From positions 1 through 64,000 of the forward strand of contig SUZP01000005.1 in the NCBI GenBank assembly GCA_015059865.1: 64,000 nucleotides of DNA. Direction: 5' to 3'. Source of the DNA: Rikenellaceae bacterium (GTDB lineage: Bacteria; Bacteroidota; Bacteroidia; Bacteroidales; Rikenellaceae). Shown here piece after piece: positions 1 through 64,000 of this stretch (positions within the stretch are counted from its first letter, which is position 1; each line of letters opens with the position of its first letter). Under the pieces are notes generated by a model. It had not been told where the DNA came from. It saw nothing but the letters and a program-made list of their open reading frames with translations, and did no database searches. Both the position numbers and the translations under genes were made by a program.

Positions 1-23
1 GTTCGACCCCGGCTCTGGGTACG
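1..23 (+). tRNA. 3' end of a tRNA gene (T-loop plus acceptor strand), truncated by the window edge
   Basis: GTTCGACCCCGGCTCTGGGTA fits T-loop TTCGACC, T-stem CCGGC, acceptor TCTGGGT and discriminator A; a terminator follows. Confidence 0.6.
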
Positions 24-24
24 A

Positions 25-56
25 AAAGAGGAAGATGAAAGTCTTCCTCTTTTTTC
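25..56 (+). terminator. Rho-independent-like terminator after the tRNA
   Basis: AAAAGAGGAAGA-tgaaag-TCTTCCTCTTTTTT hairpin. Confidence 0.7.
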
Positions 57-385
57 GTTTACCCTTCGCCGGGGGCGGTCAGTCGGTGGCGGTGTGGCAG
101 AGTTGTCTTTGGTCGGCGATTATTGCTGTCGCAATCTTTTGTCCTTGACCGATGATTCTCTTTGAAAATGATTTTTCAGCCATCATCAGTCAAACCCAAA
201 CAATCTATGATTGTAATCGCCTCCCTTCGCTCTGCTCAAACCTGCTGCGACCGTTCGACCCACTTAAAGATTATTCGGGTCGGGGGCAATATCTCGCAGT
301 GACCAAAGACGACCTAAGTCCCACACAAACTCGTTCGAAATTGGTGGTGATGTGGCAAACCTTCGGACCACAAAACACAAAATAA

Positions 386-418
386 GGTTGATAATCAAAC
401 GATTATCAACCTTATTTA
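386..418 (-). terminator. Terminator downstream of frr
   Basis: AATAAGGTTGATAATC-aaac-GATTATCAACCTTATT near-perfect inverted repeat. Confidence 0.7.
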
Positions 419-436
419 ATTTGATATATGTATCGG

Positions 437-994
437 CTACACAGTCATAATCTCCTTCTCCTTCTTCTCGAAAGCTGCATCAATAAGCTTGTTAAACTTC
501 TCGACAGCCTTCTGCACCTGAGCTTCGCCATCCTTGCCCTCATCCTCAGGCATACCATCTTTCACTGCCTTCTTGAACGCCTCGACAGCATCGCGACGAG
601 CATTGCGCAACGAAATACGCGCATTCTCAGCCTCAGCCTTCGACTGCTTCACAAGCTCCTTACGACGCTCCTCGGTGAGTGGTGGCATCGAAAGACGAAT
701 ACTCTCGCCATTGTTCGATGGAGTAAGGCCTATATTCGAGTCGATAATAGCCTTCTCAATCAACCTAATCATATTCTTATCCCAAGGCTGAATAAGCACC
801 GTCTTTGCGTCAGGAACAGTAACACTCGCCACACCCGAAACAGGTGTTTGAGAGCCGTAGTAATCTACAAAAACTCCATTCAACACATTCACCGAAGCCT
901 TACCTGCTCGAATATTCGACAAGGTCTCCTCCAAAAAATCAACCGCCTTCTGCATACGAGCAGTTGCATCATTCAAGATTGTTTTAGTATCCAT
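437..994 (-). CDS. frr: Ribosome recycling factor
   Basis: 185 aa, typical RRF sequence (NIRAGKAS, PPLTEERRKELVK). Confidence 0.97.
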   Translation of the reverse strand: MDTKTILNDATARMQKAVDFLEETLSNIRAGKASVNVLNGVFVDYYGSQTPVSGVASVTVPDAKTVLIQPWDKNMIRLIEKAIIDSNIGLTPSNNGESIRLSMPPLTEERRKELVKQSKAEAENARISLRNARRDAVEAFKKAVKDGMPEDEGKDGEAQVQKAVEKFNKLIDAAFEKKEKEIMTV

Positions 995-1118
995 AGTATA
1001 ATAATTTAGTTTTTTCCATTAGCCGCTGGCTTTTATAATTGACAATTGACATTGGATAATTGACAATTAAGGGTATTTTATATTTAGGCCTGCGGCGCTA
1101 TTCTATTCCCTATATTAT

Positions 1119-1703
1119 CTATTTTTTTATCTCTTTTTCAATCAGTTTGATGAGTTCGGCAAACTCAGCCTCATCGTAGCCCACGCTCGCCTTCACAACA
1201 TTACCCTGCTTGTCAATCAGGAAGTTGCGCGGGATATAGGTCTCGGCATACTCGCCATATACCCTACCATCTGGGTCCAAGCCCATAGGGAACGAGTAGC
1301 CCATCTTCTCGCGGAAGGCGGCTACGGTAGCCTTCTTCTCGCCACGCGACACGGGCAGAAATACAAATGGCTCACCCTTGAACTTCTCGATAATATCCTT
1401 CTCTACGCGCGCCAACTCTGCTCGGCATGGAGGGCACCATGTAGCCCAGAAGTTCAACAATACAACCTTACCCTTCAAGTCGGCAAGTTTTACGGTCGAG
1501 CCATCGAACATCTCCACCTCGAAGGCTGGTGCTTTCTGTCCATCCTTCACAAGCGTTGCCTGCTCAGGGGTTGGTCGTTGTTGTGCGTTGGTGGTAAATG
1601 AACCTCCAAATAGTAGTGCAGCACAGAGTACAATGGCGAGAATTGCCATTACAACCATACTCAAAGTGCTCTTCTTTTGATGTCTTCGTGCCATAGTTTT
1701 CAC
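1119..1703 (-). CDS. TlpA-type thioredoxin-family protein, membrane anchored
   Basis: N-terminal TM segment; NFWATWCPPCRAEL active site. Confidence 0.9.
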   Translation of the reverse strand: MKTMARRHQKKSTLSMVVMAILAIVLCAALLFGGSFTTNAQQRPTPEQATLVKDGQKAPAFEVEMFDGSTVKLADLKGKVVLLNFWATWCPPCRAELARVEKDIIEKFKGEPFVFLPVSRGEKKATVAAFREKMGYSFPMGLDPDGRVYGEYAETYIPRNFLIDKQGNVVKASVGYDEAEFAELIKLIEKEIKK

Positions 1704-1717
1704 TCCTTAGTTTTTCT

Positions 1718-2425
1718 TTATTTGTGTACAAGTGTTCCGATATTTTCGCCCTTCAAGACCTTCATCAGGTTGCCCGGAGTGTCCATATCGAAAACGATAA
1801 TATTCAAGCCGTTCTCCTTGCAGAGGGTAAAGGCTGTCATATCCATTATCTTCAAATTTCGTGCATAAATCTCGTCGAACGAAATCTCGTCGAACTTCGT
1901 AGCCGTAGGGTCTTTCTCTGGGTCTGCGGTATAGACACCATCCACGCGCGTTCCCTTGAAGAAGCCGTCAGCCTCAATCTCGATGCCTCGTAGTGCCGAA
2001 GCCGAGTCGGTCGAGAAGTATGGATTGGATGTTCCGCCACCTATAATTACGACATAACCCTCACGCAGATATTCGAGTGCCTTATCCTTCGAGTAGTACT
2101 CGCCGATAGGCTCCATACGGATAGAGGTCAAAACCTTACACTTCACGCCCTCGTCAGTCAGCACAGCCTGCAATGCCAACGAGTTGATGATGGTTGCCAA
2201 CATTCCCATCTGGTCGCCCTTCACGCGGTCGAAGCCCTTTTTAGCGCCCTGTAAGCCACGGAAGATATTGCCACCACCAATTACGATACCAATCTCTGTG
2301 CCAAGAGCTTGCGCCTCCTTAATCTGCTCGGCATAGATGCGAGCCTGCTCCATCGAGATTCCATATTTCTGCTCGCCCTGCAACGACTCGCCACTAAGTT
2401 TGAGAAGTATTCTTTTATATTTCAT
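1718..2425 (-). CDS. pyrH: UMP kinase
   Basis: RILLKLSGESLQG ... IGIVIGGGNIFRG. Confidence 0.97.
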   Translation of the reverse strand: MKYKRILLKLSGESLQGEQKYGISMEQARIYAEQIKEAQALGTEIGIVIGGGNIFRGLQGAKKGFDRVKGDQMGMLATIINSLALQAVLTDEGVKCKVLTSIRMEPIGEYYSKDKALEYLREGYVVIIGGGTSNPYFSTDSASALRGIEIEADGFFKGTRVDGVYTADPEKDPTATKFDEISFDEIYARNLKIMDMTAFTLCKENGLNIIVFDMDTPGNLMKVLKGENIGTLVHK

Positions 2426-2646
2426 AGAGGTATAACTTTGTTTCTAACTACAAATATATAAAATTAAATTCATAATTAAAAATTTCGTAATTAAAATTAT
2501 TTTGTTTGGGGAACTTCGAGGGTGGTCATGGCGCAGGCTTAATTGACAATTGACGAATTGATAATTGACAATTAATGGTAAAAACGATGAATCGTTTTTG
2601 ATTTTGTTACTCCTTTAACTACTCACTACTCACTAAAAAAAGGTTT

Positions 2647-2678
2647 GGGAGTGTCTAACAAGTTGTTTAGACACTCCC
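2647..2678 (-). terminator. Terminator hairpin with GTGTCTAACAA-type apex
   Basis: GGGAGTGTCTAACAagttgTTTAGACACTCCC. Confidence 0.65.
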
Positions 2679-2687
2679 ATTTTGCTC

Positions 2688-2807
2688 GAAGTTGTATAAC
2701 AAGAGGGATTTCAAGGCTTGCGAAGTGTGAGAAACCGCAGCATACTTGGCGTATGTGAGGATTTCGAACACGAGTATAACGCAGAAATCACCTTGTTAGA
2801 CAGCTTC
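2688..2807 (-). repeat. Long inverted-repeat 3' element A (CGCAGCATA core family)
   Basis: Arms GAAGTTGTATAACAAGAGGGATTTC / GAAATCACCTTGTTAGACAGCTTC; apex AAACCGCAGCATACTTGGCGTATGTGAGGATTT. Confidence 0.8.
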
Positions 2808-2830
2808 AATGCTTTATATTACAGAATTGT

Positions 2831-4729
2831 TTAGTACTCGATACTCTTTGCAAGAACGAGAACACCCCATCTATTCTTCAAGATAGGCAACTCAACTACC
2901 TCGCCAGCCTTAACCTCGCGCTCTGCAACATAGCATACGCCTCTTGCCTTGCCATCTTTATTGCAACGAGAGTAAGTAGATGTGAGGATTTTCCAATCCT
3001 TGCGAACACGAGGTTGGTTGAAGGTAATGATGTAGATTTTGCCATCCTCCTTAGCTGTGATGCGACCACCTGCGGTTGGCTGGCCCTTCTCTGCTGCTAC
3101 TGGAACCAACAACTCAAAGCCCTCGAACTCCTTAGGATATACACTGCCTACTACGAATGTATGGTTGCTCCAAAGCGGTGCGCCCTCAGTGAAAGTGGTG
3201 CGAGTGAAGCCCACACCCTCAAACTTAACGCCAGCCTCGCATGGCTTCTCAACATAAGGGCGAGCACTTGCCGAGTTGCTCTTGTCGCTACGGAATGCGC
3301 GGAGTGGAAGTCCCTCAGCCGAGATTACATTACCCATATCCTCGTTGTAGCAGTAGCGAACAGCGGTAGGTGCGGTTACGCCATCAGCCCAAACTACCAC
3401 CTGATTGCCCTCGATGCGAGCCTCAGCAACCGAGAACTGTATCTTCTTAGGGTTGTTAGGGTCCTGAACGCCGAGCTGGAAGCCATTGATACGGCCCTCA
3501 CCACTCTGTGCAAGAGTTGTAGGAACATTCTTGAATGTTACACGAACAGAGTTACCCTCAACCATCATCGACTCGTAAGCTGGCGAACGGAACTCCTTGT
3601 CAGACTTCTTGTAGTGAGCAGCGAGTGCGCAAGCCGACAAACGGTGAGCAACATCCCACTTCTTAGGAGGGTGAATATCACCAGGAATCTGGTTTTGGTC
3701 ATTTGTTACAACCAACTCACAGTTGCTGGTGCGGTCAGCTACGCGGCCCTGAATCTCACGGATGCGAGCACCTGTAACACCGTTGTATGTGTGAGGAGCA
3801 ATCTCTACGATATAGAATGGCATCTCTGGATTGCGGAACTCCGTACGCCACGACTTGATGAGAGTGTTGAGCATACGAGTATATTGACTTTTACCTACAT
3901 TCGAGCAGCCCTGATACCAGATAGTACCTGCAACGGTAGTGTGGCGGATAGGGTAGATATTTGCATTGTAGAGGTAAGTTGGGCGCTTGTGAATTTGCTT
4001 TCTCTTGTAGAGTTTCTTAGTGTAAGATGCAAGTCTCTTATCCTTAGCGATAGTCTCCTTGCTCAACCAAGCCTCGATTGTAGAGCCACCAAACGAAGCG
4101 TCAATCAAGCCGATAGGCACATCCAAAGCCTCCTGCAAGTCCTTACCAAAACCGTATGCTACTGCCGAGAAGTTAGAGAGCGACTTAGAGTTGCAAACTC
4201 TCCAAGCAGCCTTAAATCTCTTCTGAGTAGGAACATCATTCTTCGGAGTAGCAGAGCCGGTACGACCTGTGCAGTAGAGACGAATCTTGTCGTTTGTACC
4301 ATTCTCCAACTCCTCCTTCATATCAGGAGTCTTGCGTACAGGCCACTCCATATTAGACTGACCAGCGCAGAGCCAAACCTCACCGAATACGATGTTTTTA
4401 AGCTCTTTAAGCTCCTTACCAGCCTTGATGGTGATGGTGTAAGGAGTGTAACCTGCGGCGAGAGTCTGTACTGGCAAAATCCAGAATCCCTCCTCGTTAG
4501 CCTTAACTTTGAGAGGCTTTTTCACATTGAGCCAGCTTGGGTGCACCTTCACAGTTGCACGAGGCTTAGCCCAACCCCAGATATTTACAGTAGTAGAGTG
4601 CTGAAGCACCATATTACTGCCCACAACAGATGGAAGTTTCAACATAGGCTCCTTCTGCTGCGCATCTGCCGTCACTGTTGCAAACAACATTGCAACAGCA
4701 GCAATCAACAAAAATTTAAATTTCTTCAT
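2831..4729 (-). CDS. Sialate O-acetylesterase-like SGNH hydrolase, secreted
   Basis: Signal peptide; GQSNMEWPV block; 632 aa. Confidence 0.9.
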   Translation of the reverse strand: MKKFKFLLIAAVAMLFATVTADAQQKEPMLKLPSVVGSNMVLQHSTTVNIWGWAKPRATVKVHPSWLNVKKPLKVKANEEGFWILPVQTLAAGYTPYTITIKAGKELKELKNIVFGEVWLCAGQSNMEWPVRKTPDMKEELENGTNDKIRLYCTGRTGSATPKNDVPTQKRFKAAWRVCNSKSLSNFSAVAYGFGKDLQEALDVPIGLIDASFGGSTIEAWLSKETIAKDKRLASYTKKLYKRKQIHKRPTYLYNANIYPIRHTTVAGTIWYQGCSNVGKSQYTRMLNTLIKSWRTEFRNPEMPFYIVEIAPHTYNGVTGARIREIQGRVADRTSNCELVVTNDQNQIPGDIHPPKKWDVAHRLSACALAAHYKKSDKEFRSPAYESMMVEGNSVRVTFKNVPTTLAQSGEGRINGFQLGVQDPNNPKKIQFSVAEARIEGNQVVVWADGVTAPTAVRYCYNEDMGNVISAEGLPLRAFRSDKSNSASARPYVEKPCEAGVKFEGVGFTRTTFTEGAPLWSNHTFVVGSVYPKEFEGFELLVPVAAEKGQPTAGGRITAKEDGKIYIITFNQPRVRKDWKILTSTYSRCNKDGKARGVCYVAEREVKAGEVVELPILKNRWGVLVLAKSIEY

Positions 4730-4782
4730 AAAAAATTTGTTTTTAAAGTTAAACCGTAAAAAAAAGTTGCTATTTTTCGTTA

Positions 4783-4790
4783 CAAAGGTA
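4783..4790 (-). promoter_or_regulatory. Bacteroidetes -7 box upstream of the sialate O-acetylesterase gene
   Basis: CAAAGGTA = TACCTTTG on the minus strand (TAnnTTTG consensus). Confidence 0.5.
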
Positions 4791-4844
4791 GTCTTTTTTT
4801 TTAAATAAACATTTCATTATTGCAAATAATTGAAAAAAATAAAC

Positions 4845-4852
4845 TACCTTTG
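4845..4852 (+). promoter_or_regulatory. Bacteroidetes -7 box upstream of the first serine hydrolase
   Basis: TACCTTTG, TAnnTTTG consensus. Confidence 0.5.
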
Positions 4853-4887
4853 TCTTATGATATAACTCAAAAAAAACATTTATTGTT

Positions 4888-5946
4888 ATGAAAAAATTAC
4901 TACTAATTCTCACGATGGCACTCTGCGTATCAACCGTATCGGCGCAGATATATCCAGAGGCAGGCGAAAATTGGAGAAATGCCAAGCCATCGAAGTACGA
5001 TTTCAACAACAAGAAAATCAAGTCTTTGAAGAAGTACATCGTAGACTCTATGAAGACAACAGGCTTGATGGTTATTGTCGGTGGCGAGTGCATCTACAAG
5101 TTTGGCAATGTAGAGCGTTTGAGCTACATCGCATCGTGCCGTAAGAGCGTTTTGGCTATGCTCTATGGCAAGTATGTCGAGAATGGCACCATCAATCTCA
5201 ACCAAACCATTGGCGAGCTTGGTATCACCGACCACGGAGGCTTGCTGCCAATAGAGAAGACGGCAACTGTGCGCCACCTTATTCAGGCGCGTTCGGGTGT
5301 CTATCGCCCATCGTCTAACCCCGGCAGTTCGTTGGACAACCCCGACCTCGTTCCAAAGCGAGGCTCGAAGAAGCCCGGCACATACCACCTCTACAACAAC
5401 TGGGACTTCAATGCTGCGGGTACTGTTTTCGAGAAGCTGACAGGCAAGAGCGTATATCAAACCTTAGAGGAGGATTTGGCTAAGCCTCTCGGTTTCCAAG
5501 ATTGGGACATCAACGCACAGCGTTATGGTGGAGACAAATCCAAGTCGATGCACCCTGCATACCACATCTACATCTCTACGCGCGATATGGCGCGCCTTGG
5601 CTACTTGATGTTGCGCAAAGGCGAGTGGGATGGCAAGCAAATAATCTCGAAGAAGTGGCACAAGGAGATGCTCACTAAGTGGACTCCTCGCAAGAAGATG
5701 AATCCAGCAGAGCAGCGCAAGGGCGAATTTGCTTATGGCTATATGTGGTGGTTGTATGACACCAAAGTTCCTGAGTTGAAGGGAGCCTACACTGCTCGTG
5801 GTGCTATGGGGCAATATATCACCGTCATCCCTCAATTGGATATGGTTATTGCACACAAGACTGACAGAGTCTATGGCCGCAAGACTTCGTATGCAAGTTA
5901 CAGAAGATTGATTGAGAAGATTATTGCAGCAAAACAATATCAATAG
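4888..5946 (+). CDS. Beta-lactamase-family serine hydrolase, secreted (paralog 1)
   Basis: Signal peptide, SxxK motif in IASCRKSVLAMLYGKYVENG. Confidence 0.9.
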   Translation: MKKLLLILTMALCVSTVSAQIYPEAGENWRNAKPSKYDFNNKKIKSLKKYIVDSMKTTGLMVIVGGECIYKFGNVERLSYIASCRKSVLAMLYGKYVENGTINLNQTIGELGITDHGGLLPIEKTATVRHLIQARSGVYRPSSNPGSSLDNPDLVPKRGSKKPGTYHLYNNWDFNAAGTVFEKLTGKSVYQTLEEDLAKPLGFQDWDINAQRYGGDKSKSMHPAYHIYISTRDMARLGYLMLRKGEWDGKQIISKKWHKEMLTKWTPRKKMNPAEQRKGEFAYGYMWWLYDTKVPELKGAYTARGAMGQYITVIPQLDMVIAHKTDRVYGRKTSYASYRRLIEKIIAAKQYQ

Positions 5947-5996
5947 GCACAGATGCCCTTATACTAATGTTTCACGACAAAAAGAGTGTTTAAAAT

Positions 5997-7049
5997 ATGA
6001 AAAAGTTATTATTAGTATGTATGTTTGCCCTCGGAGTATCGAGCCTCTCAGCACAAGCGATATATCCAAAGGCAGGCGAGGATTGGCCAAAGGCAAAACC
6101 TTCGAAGTATGGCTATGACGAGAAAAAATTGGAGGATATCCGCCGATTTATCATCGACTCGATGAACACCACAGGCTGTTTGGTGCTTGTTGGCGGCGAG
6201 AATATCTTTGAGTACGGAGCCTTAGACCGCATCAGCTATATCGCATCGTGCCGCAAGAGCGTCTTGGCTATGCTCTTCGGTAAGTATGTAGAGAATGGCA
6301 CCATCAACCTCGACACTACCATTGGCGAGTTGGGTATGGACGACCATGGCGGTTTGTTGCCAATAGAGAAGACTGCAACTGTGCGCCACCTTATTCAGGC
6401 GCGTTCGGGCATCTACCACGCTGCCTCTAATGCAGGTAGCTCGTTGGATAATCCTAAGCACACCCCTGAGCGCGGCTCGAAGGTACCGGGTACATATCAC
6501 CTCTACAACAACTGGGATTTCAACGCCGCAGGTGCAGCGTTTGAGCAGATGACAGGCAAAAACATCTACAAGGCTTTGGAGGAGGATTTGGCAAAGCCTC
6601 TCGGTTTCCAAGATTGGGATATCACCAAGCAGCGCAAGGGCGGCAACCGCAAGAAGTCGAAGTATCCTGCATACCATATATATATATCTACTCGTGATAT
6701 GGCGCGTATTGGCTACTTGATGTTGCGCGAAGGCGAGTGGGATGGCAAGCAGATTATCTCGAAGGAGTGGCACAAGGAGATGCTTCACGACTGGACTCCA
6801 CGCGACCAGATGCATCCAAAACCGGGTAAATTCGCCTATGGCTATATGTGGTGGTTGTTCAAGCGCGGTCGTTCGGAGTTGAAGGGCGCATATCAGGCAA
6901 GTGGTGCTATGGGACAGAAGATTACAATCATTCCTGAATTGGATATGGTTATTGCACACAAGACTGATGCGGTCTATGGCCGTAAAACTAAGGGCTCGCT
7001 TATCACCAAGTTGATGAATAAGATTATCGATGCAAGAATCAAGGAGTAG
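5997..7049 (+). CDS. Beta-lactamase-family serine hydrolase, secreted (paralog 2)
   Basis: Long identical blocks shared with 4888..5946; SxxK motif. Confidence 0.9.
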   Translation: MKKLLLVCMFALGVSSLSAQAIYPKAGEDWPKAKPSKYGYDEKKLEDIRRFIIDSMNTTGCLVLVGGENIFEYGALDRISYIASCRKSVLAMLFGKYVENGTINLDTTIGELGMDDHGGLLPIEKTATVRHLIQARSGIYHAASNAGSSLDNPKHTPERGSKVPGTYHLYNNWDFNAAGAAFEQMTGKNIYKALEEDLAKPLGFQDWDITKQRKGGNRKKSKYPAYHIYISTRDMARIGYLMLREGEWDGKQIISKEWHKEMLHDWTPRDQMHPKPGKFAYGYMWWLFKRGRSELKGAYQASGAMGQKITIIPELDMVIAHKTDAVYGRKTKGSLITKLMNKIIDARIKE

Positions 7050-7068
7050 TCATTAGTTAATCACAAAT

Positions 7069-7104
7069 TAGGAGCTGAGATTTTATCTCGGCTCCTATTT
7101 TTTT
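7069..7104 (+). terminator. Terminator after the serine hydrolase pair
   Basis: AGGAGCTGAGAttttaTCTCGGCTCCTATTTTTTT. Confidence 0.75.
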
Positions 7105-7130
7105 AACAGTTATTTTTCTCAAATTTTTAT

Positions 7131-7138
7131 TATATTTG
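7131..7138 (+). promoter_or_regulatory. Bacteroidetes -7 box upstream of rubrerythrin
   Basis: TATATTTG. Confidence 0.45.
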
Positions 7139-7231
7139 TTGTAAGACAGCCACTCTGCATTCTGCATCTCTCTTCTCTTTGGCACAGCAATTGCATCGCT
7201 ATCCCTCGAAATTATAAATTCTTTCTGCAAA

Positions 7232-7810
7232 ATGAAAAGTATCAAAGGAACTCGCACCGAGCAAAATCTACTCAAAGCATTCGCCGGAGAGTCGCAAGCT
7301 CGCAACCGCTACACATTTTTTGCCAAGCGCGCACGCAAGGAGGGATACGAGCAGATTGCTGCCGTATTTGACGAGACAGCCGCACAGGAGCAAGAGCACG
7401 CCGAGGTATTCTTCAAATTTCTCGAAGGAGGCAAGGCCGAGATATCCGAGGCTACATATCCTGCGGGGCGCATAGGCTCGACATCCGAGAACCTCTTAGC
7501 CGCAGCCGAGGGTGAACGCGAGGAGTGGGATGTACTCTACCCCACTTTTGCAACCATAGCCGAGGAGGAGGGTTTTCCCGAAATAGCATACGCCTTTCGT
7601 ATGGTATCGAGCGTGGAGGTGGAGCACGAAAATCGTTATCTCAAACTACTCTCTCGCATAACCGACGGCAACTTCTTCCACCGCGACAACGAGATATGGT
7701 GGCAGTGTCGCAACTGCGGTTTTGTTTGCAAGGCAAAAGATGCGCCACGCATCTGCCCTACCTGCCAACACAAACAATCCTACTTCGAGCCAAAACGAGA
7801 AAACTACTAA
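7232..7810 (+). CDS. rbr: Rubrerythrin
   Basis: GESQARNRYTFFAKRARKEG; C-terminal CRNCGF...CPTCQH rubredoxin-like site. Confidence 0.97.
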   Translation: MKSIKGTRTEQNLLKAFAGESQARNRYTFFAKRARKEGYEQIAAVFDETAAQEQEHAEVFFKFLEGGKAEISEATYPAGRIGSTSENLLAAAEGEREEWDVLYPTFATIAEEEGFPEIAYAFRMVSSVEVEHENRYLKLLSRITDGNFFHRDNEIWWQCRNCGFVCKAKDAPRICPTCQHKQSYFEPKRENY

Positions 7811-7813
7811 CAG

Positions 7814-7850
7814 AAGTGGTGTGCTCGTCAATTTAGAGCACACCACCTTT
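7814..7850. terminator. Bidirectional terminator between convergent genes
   Basis: GTGGTGTGCTCgtcaatttaGAGCACACCAC. Confidence 0.7.
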
Positions 7851-7872
7851 GTTGGATATGTATAACAACAAC

Positions 7873-10119
7873 TTATCTAATAGCAAACTTACCTTGTAAC
7901 TTGGCATTAGAGTCTGCGCCTACCCATACAAGGAAGTCACCCGAATCCGCCCTAACCTTCAAATCACTATGGCAATAGGCCAAGTCCGAAGTTGGGATTT
8001 TGAACTCCACAATCTTCGACTCGCCTGCTGCAAGCGATACGCGTTCAAATCCCTTCAACTCGCGTACAGGGCGTGTAGTCTCTGCCACGAGGTCGCGCAC
8101 ATACAACTGCACAACATCCTCGCCTGCACACTGGCCAGTATTGGAAATCTTCACTCTAACCTTCACCGTACCACCCATCGACACATTCGGTGTAACCACC
8201 TTCAAATCGGAATATTCGAACTCGGTATAGCTCAATCCATAGCCAAATGGGAAAAGAGGCTCATTTGGTGCATCGGTATAGCGCGAAAGATATTTGCTAT
8301 TATGTTGAGGACTCTTGCGTGGGCGACCCGTCATCTTCATATTGTAGTGCAACGGCAATTGTCCTACGCAATATGGGAACGAAATTGAAAGGTGTCCCGA
8401 AGGATTCTTATCGCCCGACACCAAGTCCGCCACAGCTGGTCCCTCCATAGTTCCACCGTGCCAAGTGAGGAGCACGGCATCGGCCTTCTCTACCTCGTTG
8501 CGGATATCCATTGCACGCCCCGTACCAAGCAGAACGACAATCTTTTTGCCCGTACCCTTCAAGGCATCAAGCAGAGCTTGCTGCGGAGCAGGAAGTGAAA
8601 TATCGGTAAGCGAAGTGGCCTCGCCACTCTCCTTATGGCTCAAACCCACCGAGAGCAACACGACATCTGCATTTTCGGCCACACGCAAAGCCTCCTCGAT
8701 ACCACCCTCTATCGCATTACGGAAATCACAACCCTTAGCATAGAAGATATTATCCTTGCCAAAGCGAGCCTCCAAGCCTTCTCGAATTGTTACCGAGCGT
8801 TTAGCCTCGCCAAAACCTCGCCACGAGCCGAGTTGCGAGCGTGCATTATCCGCCAAGGGGCCAACAAGAGCAATCTTCACACCCTCTTTAAGCGGCAAGA
8901 CGCCATTGTTCGAGAGCAACACCATCGACTTAGCAGCCAGCTCACGAGCAAACTCCAAGTTTTCGGCGCGATAGATTACCTCGCTCTTATTCTGCGAGCC
9001 ATACTTGTATGGGTTATCGAACAGGCCAAGCTGATACTTTACAGCCAACACCTCGCGACAGAGTTGGTTGATGGTCTTTTCCGACACCTCGCCCTCCTCG
9101 ACTAACGCCTCGCCATACTTTATATAGTCGCCATAGACCATATCCATATTGAGGTGAGCATTCATCGCCTGACGCGCAGCATCCTTGCCATTTGCAGCAG
9201 TGCCGTGTGCCACCATCTCGTGTACAGCATTCCAATCCGACACCACAAATCCTTTGAAGCCCAACTCTCCACGAAGAAGGTCGTGCAAAATCCACCTATT
9301 ACCCGATGCAGGCACACCCTCGAAGTCGTTGAATGACGACATTGCTGTAACAGCACCCGCCTCAACCGCAGCACGATATGGTGGCAGATAGCGGTCGATA
9401 AGCATAAACCTCGACATATCAACAGTATGATAGTCGCGACCTGCCTGCGGCGCGCCATAGGCTGCAAAGTGCTTTACGCAAGCAGCAATGGTGTTGTCAG
9501 CCGAGAGGTCTTTACCCTGATAACCGCGCACCATTGCAGCCGAAATCTTTGCTCCGAGGTATGGGTCTTCGCCTGAGCCCTCCGACACACGCCCCCAGCG
9601 TGAGTCGGCCGAGATGTCGCACATTGGCGAAAATGTCCAATGTATGCCTATTGCCGCAGTCTCGGCGGCAGCAATCCTTGCGGAACGCTCTATCGCCTCA
9701 ATATCCCAACTACACGACATAGCGAGGTTTTCGGGAAATATAATTCGACAGCCATGGATAATATCAAAACCAAATATAAGCGGAATACCCAAACGGCTCT
9801 CCTTGACAGCCATACGCTGCAACTCGTGCATTCGCTTAGTGGAGCGTATATTCAAGAATGAGCCAACAAGGCCTTGGCGGATAGACTCCTCGATATTTTC
9901 GACTCCGCCATCGGGGCCTGTAACCACACCCTTCTTAGGCACAAACTGTTGTAGCTGACCTATCTTCTCTCGTAGAGTCATCTTCTTAATCAATTTGTCG
10001 GCGAACTTGTAGGCTTCACTCTCCTTCGGAGCAGACTTCTCGGCAGCCGACAAACTCGGCATCGACACCATCAACGCGAATAGCGCAAATAAAAATCTCT
10101 TCATCTCTTTAAAATTCAC
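7873..10119 (-). CDS. bglX: Glycoside hydrolase family 3 (beta-glucosidase type)
   Basis: LRGELGFKGFVVSDWNAVHEM; C-terminal fibronectin III-like domain; 748 aa. Confidence 0.92.
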   Translation of the reverse strand: MNFKEMKRFLFALFALMVSMPSLSAAEKSAPKESEAYKFADKLIKKMTLREKIGQLQQFVPKKGVVTGPDGGVENIEESIRQGLVGSFLNIRSTKRMHELQRMAVKESRLGIPLIFGFDIIHGCRIIFPENLAMSCSWDIEAIERSARIAAAETAAIGIHWTFSPMCDISADSRWGRVSEGSGEDPYLGAKISAAMVRGYQGKDLSADNTIAACVKHFAAYGAPQAGRDYHTVDMSRFMLIDRYLPPYRAAVEAGAVTAMSSFNDFEGVPASGNRWILHDLLRGELGFKGFVVSDWNAVHEMVAHGTAANGKDAARQAMNAHLNMDMVYGDYIKYGEALVEEGEVSEKTINQLCREVLAVKYQLGLFDNPYKYGSQNKSEVIYRAENLEFARELAAKSMVLLSNNGVLPLKEGVKIALVGPLADNARSQLGSWRGFGEAKRSVTIREGLEARFGKDNIFYAKGCDFRNAIEGGIEEALRVAENADVVLLSVGLSHKESGEATSLTDISLPAPQQALLDALKGTGKKIVVLLGTGRAMDIRNEVEKADAVLLTWHGGTMEGPAVADLVSGDKNPSGHLSISFPYCVGQLPLHYNMKMTGRPRKSPQHNSKYLSRYTDAPNEPLFPFGYGLSYTEFEYSDLKVVTPNVSMGGTVKVRVKISNTGQCAGEDVVQLYVRDLVAETTRPVRELKGFERVSLAAGESKIVEFKIPTSDLAYCHSDLKVRADSGDFLVWVGADSNAKLQGKFAIR

Positions 10120-10121
10120 AA

Positions 10122-10160
10122 TAAAGGCTGTCTGATTAAATTACAGAGCAGCCTTTATTA
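10122..10160 (-). terminator. Hairpin between the GH3 start and ROK genes
   Basis: AATAAAGGCTGtctgattaaattacagaGCAGCCTTTATT. Confidence 0.5.
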
Positions 10161-10183
10161 TTGGATTAATTTTGTATTATTCT

Positions 10184-11182
10184 CTATTTAGCATCCTGCC
10201 AAACCAACGCCGAAGCACCGAGGATAGCCGCATTCTTATTCTGTAACTCGCTTGGCAACACCTTCACCTTGTTCTTGAAGGCGGCCAACATATTCTCCTC
10301 CATATACCACTTGATAGGGTCGAAAATAAGGTTTCCAGCCTTTGCCAAACCTCCGAATACAAATACAGCCTCAGGTGAGGTAATGGTTACAGCATCTGCC
10401 AAGGCGTAGCCGAGCTTCTGACCAGTAAGACGGTATGCCTCCTTAGCGATAGGGTCGCCCTTAGCAGCGAGCTGCGAGAGCATAGCCGAATCGACCTGAC
10501 TAAATGTAAGTTCACGGAGTGGCGATGGGTCATTCATCACAGCCAACAACTCGAATGCGGTACGCTTAATTCCGATAGCCGATGCGTAAGCTTCGAGACA
10601 GCCCTTGCGACCGCAACCGCACTCACGACCTCCGCGCTCTACGATAACATGACCGAACTCGCCAGCAAAGCCATCGTGACCGTAAATCATCTCGCCATTT
10701 GCCACAAAGCCAGAGCCAACACCAGTGCCGAGTGTTACCATTATAAAGTCCTTCATACCCTTTGCACCTCCATATACCATCTCGCCGATAGTTGCTGCGT
10801 TAGCATCGTTGGTGATATAGACCGGAACATTTCCAAAGTATGCGCCCAAATCCTTGGCGAAGTTGAAGTTACGCTCCTCCTCTTTACCCTCGTCAGGAGT
10901 CGAGTACTTCCATAAGTTTGCAGGCATCTCGACTGTACCCTTGTAGTAGTTGGCATTTGGTGCGCCAACACCAATACCGACCAAGTCGAAGTCGAAATTC
11001 ACACTATCCATCAATGCCTTCATTGCATCAGCAAGGTCTTTGATATAGCGAGGATAGTCGCTAAACTTAGGATACGCCTTAGTCGAAATTACCGACTCAG
11101 CAAAGATATCGCCCTTTTCATCCACGAGTCCGAAGGCGGTATTAATACCACCAATATCAATTCCAAAAACAAGTTTTTTCAT
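10184..11182 (-). CDS. ROK-family sugar kinase (glucokinase-like)
   Basis: FGIDIGGINTAFGLV; CGCGRKGCLEAYAS zinc motif. Confidence 0.93.
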   Translation of the reverse strand: MKKLVFGIDIGGINTAFGLVDEKGDIFAESVISTKAYPKFSDYPRYIKDLADAMKALMDSVNFDFDLVGIGVGAPNANYYKGTVEMPANLWKYSTPDEGKEEERNFNFAKDLGAYFGNVPVYITNDANAATIGEMVYGGAKGMKDFIMVTLGTGVGSGFVANGEMIYGHDGFAGEFGHVIVERGGRECGCGRKGCLEAYASAIGIKRTAFELLAVMNDPSPLRELTFSQVDSAMLSQLAAKGDPIAKEAYRLTGQKLGYALADAVTITSPEAVFVFGGLAKAGNLIFDPIKWYMEENMLAAFKNKVKVLPSELQNKNAAILGASALVWQDAK

Positions 11183-11323
11183 AACCTTAAAAGTAATTTT
11201 AGTTTAATATTTGCTCAAAGTTACACACAAATTTCGAGATTGCAAAATTTTTATCAACATAGTCTCCAAATAAGGATTTTTAGCTTTTTTTTTATATATT
11301 TGCGGATAAATACAAATATTGGT

Positions 11324-12301
11324 ATGAGATTGTACTCAAATAGAGAATTACTCGCACTCTTCGAGCAGCACATTGCAGAGATGCCTATGCCCGAAGAGCC
11401 ACAACACTTGTATGCCCCCATCAAGTATGGTTTGGAGGAGGGCGGAAAGCGCATACGACCTACACTACTAATGCTCACTTACAACCTCTATGCCGAGGAT
11501 ATCGAGCGCGCAGTCGTACCAGCTATGGCGGTGGAGATATTTCACAACTTCACCCTGCTGCACGACGATATTATGGACAATGCCGCCGTGCGTCGTGGTC
11601 GCCCTTCGGTACCTGCAAAATGGGGCGACAATATCGCTATACTATCGGGTGATGCGATGTTGATTTTGGCATACACCTATCTGCAACGCACGCGCTCGGA
11701 GAGGTTATCGCAGATATTCGAGCAGTTCAACAAGATGGCAGCCGAGGTGTGCGAAGGTCAGCAGTTCGATATGGACTTCGAGACACAACAGAGCGTTTCT
11801 GTCGAGGAGTATATGCGAATGATTGAGCTGAAAACGGCAGCCCTGCTTGCTGGCTCGGCAGAGATAGGTGCCATATTGGCAGGCGCATCTGACAATGATT
11901 GCAGCAACCTCTACGACTTCGCACGCGAAATTGGCTTGGCGTTTCAGTTGCAAGACGACCTGCTCGATAGCTATGGCGACGAGCAACTCGGCAAGAAGAT
12001 TGGTGGCGATATCTTGGAGGGCAAGAAGACAATTCTTATGATTGAGGCCTTCTCGCGTGCCAACGAGGAGCAGTGCGAGGTGTTGCGCACAACGCATCTG
12101 CGCAAGGATTTGAGCGATACCGAGAAGATAGACACAATCAAGAGGTTGTACGACGAGTTGGGTGTTCCGGAGAGGGTAGAGCAGCAGATAGCGCAGAAAT
12201 TTCAGAAGGCACTCTCCATTCTCGACACCCTCGAAGCTCCGCAGGAGCGCACCGCAGAGTTACGCAACTATGCCGAAAATCTCGTAGGAAGAAAGAGTTG
12301 A
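11324..12301 (+). CDS. Polyprenyl (geranylgeranyl-type) diphosphate synthase
   Basis: LLHDDIMD and FQLQDDLLDSYGD Asp-rich motifs; start MRLYSNRELL preferred over the 11240 extension. Confidence 0.93.
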   Translation: MRLYSNRELLALFEQHIAEMPMPEEPQHLYAPIKYGLEEGGKRIRPTLLMLTYNLYAEDIERAVVPAMAVEIFHNFTLLHDDIMDNAAVRRGRPSVPAKWGDNIAILSGDAMLILAYTYLQRTRSERLSQIFEQFNKMAAEVCEGQQFDMDFETQQSVSVEEYMRMIELKTAALLAGSAEIGAILAGASDNDCSNLYDFAREIGLAFQLQDDLLDSYGDEQLGKKIGGDILEGKKTILMIEAFSRANEEQCEVLRTTHLRKDLSDTEKIDTIKRLYDELGVPERVEQQIAQKFQKALSILDTLEAPQERTAELRNYAENLVGRKS

Positions 12302-12302
12302 T

Positions 12303-13541
12303 ATGAAACGCACAGATATAGAAATAATGGCCCCTGTGGGGTGTTACGAATCGCTCCATGCAGCGATAAATGCCGGAGCTAACTCGGTATATTTCGGCAT
12401 TGGTCGCTTGAATATGCGCTCCGCCTCGGCGGCGAATTTTTCCGAAGCCGATATGGAGCAGATTGTAGAGATTGCCCATAAGGCGGGGGTTAAGACCTAC
12501 CTTACGGTCAATACAATCATCTATGATGACGAGATGCAGGCGATGTACGAAGTTGTCGATAAGGCGAAGGCGGTGGGTGTAGATGCCATTATCGCCTCGG
12601 ACTTGGCGGTTATAACCTACGCCTACCACGCAGGCGTTGAGGTGCATATCTCCACGCAGTGCAACATCTCCAACTCGGAGGCCGTAAAGTTCTTCTCGCA
12701 GTGGGCAGATGTGGTGGTTTTGGCGCGCGAATTGTCGTTGGAGCAGATTGCCGAGGTGCATCGCGCCATTGTCGAGCAGGATATTCGCGGACCGAAGGGC
12801 GAATTGGTCGAGATAGAGATGTTTGCACACGGCGCGTTGTGTATGTCTATTTCGGGCAAGTGTTACCTAAGCGAACACGAAACCGCCTGCTCAGCCAATC
12901 GCGGTGCGTGCCGTCAAATTTGCAGAAGAAAATACACTATCCAAGACAAGGATACGGGCGAGATGCTCGATATTGATGGCCGCTACATTCTTTCGCCAAA
13001 GGATTTGTGTACGGTCGATTTCCTCGACCAATTTATCGCTGCGGGAGTTCGAGTGTTGAAAATCGAAGGTCGTGCGCGTGGCGGTGAGTATGTCAAGCGC
13101 GTGGTCGAAGCCTACGACAAGGCGTTGCGCCTTATCGAGAGTGGTGAATACACTCGCGAAAATGCCGAGCAACTGAAAGAGGGGTTGTTGCGAGTCTTTA
13201 ACCGAGGCTTTTGGGGTGGTTACTACGCCCACAAGCGCATTGTCGAACACACCAACGCCTACGGCTCGTCGGCAACACATCGCAAAGAGTATGTCGGCAA
13301 AATCACCAACTATTTTAAAAATATCGGTGTTGCAGAACTCACCGTCGAGGCCTCTACCCTATCGGCTGGCGACGACATTTTGATTATGGGCGAAACAACG
13401 GGCGTTGTAGAGCAGAAGGCGGAGGGCATACTCCTTGCCGACAAGGTCGTAGAGGGCGTTAAGCAGGGCGATGTCTGCTCCTTCAAAACCGTCGAGTTGG
13501 TACGCCGCGGCGACAAATTATACAAAGAAGTAAAGAGATAA
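12303..13541 (+). CDS. Peptidase U32 family protein
   Basis: MAPVGCYESLHAAINAGANSVYFG ... CSANRGACRQICRR. Confidence 0.92.
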   Translation: MKRTDIEIMAPVGCYESLHAAINAGANSVYFGIGRLNMRSASAANFSEADMEQIVEIAHKAGVKTYLTVNTIIYDDEMQAMYEVVDKAKAVGVDAIIASDLAVITYAYHAGVEVHISTQCNISNSEAVKFFSQWADVVVLARELSLEQIAEVHRAIVEQDIRGPKGELVEIEMFAHGALCMSISGKCYLSEHETACSANRGACRQICRRKYTIQDKDTGEMLDIDGRYILSPKDLCTVDFLDQFIAAGVRVLKIEGRARGGEYVKRVVEAYDKALRLIESGEYTRENAEQLKEGLLRVFNRGFWGGYYAHKRIVEHTNAYGSSATHRKEYVGKITNYFKNIGVAELTVEASTLSAGDDILIMGETTGVVEQKAEGILLADKVVEGVKQGDVCSFKTVELVRRGDKLYKEVKR

Positions 13542-13563
13542 ACCGAAAAAACTATATACGACT

Positions 13564-14958
13564 ATGTTTAGTGCAGATACTTACAGAAGCAGACGCGCAG
13601 AGTTGCGCAAGCGTATTGGCAACGGATTGATTTTAATTCCGGGAAACACCTTCTCGCCAAACAACTATCCTAATAATGCCTACTATTTTCGTCAGGATTC
13701 GACCTTCCTCTACTACTTCGGTTTGAACTTGCCGACCTTGATGGCTGTAATCGACACGGAGTCGAGCGAGGAGATGCTCTTTGGCGATGATTTTACAGTT
13801 GAAGATATTATCTGGACAGGCCCGCAGCCACGCCTCGTAGAGTTGGGCGCACAGGTTGGCGTATCGAATTGCCAACCGTTGAAGGCTCTCGATGGCGTTA
13901 TTGCAACAGCAATGAAGCTGGGCAGAAAAATCCACTACCTGCCACCATATCGTGGCGAGAGCAAGATTGAACTTTCGCGCCTTCTCGGCCTGCCTATTTC
14001 GGAGTTGTACGCTCACAAATCGGTCGATTTGATGTTTGCCGTAGCAGAGATGCGAGAGGTGAAGTCCGCCGAGGAGATTGAGGCTATGGAGCGCGCATTC
14101 CAACTCGGCTACGCGATGCACACAACAGCTATGAAGATGTGTCGGGCAGGTGTTGTCGAGCGTGAGATTGCAGGTGCAATGGAGGGTGTTGCCAAGGCAC
14201 AAGGTCTTGGCGTGTCGTTCCCAAGTATCGTGTCGCAGCATGGCGAGACTCTGCACAACCTAAACTGCGACGGTGTCTTGGAGAATGGCCGTTTGTTGTT
14301 GGTTGATGCAGGTGCTGAGTCGGTGGAGAACTACTGCTCCGACCATACTCGAACATATCCCGTTTCGGGCAAATTCACAGATAAGCAACGCGAGATTTAC
14401 GAGATAGTGCTGCGCGCACACGACGAAGCACCGCAGAATATGCGCACAGGAGCGATGTATATGGAGGAGGTGCACAAGAGGGCTCTGCTCTCGTTGGCAG
14501 AGGGTTTGCACGATGTAGGCTTGATTTCGGGCGCACCACAAGATGCTGTCGAGGCGGGAGCAATGTACTTGTTTATGCCTCACGGACTTTCGCACGGTTT
14601 AGGTATGGATGTTCACGACTGCGAGGCTATGGGAGAGCGCAGTTACGACTTCTCGGAGTTGAAGGAGCGCGCTGTTGCATCGGGCACTTGCGTCTATCGT
14701 GCCGCTTGGAAGTTGCGTGAGGGTACGGTTATGAGCAACGAGCCGGGCATCTACTTTATCCCAGCCCTGATTGACAAGTCGAAGGCTGAGGGGCTCTATA
14801 AAGGTATTGTAAACTACGACCGTTTGGAGGAGTATCGCGACTTTGGCGGTATCCGCATCGAAGATGATATAGTCGTAACCAATGAGGGTGGCCGCGTAAT
14901 TGGCGACAAGCATATCCCATCGTCGGTCGAGGAGCTTGAAGCGGTAGTTGGCAAGTAG
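13564..14958 (+). CDS. pepP: Xaa-Pro aminopeptidase (M24B)
   Basis: DAGAESVENYCSDHTRTYPVSGKF; HGLSHGLGMDVHD; metal ligand spacing. Confidence 0.93.
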   Translation: MFSADTYRSRRAELRKRIGNGLILIPGNTFSPNNYPNNAYYFRQDSTFLYYFGLNLPTLMAVIDTESSEEMLFGDDFTVEDIIWTGPQPRLVELGAQVGVSNCQPLKALDGVIATAMKLGRKIHYLPPYRGESKIELSRLLGLPISELYAHKSVDLMFAVAEMREVKSAEEIEAMERAFQLGYAMHTTAMKMCRAGVVEREIAGAMEGVAKAQGLGVSFPSIVSQHGETLHNLNCDGVLENGRLLLVDAGAESVENYCSDHTRTYPVSGKFTDKQREIYEIVLRAHDEAPQNMRTGAMYMEEVHKRALLSLAEGLHDVGLISGAPQDAVEAGAMYLFMPHGLSHGLGMDVHDCEAMGERSYDFSELKERAVASGTCVYRAAWKLREGTVMSNEPGIYFIPALIDKSKAEGLYKGIVNYDRLEEYRDFGGIRIEDDIVVTNEGGRVIGDKHIPSSVEELEAVVGK

Positions 14959-14959
14959 T

Positions 14960-15475
14960 ATGATTCTTCTCTTCCCTACCGAGTTAGAGGCTGCGCGTTT
15001 GCGTGAGTTGCGCCCCGACCTCGATATTCGCATCTGCGGTATCGGAGCTGTCGAGACGGCAACCGAGGTGGCGCGTATTCTCCGCACCGAGCGCAAGCCG
15101 TTGCTGCTGTGTGGCATTGCAGGTGCCTACGACCGCAATTTGCAAAAGGGTGATGTCGTAGCCGTTACCGAGGAGCGATTTGCCTATCTATCAACGGGAT
15201 ACAATCGTTCATACCTCGCCACAATGGTAGTGGAAAATTTGCCTATGGTGCGTAGCAACACCGTATCGCACTGCTCGATGGTGGCCGATGGTGCCGAAAT
15301 CGAAAATATGGAGGGTGCAGCACTCTTTGCTATGGCACAGGCCGAGAGGGTGCGTTGTGGCGAGATTAGAGCCATATCCAACTATGTCGGCGAGGAGCGC
15401 AAGGAGTGGAATATCGAACTTGCACTCGAAAATCTCACCGAAACAATTTTAAATCTCGACTTAGATTGTATCTGA
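14960..15475 (+). CDS. mqnB: Futalosine hydrolase
   Basis: Nucleoside phosphorylase-like fold sequence (CGIGAVETA, ENMEGAALFAMA); overlaps mqnD by 1 nt. Confidence 0.85.
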   Translation: MILLFPTELEAARLRELRPDLDIRICGIGAVETATEVARILRTERKPLLLCGIAGAYDRNLQKGDVVAVTEERFAYLSTGYNRSYLATMVVENLPMVRSNTVSHCSMVADGAEIENMEGAALFAMAQAERVRCGEIRAISNYVGEERKEWNIELALENLTETILNLDLDCI

Positions 15476-16242
15476 TGAAACAGTTATCGCTCCATATCTC
15501 ACCCTGTCCGAATGACACCTTCGCCTTCGATGCGATTATAAACAATCGTATTGAGCACGATTTTGACCTTGCGGTTGAGTATCACGATATCGAGGAGCTG
15601 AACGAGGGCGTATTGCGTGGCGAGCCCGATATCTCAAAGATTAGCTATGCAGTCTATCCCCTTGTGGCTGACCGATATAGACTACTCGACAGCGGCTCGG
15701 CACTTGGTCGTGGCAATGGACAGCTTCTCGTGCGTCGCAAAGGCGAAACGGGCAAAATACGCAGCGTTGCCTCTCCCGGTAAAAACACTACGGCCAACGC
15801 CTTGCTGATGCGCTATTTCCCTGATGTTAAAGAGGTTAAGCAGATGCTCTTCTCGGATATTGCCGCGGCAGTCGAGCGAGGCGATGTAGATGCAGGAGTC
15901 CTAATTCACGAGGGGCGATTTGTCTACGAGAGGCGCAATCTCGAACTCGTTGCCGACCTCGGAAAATTGTGGGAAAACGAGACAAATATGCCTTTACCAC
16001 TTGGAGCAATTATCGTTAAACGAGAAATTAATGAAAACATAATATCGAAATTCGATAATCTACTCTCAAAAAGCGTTCGTTTTGCCCTCGACAATCCGCT
16101 TTTGTCGCGCGAATTCGTAAAGGAGCACGCCCAAGAGTTGGAGGATGATGTCATCGACAAGCACATCGCGCTATTTGTGAACGACTACACCATCTCGCTT
16201 GGCGAGGAGGGGCGCAAAGCGGTGGAACTATTATTGAAATAA
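15475..16242 (+). CDS. mqnD: 1,4-dihydroxy-6-naphthoate synthase
   Basis: ISPCPNDTFAFDAI ... PGKNTTANALL ... LPLGAI. Confidence 0.93.
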   Translation: MKQLSLHISPCPNDTFAFDAIINNRIEHDFDLAVEYHDIEELNEGVLRGEPDISKISYAVYPLVADRYRLLDSGSALGRGNGQLLVRRKGETGKIRSVASPGKNTTANALLMRYFPDVKEVKQMLFSDIAAAVERGDVDAGVLIHEGRFVYERRNLELVADLGKLWENETNMPLPLGAIIVKREINENIISKFDNLLSKSVRFALDNPLLSREFVKEHAQELEDDVIDKHIALFVNDYTISLGEEGRKAVELLLK

Positions 16243-16268
16243 CAGAGATTATCAACAAAATAATAAAA

Positions 16269-17006
16269 ATGAAAAAACTACTATTACTTATGGGACTTTT
16301 ATCACTTTTTGGTTGTGGAAATAACACCCCAACATACCCACAAGACAAGGTTACAGCCAAGGATGGCTCGGAGATTACATTTACATTTTTCGCGCACGCA
16401 TCATTAGCTATTGAGCACAACGGCAAGCACATCTACATAGACCCTGTGGGCGACTTCGCGTGGGAGAAGATGCCAAAGGCCGATGCGATACTTGTTACCC
16501 ACTCGCACTACGACCATTTCGAACTCTCGACAATCGAGAAGATTGCAGGCGAGAGGTGCGCTATATTGTGCGACAAGACCTCGGCCGCAGCCTTCGAGCA
16601 CGACTGCACCACTATGCTACCGGGTAGCGTAGCCGAGCCTTTCGAGGGGCTGTCGGTGCGTGCCGTTCCAGCCTACAACATCAGCGAGGGACACACCGAC
16701 TTTCATCCAAAGTCGCGCGAGGATTGCGGCTACATCTTAACACTTGGTGGCACCACAATATATATCGCAGGCGATACTGAGGATAACGAAGATTTACTCT
16801 CGCTACAAGGCATAGATATCGCTTTTCTCCCTGTAAACCAACCATATACTATGACCGTAGAGCAGGCTGTTCGCGCCGTCAAAGCCATAAAGCCATCTAT
16901 TTTCTACCCATACCACTACGGACAAGTTGAGGAGAAGACCGATATCGAAGCATTGACAAAGGCTCTCGATGGAGTCTGCGATGTACGCATATTCCCAATG
17001 GAGTAG
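16269..17006 (+). CDS. MBL-fold metal-dependent hydrolase with lipoprotein signal
   Basis: Lipobox LFGCGNN; HSHYDHFE motif. Confidence 0.88.
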   Translation: MKKLLLLMGLLSLFGCGNNTPTYPQDKVTAKDGSEITFTFFAHASLAIEHNGKHIYIDPVGDFAWEKMPKADAILVTHSHYDHFELSTIEKIAGERCAILCDKTSAAAFEHDCTTMLPGSVAEPFEGLSVRAVPAYNISEGHTDFHPKSREDCGYILTLGGTTIYIAGDTEDNEDLLSLQGIDIAFLPVNQPYTMTVEQAVRAVKAIKPSIFYPYHYGQVEEKTDIEALTKALDGVCDVRIFPME

Positions 17007-17037
17007 ACAATACATAATATACATAAGGTATATATAG

Positions 17038-17075
17038 TGGTTTTCCAATAAAGTCGGAAAACCACTTTTTTTTAC
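17038..17075 (+). terminator. Terminator after the MBL-fold gene
   Basis: GTGGTTTTCCaataaagtcGGAAAACCACTTTTTTT. Confidence 0.75.
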
Positions 17076-17116
17076 AAAACTTTTCACAAAAAAGATATTC
17101 ATTTTTCATTTTTTTG

Positions 17117-17124
17117 TATCTTTG
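17117..17124 (+). promoter_or_regulatory. Bacteroidetes -7 box upstream of the 1086-aa lipoprotein
   Basis: TATCTTTG. Confidence 0.5.
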
Positions 17125-17152
17125 CAACGAGATAGCAAAGTGCGGAGGCAAA

Positions 17153-17184
17153 ATCCCTCCCCCGAAAAATTCGGGGGGGGGGAT
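17153..17184 (+). repeat. G10-tract hairpin in the leader of the 1086-aa lipoprotein
   Basis: ATCCCTCCCCCGAA-aaa-TTCGGGGGGGGGGAT; 10-G homopolymer at 17173-17182. Confidence 0.7.
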
Positions 17185-17289
17185 TTTGGGGTTTTAAGTA
17201 GCTGATTACCAAGTACTTAAAGCCGTTTACATAAAGCGTTGCTTTAATTGAGAATTGAGAATTAAGAATTAAGAATTAAAAAAGCAAAA

Positions 17290-17421
17290 AGCGCTCCCCA
17301 TAAAGCGAACGAGGTGAGCGCCGCCATCAAGGGCTTAAAGCCCGTCGCCATAAAGCAGTCGCAGACTGCGCCGCCATAATAGTTGCGCCGCGAAAACGCT
17401 CGGAGTCCGCAAAGCAGAAAA
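17290..17421 (+). repeat. Mini-hairpin array 1 with leader at 17383-17421
   Basis: CCATAAA-type linkers at 17298, 17324, 17348, 17374; palindromes GGGCTTAAAGCCC and GCAGTCGCAGACTGC; leader TTGCGCCGCGAAAACGCTCGGAGTCCGC. Confidence 0.75.
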
Positions 17422-17476
17422 CAAAAAACTTTTTAAAGTATCAATAAACACTATTTTTAACTAAACTAAAACAACA

Positions 17477-20400
17477 ATGAAAAAAATTTACAAGATTTTC
17501 ATGGCAGTTGCAGCGGTTGCAGGCGTAACAGCTTGTACCACAGATGCAACTGAGGACCTCGGAGTAAATCTCAACGAAGGTCAGACAACTCTCACATTGT
17601 CGCTTGACGACACCCGTACTCAGCTCGGCGAAAAGGCTGACGGCGTCTACCCTCTCACTTGGGCTGCGGGCGATGTTATTTCGGTAAATGGCTCGGTATC
17701 AAATGCTCTTGCAGAAGATGAGGCTGGCGCAACAACCGCAACATTTAACTTCGAAAAAGGCTTTGGTAGTGCGCCTTATTTCATTGCTTACCCTGCAACT
17801 TCGACTAACAATCAGGTTGTTTTTGCGGCTGAGCAAACACATGTAAGCAGCACCACTTTCGGCAATGGTGCAGCTGTAATGTATGGCTACGCAACTGACC
17901 TTAGCAGCGTTAAGCTCAACCACTTGACTGGCGTATTGAAGATTGGCGTCGTTAGCGGAACAGCTGAGCCTGCATATATCAAGGAGGTGCGTATCTCGAC
18001 CGTAGACCGCAAGCCTATCGCAGGTGCGTTCAATGTTGATGCAGAGGGCAAACTCACTGCAACTGAGGGAGCAACCGAGGTTATTACCTACAAGGCAGCA
18101 GACGATGCAAGTATCATAGCACCAATGGGCACAGCAACAAGCGAAAATCCTAACTATATCTATGTAGTAGTTCCTGCTGGCACTTACGGTGAGTTGTTTG
18201 TAACTTTGGAGAGCGCAGATGGTGTGATGTACAAGACCATCACAACCGACAGCACTAAGCCGATTAATGCAGGCGCAGTTCGCGAGTTCTCGAACAACAT
18301 CGAGTTTGTTCCAACTGACGAGGCTGAGGTATTTGTAATCTCTAATTATGGTGATTTGTGTGATTACAAGGAGGCTGTTGAGAAGGGCTCAACTCTTGGC
18401 GCTGTTTTGGTAAATGATATTGAACTTCCTGCTAAGGGCGATGTGTTAATTGGCCAAGATTGGGCTTCAATCAACGCTCCTGAGTACGCTGCCGAGTTCA
18501 ATGGTAATGGCTACGCTATCAAGGGTTTGTATGCTCCATTGTTCGACACCGTAGCAGCTACTATCAAGGGTGTGCACTTGAAGGATGTAAAGATTGCGAA
18601 GGAGTACGCTTCGGCAAACACCGGTGCTTTGGTTAATACCTACACAGGTACAAGCATTACCCACTGCTCGGCTGAGGGAACAATTACTCTTACACGAGCA
18701 AATAGTGTTGTAAACAAGATTGGCGGTTTGGTTGGTACGGTATCGAACTTCACAACTGACTGGGAGATTAGCGACTGCGTAAACAACTGTGCTATCACTG
18801 TGGCTTTGACCAAAGACGAAACATCGCAGACAACTTTCGTTGGAGGTATTATGGGTGATTACTATATTGCTGCTGAGGATGCTGCTGCCACAACAGTAAC
18901 CCTCTCAAACAATACAAATAATAGCGCAATCAGCTTAACCGGTGAAACTGGTGCGATTGTTGGCGTAAGCGGTATCGCAGCTCGCTTGTACAGTTGTAAC
19001 CTTGTACTTACCGATTGTGCAAATATCGGTAGCGTATCTGCGGAGCTTAGCGCTTCTATCGAGTTCCATGTATCTGGTATTGTAGGAAGATATGTTGCTG
19101 GTTACAATTTAACGGCAACAAATTGCTACAACTCTGGTAAGATTAGTGCTAATATTACAGCCGCTAACACTACCACTGCATACTCTTCGGCAGGTGGATG
19201 CTTCGGCTATTTAGCTAATTCAGCAGGAGGTCTCTTGACTATCAACAATTGCGATAATAGCGCCAATATCGAGGTTGAAGCAACTACTTCGATAGCAAAC
19301 CAGCTCCATATCGGTGGCCTTGCAGGCTGTCTCTATTCTATTATGGATGTGCAAAACTGCGAAAATACAGGAGAGAAGGTATTGTTTAATGGCCAAGGCT
19401 TATCTCATCGTTTCAACTTAGGTGGTTTGGCTGGTCGTGTCGCTTTGAATAATAGTAGCGATACAACCAATGAAAATGGTCTGAATGTCATTAACTTCAA
19501 AACTTGTACAAATGCAGCCGATGTCTCTATGACAGATGGTGGAACAATATCCCACCAAGTCTTTGTTGGAGGTGTTATAGCATCTAGTTATGCTTTGTCT
19601 ACTCAGCGTGCAACATTTACCTATGACGATTTGGATAATAATGGAAATATTACGGTAAGTTCTAAGGATTGGACATACACGGGAGATAAAAGTAGTGGCG
19701 ATGCATTGGATGTTCCAAGATTGATGGTAGGAGGTGTTCTCGGTACAGATTGGATTGACGATTCATCATCAACAGGTTCAAATTACAGTTCTTTCTGTAT
19801 TACTAATTGTAACAATGGTGACGAGAAGAGCGTAAATACCAAGAAAATTTTGATTACAGGCGAGAAAAACTACTCTGTATCGGTCGGAGGTATTGTAGGT
19901 GTTCGTTCGTATGGTACTCCTAAGAGCAACGCGACTACATATCCATCAAAGATAGATGGTTGCAAGAACTATATGACCATCGAGCATAGTGCTACTACCA
20001 CTTGTCAGGATAATCTCTATCTTGGTGGAATCTGCGGTATGGCTTCGCATGTTCAACGATATCAACGAGTATGCTTCCACAACTCTACCAACTATGGCAA
20101 TATCAACGCGAATGCTGCGAATGTTACAGATAATATTAGTGTGTCGGGCGTTTTGGCGGTACAAAGAAACCATCAGCAGAGAAGCGCAAGTAATGGTAGA
20201 AAGCCTGCTGGTGTAACAATGGAGAACGTTTATAATAAGGGTACTATTAATGTTGGTGGCACAACCGGCTTTACTTGCACCAATCTTCGAGTTGGTGGTC
20301 TTGTTGGCGAGGCAGAGTTATTGGCATATGCTGTGAACAATAATAATAGTTATACCGTAAATAACAATCATTATATCCTTACAGATGTAGCCAATGTCGG

Positions 20401-20737
20401 TAATATCAATGTATCGAATGTAACAGGTACTCGTTATATCGGTGGTGCTCTCGGACAAGATGTAAGATTAGGAGGCTCTCGCACATACACTAATTTTAAA
20501 TCACATTGTACAATTACAGTGAGCGAGGGTTATAATGCTGGTATGCTTGCTGGTATGGAGCCTACAGGTAGTGTTAAATTCTCGAATTGTGAGGTAGGTG
20601 GTACCTTGGTTAAGGGTGCAACATCTACACTTATCGATGCTGCAAATGTTACACAGTATAGCTTTGGTGCTACTACTGCACCAAACGCTTTGTATGCAAG
20701 CGTAACATTCTTGGCAACACAACCAGTAGTGGAGTAA
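17477..20737 (+). CDS. Large surface lipoprotein, fimbrillin-like N-terminus and GLUG-like repeats
   Basis: Lipobox AGVTACTTDA; DDTRTQLGEKADGVYPLTWAAGDVISVNG; many GGLVG/GGIVG...C-N repeats; 1086 aa. Confidence 0.8.
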   Translation: MKKIYKIFMAVAAVAGVTACTTDATEDLGVNLNEGQTTLTLSLDDTRTQLGEKADGVYPLTWAAGDVISVNGSVSNALAEDEAGATTATFNFEKGFGSAPYFIAYPATSTNNQVVFAAEQTHVSSTTFGNGAAVMYGYATDLSSVKLNHLTGVLKIGVVSGTAEPAYIKEVRISTVDRKPIAGAFNVDAEGKLTATEGATEVITYKAADDASIIAPMGTATSENPNYIYVVVPAGTYGELFVTLESADGVMYKTITTDSTKPINAGAVREFSNNIEFVPTDEAEVFVISNYGDLCDYKEAVEKGSTLGAVLVNDIELPAKGDVLIGQDWASINAPEYAAEFNGNGYAIKGLYAPLFDTVAATIKGVHLKDVKIAKEYASANTGALVNTYTGTSITHCSAEGTITLTRANSVVNKIGGLVGTVSNFTTDWEISDCVNNCAITVALTKDETSQTTFVGGIMGDYYIAAEDAAATTVTLSNNTNNSAISLTGETGAIVGVSGIAARLYSCNLVLTDCANIGSVSAELSASIEFHVSGIVGRYVAGYNLTATNCYNSGKISANITAANTTTAYSSAGGCFGYLANSAGGLLTINNCDNSANIEVEATTSIANQLHIGGLAGCLYSIMDVQNCENTGEKVLFNGQGLSHRFNLGGLAGRVALNNSSDTTNENGLNVINFKTCTNAADVSMTDGGTISHQVFVGGVIASSYALSTQRATFTYDDLDNNGNITVSSKDWTYTGDKSSGDALDVPRLMVGGVLGTDWIDDSSSTGSNYSSFCITNCNNGDEKSVNTKKILITGEKNYSVSVGGIVGVRSYGTPKSNATTYPSKIDGCKNYMTIEHSATTTCQDNLYLGGICGMASHVQRYQRVCFHNSTNYGNINANAANVTDNISVSGVLAVQRNHQQRSASNGRKPAGVTMENVYNKGTINVGGTTGFTCTNLRVGGLVGEAELLAYAVNNNNSYTVNNNHYILTDVANVGNINVSNVTGTRYIGGALGQDVRLGGSRTYTNFKSHCTITVSEGYNAGMLAGMEPTGSVKFSNCEVGGTLVKGATSTLIDAANVTQYSFGATTAPNALYASVTFLATQPVVE

Positions 20738-20773
20738 TTAAAAATTAGAGAAATTAAGGAATTTAGGAAGATT

Positions 20774-20902
20774 ATGAAGAAATTATTTTATACTGCGCCT
20801 GAGGTTATGGCGTATGAGGTGGTAGCTGAGCGTGGCTATCAAGCGAGCGCATCGTTCGGCTTGGATGGCTTCGGCACAGAGACCGACACAACAGAGTGGT
20901 AA
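20774..20902 (+). CDS. Small 42-aa protein MKKLFYTAPEVMAYEVVAERGYQASASFGLDGFGTETDTTEW, not in the ORF track
   Basis: ATG to TAA reading frame 36 nt after the lipoprotein stop; terminator directly downstream. Confidence 0.7.
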   Translation: MKKLFYTAPEVMAYEVVAERGYQASASFGLDGFGTETDTTEW

Positions 20903-20924
20903 CATTCTTTTCATCAAGTTGTTG

Positions 20925-20961
20925 GAAGGGGCTTGCGTAGTGATGCGCGAGCTCCTTTTTT
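20925..20961 (+). terminator. Terminator after the 42-aa ORF
   Basis: AAGGGGCTTGCGtagtgatGCGCGAGCTCCTTTTTTT. Confidence 0.65.
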
Positions 20962-21091
20962 TGGGGCCAAAAGGCCCCAAAAAGAATTAAGAATTAAGAA
21001 TTGAGAATTAAGAATTAAAAATTAAAAATTCCTTTAATTGTCAATTGTCAATTCGTCAATTGTCAATTAAAAAACTGCTCACTAAACAAAA

Positions 21092-21124
21092 AAGAGCGTG
21101 TCTAAACTTGTTAGACACGCTCTT
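21092..21124 (-). terminator. Terminator after tsf (GTGTCTAA apex family)
   Basis: AAGAGCGTGTCTAAacttgTTAGACACGCTCTT. Confidence 0.8.
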
Positions 21125-21146
21125 GCGTATTAGTATTATACTAAGC

Positions 21147-22148
21147 TTAGTCAGAAAGCGATACTCGCTTGAATGCAAGCACCTTAGCCTCTGCATCAGC
21201 TGCCTTGATAACATCCTTAACAGGAGTCTTACCATCGCCCATCTGATAGCCCTGCTCTTCGAGAGTGTTCTCTTTGAGGAACTTCTGAACACGGCCCTTA
21301 GCGATGTTCTCAATCATCTGCATATTGAGGTTTGCTGCCTTAGCCTCGCCTACGGTCTTGATAATCTCGCGAGCCTGCGCTGCCTGCTCTGCGGTAATCC
21401 AACCCTTCGACTGGTTCGACTCGATGTGGTCCTCGCTATCAACATGTGCAGGGTTGATACCTGCCTTGGTGAGAGCTGCGTTAATCTCCTTCTGCACGAG
21501 CTCATCCTTAGTCTTCTCAACTGCGGTCTTGAACTCTGCATCGAGTACGCTCTGCTCAACATTTGCTGCCGATACAGCTACCGGATTCATCGAAGCAACC
21601 TGCATTGCTACACCCTTAGCAACCTGTGCGTCAAGCTCCTTGTTGAAGCCTACAACAGCAGCAAGCTTGCCGGTGATAACATGCATATAAGCCGAAATAA
21701 ATGGTGCCTCGATAGCCTCGTAACCTGCAACAACATGCTTCTCGCCTGTCTGTCCAGTCAACTCGGTAACAGCAGCCTCAACAGTACGACCATCTGCAAG
21801 TGTGCAAGCCATAAGAGCCTCCTTATCAGCAGGGAAGTGAGTGAGAGCTGCATCTGCAATCGCCTGAGCAAGTGCCTGGAAGTCAGCGTTCTTAGCAACG
21901 AAGTCGGTCTCGCAACCGAGGCCTACTACGATAGCCTTACCGCCCTGAACCTTTGCAATAACGGCACCCTCCGAGGTCTCACGGTCAGCACGCTTAGCAG
22001 CTACGAGCTTACCCTTCTCCTTGATAATCTCCTTAGCGCGGTCGAAGTCGCCATCCGACTCAACAAGAGCCTTCTTGCAATCCATCATACCTGCACCAGT
22101 CATCTTACGCAACTTCATTACATCAGCTGCCTTAATCTCTATTGCCAT
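21147..22148 (-). CDS. tsf: Elongation factor Ts
   Basis: VMKLRKMTGAGMMDCKKALVE; VGLGCETDFVAKN. Confidence 0.97.
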   Translation of the reverse strand: MAIEIKAADVMKLRKMTGAGMMDCKKALVESDGDFDRAKEIIKEKGKLVAAKRADRETSEGAVIAKVQGGKAIVVGLGCETDFVAKNADFQALAQAIADAALTHFPADKEALMACTLADGRTVEAAVTELTGQTGEKHVVAGYEAIEAPFISAYMHVITGKLAAVVGFNKELDAQVAKGVAMQVASMNPVAVSAANVEQSVLDAEFKTAVEKTKDELVQKEINAALTKAGINPAHVDSEDHIESNQSKGWITAEQAAQAREIIKTVGEAKAANLNMQMIENIAKGRVQKFLKENTLEEQGYQMGDGKTPVKDVIKAADAEAKVLAFKRVSLSD

Positions 22149-22178
22149 AGTTTTCTCTGGTTTTCTTTTTGTTAATAA

Positions 22179-23045
22179 TTAAGCCTCTGCCTGAGCCTCC
22201 TCAGCAGGAGCCTCAACAGCTGCTACTACCTCTGCTGCAACTGCCTCCTCTGCATCAACCGAAGCCTTTACGCTCTTCTTGATACGAGTCTTAGCAGGTT
22301 TCTTTGCAGGAGCCTCTGTGTTAGCCTCAGCCTCAACAGCCTCCTTCTCTCTCTCAAGCTTGCGCTCCTCTGCGCCCTCAGCGATAGCAGCACATACTGT
22401 ATCGAGAATCAAAGCGATTGACTTTGTTGCATCGTCATTTGCTGGGATTACATAATCAATGTCGGTTGGATCACAACAAGTATCTACCATTGCAAATACC
22501 GGAATATTCAAACGCTTTGCCTCCTTAACGGCATTCTGCTCCTTCTGCACATCGATAACGAACAATGCAGCAGGAAGGCGAGTAAGGTCAGCGATAGAAC
22601 CGAGGTTCTTCTCCAATTTTGCACGCTGACGCGAAATCTGTAACTTCTCTCGCTTAGAGAAGTTCTCGAAAAGACCGTCTGCCATCTGCTTGTCGATGGT
22701 TGCCATCTTCTTGACAGCACGGCGTATAGTTGGGAAGTTTGTAAGCATACCGCCAGCCCAACGCTCTGTTACATAAGGCATTCCTACGGCTGCTACCTTT
22801 TCGGCAACAATCTCCTTTGCTTGTTTCTTGGTTGCAACAAACAACACACGACGACCACTCTTTGCGATGTTTTTGAGTGCTGCTGCTGCCTCATCCAACT
22901 TCACTACTGTCTTGTGAAGGTCGATGATATGGATGCCGTTCTTCTCCATAAAGATATATGGAGCCATTTTAGGATTCCACTTGCGCTTCAAGTGACCGAA
23001 ATGAACGCCAGCCTCCAATAATGTATTAAAATCTGTTCTAGACAT
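22179..23045 (-). CDS. rpsB: 30S ribosomal protein S2
   Basis: LLEAGVHFGHLKRKWNPKM. Confidence 0.97.
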   Translation of the reverse strand: MSRTDFNTLLEAGVHFGHLKRKWNPKMAPYIFMEKNGIHIIDLHKTVVKLDEAAAALKNIAKSGRRVLFVATKKQAKEIVAEKVAAVGMPYVTERWAGGMLTNFPTIRRAVKKMATIDKQMADGLFENFSKREKLQISRQRAKLEKNLGSIADLTRLPAALFVIDVQKEQNAVKEAKRLNIPVFAMVDTCCDPTDIDYVIPANDDATKSIALILDTVCAAIAEGAEERKLEREKEAVEAEANTEAPAKKPAKTRIKKSVKASVDAEEAVAAEVVAAVEAPAEEAQAEA

Positions 23046-23286
23046 TTTAGTTTCTTTTTTTTGTAATTTTAATTTCTCTTTTCTTCAACTCTCGCGGTAG
23101 TGACCTTGTCAATCCGAAGAGTTTTCCGCGACAGGGCAAGTAGCAAAGTAGCACTTTTTTCTGACCATCAGCTATTAGCCATTGGCCATTAGCTCTATAT
23201 AATAATATAAGTATAAGTGGTCTTGCTGACTTTCGTAAACCCTTGTCGTGCTTTGCCGATTTGTTAGTCTGCTTGCGAAATAAAAA

Positions 23287-23673
23287 TTAACGCTTGCTGA
23301 ACTGGAACTTACGACGTGCACCAGGCTGTCCCGGCTTCTTACGCTCAACCTCACGGGCGTCACGAGTAAGGAATCCGTTCTTCTTCAAAACAGGACGATA
23401 CTCTGCGTTAATCTCGCACAATGCGCGAGCGATACCCATACGAGCGGCCTCTGCCTGACCCTTGATACCACCACCTACGAGGTTTACAACAACATCGTAA
23501 GCCTCAGCAGTCTCGGTTACGAGCAATGGCTGCTTAACCTCGTACTGCAAGATGTTCAATGGGAAATAGACATCAAGAGCCTTGTGGTTGATTGTAATGT
23601 TACCAGTTCCCGGCTTCACGAATACGCGAGCTACAGCTGCCTTACGGCGACCAACTGTGTTTACAACTTCCAT
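23287..23673 (-). CDS. rpsI: 30S ribosomal protein S9
   Basis: [15 protein letters not shown] ... [17 protein letters not shown]. Confidence 0.97.
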
Positions 23674-23678
23674 AATTC

Positions 23679-24134
23679 TTACTTAATCTCGTTTAACTTA
23701 ATTTGCTTTGGGTTCTGAGCTGCGTGCGGATGCTCTGCACCAGCATAAACCTTCAAGTTTTTGATAATAGCCTCTCCAAGACGGTTCTTTGGCAACATAC
23801 CACGAACTGCCTCTTCGATTACGAACTCAGGTTTCTTTGCCAAATATAAGGCAGGAGTAGCGAAACGCTGACCACCCGGATAGCCGGTGTGGCGGACATA
23901 GACCTTGTCGGTCAACTTCTTACCTGTGAGCTTCACCTTCTCGGCGTTGATAACGATAACATTGTCACCGCAATCAACATGAGGGGTGTAGCCCGGCTTG
24001 TTCTTACCGCAGAGAATCTTTGCAATCTGCGATGCCAAGCGGCCCAATACCTCGTTAGTAGCGTCGATGACAACCCACTCCTTGTTGACTGTCGCTGCAT
24101 TCAACGAGATAGTTTTGTAACTTAATGAATCCAT
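23679..24134 (-). CDS. rplM: 50S ribosomal protein L13
   Basis: [26 protein letters not shown]. Confidence 0.97.
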
Positions 24135-24185
24135 CTAATACTTGTTAAAAAAGTTTGTAATCCAACCTCGCACTTTGCGAGTGCG

Positions 24186-24193
24186 CAAAGGTA
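24186..24193 (-). promoter_or_regulatory. Bacteroidetes -7 box upstream of rplM
   Basis: CAAAGGTA = TACCTTTG on the minus strand. Confidence 0.45.
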
Positions 24194-24270
24194 CGAATAA
24201 TTTTTTGAATAAACCAACTTTTTATAAAATAAAAATCATAAGGCTTTTAGCCATTGGCATTTGGTTGATT

Positions 24271-24385
24271 GGAACTCCTACCCTTGTCAAGGCGCAAGTT
24301 TTACTGGGGGTTACTGGGGGCGGGCGTTCCGCCCTTTACTGGGGGCGCACCTGCGGTGCTTTACTGGGGAGCGCGGAGAGTTAAA
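24271..24385 (-). repeat. Mini-hairpin array 2 (degenerate, CCCCAGTAAA linker), leader at 24271-24297
   Basis: TTTACTGGGG linkers at 24300, 24335, 24360; palindromes GGGCGTTCCGCCC and GCACCTGCGGTGC; reverse-complement leader CTTGCGCCTTGACAAGGGTAGGAGTTCC. Confidence 0.65.
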
Positions 24386-24403
24386 GCTGTTTTAAACTAA
24401 TCC

Positions 24404-24607
24404 CCAAATAGTAAAATTGATTTTAAGTAGATGAGAGCAAGGCGCACAAGAAGCCCACTGCGCAGCATAATTTCCAAATAGTAAAATTGATTTTAAGGAG
24501 GCAAATACAAGGCGCACAAGAAACCCACTGCGCAGCATAGTAAACCTATGTGAGCAAGTGGGTTATCGCAGTGCAACGCAGTAGTTGCCCCTTAAAATCG
24601 ATTTTTA
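24404..24607 (-). repeat. Long inverted-repeat 3' element B with duplicated left half
   Basis: Arms 24482-24504 / 24585-24607; inner AACCCACT/AGTGGGTT; core GCGCAGCATAGTAAACCTATGTGAGC; left half duplicated with 70-bp period. Confidence 0.85.
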
Positions 24608-26314
24608 CAGGGCTTGGGAGATATTGATAATGTAATCCCCCATTCGCTCTATCTCGGAGATAAGGTCGATGTAATATACTGACGAAGTATAACTCTCCTT
24701 GCCCTCCTCGATATTGCGAACCTCCTCCTCGCGAAGACGATTGCGCATATCATTGAGTTCGACCTCCGCCTCGACAGCAAGTTTAACATCAGGCTTACCA
24801 TCAAAGCCCTTTTCGAGATTGGCAATCATTACAGCATAGGCGTTATCGAGAAGTTTTAGCATTTGGTCAATCTTCTCGACACTCTTGTCGGTAAAGCGTT
24901 TGCCATGTTCATTACGGCGGGAGAGGATTCGGCTCACAGCCTCGCCGGAGTCGCCAAGGCTCTCCATCTCGCCAATAATCTTGAATAGAGCCTTCGATTG
25001 GGCGCGGGTTTTCTCGCTGATAGAGTCTTGTGGCAGGGAGTTAAGGAAGGTTGCAATTTCGTACTCAATACGGTCGGAAATCTCCTCATACTTAACGAGT
25101 TTGCCACGATAGAACTCAAAGTCCGCCTCGGTGGTGGCGTGAATTGCCGATTTGATATATCCGAGTTCGTTGCGAAGGATATTTGCGAAGTGGATAGTTT
25201 CGTTCTTCGCCTGCTCGATAGCTAACTCTGCCGTTCCCATAGGTCCAGCATCGATATATTTGAGATGTACGACATCCTCTTCCTCCTCGCTCTTCGACTT
25301 GATAGCCCAAGTTACAATCTTGGCAATCTGCGGTACAAACCAAATCAAAATGCAGGTATTGAATGTATTGAAAAGGGTGTGCAACATCGAAAGACCATAG
25401 AGTGCCGAAATCGAGGCATCTCCGCCGAGAGACTTGGTGGTATCGTGAGCAATCTCCATCGGGTTTGGATAGCCCATAGCCTCGATAATAAGTCCGACAA
25501 GCGATGTGAAAGGCTTGAAGAGAGCCAATGCCCACACAACACCGAAAACATTAAAGAGGGTATGCGCCAAAGCTGCACGCTTGGCGTTAGTATTTGCTAC
25601 CGCAGCAGCTATATTTGCGGTGATTGTAGTACCGATATTCTCGCCAAGCACCATCGCAGCAGCCATTTCGAATGGCAACCAGCCGAGGTTGAGCATAATC
25701 AGGGTAAGTGCCATTGTTGCACTCGAAGATTGCAAGACAAGCGTCAGCAATGTGCCGAAAACCAAGAAGATAAGCACCGAGCCAAAGCCGAAGCCCGACC
25801 ATGTTTTAATAAAGGATAGGACCTCAGGTGTTTGTTGCAAGTCGGGTACCGAGTTCTTCATCAGCGACAAGCCGAGGAACAACAACGAGAAGCCTATGAT
25901 AAACTCGCTGATATTGCGGCGCTTTTCAATCTTCGAGAGGCTCAGCACAAAGCCCACAGCCATCAACGGCACGGCAAAAATCGAGATATCCGCCTTGAAA
26001 CCGAGCAACGAGATAAGCCATGCCGTAATAGTAGTACCGATATTGGCACCCATAATTACGCCAATAGCCTGCTCCAACGCCAACAAACCGGCATTTACAA
26101 AGCCTACGACCATAACGGTAGTAGCACTCGACGATTGAATTACAGTGGTTATTCCCAAGCCTGTCAATACACCCTTAAAACGATTAGATGTCAGAGAGCC
26201 AAGAATTGCACGCATTCGACCTCCTGCGGTCTTCTGCAAGCCGGAACTCATCATATTCATTCCATAGAGGAACATTCCGAGAGCACCTAGCAAGGTTAGA
26301 ATTTGAAGTAACAT
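24605..26314 (-). CDS. Na/Pi cotransporter family protein with PhoU-like C-terminus
   Basis: QSSSATTVMVVGFVNAG repeated as QSSSATMALTLIML; 569 aa. Confidence 0.93.
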   Translation of the reverse strand: MLLQILTLLGALGMFLYGMNMMSSGLQKTAGGRMRAILGSLTSNRFKGVLTGLGITTVIQSSSATTVMVVGFVNAGLLALEQAIGVIMGANIGTTITAWLISLLGFKADISIFAVPLMAVGFVLSLSKIEKRRNISEFIIGFSLLFLGLSLMKNSVPDLQQTPEVLSFIKTWSGFGFGSVLIFLVFGTLLTLVLQSSSATMALTLIMLNLGWLPFEMAAAMVLGENIGTTITANIAAAVANTNAKRAALAHTLFNVFGVVWALALFKPFTSLVGLIIEAMGYPNPMEIAHDTTKSLGGDASISALYGLSMLHTLFNTFNTCILIWFVPQIAKIVTWAIKSKSEEEEDVVHLKYIDAGPMGTAELAIEQAKNETIHFANILRNELGYIKSAIHATTEADFEFYRGKLVKYEEISDRIEYEIATFLNSLPQDSISEKTRAQSKALFKIIGEMESLGDSGEAVSRILSRRNEHGKRFTDKSVEKIDQMLKLLDNAYAVMIANLEKGFDGKPDVKLAVEAEVELNDMRNRLREEEVRNIEEGKESYTSSVYYIDLISEIERMGDYIINISQAL

Positions 26315-26596
26315 AATTAAAAGTTAGGTTGATAAATGTTTTGATTGTTATGTATTATAAGAGTGTTATTATGGATATCTACTAGTGGTATAACTTGCGT
26401 ATTAAGGCTCTCCGCCCTACACTCTCCGAGCAACAAAATGGAGAGCGTTACAATCAACGATAGTATGGATACTCGACTTAACACACGACAAATATAGGAA
26501 TAAAAACGGCATTATTATATATATGTATCGTGCCGAATTGTCAAATTTAACTATTTCTTAAATTTAATTTAACGATTTCTTAATATTAAAAGAAAA

Positions 26597-26628
26597 AAGA
26601 GCCGACACTATTATTAGCATCGGCTCTC
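26597..26628 (-). terminator. Terminator after secDF
   Basis: GAGCCGAcactattattagcaTCGGCTC flanked by an A/T tract. Confidence 0.65.
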
Positions 26629-26648
26629 AATTGTAGAGTTAAATATTT

Positions 26649-29621
26649 TTACTTCTTCAACTGCTTACGCTGCATATCGTATGCAAGCGGAGTTGCAATA
26701 AACAACGACGAGTAGGTACCCACAACAACACCAATGAGCAAGGCGAAGACAAATCCACGGATAGTCTCACCACCGAAGATGAAGATTGCCAAGAGGGTTA
26801 CGAGTGTTGTACCCGAAGTGTTCAATGTACGCATCAATGTCGAGCAGAGCGCTGCATTCAAGGTCGAAACGGTATCACGCTTTGGATAGAGTGTGAGGTA
26901 CTCACGGATACGGTCGAAGATAACCACGGTATCGTTGATAGAGTAACCGATAATAGTCAAGATTGCAGCGATAAATGCCTGATTAATCTCCAAGTTGAAT
27001 GGCATAACCGAATAGAACATAGAGAACAATGCGATAATAATAAAGGCATCGTGTACGAGTGCGAGAGTTGCACCTGCTGCCCACTGCCACTTGCGGAAAC
27101 GGAATACAATATACAAGCTGATTGCAATAAGAGCGAAGAGCAACGAGAATACTGCGCCCATAGTCATATCCTTTGCAATAGCAGGACCAATCTTATCGGC
27201 AGAAACAATACCATTAACATCGTCTTGTGTATTGCGGAAACCATCAAGGGTAATATCGTAAGTATAGAGTGACTTCAAAGCGTTGTAGAGGATAGTCTCA
27301 ACCTCCTCGGTAGTAGCCTCCGAAGTATCATCGAACTTGTACTGGGTAACGATACGCATCTGGTTCTCTGCGCCATACTGCTTAACCTCCAACGAAGTAG
27401 TTGCAGCATCGCCCTCTACAAAGGCATTCTCCAAAGCACCACGAACCTGCTCTGCCGAAACATTCTGGTCGAAACGAACTACGAATGTACGACCACCGGT
27501 GAACTCAACGCCATAGTTCAAGCCGTGGAATACGAGCGAAGCAACACCTGCGAGGATTACTACACCCGAAGCGATATAAGCCCACTTACGCTTGCCGATG
27601 AAGTCGAAGTGGAAGTTCGAGAGAAGATTCTCCGACCACTTGTACGAGAACGAAATCTTGCCCCACTTTGCAACGATAGCCTCAATCAACAAACGAGTGA
27701 TGAAAATCGAGCAGAACAACGAAGTCAAGATACCGATAACGAGAGTAGTTGCGAAGCCCTGAACAGGACCATTACCGAATACGAAGAGAACGATACCGGT
27801 GATGATAGTTGTCAAGTTACCGTCGATAATTGCCGAGTAAGCGTTCGAGAAACCATCCTTGATAGCAGCGTGAATACCCTTACCACCACGCAACTCCTCC
27901 TTGATACGCTCGTAGATAATCACATTGGCATCAACAGCCATACCCATTGTCAAAACGATACCTGCGATACCCGGCAAGGTCAATACTGCGCCGAACGATA
28001 CGAGGCAGCCCATCAAGAGGAATACATTGGCAATCAAAGCGACATCCGATACCCAACCTGCTGTACGATAGAACAAGCCCATATAGAGGAGAACGAGTAC
28101 GAACGCCAAGAGGAACGACAACATACCTGCGTTGATAGACTCCTGACCGAGCGATGGACCAACAACTGTATCCTGAATAATGCGTGCAGGTGCAGGCACC
28201 TTACCCGACTTCAAGACATTTGCCAAGTCCTGAGCCTCCTGAATAGTGAAGTCACCCGAAATCGACGAGTTACCACCCTCAATCTTGCCACGAACAACCG
28301 GTGCAGAGTATACATAGCCATCGAGAACGATAGCGATGCACTTGCCTACATTCTCGCCTGTGAGCTGTGCCCACTCGGTGATACCGTTCGAGTTCATAGC
28401 CATCGAAACCTCTGCGTTAGCACCTGTCTGAGCGTAGGTTGCACGAGCGTCAGAGATTACCGAGCCATCGAGTGGAGCCTTGCCATCAGCACGCTCAACC
28501 TTGATAGCATAGAGGAAGAACTGACCATCTGCCAACTTATCGCCCTTGATACCCCACTTGAAGCGAACATCGCTTGGGAAGCAGTCACGCACCTCAGGCA
28601 ATGCGAGGTAACGATTGATTGCAACGGTGTCAGCAGCAGTAGCAGCACCGACAACAGCACCACCTGCATAGCCAGGGTTCAAGAGTGCGAGCAATGGATT
28701 GCGCTCACGCGAGAAGCGTGCAGCAGCCTCCTCAGCCTTAGCCTCCTCCGAAATCTCGGTAGCCAAAGCAGGAGCATCACTCTTTGCCTCCTCAGCCTTA
28801 GTCTCTACCTCCTTGTTTGCATCGCGATAGGCCTTAACAACCATATCGGCGCGCTGCAATGCAGGGAGCAACTCCTGACCATTGTAGGTTGTCCAGAACT
28901 CCAACGATGCAGTACCCTGCAAGAGTTTACGAACACGCTCCGGCTCCTTAACGCCCGGAAGCTCAACCAAGATACGGTTTGAGTTTGGAAGACGCTGGAT
29001 ATTTGGCTGAACAACGCCGAAGTGGTCGATACGGCTGCGGATAATGTTGAACGATGCAGCGAGAGCATCGTCAGTCTCCTGCTTCAACACCTTAACAACC
29101 TCATCATCAGACATTCCCGACTTGATATCCTTGCGGTCTGGGCTCACGAAGATATCAGCGAGTGGCTGACCATTCGAAGCCTTTGCATAAGCCTCAGCCA
29201 AGGTCTCGATATAGCCACCTGTACCCTGACGAAGGGCCTCGTTAGCCTCTGCGATAGCTGCAACAAAAGCAGGGTCATTCTGGCTCTCGCCTGCGAGCGA
29301 CTTAACAACATCCTCAACCTGAATTTCGAGCATCACATTCATACCGCCCTTCAAGTCGAGACCGAGGTTAATCTCCTTCTCCTTGCACTGCTTGTAGGTG
29401 AACGAGGTCAAACCTACATTGTAAACTGTTTTGTTCTCGATTGAGTCGAGATAATACTGCTCCATCGAAGCCTGCTCCTCGGCAGGGAACGACTTAGCAT
29501 ACTCTACGGCAGCCTTCTCAACGCTACTTGTCTTCCAAGTAAACGAGAGCTGGTAGAGACAAGCCAAACCCATAAGAATGGCCACCCATTTGATTACTCC
29601 TTTGCTTTGCATTTGAGTCAA
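26649..29621 (-). CDS. secDF: SecDF fusion protein translocase subunit
   Basis: LGLDLKGGMNVMLEI; SecD then SecF (GVEFTGGRTFVVRF); 990 aa. Confidence 0.97.
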   Translation of the reverse strand: MTQMQSKGVIKWVAILMGLACLYQLSFTWKTSSVEKAAVEYAKSFPAEEQASMEQYYLDSIENKTVYNVGLTSFTYKQCKEKEINLGLDLKGGMNVMLEIQVEDVVKSLAGESQNDPAFVAAIAEANEALRQGTGGYIETLAEAYAKASNGQPLADIFVSPDRKDIKSGMSDDEVVKVLKQETDDALAASFNIIRSRIDHFGVVQPNIQRLPNSNRILVELPGVKEPERVRKLLQGTASLEFWTTYNGQELLPALQRADMVVKAYRDANKEVETKAEEAKSDAPALATEISEEAKAEEAAARFSRERNPLLALLNPGYAGGAVVGAATAADTVAINRYLALPEVRDCFPSDVRFKWGIKGDKLADGQFFLYAIKVERADGKAPLDGSVISDARATYAQTGANAEVSMAMNSNGITEWAQLTGENVGKCIAIVLDGYVYSAPVVRGKIEGGNSSISGDFTIQEAQDLANVLKSGKVPAPARIIQDTVVGPSLGQESINAGMLSFLLAFVLVLLYMGLFYRTAGWVSDVALIANVFLLMGCLVSFGAVLTLPGIAGIVLTMGMAVDANVIIYERIKEELRGGKGIHAAIKDGFSNAYSAIIDGNLTTIITGIVLFVFGNGPVQGFATTLVIGILTSLFCSIFITRLLIEAIVAKWGKISFSYKWSENLLSNFHFDFIGKRKWAYIASGVVILAGVASLVFHGLNYGVEFTGGRTFVVRFDQNVSAEQVRGALENAFVEGDAATTSLEVKQYGAENQMRIVTQYKFDDTSEATTEEVETILYNALKSLYTYDITLDGFRNTQDDVNGIVSADKIGPAIAKDMTMGAVFSLLFALIAISLYIVFRFRKWQWAAGATLALVHDAFIIIALFSMFYSVMPFNLEINQAFIAAILTIIGYSINDTVVIFDRIREYLTLYPKRDTVSTLNAALCSTLMRTLNTSGTTLVTLLAIFIFGGETIRGFVFALLIGVVVGTYSSLFIATPLAYDMQRKQLKK

Positions 29622-29718
29622 AAAATTTAATTAATTAATATTATTGTTTATTCAATTTGTTTCGTTTTGTTTCGCTCTTCCGCGTACGCACACAGCTACA
29701 CATACGATATAAATCGCG

Positions 29719-29726
29719 CAAAGATA
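29719..29726 (-). promoter_or_regulatory. Bacteroidetes -7 box upstream of secDF
   Basis: CAAAGATA = TATCTTTG on the minus strand. Confidence 0.45.
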
Positions 29727-29836
29727 ATAAAAATTTTTCAATAAACAATCACCTCTTTCAATTTTTATATTTAACTTTCGCCAACAAAGAGTATCTTTTG
29801 TGGTGTATTACCAATCTAAAATAGACTATCGTAGAG

Positions 29837-31738
29837 ATGAAACTATTTATTAACCTATTAATTTTCGCATTTACAATACACTCGGTGGCCATAGCACAAA
29901 CAACCACGCGCGTCGTTTGCGATGAGACTTGCAAGACCGAGTCGGGAGCAACAGCCGTCAAGGGCGATGGCTTTGCCGTTGTGTCGCCCGTAGGTCGCGG
30001 AACGGTCAAGATGATTGAGATGGCGCCTCGCCTTAACTCGCTCGATGGCAAAACGATTGCCATTGTCGGCGGTAGTTTTATGGCTCGTACTACCCACCCC
30101 GAACTAAAACGCCTCTTCGAGAAGCACTACCCTACTTGTCGTATTATTCTGCTCGATGAGATTGGCTCGGCAGGTGTTTATCCTGCGCCGGGCGTAACAC
30201 GCCGTTCAAAGGAGGAGTTTCAGGAGCGTTTGCGCTCGATGCGTGTCGATGCCGTTATTTCGGGTAACTGTGGTTGCGGACTCTGCACCCCGAAGGAGGT
30301 CGGCTCGTGCATCGCAGCCGAGTATATCGGCATTCCTGCCGTGGCTATTGCAGCACCTACATTTACCGAGCAGGTATTCTACACCTCGACCAATAATGGT
30401 GTCCCTGCTCCTCGCGTAGCAGAGTATCCGGGTGCATTTGCTTCGCACACCACCGAGGAGTTGATAAAAAACACGCGCGAGGTGTTATTTCCTCAAATCG
30501 TCAAGGCTCTGACCTCGCCAATTACCGCCGAGGAGTTGGAGCGTAGCGCAAAGAGCAACAAAGGCGATATTCGCGATGATATTTTCTACGGCACTTTGCA
30601 GGAGGTGAACAACCATTTCCAAGAGATGAATTGGTCTGATGGTCTGCCAATCGTACCGCCAACATTCGAGAAGGTTAGCGAGTTTTTGCGCTACACCGAC
30701 AAGCAATGGAACGAAACGGTTGCAGTACTCCCTGTGGCACATCGCAGCACCACGGTTTGGCATGTGGCTGTAAATGGTGTTATGGCTGGTTGCAAGCCCG
30801 AATATATGCCTATACTTATCGCTATGACAAAGGCTATCGGTGCCCCTTCGTTCCGCCGTACATTGGCAAGTACCCACGCGTGGGTGCCATACTCTTGGTT
30901 GAACGGTCCCGTTGCCCGACAGCTCGGCATCGACTGCGGTCAGGGCGAGATTAACGAGGAGGCAAATGTGGCGATAGGTCGCTTTATGAGCCTTGCGCTG
31001 ATGAACTTGGCTGGCTACTATATCAAGCAGAATCGTATGGGTACTTTCGGTTATCCGTTGCCTTGGTGCTTGGTTGAAGATGAGGTTGCTTGTCGTAGAA
31101 TTGGCTGGAAGCCTTACCACGCACGACTCGGATATCAGATGAACGACAACACCATCACGACCTCCTCTACTCTGCTTTGGGGTAATAATATGGCACCTTC
31201 AACCACCAACCCACAGAGGATTATGGAGTTGTTGGCGTGGGATATCACCGAGCGTTGTCAGTTTGCTCTCGGTAGTGGCAAGCAATTTACTTACCGCACC
31301 ATATTATTGACAGAGCCGATAGCGAAGAATTTGGCTACAAAGTATCGCACCCCATACGCACTCGAACAAGACCTTATCCGCACAGCTCGCCGTTCGCTCA
31401 AAGAGCGAGTATTCGCCAACTACTACGCCAATCCGGGCAGTAATCCTGAGGAGCGCCACCCAATTCGTAATTGGCGCGGACACCTCACTCGCACCGAAGG
31501 TGCTTCGATGACACCGACGCCCGTTTGGTACGACTCGCCCGAAGCGGAGATGATGACTATCCCTGCAATGAAGGAGGAGATGACCGCCTTTATTATCACG
31601 GGCGATTCGAGCCGCAACAAGGTACAGACAATGCCGGGTGGAGGCTTTGAGACGGTCTGCATAGAACTCCCTCACAATTGGAACAAACTGATGCAGGAGA
31701 AGGGCTATAAGCCGATTGAGGAGTACTATATCAAGTAG
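29837..31738 (+). CDS. Secreted two-domain protein: UGSC-like redox domain plus WSDGLPIVPP domain
   Basis: Signal peptide; DAVISGNCGCGLCTPKEVGSC resembles the UGSC motif region; NWSDGLPIVPPTFEKV ... VNGVMAGCKPEYMPILIA. Confidence 0.6.
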   Translation: MKLFINLLIFAFTIHSVAIAQTTTRVVCDETCKTESGATAVKGDGFAVVSPVGRGTVKMIEMAPRLNSLDGKTIAIVGGSFMARTTHPELKRLFEKHYPTCRIILLDEIGSAGVYPAPGVTRRSKEEFQERLRSMRVDAVISGNCGCGLCTPKEVGSCIAAEYIGIPAVAIAAPTFTEQVFYTSTNNGVPAPRVAEYPGAFASHTTEELIKNTREVLFPQIVKALTSPITAEELERSAKSNKGDIRDDIFYGTLQEVNNHFQEMNWSDGLPIVPPTFEKVSEFLRYTDKQWNETVAVLPVAHRSTTVWHVAVNGVMAGCKPEYMPILIAMTKAIGAPSFRRTLASTHAWVPYSWLNGPVARQLGIDCGQGEINEEANVAIGRFMSLALMNLAGYYIKQNRMGTFGYPLPWCLVEDEVACRRIGWKPYHARLGYQMNDNTITTSSTLLWGNNMAPSTTNPQRIMELLAWDITERCQFALGSGKQFTYRTILLTEPIAKNLATKYRTPYALEQDLIRTARRSLKERVFANYYANPGSNPEERHPIRNWRGHLTRTEGASMTPTPVWYDSPEAEMMTIPAMKEEMTAFIITGDSSRNKVQTMPGGGFETVCIELPHNWNKLMQEKGYKPIEEYYIK

Positions 31739-31809
31739 AATTGAGAATTGAGAATTGAGAATTGAGAATTGAGAATTAAGAATTGAGAATTGAGAATTGA
31801 AAATTGAGA
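31738..31809. repeat. Heptanucleotide tandem array, about 10 copies of AATTGAG/AATTAAG
   Basis: Directly readable GAATTGAGAATTGAG... Confidence 0.95.
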
Positions 31810-32029
31810 GGCGCGAGGTAAGGATAGCGGCGCCAACAAGTTGGCTTTATGGCGGCGGAAGCAGAGCTTCCTTTATAGCGGCGCAGCCTGACGACTGCTT
31901 TATAGTGCGCCATAGAGGGCTGAAAGCTAGACGCCATAGAACACCGCAGGTGTGACGCCATAGAGGGCGAAGCCCAACGATATAACCCTTTTGCGCCGTG
32001 ATGACGCTCGGAGTCCGCAAAACAAGAAA
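31805..32029. repeat. Mini-hairpin array 3 with central orientation switch, leader at 31991-32029
   Basis: TTTATRG linkers at 31846, 31872, 31899 then CGCCATAGA linkers at 31908, 31932, 31956; palindromes GCCAACAAGTTGGC, GGAAGCAGAGCTTCC, CACCGCAGGTG, GGGCGAAGCCC. Confidence 0.8.
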
Positions 32030-32030
32030 T

Positions 32031-32062
32031 AAAAATCCGCCCCGAAAGGCGGATTTTTATTT
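32031..32062 (-). terminator. Terminator after the Ig-like lipoprotein
   Basis: AAAAATCCGCCccgaaaGGCGGATTTTT. Confidence 0.75.
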
Positions 32063-32078
32063 CTACAACTCTTTCCGA

Positions 32079-33647
32079 TTATGGAATAAGGTTTAATGTA
32101 TAGGTCTGTGTATGGTCGCCACACTTGTAGGTAAGGGTTACCGCTATGAGTTTATCCCAATTCAAACGCTCAATCATATAACCCTCGCCCGTTGTCAGCG
32201 GAGTAAGTTTAACAAGACTCTCATCACTCGATGTAAGGGTATATTCCGATGCCGGAATCTGATACAACTTAAATGCGTTGAGCATTGCCGTAACTTCGCG
32301 ACAGTAGGTAACGAAATTAAGACCACTCTTGTAACGCGAAGCGTCCCAATTAAACGAATAGTTCCTTGTGCCACCCAAATTCTCGATGTGCGTGCCGGTG
32401 GTATCATCGCTCAATCCGTGAGAGTAGAATAGACAAGGGAAGGTCTGCATATATATCCTCACATTGCCTATCTGCTGACCTTCGAGATATGGCAAAGACT
32501 CGATGTAGAAACTACCATCACTAAAGTTCTCTGAGAGGCAAACCGAAGCTGTTACATTGTCGGCCGAAACCTCATACTTCAGTGCCGTTGGCTCTTTGGC
32601 GAAGGTGATATTCCAATCAATCCAGCGCAAGTCGGCATCGGCAGGTACTACAGTCATCCCTAAATCCTTCTTAAAATCGATGACTTTGCCGTGCCAAGAG
32701 CGTGTTTCATAGAGTTCTGTTGAGTTTGCGTTATGCTCAGCAAACTTAATCGAATTAGGCAAATAACCCAAGACTTGAACAGGTACTCGGCACTCAATAC
32801 CACTGCCGTCCGTAGCCTTGATAATAATCTCTGCCTCGCCCAAATCTACAGCCGTAACCTTATTGTTGGCATCAATGGTAACAACCGATGGGTTGCTACT
32901 GCTCACCTCGTAATATTTGTTGTCGGCTTCCGCCGGATAGACCGAAACACTAAGTTGTTGCACACCACCCTTTGTAAGTCTAAGAGACTCCGGCGATGCT
33001 ATAATCGACTCAACCAAAACAGGTTCAAGCACCGTAATCTCATCGGTTGTCGCCGAGAATCCGCCGTCATCGGTTGTACAAGTAACGGTTACTTTGCCCG
33101 GAGCAACTGCGGTCAATTCTACGCGGACCGCATCCTGCTGTGTTCTCTTGTGTTTAACTGTCGCCACGGCAGGATTGCTACTTGTCCATACCACACCCAC
33201 ATCGGTTGCGTCGGCAGGATTGATAAACATCACATATTCAGATGTCCCTCCTATTTTCAACTCCTTCATTCCATAATACGAATACCACGAAATACCTGTT
33301 ACAGGCACCTTCTCGGTAACCACCTTTACGGGGATAGTTGCTGTATGTCCGCCATCTGCGGTAGTTGCAGTAAGGGTTGTTTCGCCGACGGCAACAGCCG
33401 TTACAACGCCATTTGCTACTGTAGCAACCGAGGTGTTGGCAACGCTCCACTCAACCGCCTTGTTGGTAGCATTCTTTGGGAGCACGGTTGCAACAACCTT
33501 TACGCTCTCTTCAATCTCCAAGCCCACCATTGTCTTACTCAACGATACACCCGTAACAGCAACAGGCGTTGGCTCCGGATTATCCTTTTTGCAAGCAGTG
33601 AAGCACAATGCCACTGCTGCGAGTGCTAAAAGTAGATAGTTTTTCAT
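32079..33647 (-). CDS. Lipoprotein with Big_2-type Ig-like domains
   Basis: Lipobox CFTACKKDN; repeated VTGVSLSKTMVGLEIEESVKV / TNKAVEWSVANTSVATV. Confidence 0.88.
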   Translation of the reverse strand: MKNYLLLALAAVALCFTACKKDNPEPTPVAVTGVSLSKTMVGLEIEESVKVVATVLPKNATNKAVEWSVANTSVATVANGVVTAVAVGETTLTATTADGGHTATIPVKVVTEKVPVTGISWYSYYGMKELKIGGTSEYVMFINPADATDVGVVWTSSNPAVATVKHKRTQQDAVRVELTAVAPGKVTVTCTTDDGGFSATTDEITVLEPVLVESIIASPESLRLTKGGVQQLSVSVYPAEADNKYYEVSSSNPSVVTIDANNKVTAVDLGEAEIIIKATDGSGIECRVPVQVLGYLPNSIKFAEHNANSTELYETRSWHGKVIDFKKDLGMTVVPADADLRWIDWNITFAKEPTALKYEVSADNVTASVCLSENFSDGSFYIESLPYLEGQQIGNVRIYMQTFPCLFYSHGLSDDTTGTHIENLGGTRNYSFNWDASRYKSGLNFVTYCREVTAMLNAFKLYQIPASEYTLTSSDESLVKLTPLTTGEGYMIERLNWDKLIAVTLTYKCGDHTQTYTLNLIP

Positions 33648-33681
33648 AATTGTAATTTTTGAGTTTGTTTATAATTGAATT

Positions 33682-34131
33682 TTATCTGCTGACCAATTCT
33701 TTCGTTGTCATACGGCAGAGGACTCCTTGCTCCTGTCCATTGTTAATCACAATCTCATTATTGCTCTTTATATCAACCACCTCTAATGTGGTATTGTCTG
33801 CAATGACAATCCTCTTCAATACGCCTTCGGAGTTATGTTCCAAAGTATAGTCAAAACTTGCAATCTTGTAGCGCGTTCCAACTTCGACCTCAGGATTGGT
33901 TGTTTCAAGTACAATCTCGAACGACCATGCCTTACCCGCTTCGGTTGTGTCGAAGTCCCAGCCATAGCCATAGTTAATACCATCGAGTTCGCCACTCTCC
34001 TTGTCGGCAATCTGCCATTGCCCCTTGATTGAAAACTCTTTTTTGTTGAATCTCTCCTCGCTGTCTAAAAGGTTGCAACCTGTAAATGCGAGTGTTGCAG
34101 CCATAAGCAAAATTGAAAATAATCTCTTCAT
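33682..34131 (-). CDS. Small lipoprotein, 149 aa
   Basis: Lipobox AFTGCNLLD. Confidence 0.75.
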   Translation of the reverse strand: MKRLFSILLMAATLAFTGCNLLDSEERFNKKEFSIKGQWQIADKESGELDGINYGYGWDFDTTEAGKAWSFEIVLETTNPEVEVGTRYKIASFDYTLEHNSEGVLKRIVIADNTTLEVVDIKSNNEIVINNGQEQGVLCRMTTKELVSR

Positions 34132-34264
34132 AGTCGTAAAAATTTATAGTTAGGGATATTAGACAATACAAGCAGAGCCCGTATCACTTGATACGAGCCT
34201 AAATTGCAGCATATTATTTAACTTGGTTTGATTAGCGTGTAACTCGCTGACTATCAGCAAAATA

Positions 34265-34288
34265 CCCCCCCCCGAAATAGTTTTTCGG
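34265..34288 (-). repeat. C9/G9-tract hairpin upstream of the 149-aa lipoprotein
   Basis: CCCCCCCCCGAAATAGTTTTTCGG; TATCTTFG-type -7 box (TATCTTTG) on the minus strand at 34301-34308. Confidence 0.65.
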
Positions 34289-34406
34289 AGCCAACAACGG
34301 CAAAGATATGTTGGTGAGGTTACGCATAATAGTTTATCTTATCTATCACAAATATATGAAAACCTTTCGGAAATTGCAAATAAATGGCGATGTTTTTTGA
34401 TTTTTA

Positions 34407-34470
34407 GGGGTGTTAGAGGGTATTAGAGGGTGTTAGAGGGTGTTAGGGGTGTTAGGGGTGTTAAGGGGAT
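34407..34470. repeat. Tandem GGGTGTTAGA microsatellite
   Basis: ggggtgttagagggtattagagggtgttagagggtgttaggggtgttagg. Confidence 0.9.
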
Positions 34471-34570
34471 AGGCAATTAAAAATTAAAACAACTCCTAAC
34501 CCCTATCTCCTATCTGCTAACTGCTCCGTAAAATTGGAATTTAAGTAGATGGTTGCAAGGCAAATACCCC

Positions 34571-34699
34571 AAAAAATCAGAGGTGATTGAGCTATTTTTG
34601 AGGCAAACAAGAAGCGGAGTCCGCAGCATACTTGTCGTATGTGAGGAACTCCGCTATCGCTGAGCGACTCAAAAAGAGCCAATCAGAATGATTTTTTTA
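34571..34699 (-). repeat. Long inverted-repeat 3' element C
   Basis: Arms TGATTGAGCTATTTTTGAG / CTCAAAAAGAGCCAATCA; core CGGAGTCCGCAGCATACTTGTCGTATGTGAGGAACTCCG. Confidence 0.85.
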
Positions 34700-36616
34700 T
34701 TTTACCTCTTCGAATTCTACATCCTCAGGCTGCGAAGCACCGTTACCGCCCTGCTGACCAGCATTAGGGTTGCCTTGTGCGCCTGCATTAGGATTTCCCT
34801 GTGCGCCCTGTGCCTGCTGTGCCTGATAGATATCCTGCGATGCAGCCTGCCATGCGGCATTCAACTCTGCAATAGCAGTGTCGATAGCAGCCAAGTCCTG
34901 ATTCTTGTGAGCCTCCTTCAACTTGGCAAGAGTGCTCTCGATAGCCGACTTCTTGTCAGCAGGAATCTTGTCGCCATACTCCTTCAACTGCTTCTCGGTA
35001 GCAAAGATGTTCGAGTCGGCAGCGTTAATCTTCTCGATGCGCTCCTTCTCCTGCTTATCCTTCTCCTCGTTAGCCTTTGCCTCGTCACGCATACGCTGAA
35101 TCTCCTGCTCGGTCAAGCCACTCGAAGCCTCGATACGAATCTTCTGCTCCTTACCTGTGCCCTTATCCTTTGCCGAAACATTCAAGATACCGTTTGCATC
35201 GATATCGAAGGTAACCTCAATCTGCGGTACGCCACGCGGTGCAGCAGGGATACCGTCGAGGTGGAAGCGGCCGATGCTCTTGTTATCCTTTGCCAATGGA
35301 CGCTCACCCTGACAAACATTAATCTCTACCGATGGCTGATTGTCGGCAGCAGTCGAGAATACCTCGCTCTTGCGGGTAGGGATAGTGGTGTTAGCCTCAA
35401 TCAACTTGGTAAATACACCACCCAAAGTCTCGATACCGAGCGAAAGCGGAGTAACATCGAGGAGCAACACATCTTTAACCTCGCCTGTGAGGACACCACC
35501 CTGAATTGAAGCACCTACGGCAACAACCTCGTCAGGGTTTACGCCCTTGTTAGGAGTCTTGCCGAAGAAATCCTCTACGACCTTCTGAATTGCAGGGATA
35601 CGGGTAGAACCACCCACCAAGATTACCTCGTCAATCTGCGAAGCCGAAAGACCTGCATCGCGCAAAGCGTTGCGGCATGGCTCGATAGTCTTCTGAATGA
35701 GGTGGTCGCACAACTGCTCGAACTTCGCACGAGTCAAAGTCATCACAAGGTGCTGCGGAATGCCGTTGATTGGCATAATGTAAGGCAAGTTAATCTCGGT
35801 CGATTGCGAAGCCGACAACTCAATCTTTGCCTTCTCGGCTGCCTCCTTCAAACGCTGCAAAGCCATAGGGTCCTGACGCAAATCTACGCCATGCTCCGCC
35901 TTGAACGCCTCAGCCATATAGTCAATCAACACATGGTCGAAGTCATCACCTCCGAGGTGAGTGTCGCCATTGGTCGATTTAACCTCGAATACGCCATCGC
36001 CCAACTCCAAGATAGAGATATCGAATGTACCACCACCGAGGTCGTATACGGCAATCTTCATATCCTTATTCTTCTTGTCCATACCGTAAGCCAACGCAGC
36101 AGCAGTAGGCTCGTTGATGATACGGCGTACCTTCAAACCTGCAATCTCACCTGCCTCCTTTGTAGCCTGACGCTGCGAGTCGGAGAAGTATGCAGGAACG
36201 GTGATAACAGCCTCTGTTACCTCCTGACCGAGATAGTCCTCGGCGGTCTTCTTCATCTTCTGCAAGATGATAGCCGAAATCTCCTGTGGAGTGTACTGAC
36301 GACCGTCAATCTCTACACGAGGGGTGTTGTTTGCGCCCTTAACAATCGAGTATGGAGCACGCTCCACATCGCCCAAAACCTTGTCGTACTGCTCGCCCAT
36401 AAAACGCTTGATAGAGAATACCGTGCGCTTAGGGTTTGTGATAGCCTGACGCTTTGCAGGGTCGCCTACCTTACGCTCGCCACCATCGGTGAAGGCAACG
36501 ATAGAAGGGGTTGTGCGGTGTCCCTCCGAGTTAGGAATAACAACGGGCTCCGAGCCCTCCATAACGGCAACACACGAGTTTGTTGTACCAAGGTCAATAC
36601 CAATAATCTTTCCCAT
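34697..36616 (-). CDS. dnaK: Molecular chaperone DnaK
   Basis: [20 protein letters not shown]. Confidence 0.98.
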
Positions 36617-36844
36617 AGTTGTAATTTTTTTATTTGTTTATTAAATTTTGTTCTGTTTTGTTTTCGCTTTTTTGTAGAGCAAACCCCTTGCCAAAGCCGT
36701 TTTTCGTGAAAATTTGTAAAATATCTGCCAAAAATGAGGTTTCGCGCGACAAATATGTGACAAAATGGCAGTATTATTGAGAATTGACAGTTGACAATTG
36801 ACAATTGACAATTATTCTTTGGCTTTTAGCCATTAACCATTGGC

Positions 36845-37169
36845 TGCATTTGCCCACAAAAAAATCAGAGATGATTGAGGGAATTTTGCGCCAAACAAAA
36901 AAAACGAGTCAGCAGCATACTGCACAGCTACTAAAATTGGAATTTAAGCAGATGGTTGCATTTGCCCACAAAAAAATCAGAGATGATTGAGGGAATTTTG
37001 CGCCAAACAAAAAAACGAGTCAGCAGCATACTGCACAGCTACTAAAATTGGAATTTAAGCAGATGGTTGCAAGGCAAACAAGGAGCCGAGTGCGCAGCAT
37101 ACTAAGGCGTATGTGAGCAACTCGGCTACCGAAGTTTAACGCAGCAAACGCTGCTTAAAAACAATTTTA
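36845..37169 (-). repeat. Long inverted-repeat 3' element D with duplicated left half
   Basis: Arms 37043-37062 / 37151-37169; AGCCGAGT/ACTCGGCT; core GCGCAGCATACTAAGGCGTATGTGAGC; preceding tandem copies with 111-112 bp period. Confidence 0.85.
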
Positions 37170-38285
37170 TTTTATCTTGTGTTTTTTGAGAATCTTCACA
37201 ATCGGCTTCTCAATCGCCTGCGCCCAACGATGATAACCGTAAGAGTATGGATGAATACCATCGGCTGAGGTGATATGGTCGGTGCCTGTTTGATTAGGAA
37301 CATTTACAAAGTAGACATTTTTGTACTCCTTAACAATGGTCTTCATCAAATTCTCGACATACTCAATGCGAGTCTGCTCCTTCTTCTCGTAATGAGGCAT
37401 AAAGTTGCGATTCTCGCGATAGATGGTGTTGATAAAGATAATAGGAATACTTGGGCTATTCTTGCGTACAGCCTCAATAAATGGGCGAATACGCGAGCCT
37501 ATCTGCTCGATTGATGGATTTGAAAACGCATCACAGATAAGCGCATCGGCCTTAATATCTCCGAAAACCTCGCCAAGATAGGGTTGCAACTTACTATTGC
37601 CCGACATTCCGAACGAGCAGAGGTGCAAACCTGTCGAACGCGAAAGGAAAGTAGGCCAAGTGAGACCTGCACCAGAGGCGTTCGCTCCGTGGGTAAAGCT
37701 CGAACCAAACACCGCAATATTGTGGCGGAAAGGATTTGGCAAAGCCTCAATCTTCGCACCCTGCGTCACGCCGATTTCGAGCGAGGTAAGTTCCGAGAAG
37801 AGAGGGAGGTAGAGGATGCACTCCTTCTCACCCTTGTACAATCGCTCAATCATTGCAAGCGGTGCAGACATCTTCTCCAAATTCTCCGCAGTAGGAGTGA
37901 TTTTATGGCTATTCGACGATGCCCAAGTCCACTCGCCCTTGTCGTTCTTGATAAAGAGATTGAAACCATTTGTGGTGCATAGTGGCGCATTGGCATACCA
38001 CGAATTGCAAGGTCCATACTTAGCTTTAACATATATAGCCGAAGCATCGGTCTTGAATGCAATAGCCAAGCCCGAAGCCATACGAAGCAAACGAGCCTCC
38101 TTCTTTGTCAATTCGGGAACAGCCTCAGTCTCAACACGATGGTAAGGGTTGGTTGTTTTGCACAACTTACCGAGCATCGTGAGTTCGGTTGCATTTACAA
38201 AGTCGAGTTTTGGTGCTTGCTTTGGTGCTGCCGAAGCAGTAATAACGAGCAACGAACATACAATAGTGATTATAAATCTTCTCAT
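37167..38285 (-). CDS. SGNH/GDSL hydrolase family protein, secreted
   Basis: Signal peptide; FGSSFTHGANASG; DGIHPYSYGYHRWA. Confidence 0.85.
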   Translation of the reverse strand: MRRFIITIVCSLLVITASAAPKQAPKLDFVNATELTMLGKLCKTTNPYHRVETEAVPELTKKEARLLRMASGLAIAFKTDASAIYVKAKYGPCNSWYANAPLCTTNGFNLFIKNDKGEWTWASSNSHKITPTAENLEKMSAPLAMIERLYKGEKECILYLPLFSELTSLEIGVTQGAKIEALPNPFRHNIAVFGSSFTHGANASGAGLTWPTFLSRSTGLHLCSFGMSGNSKLQPYLGEVFGDIKADALICDAFSNPSIEQIGSRIRPFIEAVRKNSPSIPIIFINTIYRENRNFMPHYEKKEQTRIEYVENLMKTIVKEYKNVYFVNVPNQTGTDHITSADGIHPYSYGYHRWAQAIEKPIVKILKKHKIK

Positions 38286-38292
38286 AACAGCA

Positions 38293-39427
38293 CTACTTAA
38301 TCTTATGTTTCTTCAATATCTTCATAATCGGCTTCTCGATAGCCTGTGCCCAACGATGATAGCCATACGAGTATGGATGAGTACCATCAGCAGAGGTGAT
38401 ATGGTCGGTACCTGTCTGATTTGGGACATTTACAAAGTATACATTTTTATACTCCTTGACAATGGTCTTCATCAAATTCTCGTTGTGAGCAATACGCTCG
38501 CTCTCGCGCTTCTCGTACTTAGGAAGGAAGTTACGATGCTCGCGATAGATGGTGTTGATAAAGATAATCGGCATATCGGGTTTATTCTTGCGGATAGCCT
38601 CGATAAATGGGCGAATACGCGATTGAACCTGAGCGATACTTGGATTTGAGAATGAATCACAAATGATAGCATCGGCATTGGTCTTGGTGAAGGCATCGGC
38701 AAGATGCGGCTGCAAACGACTCATACCCGACATTCCAAATGAGCAGAGGTGCAAACCTGTCGAACGCGAGAGAAATGCCGGCCAAGTAAGACCTGCGCCC
38801 GAAGCACCCACGCCGTGAGTGAAACTCGAACCCACAACAGCGATATTGTGGCGGAAAGGATTAGCCAACTTCTCGATATCGGCACTCTTATTTACGCCAA
38901 TTTCGAGCGATGTAAGCTCCGCAAAGAGAGGGAGATAGAGAATACACTCCTTCTCGCCTTTCACCACCGCCATTCATAATTACCAACGGCTTGGAGAGCA
39001 GCTCCAAATTCTTTCTATTAGGTACAATTCTATGAGCCTTCGATGCAGCCCAAGTCCACTCGCCCTTAGCATCCTTGATAAAGAGATTAAAACCCGTAGT
39101 GGCGGTCAATGGATAGGCCGACGACCATCTCGAAGCAGGGCCATACTTAGCCCTAACAACAATCATTGTAGCATTGGTTTTGAATGCGATAGCCAAGCCC
39201 GACGAGGTGCGAAGTAGGTTCGCCTCCGTCTTTGTAATGCCCTCAACAGCCTCTACTTCGACGCGGTGGTAGGGATTTGTGGTCTGACACAACTTGCCGA
39301 GCATCGTGAGCTCGGTTGCATCAACAAATTTCAATTTTGACTCCAAGTTTTTCTGTGCAAACGACACCGACATAACAAGTAGCGAGAGCACAACTGTTGT
39401 AAATAGTCTTTTCATAGTTATATTCAT
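38293..39427 (-). pseudogene. Tandem SGNH hydrolase paralog split by a single-nt frameshift
   Basis: ORFs 38888..39427 and 38293..38973 together align end to end with 37167..38285; frame change near 38966. Confidence 0.75.
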
Positions 39428-39457
39428 TATAGGTAGTATTATAGATTATTATAGACA

Positions 39458-39491
39458 AAAAGGGGTTGCAAAAAAGCAACCCCTGAATTTT
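39458..39491 (-). terminator. Terminator after the 82-aa protein gene / hairpin
   Basis: AGGGGTTGCaaaaaaGCAACCCCT. Confidence 0.6.
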
Positions 39492-39501
39492 TGTTAGTAT
39501 T

Positions 39502-39750
39502 CTACTTCTCCAACTCGTTCAAAATGCGCATTGCAGCATCGAGAATAGTAGTATCGTCAAGCGTTACAACGCCACCATCAGGTCCCTGCTCAAAGTGAAC
39601 TCCTACCGAACCCTTAGCATCGAAATGCTTTCCGCCAAAATAGTTACGAACGGTCTCAACATCGAGACCCAACTCATCTGCAATACGCTGTGAACTGCCG
39701 CTTGGAAGTCTATCCTTGATACGGCGTAACTCGTTAAATGTGATAATCAT
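39502..39750 (-). CDS. Small protein with HTH-like segment, 82 aa
   Basis: SQRIADELGLDVETVRNYFGGKHF reads as a helix-turn-helix-like segment. Confidence 0.7.
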   Translation of the reverse strand: MIITFNELRRIKDRLPSGSSQRIADELGLDVETVRNYFGGKHFDAKGSVGVHFEQGPDGGVVTLDDTTILDAAMRILNELEK

Positions 39751-39857
39751 AGAACTCTAATTTTAAGTGTTATTTCTTTGATTGTTATTTTTTCGCACTA
39801 CTAAATTAAGACATTTTTTGCAAACGACCAAACTTTTCCACGAAAAATATTGCATTT

Positions 39858-40439
39858 TCATCGAAAATCTATCAATTCAAAACCACGATAGCTCTCTTTC
39901 GAGAATCTTGGCAATGGTTCACGGCGATTTCTTATTGTTGTAACATCCACCTCTGCGGTGTTGTCGCCACTCCCATATTTAACCTTTGCAATACTCTCTC
40001 CGTCGGGAGCTGTTACGATATATAATGTCTCGCCCGAACGCTTTGGCGTTAGACGCACCGCTACACGCCCATCAGCCTCAACCTCTTCGATATTGTAGTC
40101 ATTTTTCACATTCGAGAAGCCATTTAACGGATTGAGCAACTCCTTCTCGTAGGCATCGGCTCTATCCACGATTATCTCCTTCGATGCCTTTCGCACCTCA
40201 TAGCGCAGAGAATCGACAATAAAGACCTCCGTGTCGGCAATCTTCATATAGGAATCATTGCCTTCGACCACCAGCACACCCGACTGCTCACCTCCGCCTG
40301 CACGCAACACAAACGAGAGCGAATAGTTACCCAATGCCGAGTAGTGACGCGAGATGCGTTCCAAACGCTTCTCACCCCTCTCGTCAGCCCAAGCCGACAA
40401 GCTCACAAACAACAAAAAGAATAGAATAGTCTTTCTCAT
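39858..40439 (-). CDS. LolA-like outer-membrane lipoprotein carrier
   Basis: Signal peptide; LERISRHYSALGNYSLSFVLRAGG ... SGVLVVEGNDSYMKI. Confidence 0.75.
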   Translation of the reverse strand: MRKTILFFLLFVSLSAWADERGEKRLERISRHYSALGNYSLSFVLRAGGGEQSGVLVVEGNDSYMKIADTEVFIVDSLRYEVRKASKEIIVDRADAYEKELLNPLNGFSNVKNDYNIEEVEADGRVAVRLTPKRSGETLYIVTAPDGESIAKVKYGSGDNTAEVDVTTIRNRREPLPRFSKESYRGFELIDFR

Positions 40440-40480
40440 TTTCAGTCTTTTAGTGGAAACTACTCACTACTCACTACTCA

Positions 40481-43003
40481 CTACTCACTAATTCCAAGCT
40501 CTTGCAGCAGTGCCTCCAACGATGCCATATCATAAATCTTCACATCGCGAGGTTTCGAGCCGTTTGCAGGACCGATAATGCCCGCCTGTTCCAACTGTCG
40601 CGTGATACGACCTGCGCGGTTGAAGCCTACGCCATAGACGCTCTGAATATAGGATGTCGAGAAGCGACCACTTGCCACAGCATCGCGTGCAACCTCAGCG
40701 AAGTGTTCGTCAAAACGCATTGGCGCACCACTCTCGCTGCCGAAGTTCGCCTCCGAGCCTGCCGAAGCACTTGCATCCTCGTAATCAGGCAGGAGATATG
40801 TGCCACTTGGATATGGGAATGGCTGCTCCGAGATATGCTCCACGATATCGCGCACCTCAGGTGTATCGACAAAAGCGCACTGAATACGGGTAAGTTCTCC
40901 GCCATTCGACATCAACATATCGCCACGACCGATAAGTTGGTTTGCACCCGGTTGGTCGATAATTGTTCGCGAGTCAATCATCTGCATCACGCGGAAGGCA
41001 ATTCGTGCAGGGAAGTTCGCCTTGATACCACCCGTGATAACCTTTACATCAGGTCGCTGTGTCGCCACGATAAGGTGGATACCGATAGCACGCGCCTTCT
41101 GCGCCAAACGCATCACAGGCTGCTCGACCTCCTTAGCCGTCATAATCAGGTCGGCAAACTCGTCGATTACGACCACGATATATGGCATAATATCATCTTC
41201 GACCTTGCGCTGACGCACCATATCGTTGTACTCTACGATATTTCTAACGCCCACCTTACCGCACTTTGCAAGGCGGTTTTCCATCTCTACACAGAGCGAA
41301 TTGAGCGTATATACAGCCTTCTTCGGGTCTTTTACAATAGCCTCCTCCTCGGACTCCATCTTCGCCAAGAAGTGCTTCTCCAACTTCGCATAGAGCGAGA
41401 ACTCGACGGTCTTAGGGTCAATCAGTACAAACTTCAACTGCGAAGGGTCTTTACGGTAGAGCAATGATGCAATAATGGCATTCAAACCGACAGACTTACC
41501 CTGTCCCGTAGCACCTGCAACGAGCAAGTGAGGCATCTTTGCCAAGTCGAAAACGAAATTCTCGTTCTGGATTGTGCGACCGATAACAATAGGCAGTTCA
41601 CCCTTAAAGTTCTGGAAACGCTCCGATTGGATAGCCGAGCGCATCGACACGGTCTCTTTGTTGCGGTTTGGCACCTCGATACCGATAGTACCCTTGCCCG
41701 GAATTGGGGCGATAATACGGATACCCAACGCCTTCAACGACTGCGCAATATCCTTCTCCAAGCCCTGCACACGGGCAATCTTAACACCCGCCTCCTGCAC
41801 AATCTCGTACAAGGTTACGGTAGGACCGATAGTTGCCGTCATCGAAACAATAGGCACACCGAAGTTGCCCAAAGTCTCCTCGATGCGTTGCTTGTTCTGC
41901 TCAATCTCCTCGTTCGACACCTCCACGCCACTCTCGTAGCTATACAGGTAATCGACCTTCGGGAATACATAATCAGGTGTGCTGTCGGGGTTGAATGGGC
42001 GATGTTTGTCTACCTCCTCCGAAGAGAGTTGCTCCTCGGTATGTTCATAGACCTCGACAACATCGATATTTGATTTCGGCTCCGCCTCAACCTCATTAGA
42101 CGAAGGACGAGAGACGAGAGACGAGAGATTATCTTCATCTCCTTCATTTTTAGCAATATCATTCTCTTCGGTTGGTTGTTCCTCAGCAGGTTTGTCAGCA
42201 GTTTTTTCAACCTTCTCCTCTGCGGCTTCACCGATAATACGCACCTTATCCGCCGCCTCTACGGCGTCGTTCTTGCGCTCGGCCGCCAACTCCTTACGCA
42301 ATTTGCGCTCCTCGCGTTTGCGTGCCATATACTCTTTCAGCGACACAAATGCACCCTTGCTCTGCTCTACGCTCGTCTCGGTGGTGCGTTTGAGGAAGTC
42401 TATAAAGTGGAGATTGATGATAACGCCCGTCAATATCCAACAAGCCAAGAGGGCAAACACCATACCCATAGCACCTATTTTCGGCTCCAACATCTCTACT
42501 ACGGCAATGCCATACTCTCCACCCCAGCCGCTACCGAAACAGCCATCAGCACCCGTAACAAGTGCCAAGGTGAGCGAGCCACAGATGGTAACAAGCATAA
42601 TTGACAATGCCGTGCGCCACAATATTCGGGAACGCTCCAACAGCAAGAAGCCTCCGAACAACATTCCAATCACAGGAACAAGCACACCGAAGATACCGAA
42701 CGACTTACCAATCAGAGCATTTGCAAGCACTGCACCCGAGCCGCCACATACATTTTTGATTGTAGTAACAACATTCATAGGGTTGTTCTCCAATGCTCCG
42801 AGGTCGTGACGCCACACAAAGAGATGCGCCACAGCTGCCACAAAGACATAGAGCGAGAATAGCAGAATAAACAATCCCACTATCCAGCATATTGTCTCCC
42901 ATGTGGTGCGAGTGCCGTCACTCTGGGTTATACTATTTTTGCGTCGCTCCTCGCGCTCTCTGCGTTTCTGTTCAGCACGCGACTCTCTCTTCTCCTTCGC
43001 CAT
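40481..43003 (-). CDS. ftsK: DNA translocase FtsK/SpoIIIE
   Basis: HLLVAGATGQGKSVGLNAII; winged-helix C-terminus; N-terminal TM segments. Confidence 0.95.
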   Translation of the reverse strand: MAKEKRESRAEQKRREREERRKNSITQSDGTRTTWETICWIVGLFILLFSLYVFVAAVAHLFVWRHDLGALENNPMNVVTTIKNVCGGSGAVLANALIGKSFGIFGVLVPVIGMLFGGFLLLERSRILWRTALSIMLVTICGSLTLALVTGADGCFGSGWGGEYGIAVVEMLEPKIGAMGMVFALLACWILTGVIINLHFIDFLKRTTETSVEQSKGAFVSLKEYMARKREERKLRKELAAERKNDAVEAADKVRIIGEAAEEKVEKTADKPAEEQPTEENDIAKNEGDEDNLSSLVSRPSSNEVEAEPKSNIDVVEVYEHTEEQLSSEEVDKHRPFNPDSTPDYVFPKVDYLYSYESGVEVSNEEIEQNKQRIEETLGNFGVPIVSMTATIGPTVTLYEIVQEAGVKIARVQGLEKDIAQSLKALGIRIIAPIPGKGTIGIEVPNRNKETVSMRSAIQSERFQNFKGELPIVIGRTIQNENFVFDLAKMPHLLVAGATGQGKSVGLNAIIASLLYRKDPSQLKFVLIDPKTVEFSLYAKLEKHFLAKMESEEEAIVKDPKKAVYTLNSLCVEMENRLAKCGKVGVRNIVEYNDMVRQRKVEDDIMPYIVVVIDEFADLIMTAKEVEQPVMRLAQKARAIGIHLIVATQRPDVKVITGGIKANFPARIAFRVMQMIDSRTIIDQPGANQLIGRGDMLMSNGGELTRIQCAFVDTPEVRDIVEHISEQPFPYPSGTYLLPDYEDASASAGSEANFGSESGAPMRFDEHFAEVARDAVASGRFSTSYIQSVYGVGFNRAGRITRQLEQAGIIGPANGSKPRDVKIYDMASLEALLQELGISE

Positions 43004-43022
43004 ATATTATCTCTCTTTTTCT

Positions 43023-43778
43023 CTATCTATCAAACGCTTTACTTCGTAACTTCTCGGCATACGCCTCATCCGCAAATGTCAAAAAGCGATATTCGGGTAT
43101 TGCCGTCTCCTCAGCTCGCAAGCCATATTCATCGAGCAGTGCTCCAACCCTGCGAGCCACAGCCTCCGAGGAGTCGATAACCTCCACCCCATCGCCTGCC
43201 ACTCTCTCTATAACCTCGCGCAGGAACGGGTAGTGCGTACATCCAAGCACTATTTTATCTGCCCCACCCTCGACAAGTGGCTCAACCGCCTTACGCACCA
43301 GCACCTCCGTTTCGGGCATCTGCTCTCTATTCTGCTCCACCGCCTCGACAAAACCCTCGCCTACGGCTTTGAGGATTTTCACCGTCGCGCCATACTTCTC
43401 TTCGTTGCGGCGGAAGTGGTCGCCCTGCAACGAACGCTCCGTAGCCAACACTCCGATAACGCCCGACTTGGTCGTGAGTGCCGCAGGTTTTACGGCAGGT
43501 TCAAGCCCCACAAACGGCACATCGGGATACTTCTCGCGCAACCCTTTTATCGCCACCGCAGTAGCGGTATTGCAGGCTATAACTATCATCTTGCACCCCT
43601 CGGCAAGCAATCTTTCGACCGCCTCCTCGATAAATCCGCGCAACTCCTCCTCGCTGCGTGAGCCGTAGGGACAACGCGCGCCATCACCAAGGTATATCAA
43701 CGACTCGTGTGGCAGTGCATCGTGTAGTGCCTGCCATACGGAGATACCCCCCAAGCCTGAGTCGAAAACCCCAATCAT
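43023..43778 (-). CDS. murI: Glutamate racemase
   Basis: IGVFDSGLGGISVW; VIACNTATA; LGCTHYPFL. Confidence 0.96.
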   Translation of the reverse strand: MIGVFDSGLGGISVWQALHDALPHESLIYLGDGARCPYGSRSEEELRGFIEEAVERLLAEGCKMIVIACNTATAVAIKGLREKYPDVPFVGLEPAVKPAALTTKSGVIGVLATERSLQGDHFRRNEEKYGATVKILKAVGEGFVEAVEQNREQMPETEVLVRKAVEPLVEGGADKIVLGCTHYPFLREVIERVAGDGVEVIDSSEAVARRVGALLDEYGLRAEETAIPEYRFLTFADEAYAEKLRSKAFDR

Positions 43779-43795
43779 TAGCGATGAGCTAAATT

Positions 43796-43892
43796 AAGAA
43801 TTAAAAATTAAAAATTAAAAATTAAAAATTGAGAATTAAAAATTAAAAATTCCTTTAATTATCAATTGTCAATTATCAATTGTCAATTTGAA
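43796..43892. repeat. Heptanucleotide-type tandem repeats (AATTAAA/AATTGTC variants)
   Basis: attaaaaattaaaaattaaaaatt ... caattgtcaattatcaattgtcaatt. Confidence 0.9.
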
Positions 43893-43911
43893 AACTACTC
43901 ACTACTCACTA

Positions 43912-45567
43912 TTAATAGGTTTTGTCCAGCTTTGCACGAGGTATTGCAATCAGCTCGTTCATCAAGGCATTTTCAGAGTAGTCGCCACTCTCGGTGAAGC
44001 GCGTCTGCTCGTAGACATTACCATTGGTATCGGTTGCTACGACCTTTATCTCGCGAGCATTTGGATTCTTCAACTCCAAGCGGTAGAGGTGGTTGCAAGG
44101 TGTCAAATAGCCCTTACGACCTCCGCCCTTCATCTTGCTACGCGCATTCTTGATATGACCATACGAGCGACCTACAACGCCTATATGGTAGCCAACAGCC
44201 CACCAATCGCGACTCGAATTGAGCTCTGGCACACTATCCTTCGTAACTGGGATACGCACCATTCTGCCTGTCAGCACACCATCCTCATACATCTCCACCT
44301 TCCAATCGGCATCTGCCATAAAGACATTAGCCAAGATGGTGTTGTGCGAATACGGAAAACGGAACTTCTCGAACTCGCCACCAAACTCTGCATCACCACG
44401 ATACATTCTTATCTGATATGAGATATCGTATCCCGTAGACTTGTACCACCAATTCTTCAACTCCGTACCCTCGACATCGTAGATAGTATATCCGTTAGGT
44501 ACTCCATCGCCATTGGTCGATGACCACCAATAGGCACCCGATGCTGCGGCGTGGACATGCTCGTAGATGCCCTCTTTGTTATAGTTGTGATTCATATAGT
44601 GGGTGTGTCCCACGAAGATATGAGCCTTCTTAAACTCGGCAAGAAGCTTTCGCACCTCAGCCAAATATGGAGTTGTGCGGTCGTACATACCGATATGGAG
44701 GCACAATATCACCATCTTATCACGCGGTACAAGTGCCAAGTCGGCCTTCAACCACTCGTACTGCTCGCGTGTAAAGGCAGCCTTATACTTGCTTGCCTTC
44801 TCGGCAGAGTCATACTGCACATCGCGCATCGAGACAATATGCACATCGCCTCTATTCCACGAGTAGTCTATCGGTCCAAAGACATCCTCAAAAGCTCGCT
44901 GATAGGCGAGGTTGAAGGTGCTGCTGCGCTCGTCGGCCGCAACAGGCGGTTTGATATGGTCGTGGTTGCCAAAAGTCTGGAAGAAGAGCAGTCCCGAAGT
45001 GTTGTAAGACATCGCCTCGCGCATATCATCCAAAAACGGCACGCTATTGTGTCTTCCCTCAGTATAGCCTATATCGCCCAAGGTTATGCCATAGCAAGGG
45101 AGTGTCTGCTTCTCGACATATTCGCGAATATCGACAATAGTCTCGCGCGAGAAACGCTTCACATGGAACATACACTGCGCTTGTGGGTCAGCCACAGCAA
45201 TAAGGCGAAACGCCTTCTCCTTACCATTGGCAAGGCGTGTAAGAGTGAAGTCGTAACGCTTCTTGCCACTCTCTATGCGTTGATAGAAGTCTGGATGACC
45301 ATCCTTGACATTTACCTTGTACTCGGCAGGTATCGAGTAGTAGACATAAGTTGCATCGGGCGAGGTCTTGAACGAGAAACGCCCCTTAGCATTGGTCTGC
45401 ACAACCTTAAATCCATCCGTAACGGCAACTCCTGCAACGGCATTACCCCTCTCATCGCGTATCGTTCCCGACACCTTAACCTGCGATGTAGCTACAAAGG
45501 CTACAAGCACAGCCACCATTGAAAGTAATAATCTTCTCATATATCTCCTATTTATTGTTATTATCAA
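43912..45567 (-). CDS. Calcineurin-like phosphoesterase, secreted, with N- and C-terminal accessory domains
   Basis: GNHDH, GHTHYMNHN motifs; carboxypeptidase-like N-terminal region; start may be MRRLLLSM. Confidence 0.88.
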   Translation of the reverse strand: MIITINRRYMRRLLLSMVAVLVAFVATSQVKVSGTIRDERGNAVAGVAVTDGFKVVQTNAKGRFSFKTSPDATYVYYSIPAEYKVNVKDGHPDFYQRIESGKKRYDFTLTRLANGKEKAFRLIAVADPQAQCMFHVKRFSRETIVDIREYVEKQTLPCYGITLGDIGYTEGRHNSVPFLDDMREAMSYNTSGLLFFQTFGNHDHIKPPVAADERSSTFNLAYQRAFEDVFGPIDYSWNRGDVHIVSMRDVQYDSAEKASKYKAAFTREQYEWLKADLALVPRDKMVILCLHIGMYDRTTPYLAEVRKLLAEFKKAHIFVGHTHYMNHNYNKEGIYEHVHAAASGAYWWSSTNGDGVPNGYTIYDVEGTELKNWWYKSTGYDISYQIRMYRGDAEFGGEFEKFRFPYSHNTILANVFMADADWKVEMYEDGVLTGRMVRIPVTKDSVPELNSSRDWWAVGYHIGVVGRSYGHIKNARSKMKGGGRKGYLTPCNHLYRLELKNPNAREIKVVATDTNGNVYEQTRFTESGDYSENALMNELIAIPRAKLDKTY

Positions 45568-46072
45568 ACATCGCCGACAATTTATCGACTATTTCGTCAT
45601 CACTCACCTTGTCGCACTCTATCACTATATCAGCCTTCGAGTATATAGGCTCTCGCTCGGCAATGCCCTCACGCATAACCTGCAACACCTCCTCGTCACT
45701 CAATCCACGCAACTTCGGGCGTTTGTAGCGACCATGAGGGGAGAGACGAGACAAAATCTGTTCGGGCGTGCGTTTGAGATAGACCGACACACCGTGTTCT
45801 GCTATCCACGCCTGATTATCGCCCCATACGGGCAGACCTCCACCCGTAGAGATAATGGCGCTCTCGTATTCAGCGGTCTGCTCCAAGGCTCTGCTCTCTG
45901 CCCTACGGAAATACTCCTCACCCGCATAGGTGATGATGTCGGCAACCACAGCTTCCTCCGCCTCCTCGACCATCTTGTCGGTATCGAGGAACGGCAGTTC
46001 GGTACGCTTGGCAATCTTGCGACCAAGGGTACTCTTTCCCGTACCCATATATCCCGTTAAGTACAATCGCAT
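45548..46072 (-). CDS. aroK: Shikimate kinase
   Basis: LTGYMGTGKSTLGRKIA; FLDTDKMVE. Confidence 0.93.
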   Translation of the reverse strand: MRLYLTGYMGTGKSTLGRKIAKRTELPFLDTDKMVEEAEEAVVADIITYAGEEYFRRAESRALEQTAEYESAIISTGGGLPVWGDNQAWIAEHGVSVYLKRTPEQILSRLSPHGRYKRPKLRGLSDEEVLQVMREGIAEREPIYSKADIVIECDKVSDDEIVDKLSAMFDNNNK

Positions 46073-46165
46073 ACGATGATAAATTCAAAATTCAAAATTC
46101 AAAATTCAAAATTCAAAATTATTTTCTATTCTTCAATTCTGCATTTTGCATTTTGCATTCTGCAT

Positions 46166-48901
46166 TTAGAACAAATTGAGTTGTTCCGAGTTGCTCTCGT
46201 CAATATCGTTGCGAACAATCTCTATCGGAGTTCCACTATTATTTACAGGCTTTATAACCTCCACAGCCTCCTCTTCTGACACCTCATCAATTGGCTCAAC
46301 CATCGGCTCAATATCGTCATTTATTGGTTCATCGCCTATTTCAGGCTCCTCAGGCTCTACCACCTCAGGCTCAATAAAGGTCAAGGTTGCAACATCGAAG
46401 GTGGTGAGTCGCTTACCCTTAGCTTTGCACGACTTAACGCCCACAAACTCCTCTACATCAATAATATCGGCAGGGCGATTTTCGTGTGCGCCCTTGTAGG
46501 TTATCTGCAACTCGGCACCCTTTGCTCCCGAAATAGACTCGAAGCGGCACGAGCCATCCTCATCGAGGAAGTACTGCGCCTTGTCGGTCTGCTCCAACTG
46601 GAAACGCTTCATATAGTAGTAGCCCTGCTCATTGTCGAAGTAGCAGAGGTTATAGACCTTGCCAGCCTCGTAACGCTCGACGCGCACCGTATCATCAGGG
46701 AAGTGCTGTTGCGTGTCGAAGCCTGCAATGTAGGCGAGATTTTTCGCTGTCCACACCACAATCTTGTCGTTGCCCTTGAACTCGCCGAGCAGCTGACCGC
46801 GACCATCGCTATTGAGGCGGCGCACATCCTCATCCCACCATATATTCTGACCTGCCAAGGTCGAAACACCCTTCTCCTTCAAGACAATCTTGTGGATTGG
46901 GTAGCGCGAGAAGAGGTTACCCTGCGATTGGCGACCCTTGATTGCCAACTCCGAGAAGTCCAAATCCTGAATCATCTTCTTCAAGCGTGGGCGTGGTCGG
47001 AAGTATATCTTCAACACCTCGGCCTCGCCATTCGGATTGACCGAGAGGTACAAGATATCGCTCTTTGGCGTACCCTTCGTGAGGTCGTACTCCTTGTCGC
47101 GAGTAATGCCCTTGATGGCGCATCGCTTCATCATAATCGCGCCACCCTTACCATCACGATAGAGGAGGTTGTAGATGGTGCGCTCGTCGTTACGCTTAAA
47201 GACACCTATATAATATATGTTCTTATCGACAAACTTCTTCTCAGCAACCTTTGTGATAACATAGCGACCATCGCGCAAAATGACTATCACATCGTCGATA
47301 TCCGAGCAGTCGCAGACAAACTCCGCATCCTTCATCGACTTGCCGATACCGAAGAAGCCCTCTGCTCTATCGACATAGAGTTTCGCATTCGACACCGCCA
47401 CCTTTGTAGCCTCAATCGAATCGAACTCACGGATTTCGGTCTGACGCTCCTTGCCCTTGCCGTACTTCTCGCGGATATGCTCGAAGTAGGCGATAGCGTA
47501 GTCGGTAAGGTGTGCCAAGTCGTGCTTAACCTGCTTGATATCCTTTTCAATCTGCTTTATCTCGTTGTCAGCCTTATCCGAGTCGAAACGCGAGATACGA
47601 ATGAACTTCAACTCGGTCAGGCGCTGCACATCTTCAATCGTAACCTCCCTGCGCAACTGCGATTTGAACGGCTCCAAGCCCTTATCCACCGCTGCGTAAG
47701 CCTCCTCACGCGACTTGCAACCCTCGATAAGTTGGTAGAGTTTATTCTCGATAAAGATACGCTCCAACGATGCTGCGTGCCAAGCCTCATTATGCTCCGC
47801 CAAGGCTATCTCCAACTCTTGCTTCAATAACCCCTTCGTATGCTCTGCCGAGTGGCGCAAAATATCGCTTACGCCCATAAATGCAGGTTTATCGTCTTTG
47901 ATAACGCAGGCATTTGGCGAAATCGAAACCTCGCACAAGGTGAAGGCATAGAGTGCATCAATCGTCTTGTCGCACGACTCGCCTGCTGCCACCTGCACAA
48001 TAATCTCCGCCTTGCGTGCTGTGTTGTCATCGACACGGCGAATCTTAATCTTGCCCTTCTGGTTGGCCTTCAAGATAGAGTCTTTGATGCTCTCGGTGGT
48101 TGTTGAGAACGGTATCTCGGTAATAGCCAGAGTATTCTTATCCAACTTGGAAATCTTTGCTCGCACCTTCACTGCACCACCTCGCAAACCATCGTTATAG
48201 CGCGATACATCAATCATACCGCCCGTTGGGAAGTCGGGATAGAGTTGGAACTCCTCGCCTCTGAGATGAGCGATAGATGCCGAAATCAACTCGTTGAAGT
48301 TGTGAGGCAAAATCTTCGATGCCAAACCCACAGCGATACCCTCGGCTCCCTGCGCCAGCAAAAGTGGGAACTTCACAGGCAGGGTTACAGGCTCCTCCTT
48401 GCGACCATCGTACGCCAACATCCACTCGGTAGTCTTTTTATTATAGACCACCTCCAAAGCGAACTTTGACAAGCGCGCCTCGATATATCGTGCTGCCGCA
48501 GCATCATCGCCCGTGAGGATATTACCCCAGTTACCCTGACAGTCAATCAGCAACTCCTTCTGTCCGAGCTGCACCAACGCATCTTTGATTGATGCATCAC
48601 CGTGTGGGTGGTACTGCATGGTCTGTCCCACGAGGTTTGCCACCTTGTTCAGCTTGCCGTCATCAACAACCTTCATAGCGTGAAGGATACGGCGTTGCAC
48701 AGGCTTCAAACCATCGTCAATATGGGGCACTGCACGCTCCAAAATAACATACGAGGCGTAGTCCAAGAACCAATTCTTGTACATACCCGTCAGTCGCTTG
48801 GTGCTCTGCTCCGCCATCAAGGCGTCATACTTGCCGGGCTCCGAGGCGACAATCTCCTCCTCGTTCAACAACTCCTCCTGTATATCTTTCTCTTCGTTCA
48901 T
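46166..48901 (-). CDS. parC: Type II topoisomerase subunit A (topoisomerase IV ParC-like)
   Basis: YASYVILERAVPHIDDGLKPVQRRIL; paired with a ParE-like gene; MNEEKDIQ start. Confidence 0.88.
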   Translation of the reverse strand: MNEEKDIQEELLNEEEIVASEPGKYDALMAEQSTKRLTGMYKNWFLDYASYVILERAVPHIDDGLKPVQRRILHAMKVVDDGKLNKVANLVGQTMQYHPHGDASIKDALVQLGQKELLIDCQGNWGNILTGDDAAAARYIEARLSKFALEVVYNKKTTEWMLAYDGRKEEPVTLPVKFPLLLAQGAEGIAVGLASKILPHNFNELISASIAHLRGEEFQLYPDFPTGGMIDVSRYNDGLRGGAVKVRAKISKLDKNTLAITEIPFSTTTESIKDSILKANQKGKIKIRRVDDNTARKAEIIVQVAAGESCDKTIDALYAFTLCEVSISPNACVIKDDKPAFMGVSDILRHSAEHTKGLLKQELEIALAEHNEAWHAASLERIFIENKLYQLIEGCKSREEAYAAVDKGLEPFKSQLRREVTIEDVQRLTELKFIRISRFDSDKADNEIKQIEKDIKQVKHDLAHLTDYAIAYFEHIREKYGKGKERQTEIREFDSIEATKVAVSNAKLYVDRAEGFFGIGKSMKDAEFVCDCSDIDDVIVILRDGRYVITKVAEKKFVDKNIYYIGVFKRNDERTIYNLLYRDGKGGAIMMKRCAIKGITRDKEYDLTKGTPKSDILYLSVNPNGEAEVLKIYFRPRPRLKKMIQDLDFSELAIKGRQSQGNLFSRYPIHKIVLKEKGVSTLAGQNIWWDEDVRRLNSDGRGQLLGEFKGNDKIVVWTAKNLAYIAGFDTQQHFPDDTVRVERYEAGKVYNLCYFDNEQGYYYMKRFQLEQTDKAQYFLDEDGSCRFESISGAKGAELQITYKGAHENRPADIIDVEEFVGVKSCKAKGKRLTTFDVATLTFIEPEVVEPEEPEIGDEPINDDIEPMVEPIDEVSEEEAVEVIKPVNNSGTPIEIVRNDIDESNSEQLNLF

Positions 48902-49073
48902 AAATTCACTTCGTTCAAATTGACAATTGACAATTGAGAATTGACCTTCGGTCTTCACTGCTCCGCCTCGGCAAAGTCTGCAAGCAATCTCTGCTCTCGG
49001 CTCAATCGCAGCGGTGACAATTAAAGGAATTTTAAATTCTTTTTTCTTTTTTTTACTTCTCCCGAAAAATAGG

Positions 49074-49184
49074 AGTTGATTAGGCTATTTTTTTGCCAAG
49101 CAAGGCGACAAATCCGCAGCATAGTCGACCTATGTGAGGAATTTGGCGACCGCAGGTTGGTGAAAAAAGAGTCAATCAAAACTA
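49074..49184 (-). repeat. Long inverted-repeat 3' element E
   Basis: Arms AGTTGATTAGGCTATTTTTTTGCCAA / TTGGTGAAAAAAGAGTCAATCAAAACT; core AAATCCGCAGCATAGTCGACCTATGTGAGGAATTT. Confidence 0.85.
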
Positions 49185-51035
49185 TTTTTCTATCTTGTCC
49201 TCCTCGATGCGCAAGTTACCCACAATAAACTGCTGGCGGTCGTAGGTATTCTTACCCATGTAGAAGGTCAGCATATCCATAATCGGGTCATCTTTGGTCA
49301 GGCGCACCTTGTCAAGGCGTATCTGCTCGCCGATAAAGCCCTCGAACTCATCGGGCGAAATCTCTCCCAAACCTTTAAATCGGGTAATCTCTGCCGTTGC
49401 TCCGCACTTCTCAATTGCTGCAACGCGCTCCTCCTCCGAGTAGCAGTAGATGGTCTCTTTTTTATTACGCACACGGAAAAGTGGCGTCTGCATAATAAAC
49501 AGGTGACCACGCCTAATCAGGTCGGGGAAGAACTGCAAGAAGAAGGTCAGCAAGAGCAAGCGAATGTGCATACCATCGACATCGGCATCGGTTGCGATAA
49601 CCACCTTGTTGTAGCGGAGGTTATCCATATCCTCCTCGATATTCAACGCCGCCTGCAAGTAGTTGAACTCGTCGTTCTTGTAGACGATGGTCTTCTTCAT
49701 TCCGTAGGAGTTCAGCGGCTTACCTCTGAGCGAGAATACCGCCTGTGTCTGCGGATTACGGCTCTTGGTGATAGAGCCCGAAGCCGAGTTACCCTCCGTG
49801 AGGAATATCATCGTCTGCTCCGCCAACTCGTGCTTGTCGGTGCGATGTATCTTGCAGTCACGCAAGTTTTTATTGTTGAGCAGTGCCTTCTTTGCCGTAT
49901 CGCGAGCCTTCTTCTGAACGCCTGCAATCTCCTTGCGCTCCTTCTCGTTCTCGACAATCTTGCGCTGTATGGCCTGCGCCGTATCGGGGTTCTTGTGGAG
50001 GTAGTTGTCCAACTCAGTAGAGAGGAACTCGCCCACAAACTGACGGATTGTAGGTCCGCCGTTCCACATATCCTTCGAGCCGAGTTTAATCTTGGTCTGC
50101 GACTCGAACAACGGCTTCGACACCTTCAACGAGATAGCCGCAATAATCGAAGAGCGAATATCCGAAGGGTCGTAGTCCTTATGGTAAAACTCCTTCAAGG
50201 TCTTAACTACCGCCTCGCGGAATGCCGCCTGATGCGTACCACCCTGCGAGGTGTACTGACCATTCACAAACGAGAAGTATGTTTCGCCGTAGCCGTGTCC
50301 GTGGGTTATGACAACCTCGATATCCTCGCCCGAAAGGTGGATAGGCGGATAGCAAGGTTCCTCCGAGAGGTTGTCGTTCACCAAATCGAGCAGTCCGTTC
50401 TTCGACACATACTGCGTGCCGTTGAGCGAGATAACCAACCCCTTGTTGAGGTAGGTATAGTTGCGCAGCAGCTGCTCCACGAACTCCAAGTTGTAGTTAT
50501 ACTTGCCAAAGACCTCCTCATCTACTCGGAACTTGATGAAGGTGCCGTCTTTCTCCTTGACATTATCCTCCCACTCTTCGCCAGTCTGTATGCCCTGCGC
50601 AAAGGTTACCGAGTGTGCCTTGCCGTCACGCACCGAACGAGCCATAAACTCACTCGAAAGGTAGTTCACAGCCTTCACACCCACGCCATTCAGACCTACG
50701 GTCTTTTTGCCGTCCTCCTCGTAGTTGCTACCCGTGTTCATCACCGACACCGCAGCCGCCAATGCTCCAAGCGGAATACCACGACCGTAGTCACGCACCG
50801 ATACAACATTATCCTCGATGGTAATCTCCACACGACTACCAAAGCCATTCATAAACTCGTCTATCGAGTTGTCGGTAACCTCCTTAATCAGCACATAGAT
50901 ACCATCATCGGACATCGTGCCGTCACCGAGTTTTCCGATGTACATACCGGGGCGCAAGCGGACATGCTCACGAGGTGTGAGCGTCTTTATCGAGTCCTCA
51001 TCGTAGGTCATCGGGGTTTTGAGTAAATCTGCCAT
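49182..51035 (-). CDS. parE: Type II topoisomerase subunit B (topoisomerase IV ParE-like)
   Basis: [43 protein letters not shown]. Confidence 0.9.
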
Positions 51036-51151
51036 ATTATCTTTGTAGGGGTTGTTAGAGGTTATTAAGGGATATTAGAGGTTATTAGTGTTTCTCTTTT
51101 TCACTAATTGCCGCTAACTACCGCTAACCACCGCTAATTGCCGCTATTAAA

Positions 51152-51880
51152 CTAATTCTTTCTAATTTCCGCCAAAGCACTTGTCATCATCTCCTGCACC
51201 TCCTTTGCCATCTCCGCAGGCTCGGTCGCTGCAACCCTCTCTGCCGAGATTGGAGGTAACACCTTCACCGTAAGTCGATGCTTCCAATTGAACCAATAGC
51301 TCTTTTTCTTAAAAATGTTGCGTGTGCCGTCAAGCACCACAGGCAAAATCTCCACACCAGCCTCCTTTGCCAAGGCAAATGCGCCCTGCTTGAAGCGGTG
51401 TATCTCGCCATCTTTCGAACGAGTACCCTCAGGGAAAATCGCAATCGAAGCTCCACGCGATATCCACATCTTGCCATCGTTCACAACCTTCGCCATAGCC
51501 TCCGCAGCACGACCTCGCTGGATAGGAATATCGCCGTGCGCAATCAACAACGGACCGATGTATGGGATACGGAACACCTCCTGCTTCGACACCCAACGGA
51601 AGTTCAAAGGGAGGAAGTAGAGCGAGATGATATCCGCCATGCTCTGGTGGTTGAGCGTGATGACATACGACTTGTTCGGGTCGATATGCTCCAAGCCCTC
51701 GACCTCCTGTTTCCAAGTTGGTGGCACCTTCCAGAAGAACATACAAATCATCTTCGAGCACCAATGTACCGCCTTACGAGCCTTGTCGAAGGGGTAACAA
51801 ACTGCAAGCACAATCCACGACACGACAAACCAAAAGGTCAGTTCCACGAGGATATAAAGTGCAAAAAGTAGTGTAAACAT
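51152..51880 (-). CDS. plsC: 1-acyl-sn-glycerol-3-phosphate acyltransferase
   Basis: LNHQSMADI; FPEGTRSKDGE. Confidence 0.92.
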   Translation of the reverse strand: MFTLLFALYILVELTFWFVVSWIVLAVCYPFDKARKAVHWCSKMICMFFWKVPPTWKQEVEGLEHIDPNKSYVITLNHQSMADIISLYFLPLNFRWVSKQEVFRIPYIGPLLIAHGDIPIQRGRAAEAMAKVVNDGKMWISRGASIAIFPEGTRSKDGEIHRFKQGAFALAKEAGVEILPVVLDGTRNIFKKKSYWFNWKHRLTVKVLPPISAERVAATEPAEMAKEVQEMMTSALAEIRKN

Positions 51881-51899
51881 ACTATCTAAGTTTTTTTAG

Positions 51900-52025
51900 T
51901 TTTCCGAACTCCAAGAGTAGTCAAGGCGCAAGCGTTTATGACGGCGCAGTCTGCGACTGCTTTATAGCGGCGGGCTTTCAGCCCTTTATGGCGTCAGGCT
52001 TTCTGCCTTCTATGGCGCGCTTTAA
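51900..52025 (-). repeat. Mini-hairpin array 4, leader at 51900-51932
   Basis: TTTATRR linkers at 51935, 51961, 51985 plus 52009 (TCTATGG); palindromes GCAGTCTGCGACTGC, GGGCTTTCAGCCC, AGGCTTTCTGCCT. Confidence 0.8.
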
Positions 52026-52163
52026 CCCTCGTCTTTCGTCTAAGTTTTCGCCTATTTTACCAATCTTTGCAAAAATACACTTTTTTCTGAATTTATAACA
52101 TTTTCTGCAAAAATAGTTATTAACAATCTTTTCCAATTTCAGAAGAGTATCAACACCAAAGAA

Positions 52164-52194
52164 GGGCGTGTCTAACAATTTTTTAGACACACCC
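52164..52194 (-). terminator. Terminator after secG (GTGTCTAA apex family)
   Basis: GGGCGTGTCTAAcaatttTTTAGACACACCC. Confidence 0.75.
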
Positions 52195-52227
52195 TATTTG
52201 TCGAGATTGTACGACCAGAGCTATTTC

Positions 52228-52587
52228 TTAGTTTGCTGGCTTCTCAGCAGGAGCCTCAGTAGCAGCAGGAAGCTCAGCCTGTGGCATCTCAGCAGCCTGC
52301 TCGGTAGCAGGAGCAGAGAGCATTTCGAGGTCACTTGCTGCACCCGACTTGCCTACCTCGTTCAACTTGCCACCTACGAAGATGGTCGAGAGGAGCGACA
52401 ATACGAGAATTACGACAGCTGCACCCCAAGTAAACTTCTCCAAGAAGTCTGCTGTCTGACGAACACCCATAACCTGATTCGATGCACCGAAGTTCGATGC
52501 CATACCACTCTTTGGGTTTTGAACCAACACTGCAAGCACCATCAATACGCTTGCGATAAGAATCAATACAATCAAAAATGTGTACAT
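52228..52587 (-). CDS. secG: Preprotein translocase subunit SecG
   Basis: AVLVQNPKSGMASNFGASNQVMGVRQTADFLEK. Confidence 0.95.
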   Translation of the reverse strand: MYTFLIVLILIASVLMVLAVLVQNPKSGMASNFGASNQVMGVRQTADFLEKFTWGAAVVILVLSLLSTIFVGGKLNEVGKSGAASDLEMLSAPATEQAAEMPQAELPAATEAPAEKPAN

Positions 52588-52601
52588 AATCTATCTCTAT
52601 T

Positions 52602-53000
52602 TTAATTATTTTTTTCGATATTTCCGATTTTCTCGGCAAAGTAAGCACTTTTTTCTGAATTTAGCAAACTTAATTTGCGATATATTTCAATAGCCTCGCA
52701 TTTTAGCCCCTGAGCGAGATAAATTTCTGCCAACTCCTCACTCACCAAATCATCCTCCTCGCCAATCTCGGCTTCGGTGCGCACCTCCTCCGCAACATCG
52801 CCCTCTTCGGCCACTATGCGATAGTCCGCCTTACGCAGAAAACGACTTATAATCTCGCCATCACTCTCCTCGGCAAGCTTCTCGACATCCACCTCACGGC
52901 GCACAGCACCACCCGATGCAGCCACTCGTGCCACCTCGTACCAAGGATACTTGGCAAGTAGTTCGGATATTTGTTTTTCGGTCATAGGGAGAGAATTCAA
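52602..53000 (-). CDS. Hypothetical protein with TPR-like C-terminal segment
   Basis: SEELAEIYLAQGLKCEAIEIYRKLSLLNSEKSAYFAEKI. Confidence 0.65.
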   Translation of the reverse strand: MNSLPMTEKQISELLAKYPWYEVARVAASGGAVRREVDVEKLAEESDGEIISRFLRKADYRIVAEEGDVAEEVRTEAEIGEEDDLVSEELAEIYLAQGLKCEAIEIYRKLSLLNSEKSAYFAEKIGNIEKNN

Positions 53001-53113
53001 AATTCAAAATTCAAAATTCAAAATGCAAAAGCCAAATAAATAAAAAAATACGATTAATTGTCAATTGTCAATTCGTCAATTGTCAATTGTCAATTTGAAA
53101 ACTCCGTTTTCCA

Positions 53114-53623
53114 TTACCAATTCGATGCTGCGGCCATAAAGATATCCGTAACGAGTTGGTCTACAATCTCAGGTATTAGCGTACTCTCAACCTCGTTCAA
53201 CAACTTTGTAGAGTCGTAATCGGCATACGCCGAGAAGGTCTTTGCCTTGAACGACGCCTTGTCATCCACAACATTCGTAAAGTTCACTTTCACCGTAATT
53301 GTCAATCGGTTTTGCAGAGCATAGTCACCACTCGACACCGACGAGGTAGTCGAGGTGTAACCCACAATCTCCCCCTCGAAGGCGAAGTCGCCACCCTCAG
53401 GTACCTGCACAAGGCGTGTTCGTGTAGCGAAACGCTGTGTCAGCTCATCCGTGAGCGTTGCGCTCAAAATAGGAGCAACCATCGGTGCATTATTCGGAAA
53501 ATATGCCACCGAAAAGGTCTTTGCATCGGGCGGAATAGAGGCACCCGACAGCGTATATTTAACCGTGCAACCGCTTGTCAATGAGAGCAATAATGCGCAC
53601 AATATAAAACTCAACTTTCTCAT
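53114..53623 (-). CDS. lptE: LptE-like LPS assembly lipoprotein
   Basis: Lipobox TSGCTVKYTLSGASIPPDAKTFSVAYFPN; position between secG and the sigma-54 activator. Confidence 0.8.
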   Translation of the reverse strand: MRKLSFILCALLLSLTSGCTVKYTLSGASIPPDAKTFSVAYFPNNAPMVAPILSATLTDELTQRFATRTRLVQVPEGGDFAFEGEIVGYTSTTSSVSSGDYALQNRLTITVKVNFTNVVDDKASFKAKTFSAYADYDSTKLLNEVESTLIPEIVDQLVTDIFMAAASNW

Positions 53624-53625
53624 AT

Positions 53626-54834
53626 CTACTCTTCGATATTAAGTTCTTTAATCTTGCGATAAAGTGTGCGCTCCGACATAAACAACTCAACAGCTGCGGC
53701 ACGACGACTACCGCCATTGCGACGCAGAGCCTTAATTATCTGTTCGCGTTGCATATCTGCCTTGGTCAATTCGCGTGGCATATCCTCCACCACCTCGCTC
53801 TCGGCATACTCCTCCTCGACTACGGGGGCAGAGTGCGGCAATAGCGCCACTACCTCCTTCTTTTCAGCGGGCGCAGGCGCAGTGGTGCGATACGACGAAT
53901 ATCCACTATGCAGGTCTGCCATCATTCGTTTCAAGTCGTTGATGTCGCTACGCATATCGAACAATATCTTATAAAGCAGCTCTCGCTCGGAGTTCATATC
54001 CTCCATCTTCGCCGACTGCATAACACTTGGCGAAGCCGCCGAGGACTCATCCAAGAGGTACTTGGCGAGTATCTGCGGCGTAATATCGCGCGACTCCTCG
54101 ATAGCCGAAATCTGCTCTGCCACATTTTTCAGTTGGCGAATATTGCCACGCCAATAGTAGTTTTCGAGCATTGTGCGAGCCTCCTCGTTCAGCGCAATAG
54201 CCGGCATCTTATACTGCACAGCCACATCTGCTGCAAAGCGACGGAAGAGAAGGTGGATATCCTCTGGTCGCTCGCGCAACGCCGGCACGACAATCGGCAC
54301 AGTATTGAGTCGATAGTACAAATCCTCGCGGAAACGGCCATCGGCGATGGCCTTCATCAGGTTGGAGTTGGTCGCAGCCACCACACGAACATTGGTCTTC
54401 TGCACCTTTGCAGAGCCTACACGCATAAACTCACCCGTCTGCAACACGCGCAACAAACGCACCTGCGTAGCAAGCGGCAGTTCGCCCACCTCATCGAGAA
54501 ATATTGTTCCGCCATCTGCCTCCTCGAAGTAGCCCTTACGCGCCTCGATAGCACCCGTAAAAGCACCCTTCTCGTGTCCGAACAACTCCGAGTCGATAGT
54601 GCCTTCGGGTATTGCTCCGCAGTTTACTGCTACATACTTGTTGTGTTTGCGAGCCGAAAAGGCGTGGATAACCTGCGGAAAAAACTCCTTTCCAACTCCA
54701 CTCTCACCCGTTACGAGCACTGTCAAGTCGGTTGGCGCAACACGCAAAGCAACCTCCAACGCCCTATTCAAAAGCGGGGAGTTGCCTATGATGCCGAAGC
54801 GTTGTTTTACTGAGAGTAATGTGCTATTATCCAT
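53626..54834 (-). CDS. Sigma-54-dependent transcriptional regulator
   Basis: VTGESGVGKEFF; GAFTGAIEARKGYFEEADGGTIFLDE; Fis-type C-terminal HTH. Confidence 0.95.
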   Translation of the reverse strand: MDNSTLLSVKQRFGIIGNSPLLNRALEVALRVAPTDLTVLVTGESGVGKEFFPQVIHAFSARKHNKYVAVNCGAIPEGTIDSELFGHEKGAFTGAIEARKGYFEEADGGTIFLDEVGELPLATQVRLLRVLQTGEFMRVGSAKVQKTNVRVVAATNSNLMKAIADGRFREDLYYRLNTVPIVVPALRERPEDIHLLFRRFAADVAVQYKMPAIALNEEARTMLENYYWRGNIRQLKNVAEQISAIEESRDITPQILAKYLLDESSAASPSVMQSAKMEDMNSERELLYKILFDMRSDINDLKRMMADLHSGYSSYRTTAPAPAEKKEVVALLPHSAPVVEEEYAESEVVEDMPRELTKADMQREQIIKALRRNGGSRRAAAVELFMSERTLYRKIKELNIEE

Positions 54835-54842
54835 TATATATT

Positions 54843-55610
54843 CTATTCATTTACAATCTGTTCGGGAGTTATGCGCAGTGCATCCATCGCCGCATCATCA
54901 TCCTCGATACCGAGATTTGCGACATACCAGCCATAGCCTATGCCCGCCAACGCAGCCAGCAGAATAATCACCGCCACAACCATCACAAAATCGACCTTCT
55001 TGCGCGGTTTGACTGGTTTTCTATGTGCAGGCGCAGAGGCGTTAGAGGTGTTAGAGGCGTTAGAGGCGTTAGAGGCGTTAGAGGTAATTTCGCATTCTGC
55101 ATTTTGCTTTTCACATTCTGCATTTTGCATTAACCCCTCTTTCGAGGGCTTTTCCTCCTCGCGGCCCGGCATAGTGTGCAAGCACCCTCTGCCCTCGCTC
55201 CGCAGCGTCGGTTCTGCATTTCTCTCGTCTCTCGTCTCTCGTCTCTCGTCTTGCTTTGGAATATACGGTGTCTGCTTTGGCAGTTCAACCTGCTCAACGG
55301 GTGGATAGAGTCGCAGCACCTTTGTCGAAGGCTCGATGCGCAGTGTTCCCACCTCGCCCAAGCGGCAGTAGCCATACTGCTCCAACTCGTGACGCACCTC
55401 AAATATGAAGCGGTCTATTGACACCGCAGCCTCCATCTCGCTAAGTCCTTTGGCGCGGAGTAGTGATGCAAGAACGCCATCATCGGTATTCAGCAAATCA
55501 GAGAATAGTCGTTCGCCCGTCTCCTTCACTACAAAAGCTCCGAAGGCAGGCACAACCAATCTGCGATTACTACGCAGATGCTCTGCTATAACCTCAATAA
55601 CGATACTCAT
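54843..55610 (-). CDS. HU-like (CCDC81-like) DNA-binding domain protein with repeat-rich linker and TM segment
   Basis: IAEHLRSNRRLVVPAFGAFVVKETGE; C-terminal TM VDFVMVVAVIILLAALAGIGYG; linker ASNASNASNTSNAS. Confidence 0.75.
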   Translation of the reverse strand: MSIVIEVIAEHLRSNRRLVVPAFGAFVVKETGERLFSDLLNTDDGVLASLLRAKGLSEMEAAVSIDRFIFEVRHELEQYGYCRLGEVGTLRIEPSTKVLRLYPPVEQVELPKQTPYIPKQDERRETRDERNAEPTLRSEGRGCLHTMPGREEEKPSKEGLMQNAECEKQNAECEITSNASNASNASNTSNASAPAHRKPVKPRKKVDFVMVVAVIILLAALAGIGYGWYVANLGIEDDDAAMDALRITPEQIVNE

Positions 55611-55640
55611 ACACTGAGAAAAACGGCTATAATAACCCTT

Positions 55641-56042
55641 TTATTGTCTACTCTTTGCCTCGATTACCGAGTCGATATAGGCCTTAATCTTTGGTGCAGG
55701 GTCCTCCCAACCCTCAGGCTTGATAACCTTGTTATCCTTTGGATTGTAGTGGGGTTTTCCGTCTGGCCACAACTTCGCCATATTGGCCTTCTGCACGATA
55801 TCGAACAACTCGTCAGCCTCCAAGCCCATCTCGACCATTGTGCCGAGAGCAAAGTACATAAGGTCAATCATTGCATCGGCCTGCTCGTAGATATCCTCAG
55901 CAATAAGGAACTCGGCAACCTCCTCATTCATCCACTTAGCACGCGACAGAGCGCGTTTTTTTGCAATCATCACAGGCTTCTCTGCTACGGGATGTCCAAA
56001 CTTCTCGTGAAATTCACGAACATCATTCCACTCTTTCTTCAT
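55641..56042 (-). CDS. MazG-like nucleotide pyrophosphohydrolase
   Basis: MNEEVAEFLIAEDIYEQADAMIDLMYFALGTMVEMG. Confidence 0.8.
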   Translation of the reverse strand: MKKEWNDVREFHEKFGHPVAEKPVMIAKKRALSRAKWMNEEVAEFLIAEDIYEQADAMIDLMYFALGTMVEMGLEADELFDIVQKANMAKLWPDGKPHYNPKDNKVIKPEGWEDPAPKIKAYIDSVIEAKSRQ

Positions 56043-56127
56043 ATCCTTTATAATTTTACATTATCAAATTCTACTCAATCCAAGTTGCAAAGATAATAAA
56101 TTTATTGCCAATTATCAATTGTTTTAT

Positions 56128-56135
56128 TATCTTTG
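56128..56135 (+). promoter_or_regulatory. Bacteroidetes -7 box upstream of GH36
   Basis: TATCTTTG, 33 nt before the ATG. Confidence 0.5.
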
Positions 56136-56167
56136 CGGAGATTAAAATAAACTAACTCTTTTTTGAT

Positions 56168-58399
56168 ATGAAAAAAACACTGTTAATTTTCACTATTCTT
56201 CTGCTTGCTATATCTGCACAAGCGAAGAATTACACACTTTCAACACCTAATTCGATGCTTGTCTTGTCGGCTAACGAGGGCAAGTCGGTCTATTTCCGCT
56301 ACTATGGTTCGCATGCCACCATTAAGGAGTTGGCTGCGGCAGGAAGATTGATGTACTACAACGCCTACCCTGCATTTGGTACACATTGTCATACACCATA
56401 CGCATCGCTCGTAAAGCAGCACGATGGCGACAATGCAATGAATCTCCTTGTCGAGAAGGTTGAGGAGAGCGAGAGCAACGGCATCAAGAAGCTCTCTTTC
56501 TTCTTGCGCGACCAAGCGCACCCTACTTTGCTCGTCAAGTTAAACTACTCGGCATACTCCGATTGCGATATCGTGAAGATGAACACCGAGTATATTAACG
56601 AGGGCAAAAAGCCCGTAGTTTTGCAGAAGTATATGTCGGCACTGCTCCCTATTCAGTCCGACAACTGCGTACTTCTCCACCTCGAAGGCTGCCACGGCAA
56701 CGAGTGCAATGAGCGTGTCATACCTTTGACCGAGGGTGTCCGCACCATCTCTACACAGTCAGGTTCGCGCCCTGCTCTCTATCAGAACGCATCATTTATG
56801 CTCGGCTTGGCAGGTCGTCTTGACGAGAGCAACTGCCCTGTCATTGCCGCTACACTCCCTTGGATGGGTAACTTCCTATTCGAGTTCCACAACACACAGC
56901 TTGCTGGCGTAGAGACTCTCTTTATGGGCGGTATAAACCCTGCTGCAAGCGACTACACCTTGGCTGGTAAAAAGTCGCTCGCAACTCCTGAGATGGTATT
57001 CACCTTCACCAACAATGGTAAGGGCGAGGCTACCCGCAACCTTCACCGTTGGGCGCGCAAGCACCAAATCCTCGATGGCACCAAGGAGCGCGAGATTTTG
57101 CTCAACTCGTGGGAGGGTGTGCACTTCGATATCAACGAGAAGAATATGAACAGTATGTGCGAGGATATCGCAAAGCTCGGAGGCGAGTTGTTCGTAATGG
57201 ATGATGGTTGGTTTGGTCCTAAGTACCCACGCAACAACAGCAAGACCTCGTTGGGCGATTGGGGCGTAGCAACATCGAAGTTGCCTAACGGCATTCAACC
57301 ACTTATCGACAATGCACACAAGAACGGCATTAAGTTTGGTATTTGGATTGAGCCAGAGATGGTAAACTCCAAGAGCGAGCTCTACGAGAAGCACCCTGAT
57401 TGGGTATTGCGCCATCCCGATTTCGAGCCTACAAATGGCCGTGGTGGCACACAGCTTTTGCTCGACCTTACCAATCCAAAGGTTCAAGATTTCGTATTCG
57501 GTGTAGTGGATGATTTGCTCACCAAGTACCCTGAGATATACTACATCAAGTGGGATAACAATATGGATATGCTCAACGCGCAGTCGTTGTACCTTCCAAA
57601 GGCATTGCAGTCGAACTTGGCGGTAGAATTTACCCTCTCGCTCGAAAAGATTTTGGAGCGCATTCGTGCTAAGTATCCAAAGGTAGTTATACAGCTCTGC
57701 TCTTCGGGTGGTGGTCGTCTTAACTACGGATATATGCCATATTTCCAAGAGGTATGGACCAGCGACCAAACCGATGCTTACCACCGTGTGGTTATGCAGT
57801 GGGGAGCGTTGAACTTCTATCCATCAAACATCTTGGGCGCTCACATCGGCTCGGCATACAGCAAATATACGCAGCGTCATATCCCTATCAAGTTCCGCGC
57901 AGATGTAGCTTCGATGTGCCGCCTTGGTATGGAGATGGTACCGGCGAAATTGACCGATGGCGAGCGCGAGTATGTGAAGCGCGCTTTTGCCGAGTACAAG
58001 AAGATTAGACCTGTGGTACAGCAGGGCGACCTCTACCGCTTGGTTTCGCCACACGAGGCGACCAAGAACTTCGCTTCGTTGATGTATGTAAGCGAGGCTA
58101 AGGATAGAGCCGTACTCTTTGCTTACCACTTCTATGTTTGGCGCCGTGAGAGCAAAATCATCATTCGCCCTCAGGGCTTGAAGGCTGATGCATTCTATCG
58201 CATCCGTGAGGTTGCACCAGAGGTGGAGGGCAAGCCTGCTCGCATCAATGGCAAGGTTATCAGCGGTCGTGTACTTATGCAGGAGGGTATCGTACTTCCA
58301 GAGCTTACAAAGACTCAGAATTCGACCAAGCCTATCAGCGATGTACGCCCTGTAAACGACTATCGCAGTATGATTCTCGAATTTACGGAGGTAAAGTAG
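56168..58399 (+). CDS. Alpha-galactosidase, GH36, secreted
   Basis: LFVMDDGWFG; YIKWDNNMD; QLCSSGGGRLNYGYM. Confidence 0.93.
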   Translation: MKKTLLIFTILLLAISAQAKNYTLSTPNSMLVLSANEGKSVYFRYYGSHATIKELAAAGRLMYYNAYPAFGTHCHTPYASLVKQHDGDNAMNLLVEKVEESESNGIKKLSFFLRDQAHPTLLVKLNYSAYSDCDIVKMNTEYINEGKKPVVLQKYMSALLPIQSDNCVLLHLEGCHGNECNERVIPLTEGVRTISTQSGSRPALYQNASFMLGLAGRLDESNCPVIAATLPWMGNFLFEFHNTQLAGVETLFMGGINPAASDYTLAGKKSLATPEMVFTFTNNGKGEATRNLHRWARKHQILDGTKEREILLNSWEGVHFDINEKNMNSMCEDIAKLGGELFVMDDGWFGPKYPRNNSKTSLGDWGVATSKLPNGIQPLIDNAHKNGIKFGIWIEPEMVNSKSELYEKHPDWVLRHPDFEPTNGRGGTQLLLDLTNPKVQDFVFGVVDDLLTKYPEIYYIKWDNNMDMLNAQSLYLPKALQSNLAVEFTLSLEKILERIRAKYPKVVIQLCSSGGGRLNYGYMPYFQEVWTSDQTDAYHRVVMQWGALNFYPSNILGAHIGSAYSKYTQRHIPIKFRADVASMCRLGMEMVPAKLTDGEREYVKRAFAEYKKIRPVVQQGDLYRLVSPHEATKNFASLMYVSEAKDRAVLFAYHFYVWRRESKIIIRPQGLKADAFYRIREVAPEVEGKPARINGKVISGRVLMQEGIVLPELTKTQNSTKPISDVRPVNDYRSMILEFTEVK

Positions 58400-58412
58400 T
58401 CCAATCGCCTAT

Positions 58413-59012
58413 ATGATTACGAAAGCAGAGTTCAAATGCTCCTCGGAGCGCATCTCGCAGGTGCCGAAGGATTCGTTGAAGGATATCGCCTTCATCGGTC
58501 GAAGCAATGTTGGTAAGTCATCGCTTATCAATATGCTGACGCGCCACAAGGGACTTGCAAAGGTCTCGGCGACACCCGGAAAGACAAAGTTGATAAATCA
58601 CTTCCTCATAAACAAGGAGTGGTACTTGGTCGATTTGCCGGGTTATGGCTACGCCCGCACCTCGAAAAAGGAGCGCGGAGCCTTTGCAAAGATTATTTTG
58701 GACTATGTTTTCAAGTGCGAGAAGATGCACTATCTCTTCGTATTGGTAGACTCTCGCTTGGAGCCTCAGAAGATAGATTTGGAATTTATAGAGATGTTGG
58801 GCGAGGGAGGTATCCCCTTCGCCCTCATCTTCACCAAGTGCGACAAGCAGTCCGCCACACAGACGCAACGCGCTGTTACGGCCTACAAAAAGCGACTCGC
58901 GGAGCAGTGGGAGGAGTTACCTCCAATGTTACTCTCGTCGAGCGAAAACGGACAAGGCCGCGAGGAGATATTAACTTTTGTTAATAAAATATTGCAAGAA
59001 AGCAGTGAATAA
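58413..59012 (+). CDS. engB: Ribosome biogenesis GTPase YihA/YsxC/EngB
   Basis: FIGRSNVGKSSLINML; LPGYGYA. Confidence 0.96.
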   Translation: MITKAEFKCSSERISQVPKDSLKDIAFIGRSNVGKSSLINMLTRHKGLAKVSATPGKTKLINHFLINKEWYLVDLPGYGYARTSKKERGAFAKIILDYVFKCEKMHYLFVLVDSRLEPQKIDLEFIEMLGEGGIPFALIFTKCDKQSATQTQRAVTAYKKRLAEQWEELPPMLLSSSENGQGREEILTFVNKILQESSE

Positions 59013-59043
59013 GCGCAAAAAGTATTACATTTGTGCTGTAATC

Positions 59044-59130
59044 AATTGATAATTGACAATTGACAATTGACAATTAAAGGTAATTTCTCAATTCTCAATT
59101 CTCAATTCTTAATTCTTAATTTTTAATTTT
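59044..59130. repeat. Heptanucleotide-type tandem repeats
   Basis: aattgacaattgacaattgacaatt ... tctcaattctcaattctcaattctt. Confidence 0.9.
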
Positions 59131-59171
59131 CGGTTGAGAGCTAAATTGACACTTACTTAAATAAAAATAGT

Positions 59172-60116
59172 ATGGCTATCCACAAAATCAAATTCTTCAC
59201 AGGTCGCGCATCGCGCTACTTGGCAGAAAAAATTGTCGCTGCCTACGGCACCACTCTCGGAGAGTGCGAGGTTGTAGAGTTCAGTGACGGCGAATTTCAA
59301 CCGCACTTCATCGAGTCTATTCGTGGCTGTACGGTGTTTATCATCCAATCAACATTCCCTAAGTCGGACAATCTGATGGAGCTGTTGATGATGATTGACG
59401 CTGCAAAGCGTGCATCGGCTTACAAGGTTGTAGCGGTAATCCCTTACTTCGGCTGGGCTCGTCAGGACCGCAAGGACCGCCCACGCGTACCTATCACCTC
59501 CGCACTCGTGGCTAATATGCTCACAGTGGCTGGTGCTGACCGCGTGATGACGCTCGACCTGCACGCCGACCAGATTCAGGGCTTCTTCGATGTTCCTGTT
59601 GATGCTCTCTACGCAAGCGGCATCTTCGTTCCTTACATCAAGAAACTCGGTATCGAAGACCTCTCAATCGCTTCGCCTGATATGGGTGGTGCTAAACGCG
59701 CCAGCACATACGCGAAGTTGCTCGAAACTCCTATCATCATCTCGCACAAGGAGCGCGCAAAGGCTAATGTCGTTGGCTCGATGACCGCCATTGGCGATGT
59801 TGAAGGTCGCAACATCCTTATCGTTGATGATATGATTGACACAGCAGGTACTATCTGTATGGCTGCAAATATGTTGATGGAGCGTGGCGCAAAGAGTGTG
59901 CGTGCAGCAATTACCCACCCTCTATTGTCGGGTAAGGCATACGAGCGCATCAACGAGAGCGCATTGCAGGAGGTTATCGTAACCGACACCATTCCTCTCA
60001 ACCCTGAGAAGGATTTACACAAATTTACCGTGCTTTCGTGCGCTGACATCATTGCTGAGTGCATCGAGCGCGTACACAACTATCAGTCTATCTCTCCACT
60101 CTTCTACAAGTCGTAG
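59172..60116 (+). CDS. prs: Ribose-phosphate pyrophosphokinase
   Basis: FFTGRASRYLAEKI; YFGWARQDRKDRPRVPI; ILIVDDMIDTAGTI. Confidence 0.96.
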   Translation: MAIHKIKFFTGRASRYLAEKIVAAYGTTLGECEVVEFSDGEFQPHFIESIRGCTVFIIQSTFPKSDNLMELLMMIDAAKRASAYKVVAVIPYFGWARQDRKDRPRVPITSALVANMLTVAGADRVMTLDLHADQIQGFFDVPVDALYASGIFVPYIKKLGIEDLSIASPDMGGAKRASTYAKLLETPIIISHKERAKANVVGSMTAIGDVEGRNILIVDDMIDTAGTICMAANMLMERGAKSVRAAITHPLLSGKAYERINESALQEVIVTDTIPLNPEKDLHKFTVLSCADIIAECIERVHNYQSISPLFYKS

Positions 60117-60137
60117 AGGTTGCTAAATATAAAATAG

Positions 60138-60177
60138 TAAGTGGCTGTCTCAATTTTGGATTGGACAGCCACTTACT
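60138..60177 (+). terminator. Terminator after prs
   Basis: TAGTAAGTGGCTGTCtcaattttggattGGACAGCCACTTACTA. Confidence 0.8.
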
Positions 60178-60195
60178 ATTTTGTTGTGCCGAGAG

Positions 60196-61440
60196 CTAAA
60201 ACGCCTCATTGAATGAAAACACTGCGCCGTGGATAAGTTTGCCTCGATGGTCGCGACCTCCAAAGCCATAGTCAAGGCGAATAGTGGCTCCGCGTCTCAA
60301 CGCATAGCGCAGGCCGACACCATAGCTCGGTAGCGTTTCGTGCCAATCGAACTCGCCAAACGAGGAGAATATATTTCCTGCTCCACCCCACGCCACAGCA
60401 CCAAAGCCTTTATATATCTTTTGGCGCAACTCTGCCTGCAAGGTTATGGCGCATAGGTCATTAAATCGACCTGCGTAGTAGCCACGCATAGCCTGCGTGC
60501 CACCTATTGTGGCGTTGTACACCCAAGGTGTGCCTTTACTATTCCACTCGCCTCGCAGGTCGAATGCCAGCACCGCACCACGCCACAAGCGTTGGTAGTA
60601 GTCAGCAACAAGATTTGCACTCCACAATGTTGCACCAATATTATTCATTCCCTTCGGGCGCACCTTGCCCTGCACCGCAATATATACTCCACGCTGAGGA
60701 TTTGCAATCGCATCGCGCGTATCAAACTCGACATAGAGCGAAATGCCCGTAGCGTTATATTTCACGCGCTCGCCATCAAGACGCGCTAAGAGCTCCGTCT
60801 CCGAGGCGTAGCGTTTACCACCAAAGCGACCGAAATGGTAGTTGTAGTCGGCACCAACGCCCACAAACAACCCCTTCGCTACCCTTTGCAGAAATCGAGC
60901 ATCAACGATAGTGCGCGAAGCGAGATATCTGAGCGATGAGTTCGACACCGCGGCATCGTAGCCCACGCCCCAAAAGTAGGTCGGCTGCGAATAGAATTCA
61001 GCGTTGTATATAATACGCTGATTGTCATTCTTGAAGATATTGCAACCCTTCACGCCAACTCTATAAAAACCTGTAAGCGAAGCAGTGGCATAGACTGAAA
61101 AGTTCGATGCAGGGATATTTCGATTTCTCTTATCGAGGCGATATAACCCCGAAGCCATCACCGCCAAGCCCAACGAAGTTGAGCGCGAGTAGTAGAGCGC
61201 AGGCACAAAGCTCATATCGACCTTACGCTCGAAGCTGCTATCCGTACCACTCTCGATTATGTAGTTCGCGAATTTGCGCCACCCCTCGCCACTACGCCTG
61301 TTTTGCTGCTTTAACTCTATTGGCGTATATCTATATGCAATAGTATCCCTGTTTGTAACAAGGATACTATCATTTTGAGCTACCGCCTCGACACCGAGTA
61401 TAGCAAGTAGCGCGAATATAGCTATACGCTTAAACATCAA
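60196..61440 (-). CDS. BamA/Omp85-type outer-membrane beta-barrel protein
   Basis: Signal peptide; C-terminal LRYALRRGATIRLDYGFGGRDHRGKLIHGAVFSFNEAF. Confidence 0.85.
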   Translation of the reverse strand: MMFKRIAIFALLAILGVEAVAQNDSILVTNRDTIAYRYTPIELKQQNRRSGEGWRKFANYIIESGTDSSFERKVDMSFVPALYYSRSTSLGLAVMASGLYRLDKRNRNIPASNFSVYATASLTGFYRVGVKGCNIFKNDNQRIIYNAEFYSQPTYFWGVGYDAAVSNSSLRYLASRTIVDARFLQRVAKGLFVGVGADYNYHFGRFGGKRYASETELLARLDGERVKYNATGISLYVEFDTRDAIANPQRGVYIAVQGKVRPKGMNNIGATLWSANLVADYYQRLWRGAVLAFDLRGEWNSKGTPWVYNATIGGTQAMRGYYAGRFNDLCAITLQAELRQKIYKGFGAVAWGGAGNIFSSFGEFDWHETLPSYGVGLRYALRRGATIRLDYGFGGRDHRGKLIHGAVFSFNEAF

Positions 61441-61974
61441 TTAATTACGATACTTATCTACCACCTTATAGAAATTCTCTACACCTGCATCGTCGAGGTC
61501 ATCCTTAGCACAATAGACCAATTCGCCCTCCTTCGTCACAATCATAATGACGAACTTGTTGTTGCAGTCGCCCAAGCCCCACGCCTTCTTCAAGAGCTGC
61601 TGGTCGTCATCGAGAATGGTTGCACCATTCTTTGCTGCACGCTTGCGCGCCATATTGCGCACCATATTCTTTGGAAGTCCTGTATCGGGGAAATTCATCA
61701 CACCGAAGCCGCGAATAGCCGGACCTGCTGCACGACCATTCTCCTCCAATGCGTCAGAAAGTTTCTTGTTTGCGCCACCCTTCAAATAGCTATCGGGGTC
61801 TACATAGAAGATAAGAAGATTTTTCTCTCCAAACTGAGGTAGTGTCGTAGGATTGCCATTAATGTCGTTAATTGTCAAATTCTCGACCTTGCGAGGTTGC
61901 GAAAGTTCCTGAGCCTCAACAGCTGATGCTACAAACATTACTGCCAACAATAAAAAGATTTTTTTCATTTTCAT
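61441..61974 (-). CDS. Secreted thioredoxin-like protein lacking CxxC
   Basis: LPQFGEKNLLIFYVDPDSYLKGG fold pattern without the Cys pair. Confidence 0.7.
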   Translation of the reverse strand: MKMKKIFLLLAVMFVASAVEAQELSQPRKVENLTINDINGNPTTLPQFGEKNLLIFYVDPDSYLKGGANKKLSDALEENGRAAGPAIRGFGVMNFPDTGLPKNMVRNMARKRAAKNGATILDDDQQLLKKAWGLGDCNNKFVIMIVTKEGELVYCAKDDLDDAGVENFYKVVDKYRN

Positions 61975-62026
61975 ATTAGTTTTTTATTCTTTATCGATGC
62001 AAATATAGAAATTTTTTCTGAATTTA

Positions 62027-62485
62027 TCAGAATTTCACACTTTTGCGTTTGCGGTCGAGATGCGACTCCAATCCATAGCGACCACTGCCCGACAAAACGA
62101 GCGTAATATATATACCTATGTATAATATTTGTCGCTCCACGCCGAGCCATCCAAGCGATGGGTAGATGATGAATATCTCGACAAACATCCCCAGAGCCAT
62201 AATAAACGCCGCAAAGCGAGTGCCATAGCCCAAGATTATCATCGCGGCAAACAACGCCTCCAAGAGTGTAAAGATAACGAAAGTTGCCCAACTACTATCG
62301 AAAAGAAGGGCTGGATAACCCGTCAAAACGAAGTTATAGGTCTGCAACTTATCAATGATATGCAGAGCTATCAACACTCCGACAAAGAGTCTCAGAAAGA
62401 GTATCGCTCGATCGATGAAGCGATATTCGTGCAATATTTCGAGGAGTTGTTTCATCATAACAACCCCTATCACGGCAAAAACCAA
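62027..62485 (-). CDS. DoxX-like membrane protein
   Basis: Four TM segments; ILFLRLFVGVLIALHIIDKLQTY. Confidence 0.7.
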   Translation of the reverse strand: MVFAVIGVVMMKQLLEILHEYRFIDRAILFLRLFVGVLIALHIIDKLQTYNFVLTGYPALLFDSSWATFVIFTLLEALFAAMIILGYGTRFAAFIMALGMFVEIFIIYPSLGWLGVERQILYIGIYITLVLSGSGRYGLESHLDRKRKSVKF

Positions 62486-62531
62486 GCCAAGTAGTAGCGT
62501 AGCGAAATTTTAGGAACGCCTAATCTATACC

Positions 62532-62786
62532 CTACTTCACATATCTCTTCAATGCAGAATCGTAGAGAGTGTCGAGGATATTATAATAGATATCCTCATC
62601 GTCTTTCATTGTCAAACTTGTGGCCTTTTCAAGCAATAGGCTATACAATCTCTGTAACTCACTCTCCATCTCCTCCGCATACGACGACGAAGATACGCTC
62701 AAATTTCGTCGTTTTACTCTGCAAGCTCCATTTGCAAAAGTATAATACACCCTAATACAGAATAACAAGCTCCGTAAAAGTTTCAT
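62532..62786 (-). CDS. Hypothetical protein, 84 aa (start uncertain)
   Basis: Open frame with a TATCTTTG box on the minus strand about 60 nt upstream. Confidence 0.4.
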   Translation of the reverse strand: MKLLRSLLFCIRVYYTFANGACRVKRRNLSVSSSSYAEEMESELQRLYSLLLEKATSLTMKDDEDIYYNILDTLYDSALKRYVK

Positions 62787-62904
62787 TGCTAACGATAATA
62801 TAATCTAACCTAACTATAACTGCAACCCCCACAGTTGCGATACAAAGATATAGAATTTTAGTCTAAAAAACAAATAAATATGGGTTATAGATAGCTACAA
62901 AAAG

Positions 62905-62941
62905 AGTAGGCGCATCTCGAAAAGAGATACGCCTACTCTTG
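62905..62941 (-). terminator. Terminator after the histone H1-like gene
   Basis: AAGAGTAGGCGCATCTCgaaaaGAGATACGCCTACTCTT. Confidence 0.8.
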
Positions 62942-62955
62942 CAACTGAGCAGGAA

Positions 62956-63132
62956 CTATTTCTTAGCCTCCTCAACAGATACCTTACGGAACTCCTTCAA
63001 GAGTTTCGAAAGCTCCAAAGCAGCCTTACGAGCGCGAGTACCTGCAGCTTTGTTGTTCTTCTCTACCTGAGCAGCAGCATTTGCCTGAAAAGCAGCTACT
63101 TGTGCATTGATTTGTTCTACTAAGTTTTTCAT
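62956..63132 (-). CDS. Histone H1-like (Hc1-type) small basic protein, 58 aa, missing from the ORF track
   Basis: MKNLVEQINAQVAAFQANAAAQVEKNNKAAGTRARKAALELSKLLKEFRKVSVEEAKK. Confidence 0.88.
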   Translation of the reverse strand: MKNLVEQINAQVAAFQANAAAQVEKNNKAAGTRARKAALELSKLLKEFRKVSVEEAKK

Positions 63133-63316
63133 AACCTTTTAATTTTAGTTTTAATGGTTTATGACACAAATGTAAATTATTTTTTTTTACCAAACAAATT
63201 TTTTATGCATAAATTACTATTAAACAATAATTTTTTTCTTTTTAGCGCATCTCATAGGTATATTTTTTGATAAAACGGACAAAACAGACAAATTATTAAT
63301 TAAAAGATACAGAGTT

Positions 63317-64000
63317 ATGTTTTCCAAATTTAAAATTCTTGTTTCATTGGTTTTGGTAACTATCTTAGCCTCTTGCAAATTGAGAACCAAAGAGGGCAAC
63401 GAAATGCTATCAATCGAGACTGCAACCATCGTTGGTCGGTCGATGCCATACACCAAGAGTTTCATTGCTCCTATATCAGCCAACTACTCGGCAACTATTC
63501 AGCCTCGCATCTCAGGATTTCTGCTCTCCTCGACATTCCAAAATGGTATGCCCGTAAAGCGAGGGCAGCTCATCTTCACTCTCGACGATGCACCGCAACG
63601 AGCCAATCGCTTGGCTGCCGAGGCTTCGCTCTCATCGGCAAAAGCTAAGGCTGCCGAGGCTAAACGCAACTACGAGCGCGCCATTCCTCTGGCGCGTATC
63701 AACGCCATAAGTCAGACACAGCTCGACCAATACACCGCTGAAAACTTGGCCGCCATTGCCTCGGTTAAATCGGCCGAGCAGACACTACGCAATGCACGAC
63801 TTGACGAGAGCTACACACGCATATACGCCCCTATCAGCGGCATCATATCATCGTCTGCCGCCACAGCTGGCGACTACATAGGTCCCGGCACACAATTTTC
63901 GACCTTGACTACCATACAGAGCATCGATACCGTAGCCGTAGATTTGGCTATTCCGATGCGCGAATATCTCGCCGCATCGGGGCGTACGGCCTTTTCGTAC
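63317..64000 (+). CDS. RND efflux periplasmic adaptor (HlyD/AcrA-like) lipoprotein, truncated by the window end
   Basis: MFSKFKILVSLVLVTILASCKLR; ATIQPRISGFLLSSTFQNGMPVKRGQLIFTLDD. Confidence 0.92.
   Translation, partial: MFSKFKILVSLVLVTILASCKLRTKEGNEMLSIETATIVGRSMPYTKSFIAPISANYSATIQPRISGFLLSSTFQNGMPVKRGQLIFTLDDAPQRANRLAAEASLSSAKAKAAEAKRNYERAIPLARINAISQTQLDQYTAENLAAIASVKSAEQTLRNARLDESYTRIYAPISGIISSSAATAGDYIGPGTQFSTLTTIQSIDTVAVDLAIPMREYLAASGRTAFSY

Follow-up and report, generated by a model that had tools for sequence, protein, structure and literature searches.

A two-ended modular intergenic repeat with variable interiors in Alistipes-like bacteria of the ruminant gut

Copies of the element and neighbouring genes

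The window, i.e. the whole 64-kb stretch of DNA that was analysed, contains several copies of a short repeat next to genes for a 1086-aa lipoprotein (17477-20737), RplM (PF00572), a PlsC-like acyltransferase (PF01553) and an Ig-like Big_2 protein (PF02368). These gene identities agree with the first-pass annotation, and the four sequences quoted there were all found where it had placed them. Element 1 lies on the forward strand and begins with a head (GCGCTCCCC from 17291), which is followed by hairpin-unit filler (17291-17382, units at 17325 and 17349) and by a tail at 17383-17408. This tail is the core of the previously reported leader, has one mismatch to the pattern given for it, and ends 68 nt before the lipoprotein start (17477). 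Element 2 is on the reverse strand, with its head (GCGC 24374-24371) and hairpin-unit filler at 24298-24374 and its tail at 24272-24297, facing rplM (start 24134). Element 3, on the forward strand between two convergent genes, consists of a head-like GCGCC (31907) with hairpin-unit filler (31907-31990) and a tail (31991-32016) that matches the reported pattern exactly. In the case of element 4 (reverse strand), the head (GCGC 52020-52017) and hairpin-unit filler occupy 51932-52020, and 25 nt separate the tail (51906-51931) from the plsC-like start at 51880. The fifth copy is a tail only (CTGCGCCATGACCACCCTCGAAGTTC, 2511-2536, reverse strand), with no head and no array, beside AATTGTC repeats. 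C-rich short-unit arrays with neither head nor tail (CCCCTAACA, CCTCTAACG etc.) were found at 34408-34468, 51041-51081 and 55046-55084, all on the reverse strand.

In some elements, units of the opposite orientation continue beyond the head, so that the whole forms an extended inverted structure of which just one side ends in a tail. Such units are found to the left of element 3 (31826-31906, reverse strand, unit at 31857), where the far end has no tail, and also at L031 (near 7450-7554), L037, L040 and L089.

Two other types of intergenic repeat were observed. Heptamer tandem arrays (AATTGAG/AATTAAG/AATTGAC; elsewhere GACGAGA, GGAAAAC and AGTGAGT) are frequent and in many cases lie beside the element. 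They occupy 17246-17289, 20971-21068, 31732-31817, 43792-43889, 53001-53088 and 59044-59131 of the window and are present at many related loci as well. A second dispersed repeat, composed of a CATACTT...AAGTATG-like hairpin and TAAAATTGRNTTTAAG, is located at 24398-24607, 34529-34650, 36841-37099 and 49114-49140, and numerous matches to its part near 24483-24607 are present in related genomes.

The tail motif

The reported leader core is a 26-bp motif, TTGCGCCKTGAYNASNNTNGGAGTYC, which forms the tail, or right terminus, of a short repeat element. When up to 3 mismatches to the reported pattern were allowed, 5 matches were found in the window and none in 100 dinucleotide shuffles of it, and the conserved sequence noticed in the first-pass annotation is thus real and non-random. 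At the same threshold its own genome (G000, 1.72 Mb) contained 35 matches, compared with 0 for a reversed control, and a looser tail pattern gave 41, which is a lower bound.

An alignment of 174 tail copies showed that conservation jumps at the initial T of TTGCGCC and falls past GGAGTYC, and the G000 copies alone gave the same result; because a similar pattern had been used to pick the copies, the profile is somewhat sharper than it would otherwise be. Of the approximately 30-40 bp originally described, the conserved core is therefore 26 bp long (17383-17408), with a sharp left edge, and the A-rich stretch on its 3' side is only weakly conserved. A similar GAAAACTAAAAA precedes plsC even in species without the element.

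No known structured RNA was found when the window was searched against Rfam at gathering scores. We also considered the tail as coding sequence (peptide CALTTLGV). However, the third positions of TGC, GCC and GGA are essentially fixed, which argues against it; in the frame TGC GCC KTG ACN ASN NTN GGA GTY some third positions do vary, and variation is not concentrated at the synonymous ones. A hairpin within the tail was rejected as well, as the coupled positions 12/14/16/18 are not complementary and reflect sequence classes rather than pairing. Single tails folded no better than shuffles. Given these two results, we consider recognition of the tail in duplex form more likely than recognition of a hairpin.

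Head, filler and overall architecture

The reported leader is the conserved right terminus of a non-coding, two-ended, modular interspersed repeat of about 70-190 bp. Each element consists of a head, GCGC(A/T)CCC, followed by C-rich tandem filler with a length of 25-160 bp and the 26-bp tail. The head was present upstream of 163 of 180 tails, at a distance of 25-163 nt, with preferred spacings of 43-47, 61, 75-76 and 92 nt. Among the 14 tails listed without a head, several show a divergent one, e.g. GCGTTCCC or GCGCCACC. Conversely, a tail was present within 230 nt of 59 of the 64 extended heads, a figure biased by the fact that the loci were fetched for containing tails; four of the five remaining heads resemble coding noise and one is a genuine tail-less copy. 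Polarity had been deduced from one-sided conservation. The tail is indeed a polar end of the element, but the head is conserved at the opposite end, and the conservation is therefore not one-sided.

Two types of filler were distinguished. The first is built of hairpin units such as CCCCAGTAAAG-GGCG-GAA-CGCC and the second of 8-10-bp units such as CCCTTAATAG, CTCCTTAAA, CCCCTATTA, CTAACGACC and ATCCTATCAA. By automatic classification, hairpin units were found in 79 of 162 bodies and none was recognised in the other 83. As about half of the bodies have no hairpin units, the element is defined by its ends and not by hairpins. The proposed tie of the leader to hairpin arrays is not upheld by these counts, and some tails have no array while some arrays have no tail. 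Judged by the refuting condition set in the first-pass annotation, a strict association of leader and hairpin array breaks down in a minority of cases, whereas the link between head and tail holds. A separate automatic search for hairpin units was swamped by noise from coding sequences and missed some tails, and it served for individual examples only.

On the head-to-tail strand the filler contains 35 % C and 17 % G (35 % and 11 % in hairpin-free bodies), C exceeds G in 158 of 162 bodies, and C-runs recur every 8-10 nt. Whole elements also occur in tandem. Folded as single-stranded DNA, hairpin-containing elements were more stable than shuffles (z -2.3 and -3.9), and one hairpin-free element was not structured.

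Distribution across genomes

With a sequence-only tail model, 13 of the 180 genus genomes gave matches, and the other 167 had none. At least 42 tail copies each were present in G000, G005, G072, G085, G160 and G162, followed by G093 (40 copies) and G063 (21 copies), while G073, G083, G097 (weak), G173 and G175 had one or two matches. High copy number is thus confined to about eight Alistipes/Rikenellaceae metagenome-assembled genomes (MAGs). The carriers are incomplete MAGs and all of these copy numbers are lower bounds. Among the genomes compared, plsC identity, which is not a tree, places the carriers nearest to the window genome.

In the named genome collection, the matches listed belong to Alistipes/Rikenellaceae MAGs, of ruminant-gut source wherever a source is given (SIG168, SIG180, SIG186, RGIG5255, RGIG5438, RGIG6368, RGIG9004, RGIG9445 and RGIG9899). 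One Chryseolinea match among those listed was inside a long ORF and was taken as chance. No tail match was found in the phage and plasmid collections. In IMG/VR a single contig, L242 (IMGVR_UViG_3300024269_004012), contains the element, at 5870-5895 on the reverse strand, beside a lipoprotein paralogue 83 % identical to that of the window; this contig of a viral collection may be a mislabelled bacterial one. The repeat family appears to be undescribed in uncultured ruminant-gut Alistipes-like bacteria. A search of full-text literature on Alistipes intergenic repeats turned up a Porphyromonas paper alone, although as evidence of novelty this is weak.

Genomic context

For orientation counts the loci were collapsed to 120 distinct intergenic sites, with genes defined by simple ORF calls. 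The element reads along both neighbouring genes at 46 sites and against both at 28 (p about 0.05 for this codirectional comparison), and it lies between convergent genes at 35 and divergent genes at 11. It reads along the upstream gene at 81 of the 120 sites. These mixed orientations indicate that the element is not a fixed 5'-leader and has a weak preference to follow the upstream gene. In the proteins encoded beside the elements (134 were scanned), 164 Pfam families were recognised, none with more than 3 members, and no transposase or integrase was seen among the 25 families listed of the 164.

G000 contains eight lipoprotein genes, each with an element just upstream (L004, L011, L015, L017, L022, L026, L027 and L028). 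They comprise the 1086-aa lipoprotein gene of the window and seven paralogues, which are 78-85 % identical in roughly the N-terminal 200 residues. As these eight copies share their flanks as paralogues, they are not independent.

Filled, empty and swapped sites

Most loci were selected by their tail, and orthology was judged from flanking DNA. Presence and absence of the element at orthologous sites was observed at rplM, plsC, L025, L010 and L023. Upstream of rplM the element is absent in G005, G072, G063, G073 and G083. The plsC slot is empty in G093, G085, G073 and G083, and it holds hairpin units in G000 and a different array in G005. At L025, the G000 insert consists of heptamer repeats plus the element, where four species have a short spacer; since the heptamer repeats are part of the insert, its edges do not fall cleanly at head and tail. 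An automatic flank-based survey gave 40 filled and 44 absent comparisons, which are non-independent and biased toward filled sites, and some orthologous sites held the element in the opposite orientation. Among the genomes compared, no insertion event was seen directly, as all are incomplete MAGs.

The interior changes fast. At L161/L230 (G000, G072) the tail and downstream flank are near-identical and the filler is unrelated, and at L012 and L030 both filler and tail differ in the same slot. L108 and L036 differ by three units and are otherwise identical. Among the eight lipoprotein-linked elements the halves of the filler are shuffled; for example, the body of L017 is a mosaic whose left half is that of L026/L028 and whose right half is that of L004/L027. 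L091 and L034 have the same body and flanks and tail cores of different classes (GTGACAAGGGTA vs TTGACCACGCTC), as if the core had been swapped as a block. For 96 of 146 elements the nearest body was in the same genome, compared with 22 expected.

Mode of spread

The element is probably a non-autonomous BOX/MITE-like repeat that is spread in trans through its two ends. A candidate enzyme would act on head and tail to spread copies, and slippage, together with recombination among the copies, would afterwards remodel the filler; this remodelling would keep the filler genome-specific. Head-tail linkage, multi-copy dispersal among related species, intergenic placement, presence/absence at sites and the fast-changing interior all point to this explanation. 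The mobility proposed in the first-pass annotation is accordingly plausible in view of the patchy, multi-copy occurrence, the presence/absence sites and the tandem whole elements, but a co-occurring transposase or integrase, which it had suggested looking for, was not supported: no flanking family recurred, and Y1 transposases (RAYT, PF01797) were absent from all 18 genomes searched, with a positive control in 5 known genomes. No reverse transcriptase was found in five closely related multi-copy carriers (G160 and G162 were outside this search), and retro-copying was rejected for these five main carriers. A Y2/IS91 search gave no match and was not informative, as its control was silent as well. 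Shared k-mers of the flanks were only moderately above those of shuffled pairings and had no fixed register, and no target-site duplication was therefore recognised. Inverted similarity between the ends is weak: the head GCGCACTCC and GCGAACTCC (the reverse complement of GGAGTTCGC) agree at 8 of 9 positions in the best head variant, but the GCGC of the head is fixed and the outer positions of the tail are not.

The main rival is that no dedicated enzyme exists and that the family has spread and diversified through recombination (homologous or illegitimate), gene conversion and segmental duplication (e.g. with the lipoprotein paralogues), while the arrays were built by slippage. The eight paralogues that carry the element with shared flanks, the mosaic L017, the genome-specific filler, the tail core exchanged between L091 and L034 with body and flanks kept, and the failure of the Y1 and reverse transcriptase searches to find a mobilising enzyme are all in line with it. 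However, most copies lie beside unrelated genes, so that gene duplication does not explain their dispersal, and ends of only 8 bp (head) and 26 bp (tail) give little homology for general recombination; we consider this origin possible and rather unlikely. It is unlikely that the ends serve as a cassette frame, in which an enzyme recognising the 8-bp head and 26-bp tail would swap tandem-array cargo between copies at fixed sites. The ends would then persist and the interior, sometimes with the tail core, would be swapped independently of new insertion.

Three further explanations were considered. A host module under selection, in which the C-rich, G-poor filler would, as RNA, be a Rho-utilisation site (Rho-dependent terminator) that follows the upstream gene, or the tail would bind a host protein, would fit the filler composition with its regularly spaced C-runs (Rho binds spaced YC dinucleotides) and the excess of sites read along the upstream gene. 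The orientation bias is weak, however, with 11 divergent and 28 antisense sites, occupancy differs between close species and 167 of the 180 genus genomes have no match, which makes a host module quite improbable. The first-pass annotation had proposed that array growth might start at the leader, which would then resemble a CRISPR leader. Each hairpin array of the window does bear the tail at one end and unit number does vary, but the same motif ends arrays of unrelated units and occurs with no array at all, the other end is conserved too and no neighbouring gene recurs; the proposal is very doubtful for a motif common to elements with unrelated internal repeats. A REP-like element moved by a RAYT through single-stranded hairpins would be consistent with the folding of hairpin-containing elements beyond shuffles. 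It is largely refuted and hardly tenable, since PF01797 is lacking in the 18 genomes with the control working, about half of the bodies have no hairpin units, the one such element that was folded was unstructured, and the tail was no better than shuffles.

The way in which the family evolves is unusual, with constant ends and interchangeable interiors that are alike within a genome. The recognising protein could be sought with the 26-bp tail as bait, and at the presence/absence sites mobility can be put to the test. In carrier genomes, hairpin arrays should not be taken as CRISPR-like or as independent features.

Comparison with known repeat families

A CRISPR leader-array was rejected, as the arrays consist of head-to-tail short units or hairpins and there are no unique spacers between identical repeats. 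REP sequences and the GTAG and CGTC palindromes associated with RAYTs are small, intergenic, present in many copies and presumed to be mobilised in trans (PMC3733652). The element differs from them in that hairpins are optional (79 of 162 bodies) and in that a Y1 transposase is absent from the 18 genomes searched. With classical MITEs of the DDE type it shares presence/absence at orthologous sites, but it does not qualify as one of them, since no target-site duplication was found, and inverted repeats are doubtful.

The BrickBuilt MITE of Porphyromonas gingivalis has about 20 copies with a leader, 23-nt repeats and a tail (PMC4596501). Its leader and tail segments are long and it has IS5-like terminal inverted repeats (PMC4596501). 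Both repeats occur in Bacteroidales, are intergenic, follow the leader-tandem repeats-tail plan and are limited to close relatives. However, the ends of the present element are only 8 and 26 bp with no good inverted repeats, and its filler varies, in contrast to the one 23-nt family of BrickBuilt.

BOX of Streptococcus pneumoniae and S. suis is a modular intergenic repeat, boxA-(boxB)n-boxC, with tens of copies (PMC3049150). It is patchy in related species and interpreted as non-autonomous mobile DNA, its boxB is one family, and terminal inverted repeats (TIR) and target-site duplications (TSD) have been reported (PMC3049150). The two repeats are alike in having two constant end modules, a variable number of tandem internal modules, intergenic location, patchy occurrence and tens of copies. 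They differ in sequence and phylum, and neither good TIR nor TSD were found here. The internal modules of the present element are unrelated between copies (a hairpin or several 8-10-bp units), and without homologous modules it is not a member of the BOX family. By this analogy, the element would work like a BOX-type modular repeat with interchangeable, unrelated interiors, a likeness of architecture and not of membership.

Follow-up and report, generated by a model that had tools for sequence, protein, structure and literature searches.

A dispersed intergenic repeat with a leader, four G-rich linkers and three hairpin slots in a Rikenellaceae genome

The window analyzed here, the first 64,000 nucleotides of contig SUZP01000005.1 of a Rikenellaceae bacterium, contains four intergenic loci in which a leader-like sequence is followed by G-rich linkers alternating with short palindromes. 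A first-pass annotation had reported four such arrays, and their positions, linkers, palindromes and the sharing of palindromes between arrays are all confirmed in the sequence. Some corrections apply: array 3 consists of two head-to-head frames, three leaderless linker arrays must be added, and the third hairpin of array 1 (GCGCTCACCTCGTTCGC) is imperfect. The features are as follows.

17246-17279, unstranded: 7-bp tandem repeat (AATTAAG) at the array end of array 1
17291-17382, minus strand: body of array 1, with four linkers, three hairpins and an AGCGC close
17355-17369, 17331-17343 and 17305-17321: hairpins of array 1
17383-17406, minus strand: leader of array 1, ACTCCGAGCGTTTTCGCGGCGCAA, fitting the family leader pattern
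24274-24297, plus strand: leader of array 2, fitting the family leader pattern
24298-24374, plus strand: body of array 2, with four TTACTGGGG-type linkers, two hairpins and an AGCGC close
24322-24334 and 24347-24359: hairpins of array 2
31737-31809, unstranded: 7-bp tandem repeat (AGAATTG, about 10 copies), beginning at the stop codon of the gene at 29837-31738
31811-31897, plus strand: inverted half of array 3, its linkers reversed relative to the forward half
31883-31898, 31857-31871 and 31832-31845: hairpins of the inverted half of array 3
31898-31990, minus strand: forward half of array 3, with about four linkers (linker 1 degenerate) and three hairpins
31991-32014, minus strand: leader of array 3
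34404-34467, plus strand: linker-only array without a recognizable leader, TTAGAGGGTG, 6.8 copies
51046-51146, unstranded: linker-only arrays in both orientations, without a leader
51908-51931, plus strand: leader of array 4, fitting the family leader pattern
51932-52020, plus strand: body of array 4, with four linkers and three hairpins
51946-51960, 51972-51984 and 51995-52009: hairpins of array 4
55035-55084, plus strand: linker-only array without a leader, AGAGGCGTT, 5.6 copies

Array 1 lies upstream of the gene at 17477-20737, whose start is about 70 bp away; rplM is downstream of array 2, and the leader of array 4 is 27 bp from the start of an acyltransferase gene (51152-51880). The two frames of array 3 together comprise about 4+4 linkers and 3+3 hairpins, and a comparable double copy is found elsewhere in the host genome (contig C12, about 14975-15156). 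Double copies of this kind, with forward and then inverted linkers, were also seen at loci L108, L113, L116 and L130, and their halves could base-pair with one another. The window holds further repeats of other types, namely a 111-bp tandem unit in 2.1 copies at 36841-37071 and a 70-bp unit in 1.9 copies at 24404-24539, the latter containing AAGGCGCA...TGCGCAGC.

The window arrays belong to a non-coding repeat that is dispersed between genes and built to a fixed plan: a leader (consensus ACTCC-N7-GTCA[A/C]GGCGCA), four G-rich linkers, up to three mini-hairpins in the gaps between them, and a closing [T/A]GCGC. We parsed 140 distinct copies, taken from 1.67 Mb of assembled host sequence and from loci in further species; this set leaves out window arrays 3 and 4, whose ends misfit the parser and which were read by hand. 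Four linkers were found in 116 of the 140 copies, three in 11, five in 8 and two in 4, with one copy unparsed, and these counts are descriptive rather than blind, the linker pattern having been composed after inspection of the copies and including GG-like motifs. Hand reading of the listed hairpin-free copies agrees in giving mostly four linkers. No hairpin was recognized in 43 of the 140 copies, most of which still have four linkers; the others mostly carry one to three hairpins. Linker sequences (TTACTGGGG, TTTATGGCG and TATAGGGG among others) vary between copies and tend to agree within a copy.

The hairpins are almost confined to the three inter-linker slots, and each type has its preferred place: type A occupies slot 1 in 27 of 30 cases, type B slot 2 in 58 of 75, and type D slot 3 in 53 of 60. 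Palindromes are reused across copies, GGGCGTTCCGCCC occurring 66 times. Hairpin variants keep their pairing (96% of pairs in type B, 97.5% in type C, as opposed to 20-60% when the partners of these two types are slid by one), and both-side changes were seen three times in each type among distinct sequences. Read by eye, the third-slot hairpin has a GCG/CGC stem followed inward by an internal loop and another short stem. The constant linkers, variable palindromes and leader-like end described for the window are borne out, and the 24-27 bp spacing given there holds across hairpin-filled gaps (23-28 bp) but not across most empty ones, which measure 8-11 bp. The element is a four-linker, three-slot frame and not a growing array. 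An array that expands from its leader by taking up new inserts, as the CRISPR-like layout had suggested, shares only a superficial arrangement with it: CRISPR spacers are unique and non-palindromic and their units vary in number, whereas here the number is nearly fixed, slots and orders are preferred, and the inserts are palindromic and reused. We therefore reject growth of this kind, to which we attach next to no probability.

The repeat is abundant in its host and scarce almost everywhere else. The leader pattern, with at most one mismatch, has 50 matches in the 1.72-Mb host assembly. A longer form of the leader (at most three mismatches) matches the host genome 45 times and the reversed control 0 times, so the arrays are not products of chance; the reversed control pattern has at most one match in any genome. 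A scan with the leader pattern found 16-85 leader copies in eight of 180 genomes of the genus and 0-2 in the remaining 172, and background only in 296 genomes at the level of the order. The high-copy eight are Alistipes-like ruminant metagenome-assembled genomes (MAGs), and those named relatives in which the leader occurs are MAGs assigned to Alistipes or Rikenellaceae, sheep, yak and water deer being the source of several. Outside these eight, a small number of low-copy cases (loci L136, L142 and L146) appear to be genuine. The sole contig of a viral collection with the element (L128, IMGVR_UViG_3300024269_004012) is 99.98% identical to host contig C8 across 8085 bases, which suggests chromosomal DNA classed as viral. 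A phage or plasmid origin is rejected on this near-identity and on a search for phage or plasmid matches to the element, which found none.

The copies are placed in a polar manner with respect to genes. As judged from simple ORF calls (ORFs of at least 360 nt), 126 of the 140 copies do not overlap an ORF. The leader end is no more than 100 bp from a start codon in 51 copies, and the array end is that close in 5; on the leader side, 25 copies have a stop codon at such a distance. Co-directional gaps are arranged as (start, stop) in 51 cases versus (stop, start) in 15, with p ~1e-5 when shared ancestry is ignored; neither this value nor the 116 of 140 above is a set of independent counts, because the copies are related by descent. 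The copies sit mostly between genes, and their G-rich strand is antisense a short distance before a start codon or sense directly past a stop codon. Many copies have T-rich sequence beside the leader, corresponding to terminator tails or, on the other strand, to A-rich sequence preceding a start codon. Window array 1 is one of eight host loci at which paralogous surface-lipoprotein-like genes follow the element. Several of these genes have a longer upstream block in common; for this reason, these copies were probably spread by gene duplication. The window gene of this family (17101-20737) has at least seven genomic paralogues that also carry the element upstream.

Many copies leave little room for a promoter between leader and start codon, so that the element is probably transcribed. 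It could then act as RNA, the C-rich strand being read in 5' leaders or between operon genes, and the linkers and hairpins either stabilizing the mRNA or offering four docking sites to an RNA-binding protein. A Bacteroidetes-type promoter motif upstream of window array 4, the covariation of the hairpin stems and the frequent GCA, GAA or GTA loops of the C-rich strand point in this direction. In the closing stem GCGCA/TGCGC, the inner four pairs can form in nearly every copy, and one copy is compensated, as GCGTA/TACGC, but the stem barely varies and hence says little for an RNA element. The folding energies are modest (mean z of -1.7 with hairpins and -1.2 without), and these weak scores led us to reject a stable fold of the whole element as RNA. 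The 43 copies with no recognized hairpin also fit this reading poorly, as do the rplM copy, which lies upstream of a promoter motif, and other copies that follow terminators. A known RNA family is rejected as well: Rfam gave no window match at its gathering score, and the weak overlaps with arrays 1 and 3 were far below it. An RNA element and a selfish repeat are the chief competitors of the quadruplex reading given below; we consider the former conceivable but doubtful.

Comparison of orthologous sites shows that the element changes between species; these comparisons are partial, G056 being covered to about 0.37 Mb. At the site of array 4, the element is present in the host genome (G000) and present in a different version in G005, while the orthologous 5' leaders in G056 and G139 lack it. 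Presence or absence between orthologous sites was likewise seen for L130, L079, L071 and L107, and different versions at the same site for L123 versus C44, L149 versus C41 and L100 versus C16. In the pair L123 and C44, the content is altered in place and the four linkers are retained. The boundaries of the element are blurred in such comparisons by diverged flanks and by heptad tracts that also change. From these alignments, the content of the element is probably swapped in place by recombination between copies.

The same differences, together with the patchy distribution, the high copy number in eight related species and the occurrence of tandem copies, would also be expected of a non-autonomous selfish repeat akin to MITEs or REPs, one that inserts beside T-rich tracts, has no host function and owes its four linkers to common ancestry; a preference for T-tracts could even yield the observed polarity, through terminators and through A-tracts upstream of start codons. 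The machinery for such a repeat was sought without success. Y1 transposase (PF01797) was not found in the host or the other high-copy genomes and occurs in two of the 180 genus genomes, neither of them high-copy (the drafts being incomplete), and mobilization by a RAYT is therefore rejected. A resident reverse transcriptase is rejected as the mobilizer since none was found in five of the high-copy genomes (G000, G069, G139, G056 and G005); the enzyme is present in G166, G168 and G047. The site comparisons revealed no clear inverted-repeat ends or target duplication, though the flanks have diverged, and reading of the leader matches brought to notice no autonomous parent with an ORF between leader and end. 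The earlier alternative of one fixed-length MITE holds in part, in that the format is constant whereas the length depends on the hairpins. The linkers of a copy change in concert and yet remain four in number, which ancestry alone explains poorly. We thus regard a purely selfish repeat as unlikely.

Among known mobile repeats, BrickBuilt, a MITE of Porphyromonas gingivalis (PMC4596501), belongs to the same order and is likewise intergenic and multicopy, with a leader, internal repeats and a distinct other end. It is built, however, of 23-bp tandem bricks in variable number with a long leader and tail, neither of which is seen here, and its inverted-repeat ends resemble IS5-family elements, whereas no clear ends of this kind are seen in our copies. 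REP/BIME sequences share the mosaic of palindromes and linkers, the intergenic location and the high copy number (PMC3733652, PMC2817692), but are associated with RAYT transposases; our element has a fixed linker number, and no Y1 transposase was found in the genome. By eye, the feet of the hairpins bear no GTAG tag, and CGTC stands beside some hairpins of the GGCG class only.

An intramolecular quadruplex consists of four G-tracts joined by three loops of any length. The retention of four linkers despite wide differences in linker sequence between copies leads us to suggest that putative quadruplex action best explains a frame of four linkers and three gaps of any length, a proposal to which we give somewhat less than an even chance. 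All four G-runs are at least three long in 73 of the 116 four-linker copies, and the variance of G-run length within a copy is 0.56 versus 1.18 for shuffled copies; these run-length counts are biased, as the linker pattern seeks GG-containing motifs and was written after the copies had been seen. When linkers 3 and 4 were located through their flanking hairpins, with no G required, 98-100% contained GG and 83-89% GGG. At least one linker has GG only (e.g., GGCG) in 42 of the 116 copies. In the window, array 2 alone is canonical, with four unbroken G-runs of at least four G each; array 1 has one or more GG-only linkers, and arrays 3 and 4 likewise by reading, so that three of the four arrays are without canonical G-runs. 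Four broken G-runs would form a weak quadruplex at best. The capacity for four GG tracts is no higher than in shuffled sequence, that for four GGG tracts is moderately above it (61% vs 39%), and the leaderless linker arrays of the window, with about 4 to 7 units, speak against a strict four.

In the proposed mechanism, the four linkers would jointly provide the G-tracts of an intramolecular quadruplex, or of a single-strand structure resembling one. Its loops may be short or consist of whole hairpins, and the GGCGCA/TGCGC clamp could hold it shut. Folding would take place on the DNA strand that transcription or replication lays open, and the folded element might tune the expression of the neighboring gene or merely be tolerated. 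Copies would have spread in part by being duplicated along with the surface-lipoprotein-like genes. A more elaborate version, in which a putative quadruplex family has its loops filled slot by slot with dedicated hairpins, is oriented at gene starts, is swapped in place and acts as an interchangeable expression-tuning cassette, seems to us improbable.

The closest precedent is the family of four-unit quadruplex-forming GGGNATC-type repeats of Xanthomonas and Nostoc, for which four units were reported to be preferred and quadruplexes to form, as seen by CD (Rehm et al. 2015, PMC4692102). Those repeats are placed in a strand-specific manner, antisense just upstream of ORFs or sense near stops (PMC4692102), and our element shares this placement as well as G-rich units, the preference for four, an intergenic position between aligned genes and a patchy taxonomic distribution. 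It differs in that GGGNATC repeats are pure tandems of a 7-mer, whereas here linkers of 9-11 nt and many sequences lie 8-11 nt apart, or 23-28 nt apart across hairpins, between a conserved leader and a closing GCGC, and the quadruplex is inferred rather than CD-based. The element is best regarded as akin to the four-unit G-rich repeats known from intergenic DNA, and it also has traits of mosaic palindromic ones. In agreement with the view that it belongs to no named family, we found none in Rfam or the open-access literature, where a word search, which can miss a description, returned none. If the four-linker rule does reflect quadruplex folding, a further bacterial lineage keeps four G-tracts near gene starts, with loops that span from a few bases to entire hairpins, and the copies constitute a natural variant series for testing the roles of quadruplex repeats in bacteria. 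Otherwise, the restriction to four linkers still calls for an explanation.

Lastly, 7-bp arrays are abundant alongside the element, in many cases at its array end, and a heptad tract adjoins the array side in 31 of 49 cases. Heptads were considered as part of the element and rejected, as they also occur without it; like the heptamer tandem repeats already described (e.g., TAACTGA, PMC4679880), they form a separate class, and some related genomes have heptamers with little or no element. A period of 7 is found in 289 of 576 tandem-repeat rows of the host, with about 20 unit sequences (AATTGAC, ACTACTC, ACGAGAG and AAAATGC among them) that are mostly intergenic. An excess of heptamers in bacteria is already known (cited in PMC4679880 and PMC4692102); their variety and density in the host genome looked high. 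About 20 heptad arrays lie in the window, for example at 31737-31809, 43791-43888, 46081-46167 and 59043-59128.

Follow-up and report, generated by a model that had tools for sequence, protein, structure and literature searches.

Stop-codon-anchored palindromes in a Rikenellaceae genome as probable relatives of the ERIC family of miniature mobile elements

The window, a stretch of 64,000 nucleotides from the genome of a Rikenellaceae bacterium, a gut organism of the Alistipes type, carries five imperfect palindromes of 111–129 bp (elements A to E), which we judge to be miniature mobile elements of the ERIC type, far beyond the range accepted for ERIC. They are probably copies of a small, non-autonomous mobile DNA palindrome of ~111–130 bp belonging to the ERIC/IRU superfamily. 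ERIC has been reported from Enterobacteriaceae and Vibrionaceae and studied for ~35 years as a feature of these two groups (PMC10969869); the family described here spans Bacteroidota (including Chlorobiaceae), Desulfobacterota, Nitrospirota, Legionella and Xanthomonas.

Anatomy of the five elements

The five elements have a common apex, T-S-CTCACATAS-N5/6-STATGCTGCG-S, and all lie on the minus strand. The sequence CTCACATA occurs five times in the window, each time on the minus strand and once per element, compared with a mean of 1.5 occurrences in shuffled sequence and at least five in 1 of 100 shuffles. These sites agree with the single orientation described in the first-pass annotation, and the apex and stems that it had listed are present at all five places. 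Its description of the elements as 3′-end hairpins can be made more precise: B, C, D and E start at the upstream stop codon itself, and A lies ~25 nt downstream of the stop codon of its gene.

Element A (2688..2807, minus strand; conserved apical core at 2736..2759) has type II arms, GAAGC...CTTC, and follows the stop codon of a SASA-family gene. It is part of a longer unit that includes, at 2647..2687 on the same strand, a spacer and a second, terminator-like hairpin (GGGAGTGTC..GACACTCCC). This hairpin stands behind the first one in type II copies, moves with them and also covaries, with compensatory variants at loci L001 and L024; several other copies have the same unit. Composite type II copies at loci L012, L022 and L025 have an extra hairpin module of ~80 nt in the right arm (GAGCAAAACAAATGCTTGTTTTGC...).

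Element B (24482..24607; core at 24531..24554) starts at the stop codon of a Na/Pi cotransporter gene (24605–24607), element C (34571..34699; core at 34622..34645) at that of dnaK (34697–34699), element D (37043..37169; core at 37093..37117) at that of a GDSL lipase gene (37167–37169) and element E (49074..49184; core at 49115..49138) at the TAG of the topoisomerase IV subunit B gene (49182–49184), all on the minus strand. The palindrome of E reaches a few bases further on both sides, to approximately 49066–49188. Right-half remnants of older copies stand behind B, C and D; the remnant behind B occupies 24411..24475 (limits approximate), and those behind D lie within tandem repeats at 36800..37042, both on the minus strand. 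The tandem repeats are direct, with a unit of ~111 bp. RNA folding z-scores against dinucleotide shuffles are −4.8 (A), −8.9 (B), −8.9 (C), −6.4 (D) and −2.3 (E), that of E being weaker.

From the outside inward, an element has an outer arm that varies, in many types a mid-arm motif (TGCGTT on the left, GCCTTG on the right), a variable stem and the apical part. There, an unpaired T and an S–S pair precede the pairing of CTCA with CTSCG, which is interrupted by a mismatch and a bulged C and is followed by a 5-bp stem and a loop of 5–6 nt. Several arm types occur side by side in a single genome. A variant apex lacking CTCA, GATGG-T[TC]ACATAC..GTATGC[GT]C-CCATC, was seen at comparable sites at three loci (L241, L251 and L223) and on the genome's own contig C17.

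Insertion at stop codons

New copies have been acquired at stop codons, and their orientation there is fixed. A co-directional stop codon is present within 300 nt upstream of 118 copies and lies 40–62 nt before the core in 86 of them, compared with 5 of 104 in the convergent-side control. Outside Rikenellaceae, 11 of 18 copies are anchored in the same way; several copies in Chlorobiaceae also are, and a copy on a Xanthomonas plasmid is anchored at proC. Comparison of sites with relatives showed that the native C terminus of the upstream gene is mostly unchanged, and that some insertions replace the last codons of the gene and bring their own stop. In two Chlorobiaceae genomes (loci L290 and L324) the last codons of the gene come from the left arm of the element, and a synonymous GAT/GAC difference there has its counterpart in the right arm. 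The idea, suggested by L290, that arms are copied from the host flank was rejected: element-free orthologues are without that coding tail, which must therefore have come with the element.

The right flank is TA in 14 of 48 stop-anchored copies against a background of 6%, the palindrome itself confounding the recognition of a TA duplication, and some Chlorobiaceae copies suggest duplications of 4–5 bp instead. TA preference alone does not account for the precise targeting of stop codons.

Copy number and mobility

The genome that carries the window (G000; 1.72 Mb, 86.5% complete, examined as stretches around matches) has ~59 copies by matches to a covariance model of the window type (R1), and 62 sites with the pattern STATGTGAGS against 14 for a reversed-pattern control. 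Relatives that carry a name in the scan of the collection are for the most part Alistipes or Rikenellaceae assemblies from herbivore guts. Of 61 genomes of the same genus, 44 contain 1–82 copies and 17 none. The element has spread recently, as seen in a group of near-identical type II copies, each with unique flanks.

At several of 17 sites compared with four relatives, one species has the element and another lacks it; at several, different and unrelated arm types occupy a shared stop codon. At the L047 gene, the site is filled in G000 and G057 and empty in G056 and G005. At dnaK, element C is present in G000 and absent from the related genomes examined, including G056, whose DnaK is 99.5% identical; relatives without the element have a native terminator at this site, which is missing where C sits. 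In G057, the orthologue of the GDSL lipase gene bears a type II element at the stop codon where G000 has D. The right half of an older copy is left behind the newer one at such stop codons: newer copies displace older ones. The element is thus mobile, given the range of 0–82 copies among relatives, the filled and empty sites and the occupation of a single stop codon by unrelated arm types.

At two loci (L026 and L200) the element and the downstream sequence are nearly identical between G000 and G056 and the upstream gene is only ~84% identical, a pattern that suggests recent transfer or recombination. No copy of the element was found in the viral contigs searched, and no match to the window copy in plasmids or to the Xanthomonas sacchari copy in phages.

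Covariation and its molecular level

Covariation is strong on three helices. In an alignment of 53 diverse copies (A2; 17 pairs, three columns, 23–25, having been pre-selected as paired), 93% of positions are paired and the covariation score is 0.518, compared with 0.121 after shuffling. In an alignment of 47 full-length type I copies (A3; 46 pairs), the score is 0.375 against 0.148, and 30 pairs changed on both sides. Slid controls gave 0.128 or less (0.122 or less for A3). The inner stem occurs as CATAC/GTATG, as TTTAC/GTAAA and, in Chlorobiaceae, as CGTAC/GTACG. At the lysA site of three Chlorobiaceae genomes, the arms change jointly, reading TTCGTTAACC/GGTTAATGAA (G127), TTCGCTAACC/GGTTAGCGAA (G215) and TTAGATAACC/GGTTATCGAA (G183). 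The first-pass claims that the stems of A to E differ yet remain complementary, and that the apical core itself covaries, are thereby borne out, the listed stems having been found, covariation exceeding that of shuffles and inner-stem pairs changing jointly.

An unlikely explanation for these patterns is that the elements are structured RNAs at mRNA 3′ ends, acting as terminators, stabilisers or processing elements, with the fold kept by selection on the transcript. Strong covariation, the single strand relative to the gene, the fixed distance from the stop codon and the absence of the native dnaK terminator at element C all fit this explanation. So does the Rfam family sX9 (RF02228, Xanthomonas), which is described as an sRNA and whose alignment takes in the apical stem plus the right arm at 13 of 20 Chlorobiaceae loci, its best score of 35.6 bits lying below the gathering cut-off of 44 bits. 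sX9 has no match in the window or the Alistipes loci, and a search of 12 genomes with RF02228 found nothing; the Rfam search proposed in the first-pass annotation likewise returned no family at gathering in the window.

Against transcript selection stands the composition of the non-Watson–Crick pairs, which in four groups comprise 106 G.T and 130 A.C, alignment noise adding equally to both. Selection on a sense RNA should favour G.U, and because no such excess is seen, complementarity looks DNA-level and strand-symmetric. A control on 9 tRNAs gave 5 G.T and 0 A.C, a sample too small for a firm control. Many lineages also have no U-tract after the stem. Of the GC-rich stem with a following U-tract that marks an intrinsic terminator, a terminal TTTT is seen in copies of types I and III and is missing from those of type II, of Legionella and of Desulfobacterota. 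The gains, losses and displacements of copies that separate sister species, at many unrelated genes, likewise argue against a conserved transcript structure. The complementarity of the arms would then have a strand-symmetric cause at the level of DNA, and a DNA hairpin, or arm-to-arm templated DNA correction, fits the compensatory changes better than RNA selection. Of the earlier proposal of selection on a folded nucleic acid, covariation beyond shuffling stands and selection for an RNA fold is not supported, G.T being no more frequent than A.C. The missing G.U excess shows that strong covariation need not imply RNA function.

Relationship to ERIC

The ERIC consensus prompted the comparison; the ERIC core used for it is present in 5,410 of 5,426 Escherichia coli genomes. 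When the loci searched are ranked by a covariance model trained solely on copies from outside the enterobacteria (R2), the E. coli ERIC copies at ybhI, pgk and narK take the top three places (E = 0.0007, 0.0038 and 0.0046), with moderate scores of 19.7–23.6 bits and E-values from a short calibration. A fourth E. coli locus (L350) reaches only 9.5 bits, and the window-type model R1 gives no significant match to ERIC (6 bits, E above 1). The motif order GCGTT / TCA-stem-CTSC / GCCTT is common to the elements and ERIC and has 0 matches in 40 Mb of random sequence, for a pattern loosened from CTCA to TCA after inspection of ERIC. The ERIC copies at ybhI and narK lie directly past the stop codon and on the strand seen in Alistipes; that at pgk has the opposite orientation. 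The core of the elements thus appears homologous to E. coli ERIC, with moderate support from sequence. The first-pass annotation had named a match to a known REP, MITE or terminator family as a finding that would refute its reading, and the match with the MITE family ERIC/IRU is such a finding.

That the elements instead form an independent MITE family of similar design, their common motifs being convergence on a good hairpin, seems improbable to us. The failure of R1 to find ERIC, the modest R2 scores on ERIC and the unrelated arm sequences are what such convergence would predict. It would leave unexplained that R2 places three ERIC sites first, that three separate motifs recur in one order and strand, and that the stop-codon register is shared at ybhI and narK.

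Distribution beyond Rikenellaceae

The exact apex was found, among the matches listed, in Legionella, a Rickettsia endosymbiont, Desulfobacterales, Nitrospirota, Magnetococcales, Mariprofundus and others; the matches listed from other phyla have the same architecture and unrelated arms. A search of 300 genomes of the phylum yielded matches in 37, mostly of one family, which we take to be Chlorobiaceae. Model R2 detects 45 copies in the Desulfobacterales genome of CP070768 and 24 in a Pseudobacteriovorax genome. Four copies in Legionella and a relative (L062, L063, L067 and L074) have wholly different long arms, almost perfectly complementary, around a shared core.

Search for a mobilising enzyme

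We know of no mobilising enzyme for ERIC. Among 811 open reading frames of 119 loci, called by length without a gene finder, there was no recurrent neighbour gene, transposase or other. Pairs of type II ends at the spacing of an insertion sequence were absent; the only pairs lie ~105–185 bp apart and mostly involve right-end remnants. The absence of a transposase is weak evidence, because G000 is incomplete and its relatives are mostly metagenome assemblies.

A retro-mobile hairpin, copied through the mRNA by a reverse transcriptase and inserted at stop codons, would explain both anchoring and strand; we consider it very improbable, RVT_1 having gone undetected in the high-copy genomes G000, G056, G001, G005 and G035. 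Least credible of all is an origin as REP/BIME palindromes with a RAYT (Y1) transposase as their mobiliser, these too being small intergenic palindromes at high copy number: Y1_Tnp (PF01797) is absent from all 61 genomes of the genus, 44 of which carry the element, the element is 3–5 times the length of a REP and no transposase recurs beside it, so that this origin is refuted for the genus on Pfam evidence, barring a diverged RAYT outside Pfam.

A model of insertion and maintenance

For a mobile palindrome of the ERIC/IRU superfamily, insertion would be catalysed by a putative trans-acting transposase at TA sites, with duplication of the TA. Landing on the TA of TAA or TAG would rebuild the stop codon, since the element begins with A or G, and transcription of the upstream gene would then include the element as a hairpin at the 3′ end of the mRNA. 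Complementarity of the arms may be maintained at the DNA level, either because the mobility machinery uses a hairpin or cruciform or through arm-templated correction during replication. By analogy with Yersinia ERIC, insertion might cause the upstream transcript to be processed in a way that depends on orientation. Copies that spread recently and sister species that lack the element make it feasible to search for the mobiliser by gene presence and absence.

A broader and more tentative possibility is that ERIC, sX9 and the present elements form one ancient multi-phylum family, in which stop-codon targeting is coupled to translation termination or the transcript 3′ end and DNA templating rewrites both arms in complementary fashion, with unrelated arms arising again and again around an invariant core. 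A family of the span described here would itself recast sX9, a widely annotated sRNA family, as one half of a mobile element.

Comparison with known systems

REP/BIME sequences are also intergenic palindromes, but a REP is 20–40 bp long with GTAG/CGTC tags (PMC3733652) and is accompanied by a RAYT gene, and the elements described here have neither. Correia/NEMIS, RUP, RPE and other bacterial MITEs are likewise small, non-autonomous and palindromic, often with TA at their termini (PMC2229807), whereas no common core was found and, according to that review, they do not stand at stop codons as a rule. sX9 corresponds to the right half of Chlorobiaceae copies, and the copy on the X. sacchari plasmid starts at the proC stop codon; the Rfam model, however, is confined to the right half, carries an sRNA description and does not match Alistipes copies.

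Work by De Gregorio in 2005 reportedly found Yersinia ERIC copies close to stop codons, with one orientation preferred. The published traits of ERIC are those of a MITE with terminal inverted repeats (TIR), TA at the termini and orientation-dependent destabilisation of upstream mRNA (PMC2229807, PMC2759123), and in Yersinia the copies are co-transcribed and exert an orientation-dependent RNase E effect on upstream mRNA (PMC2229807, PMC10969869). ERIC/IRU/RU-1 is a near-complete imperfect palindrome of ~127 bp that encodes no protein, comparable to the 111–129 bp of the present elements, and has in common with them the motif order TGCGTT, TCA-stem-loop-stem-CTSC, GCCTT, TA at the termini of some copies and, at ybhI and narK, placement directly past stop codons on the matching strand. 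The present elements differ in occurring in other phyla and in their apical stem and arms, which vary widely within one genome; stop-codon anchoring is their rule, whereas it is one of several placements for ERIC, and some of their lineages may duplicate 4–5 bp rather than TA.
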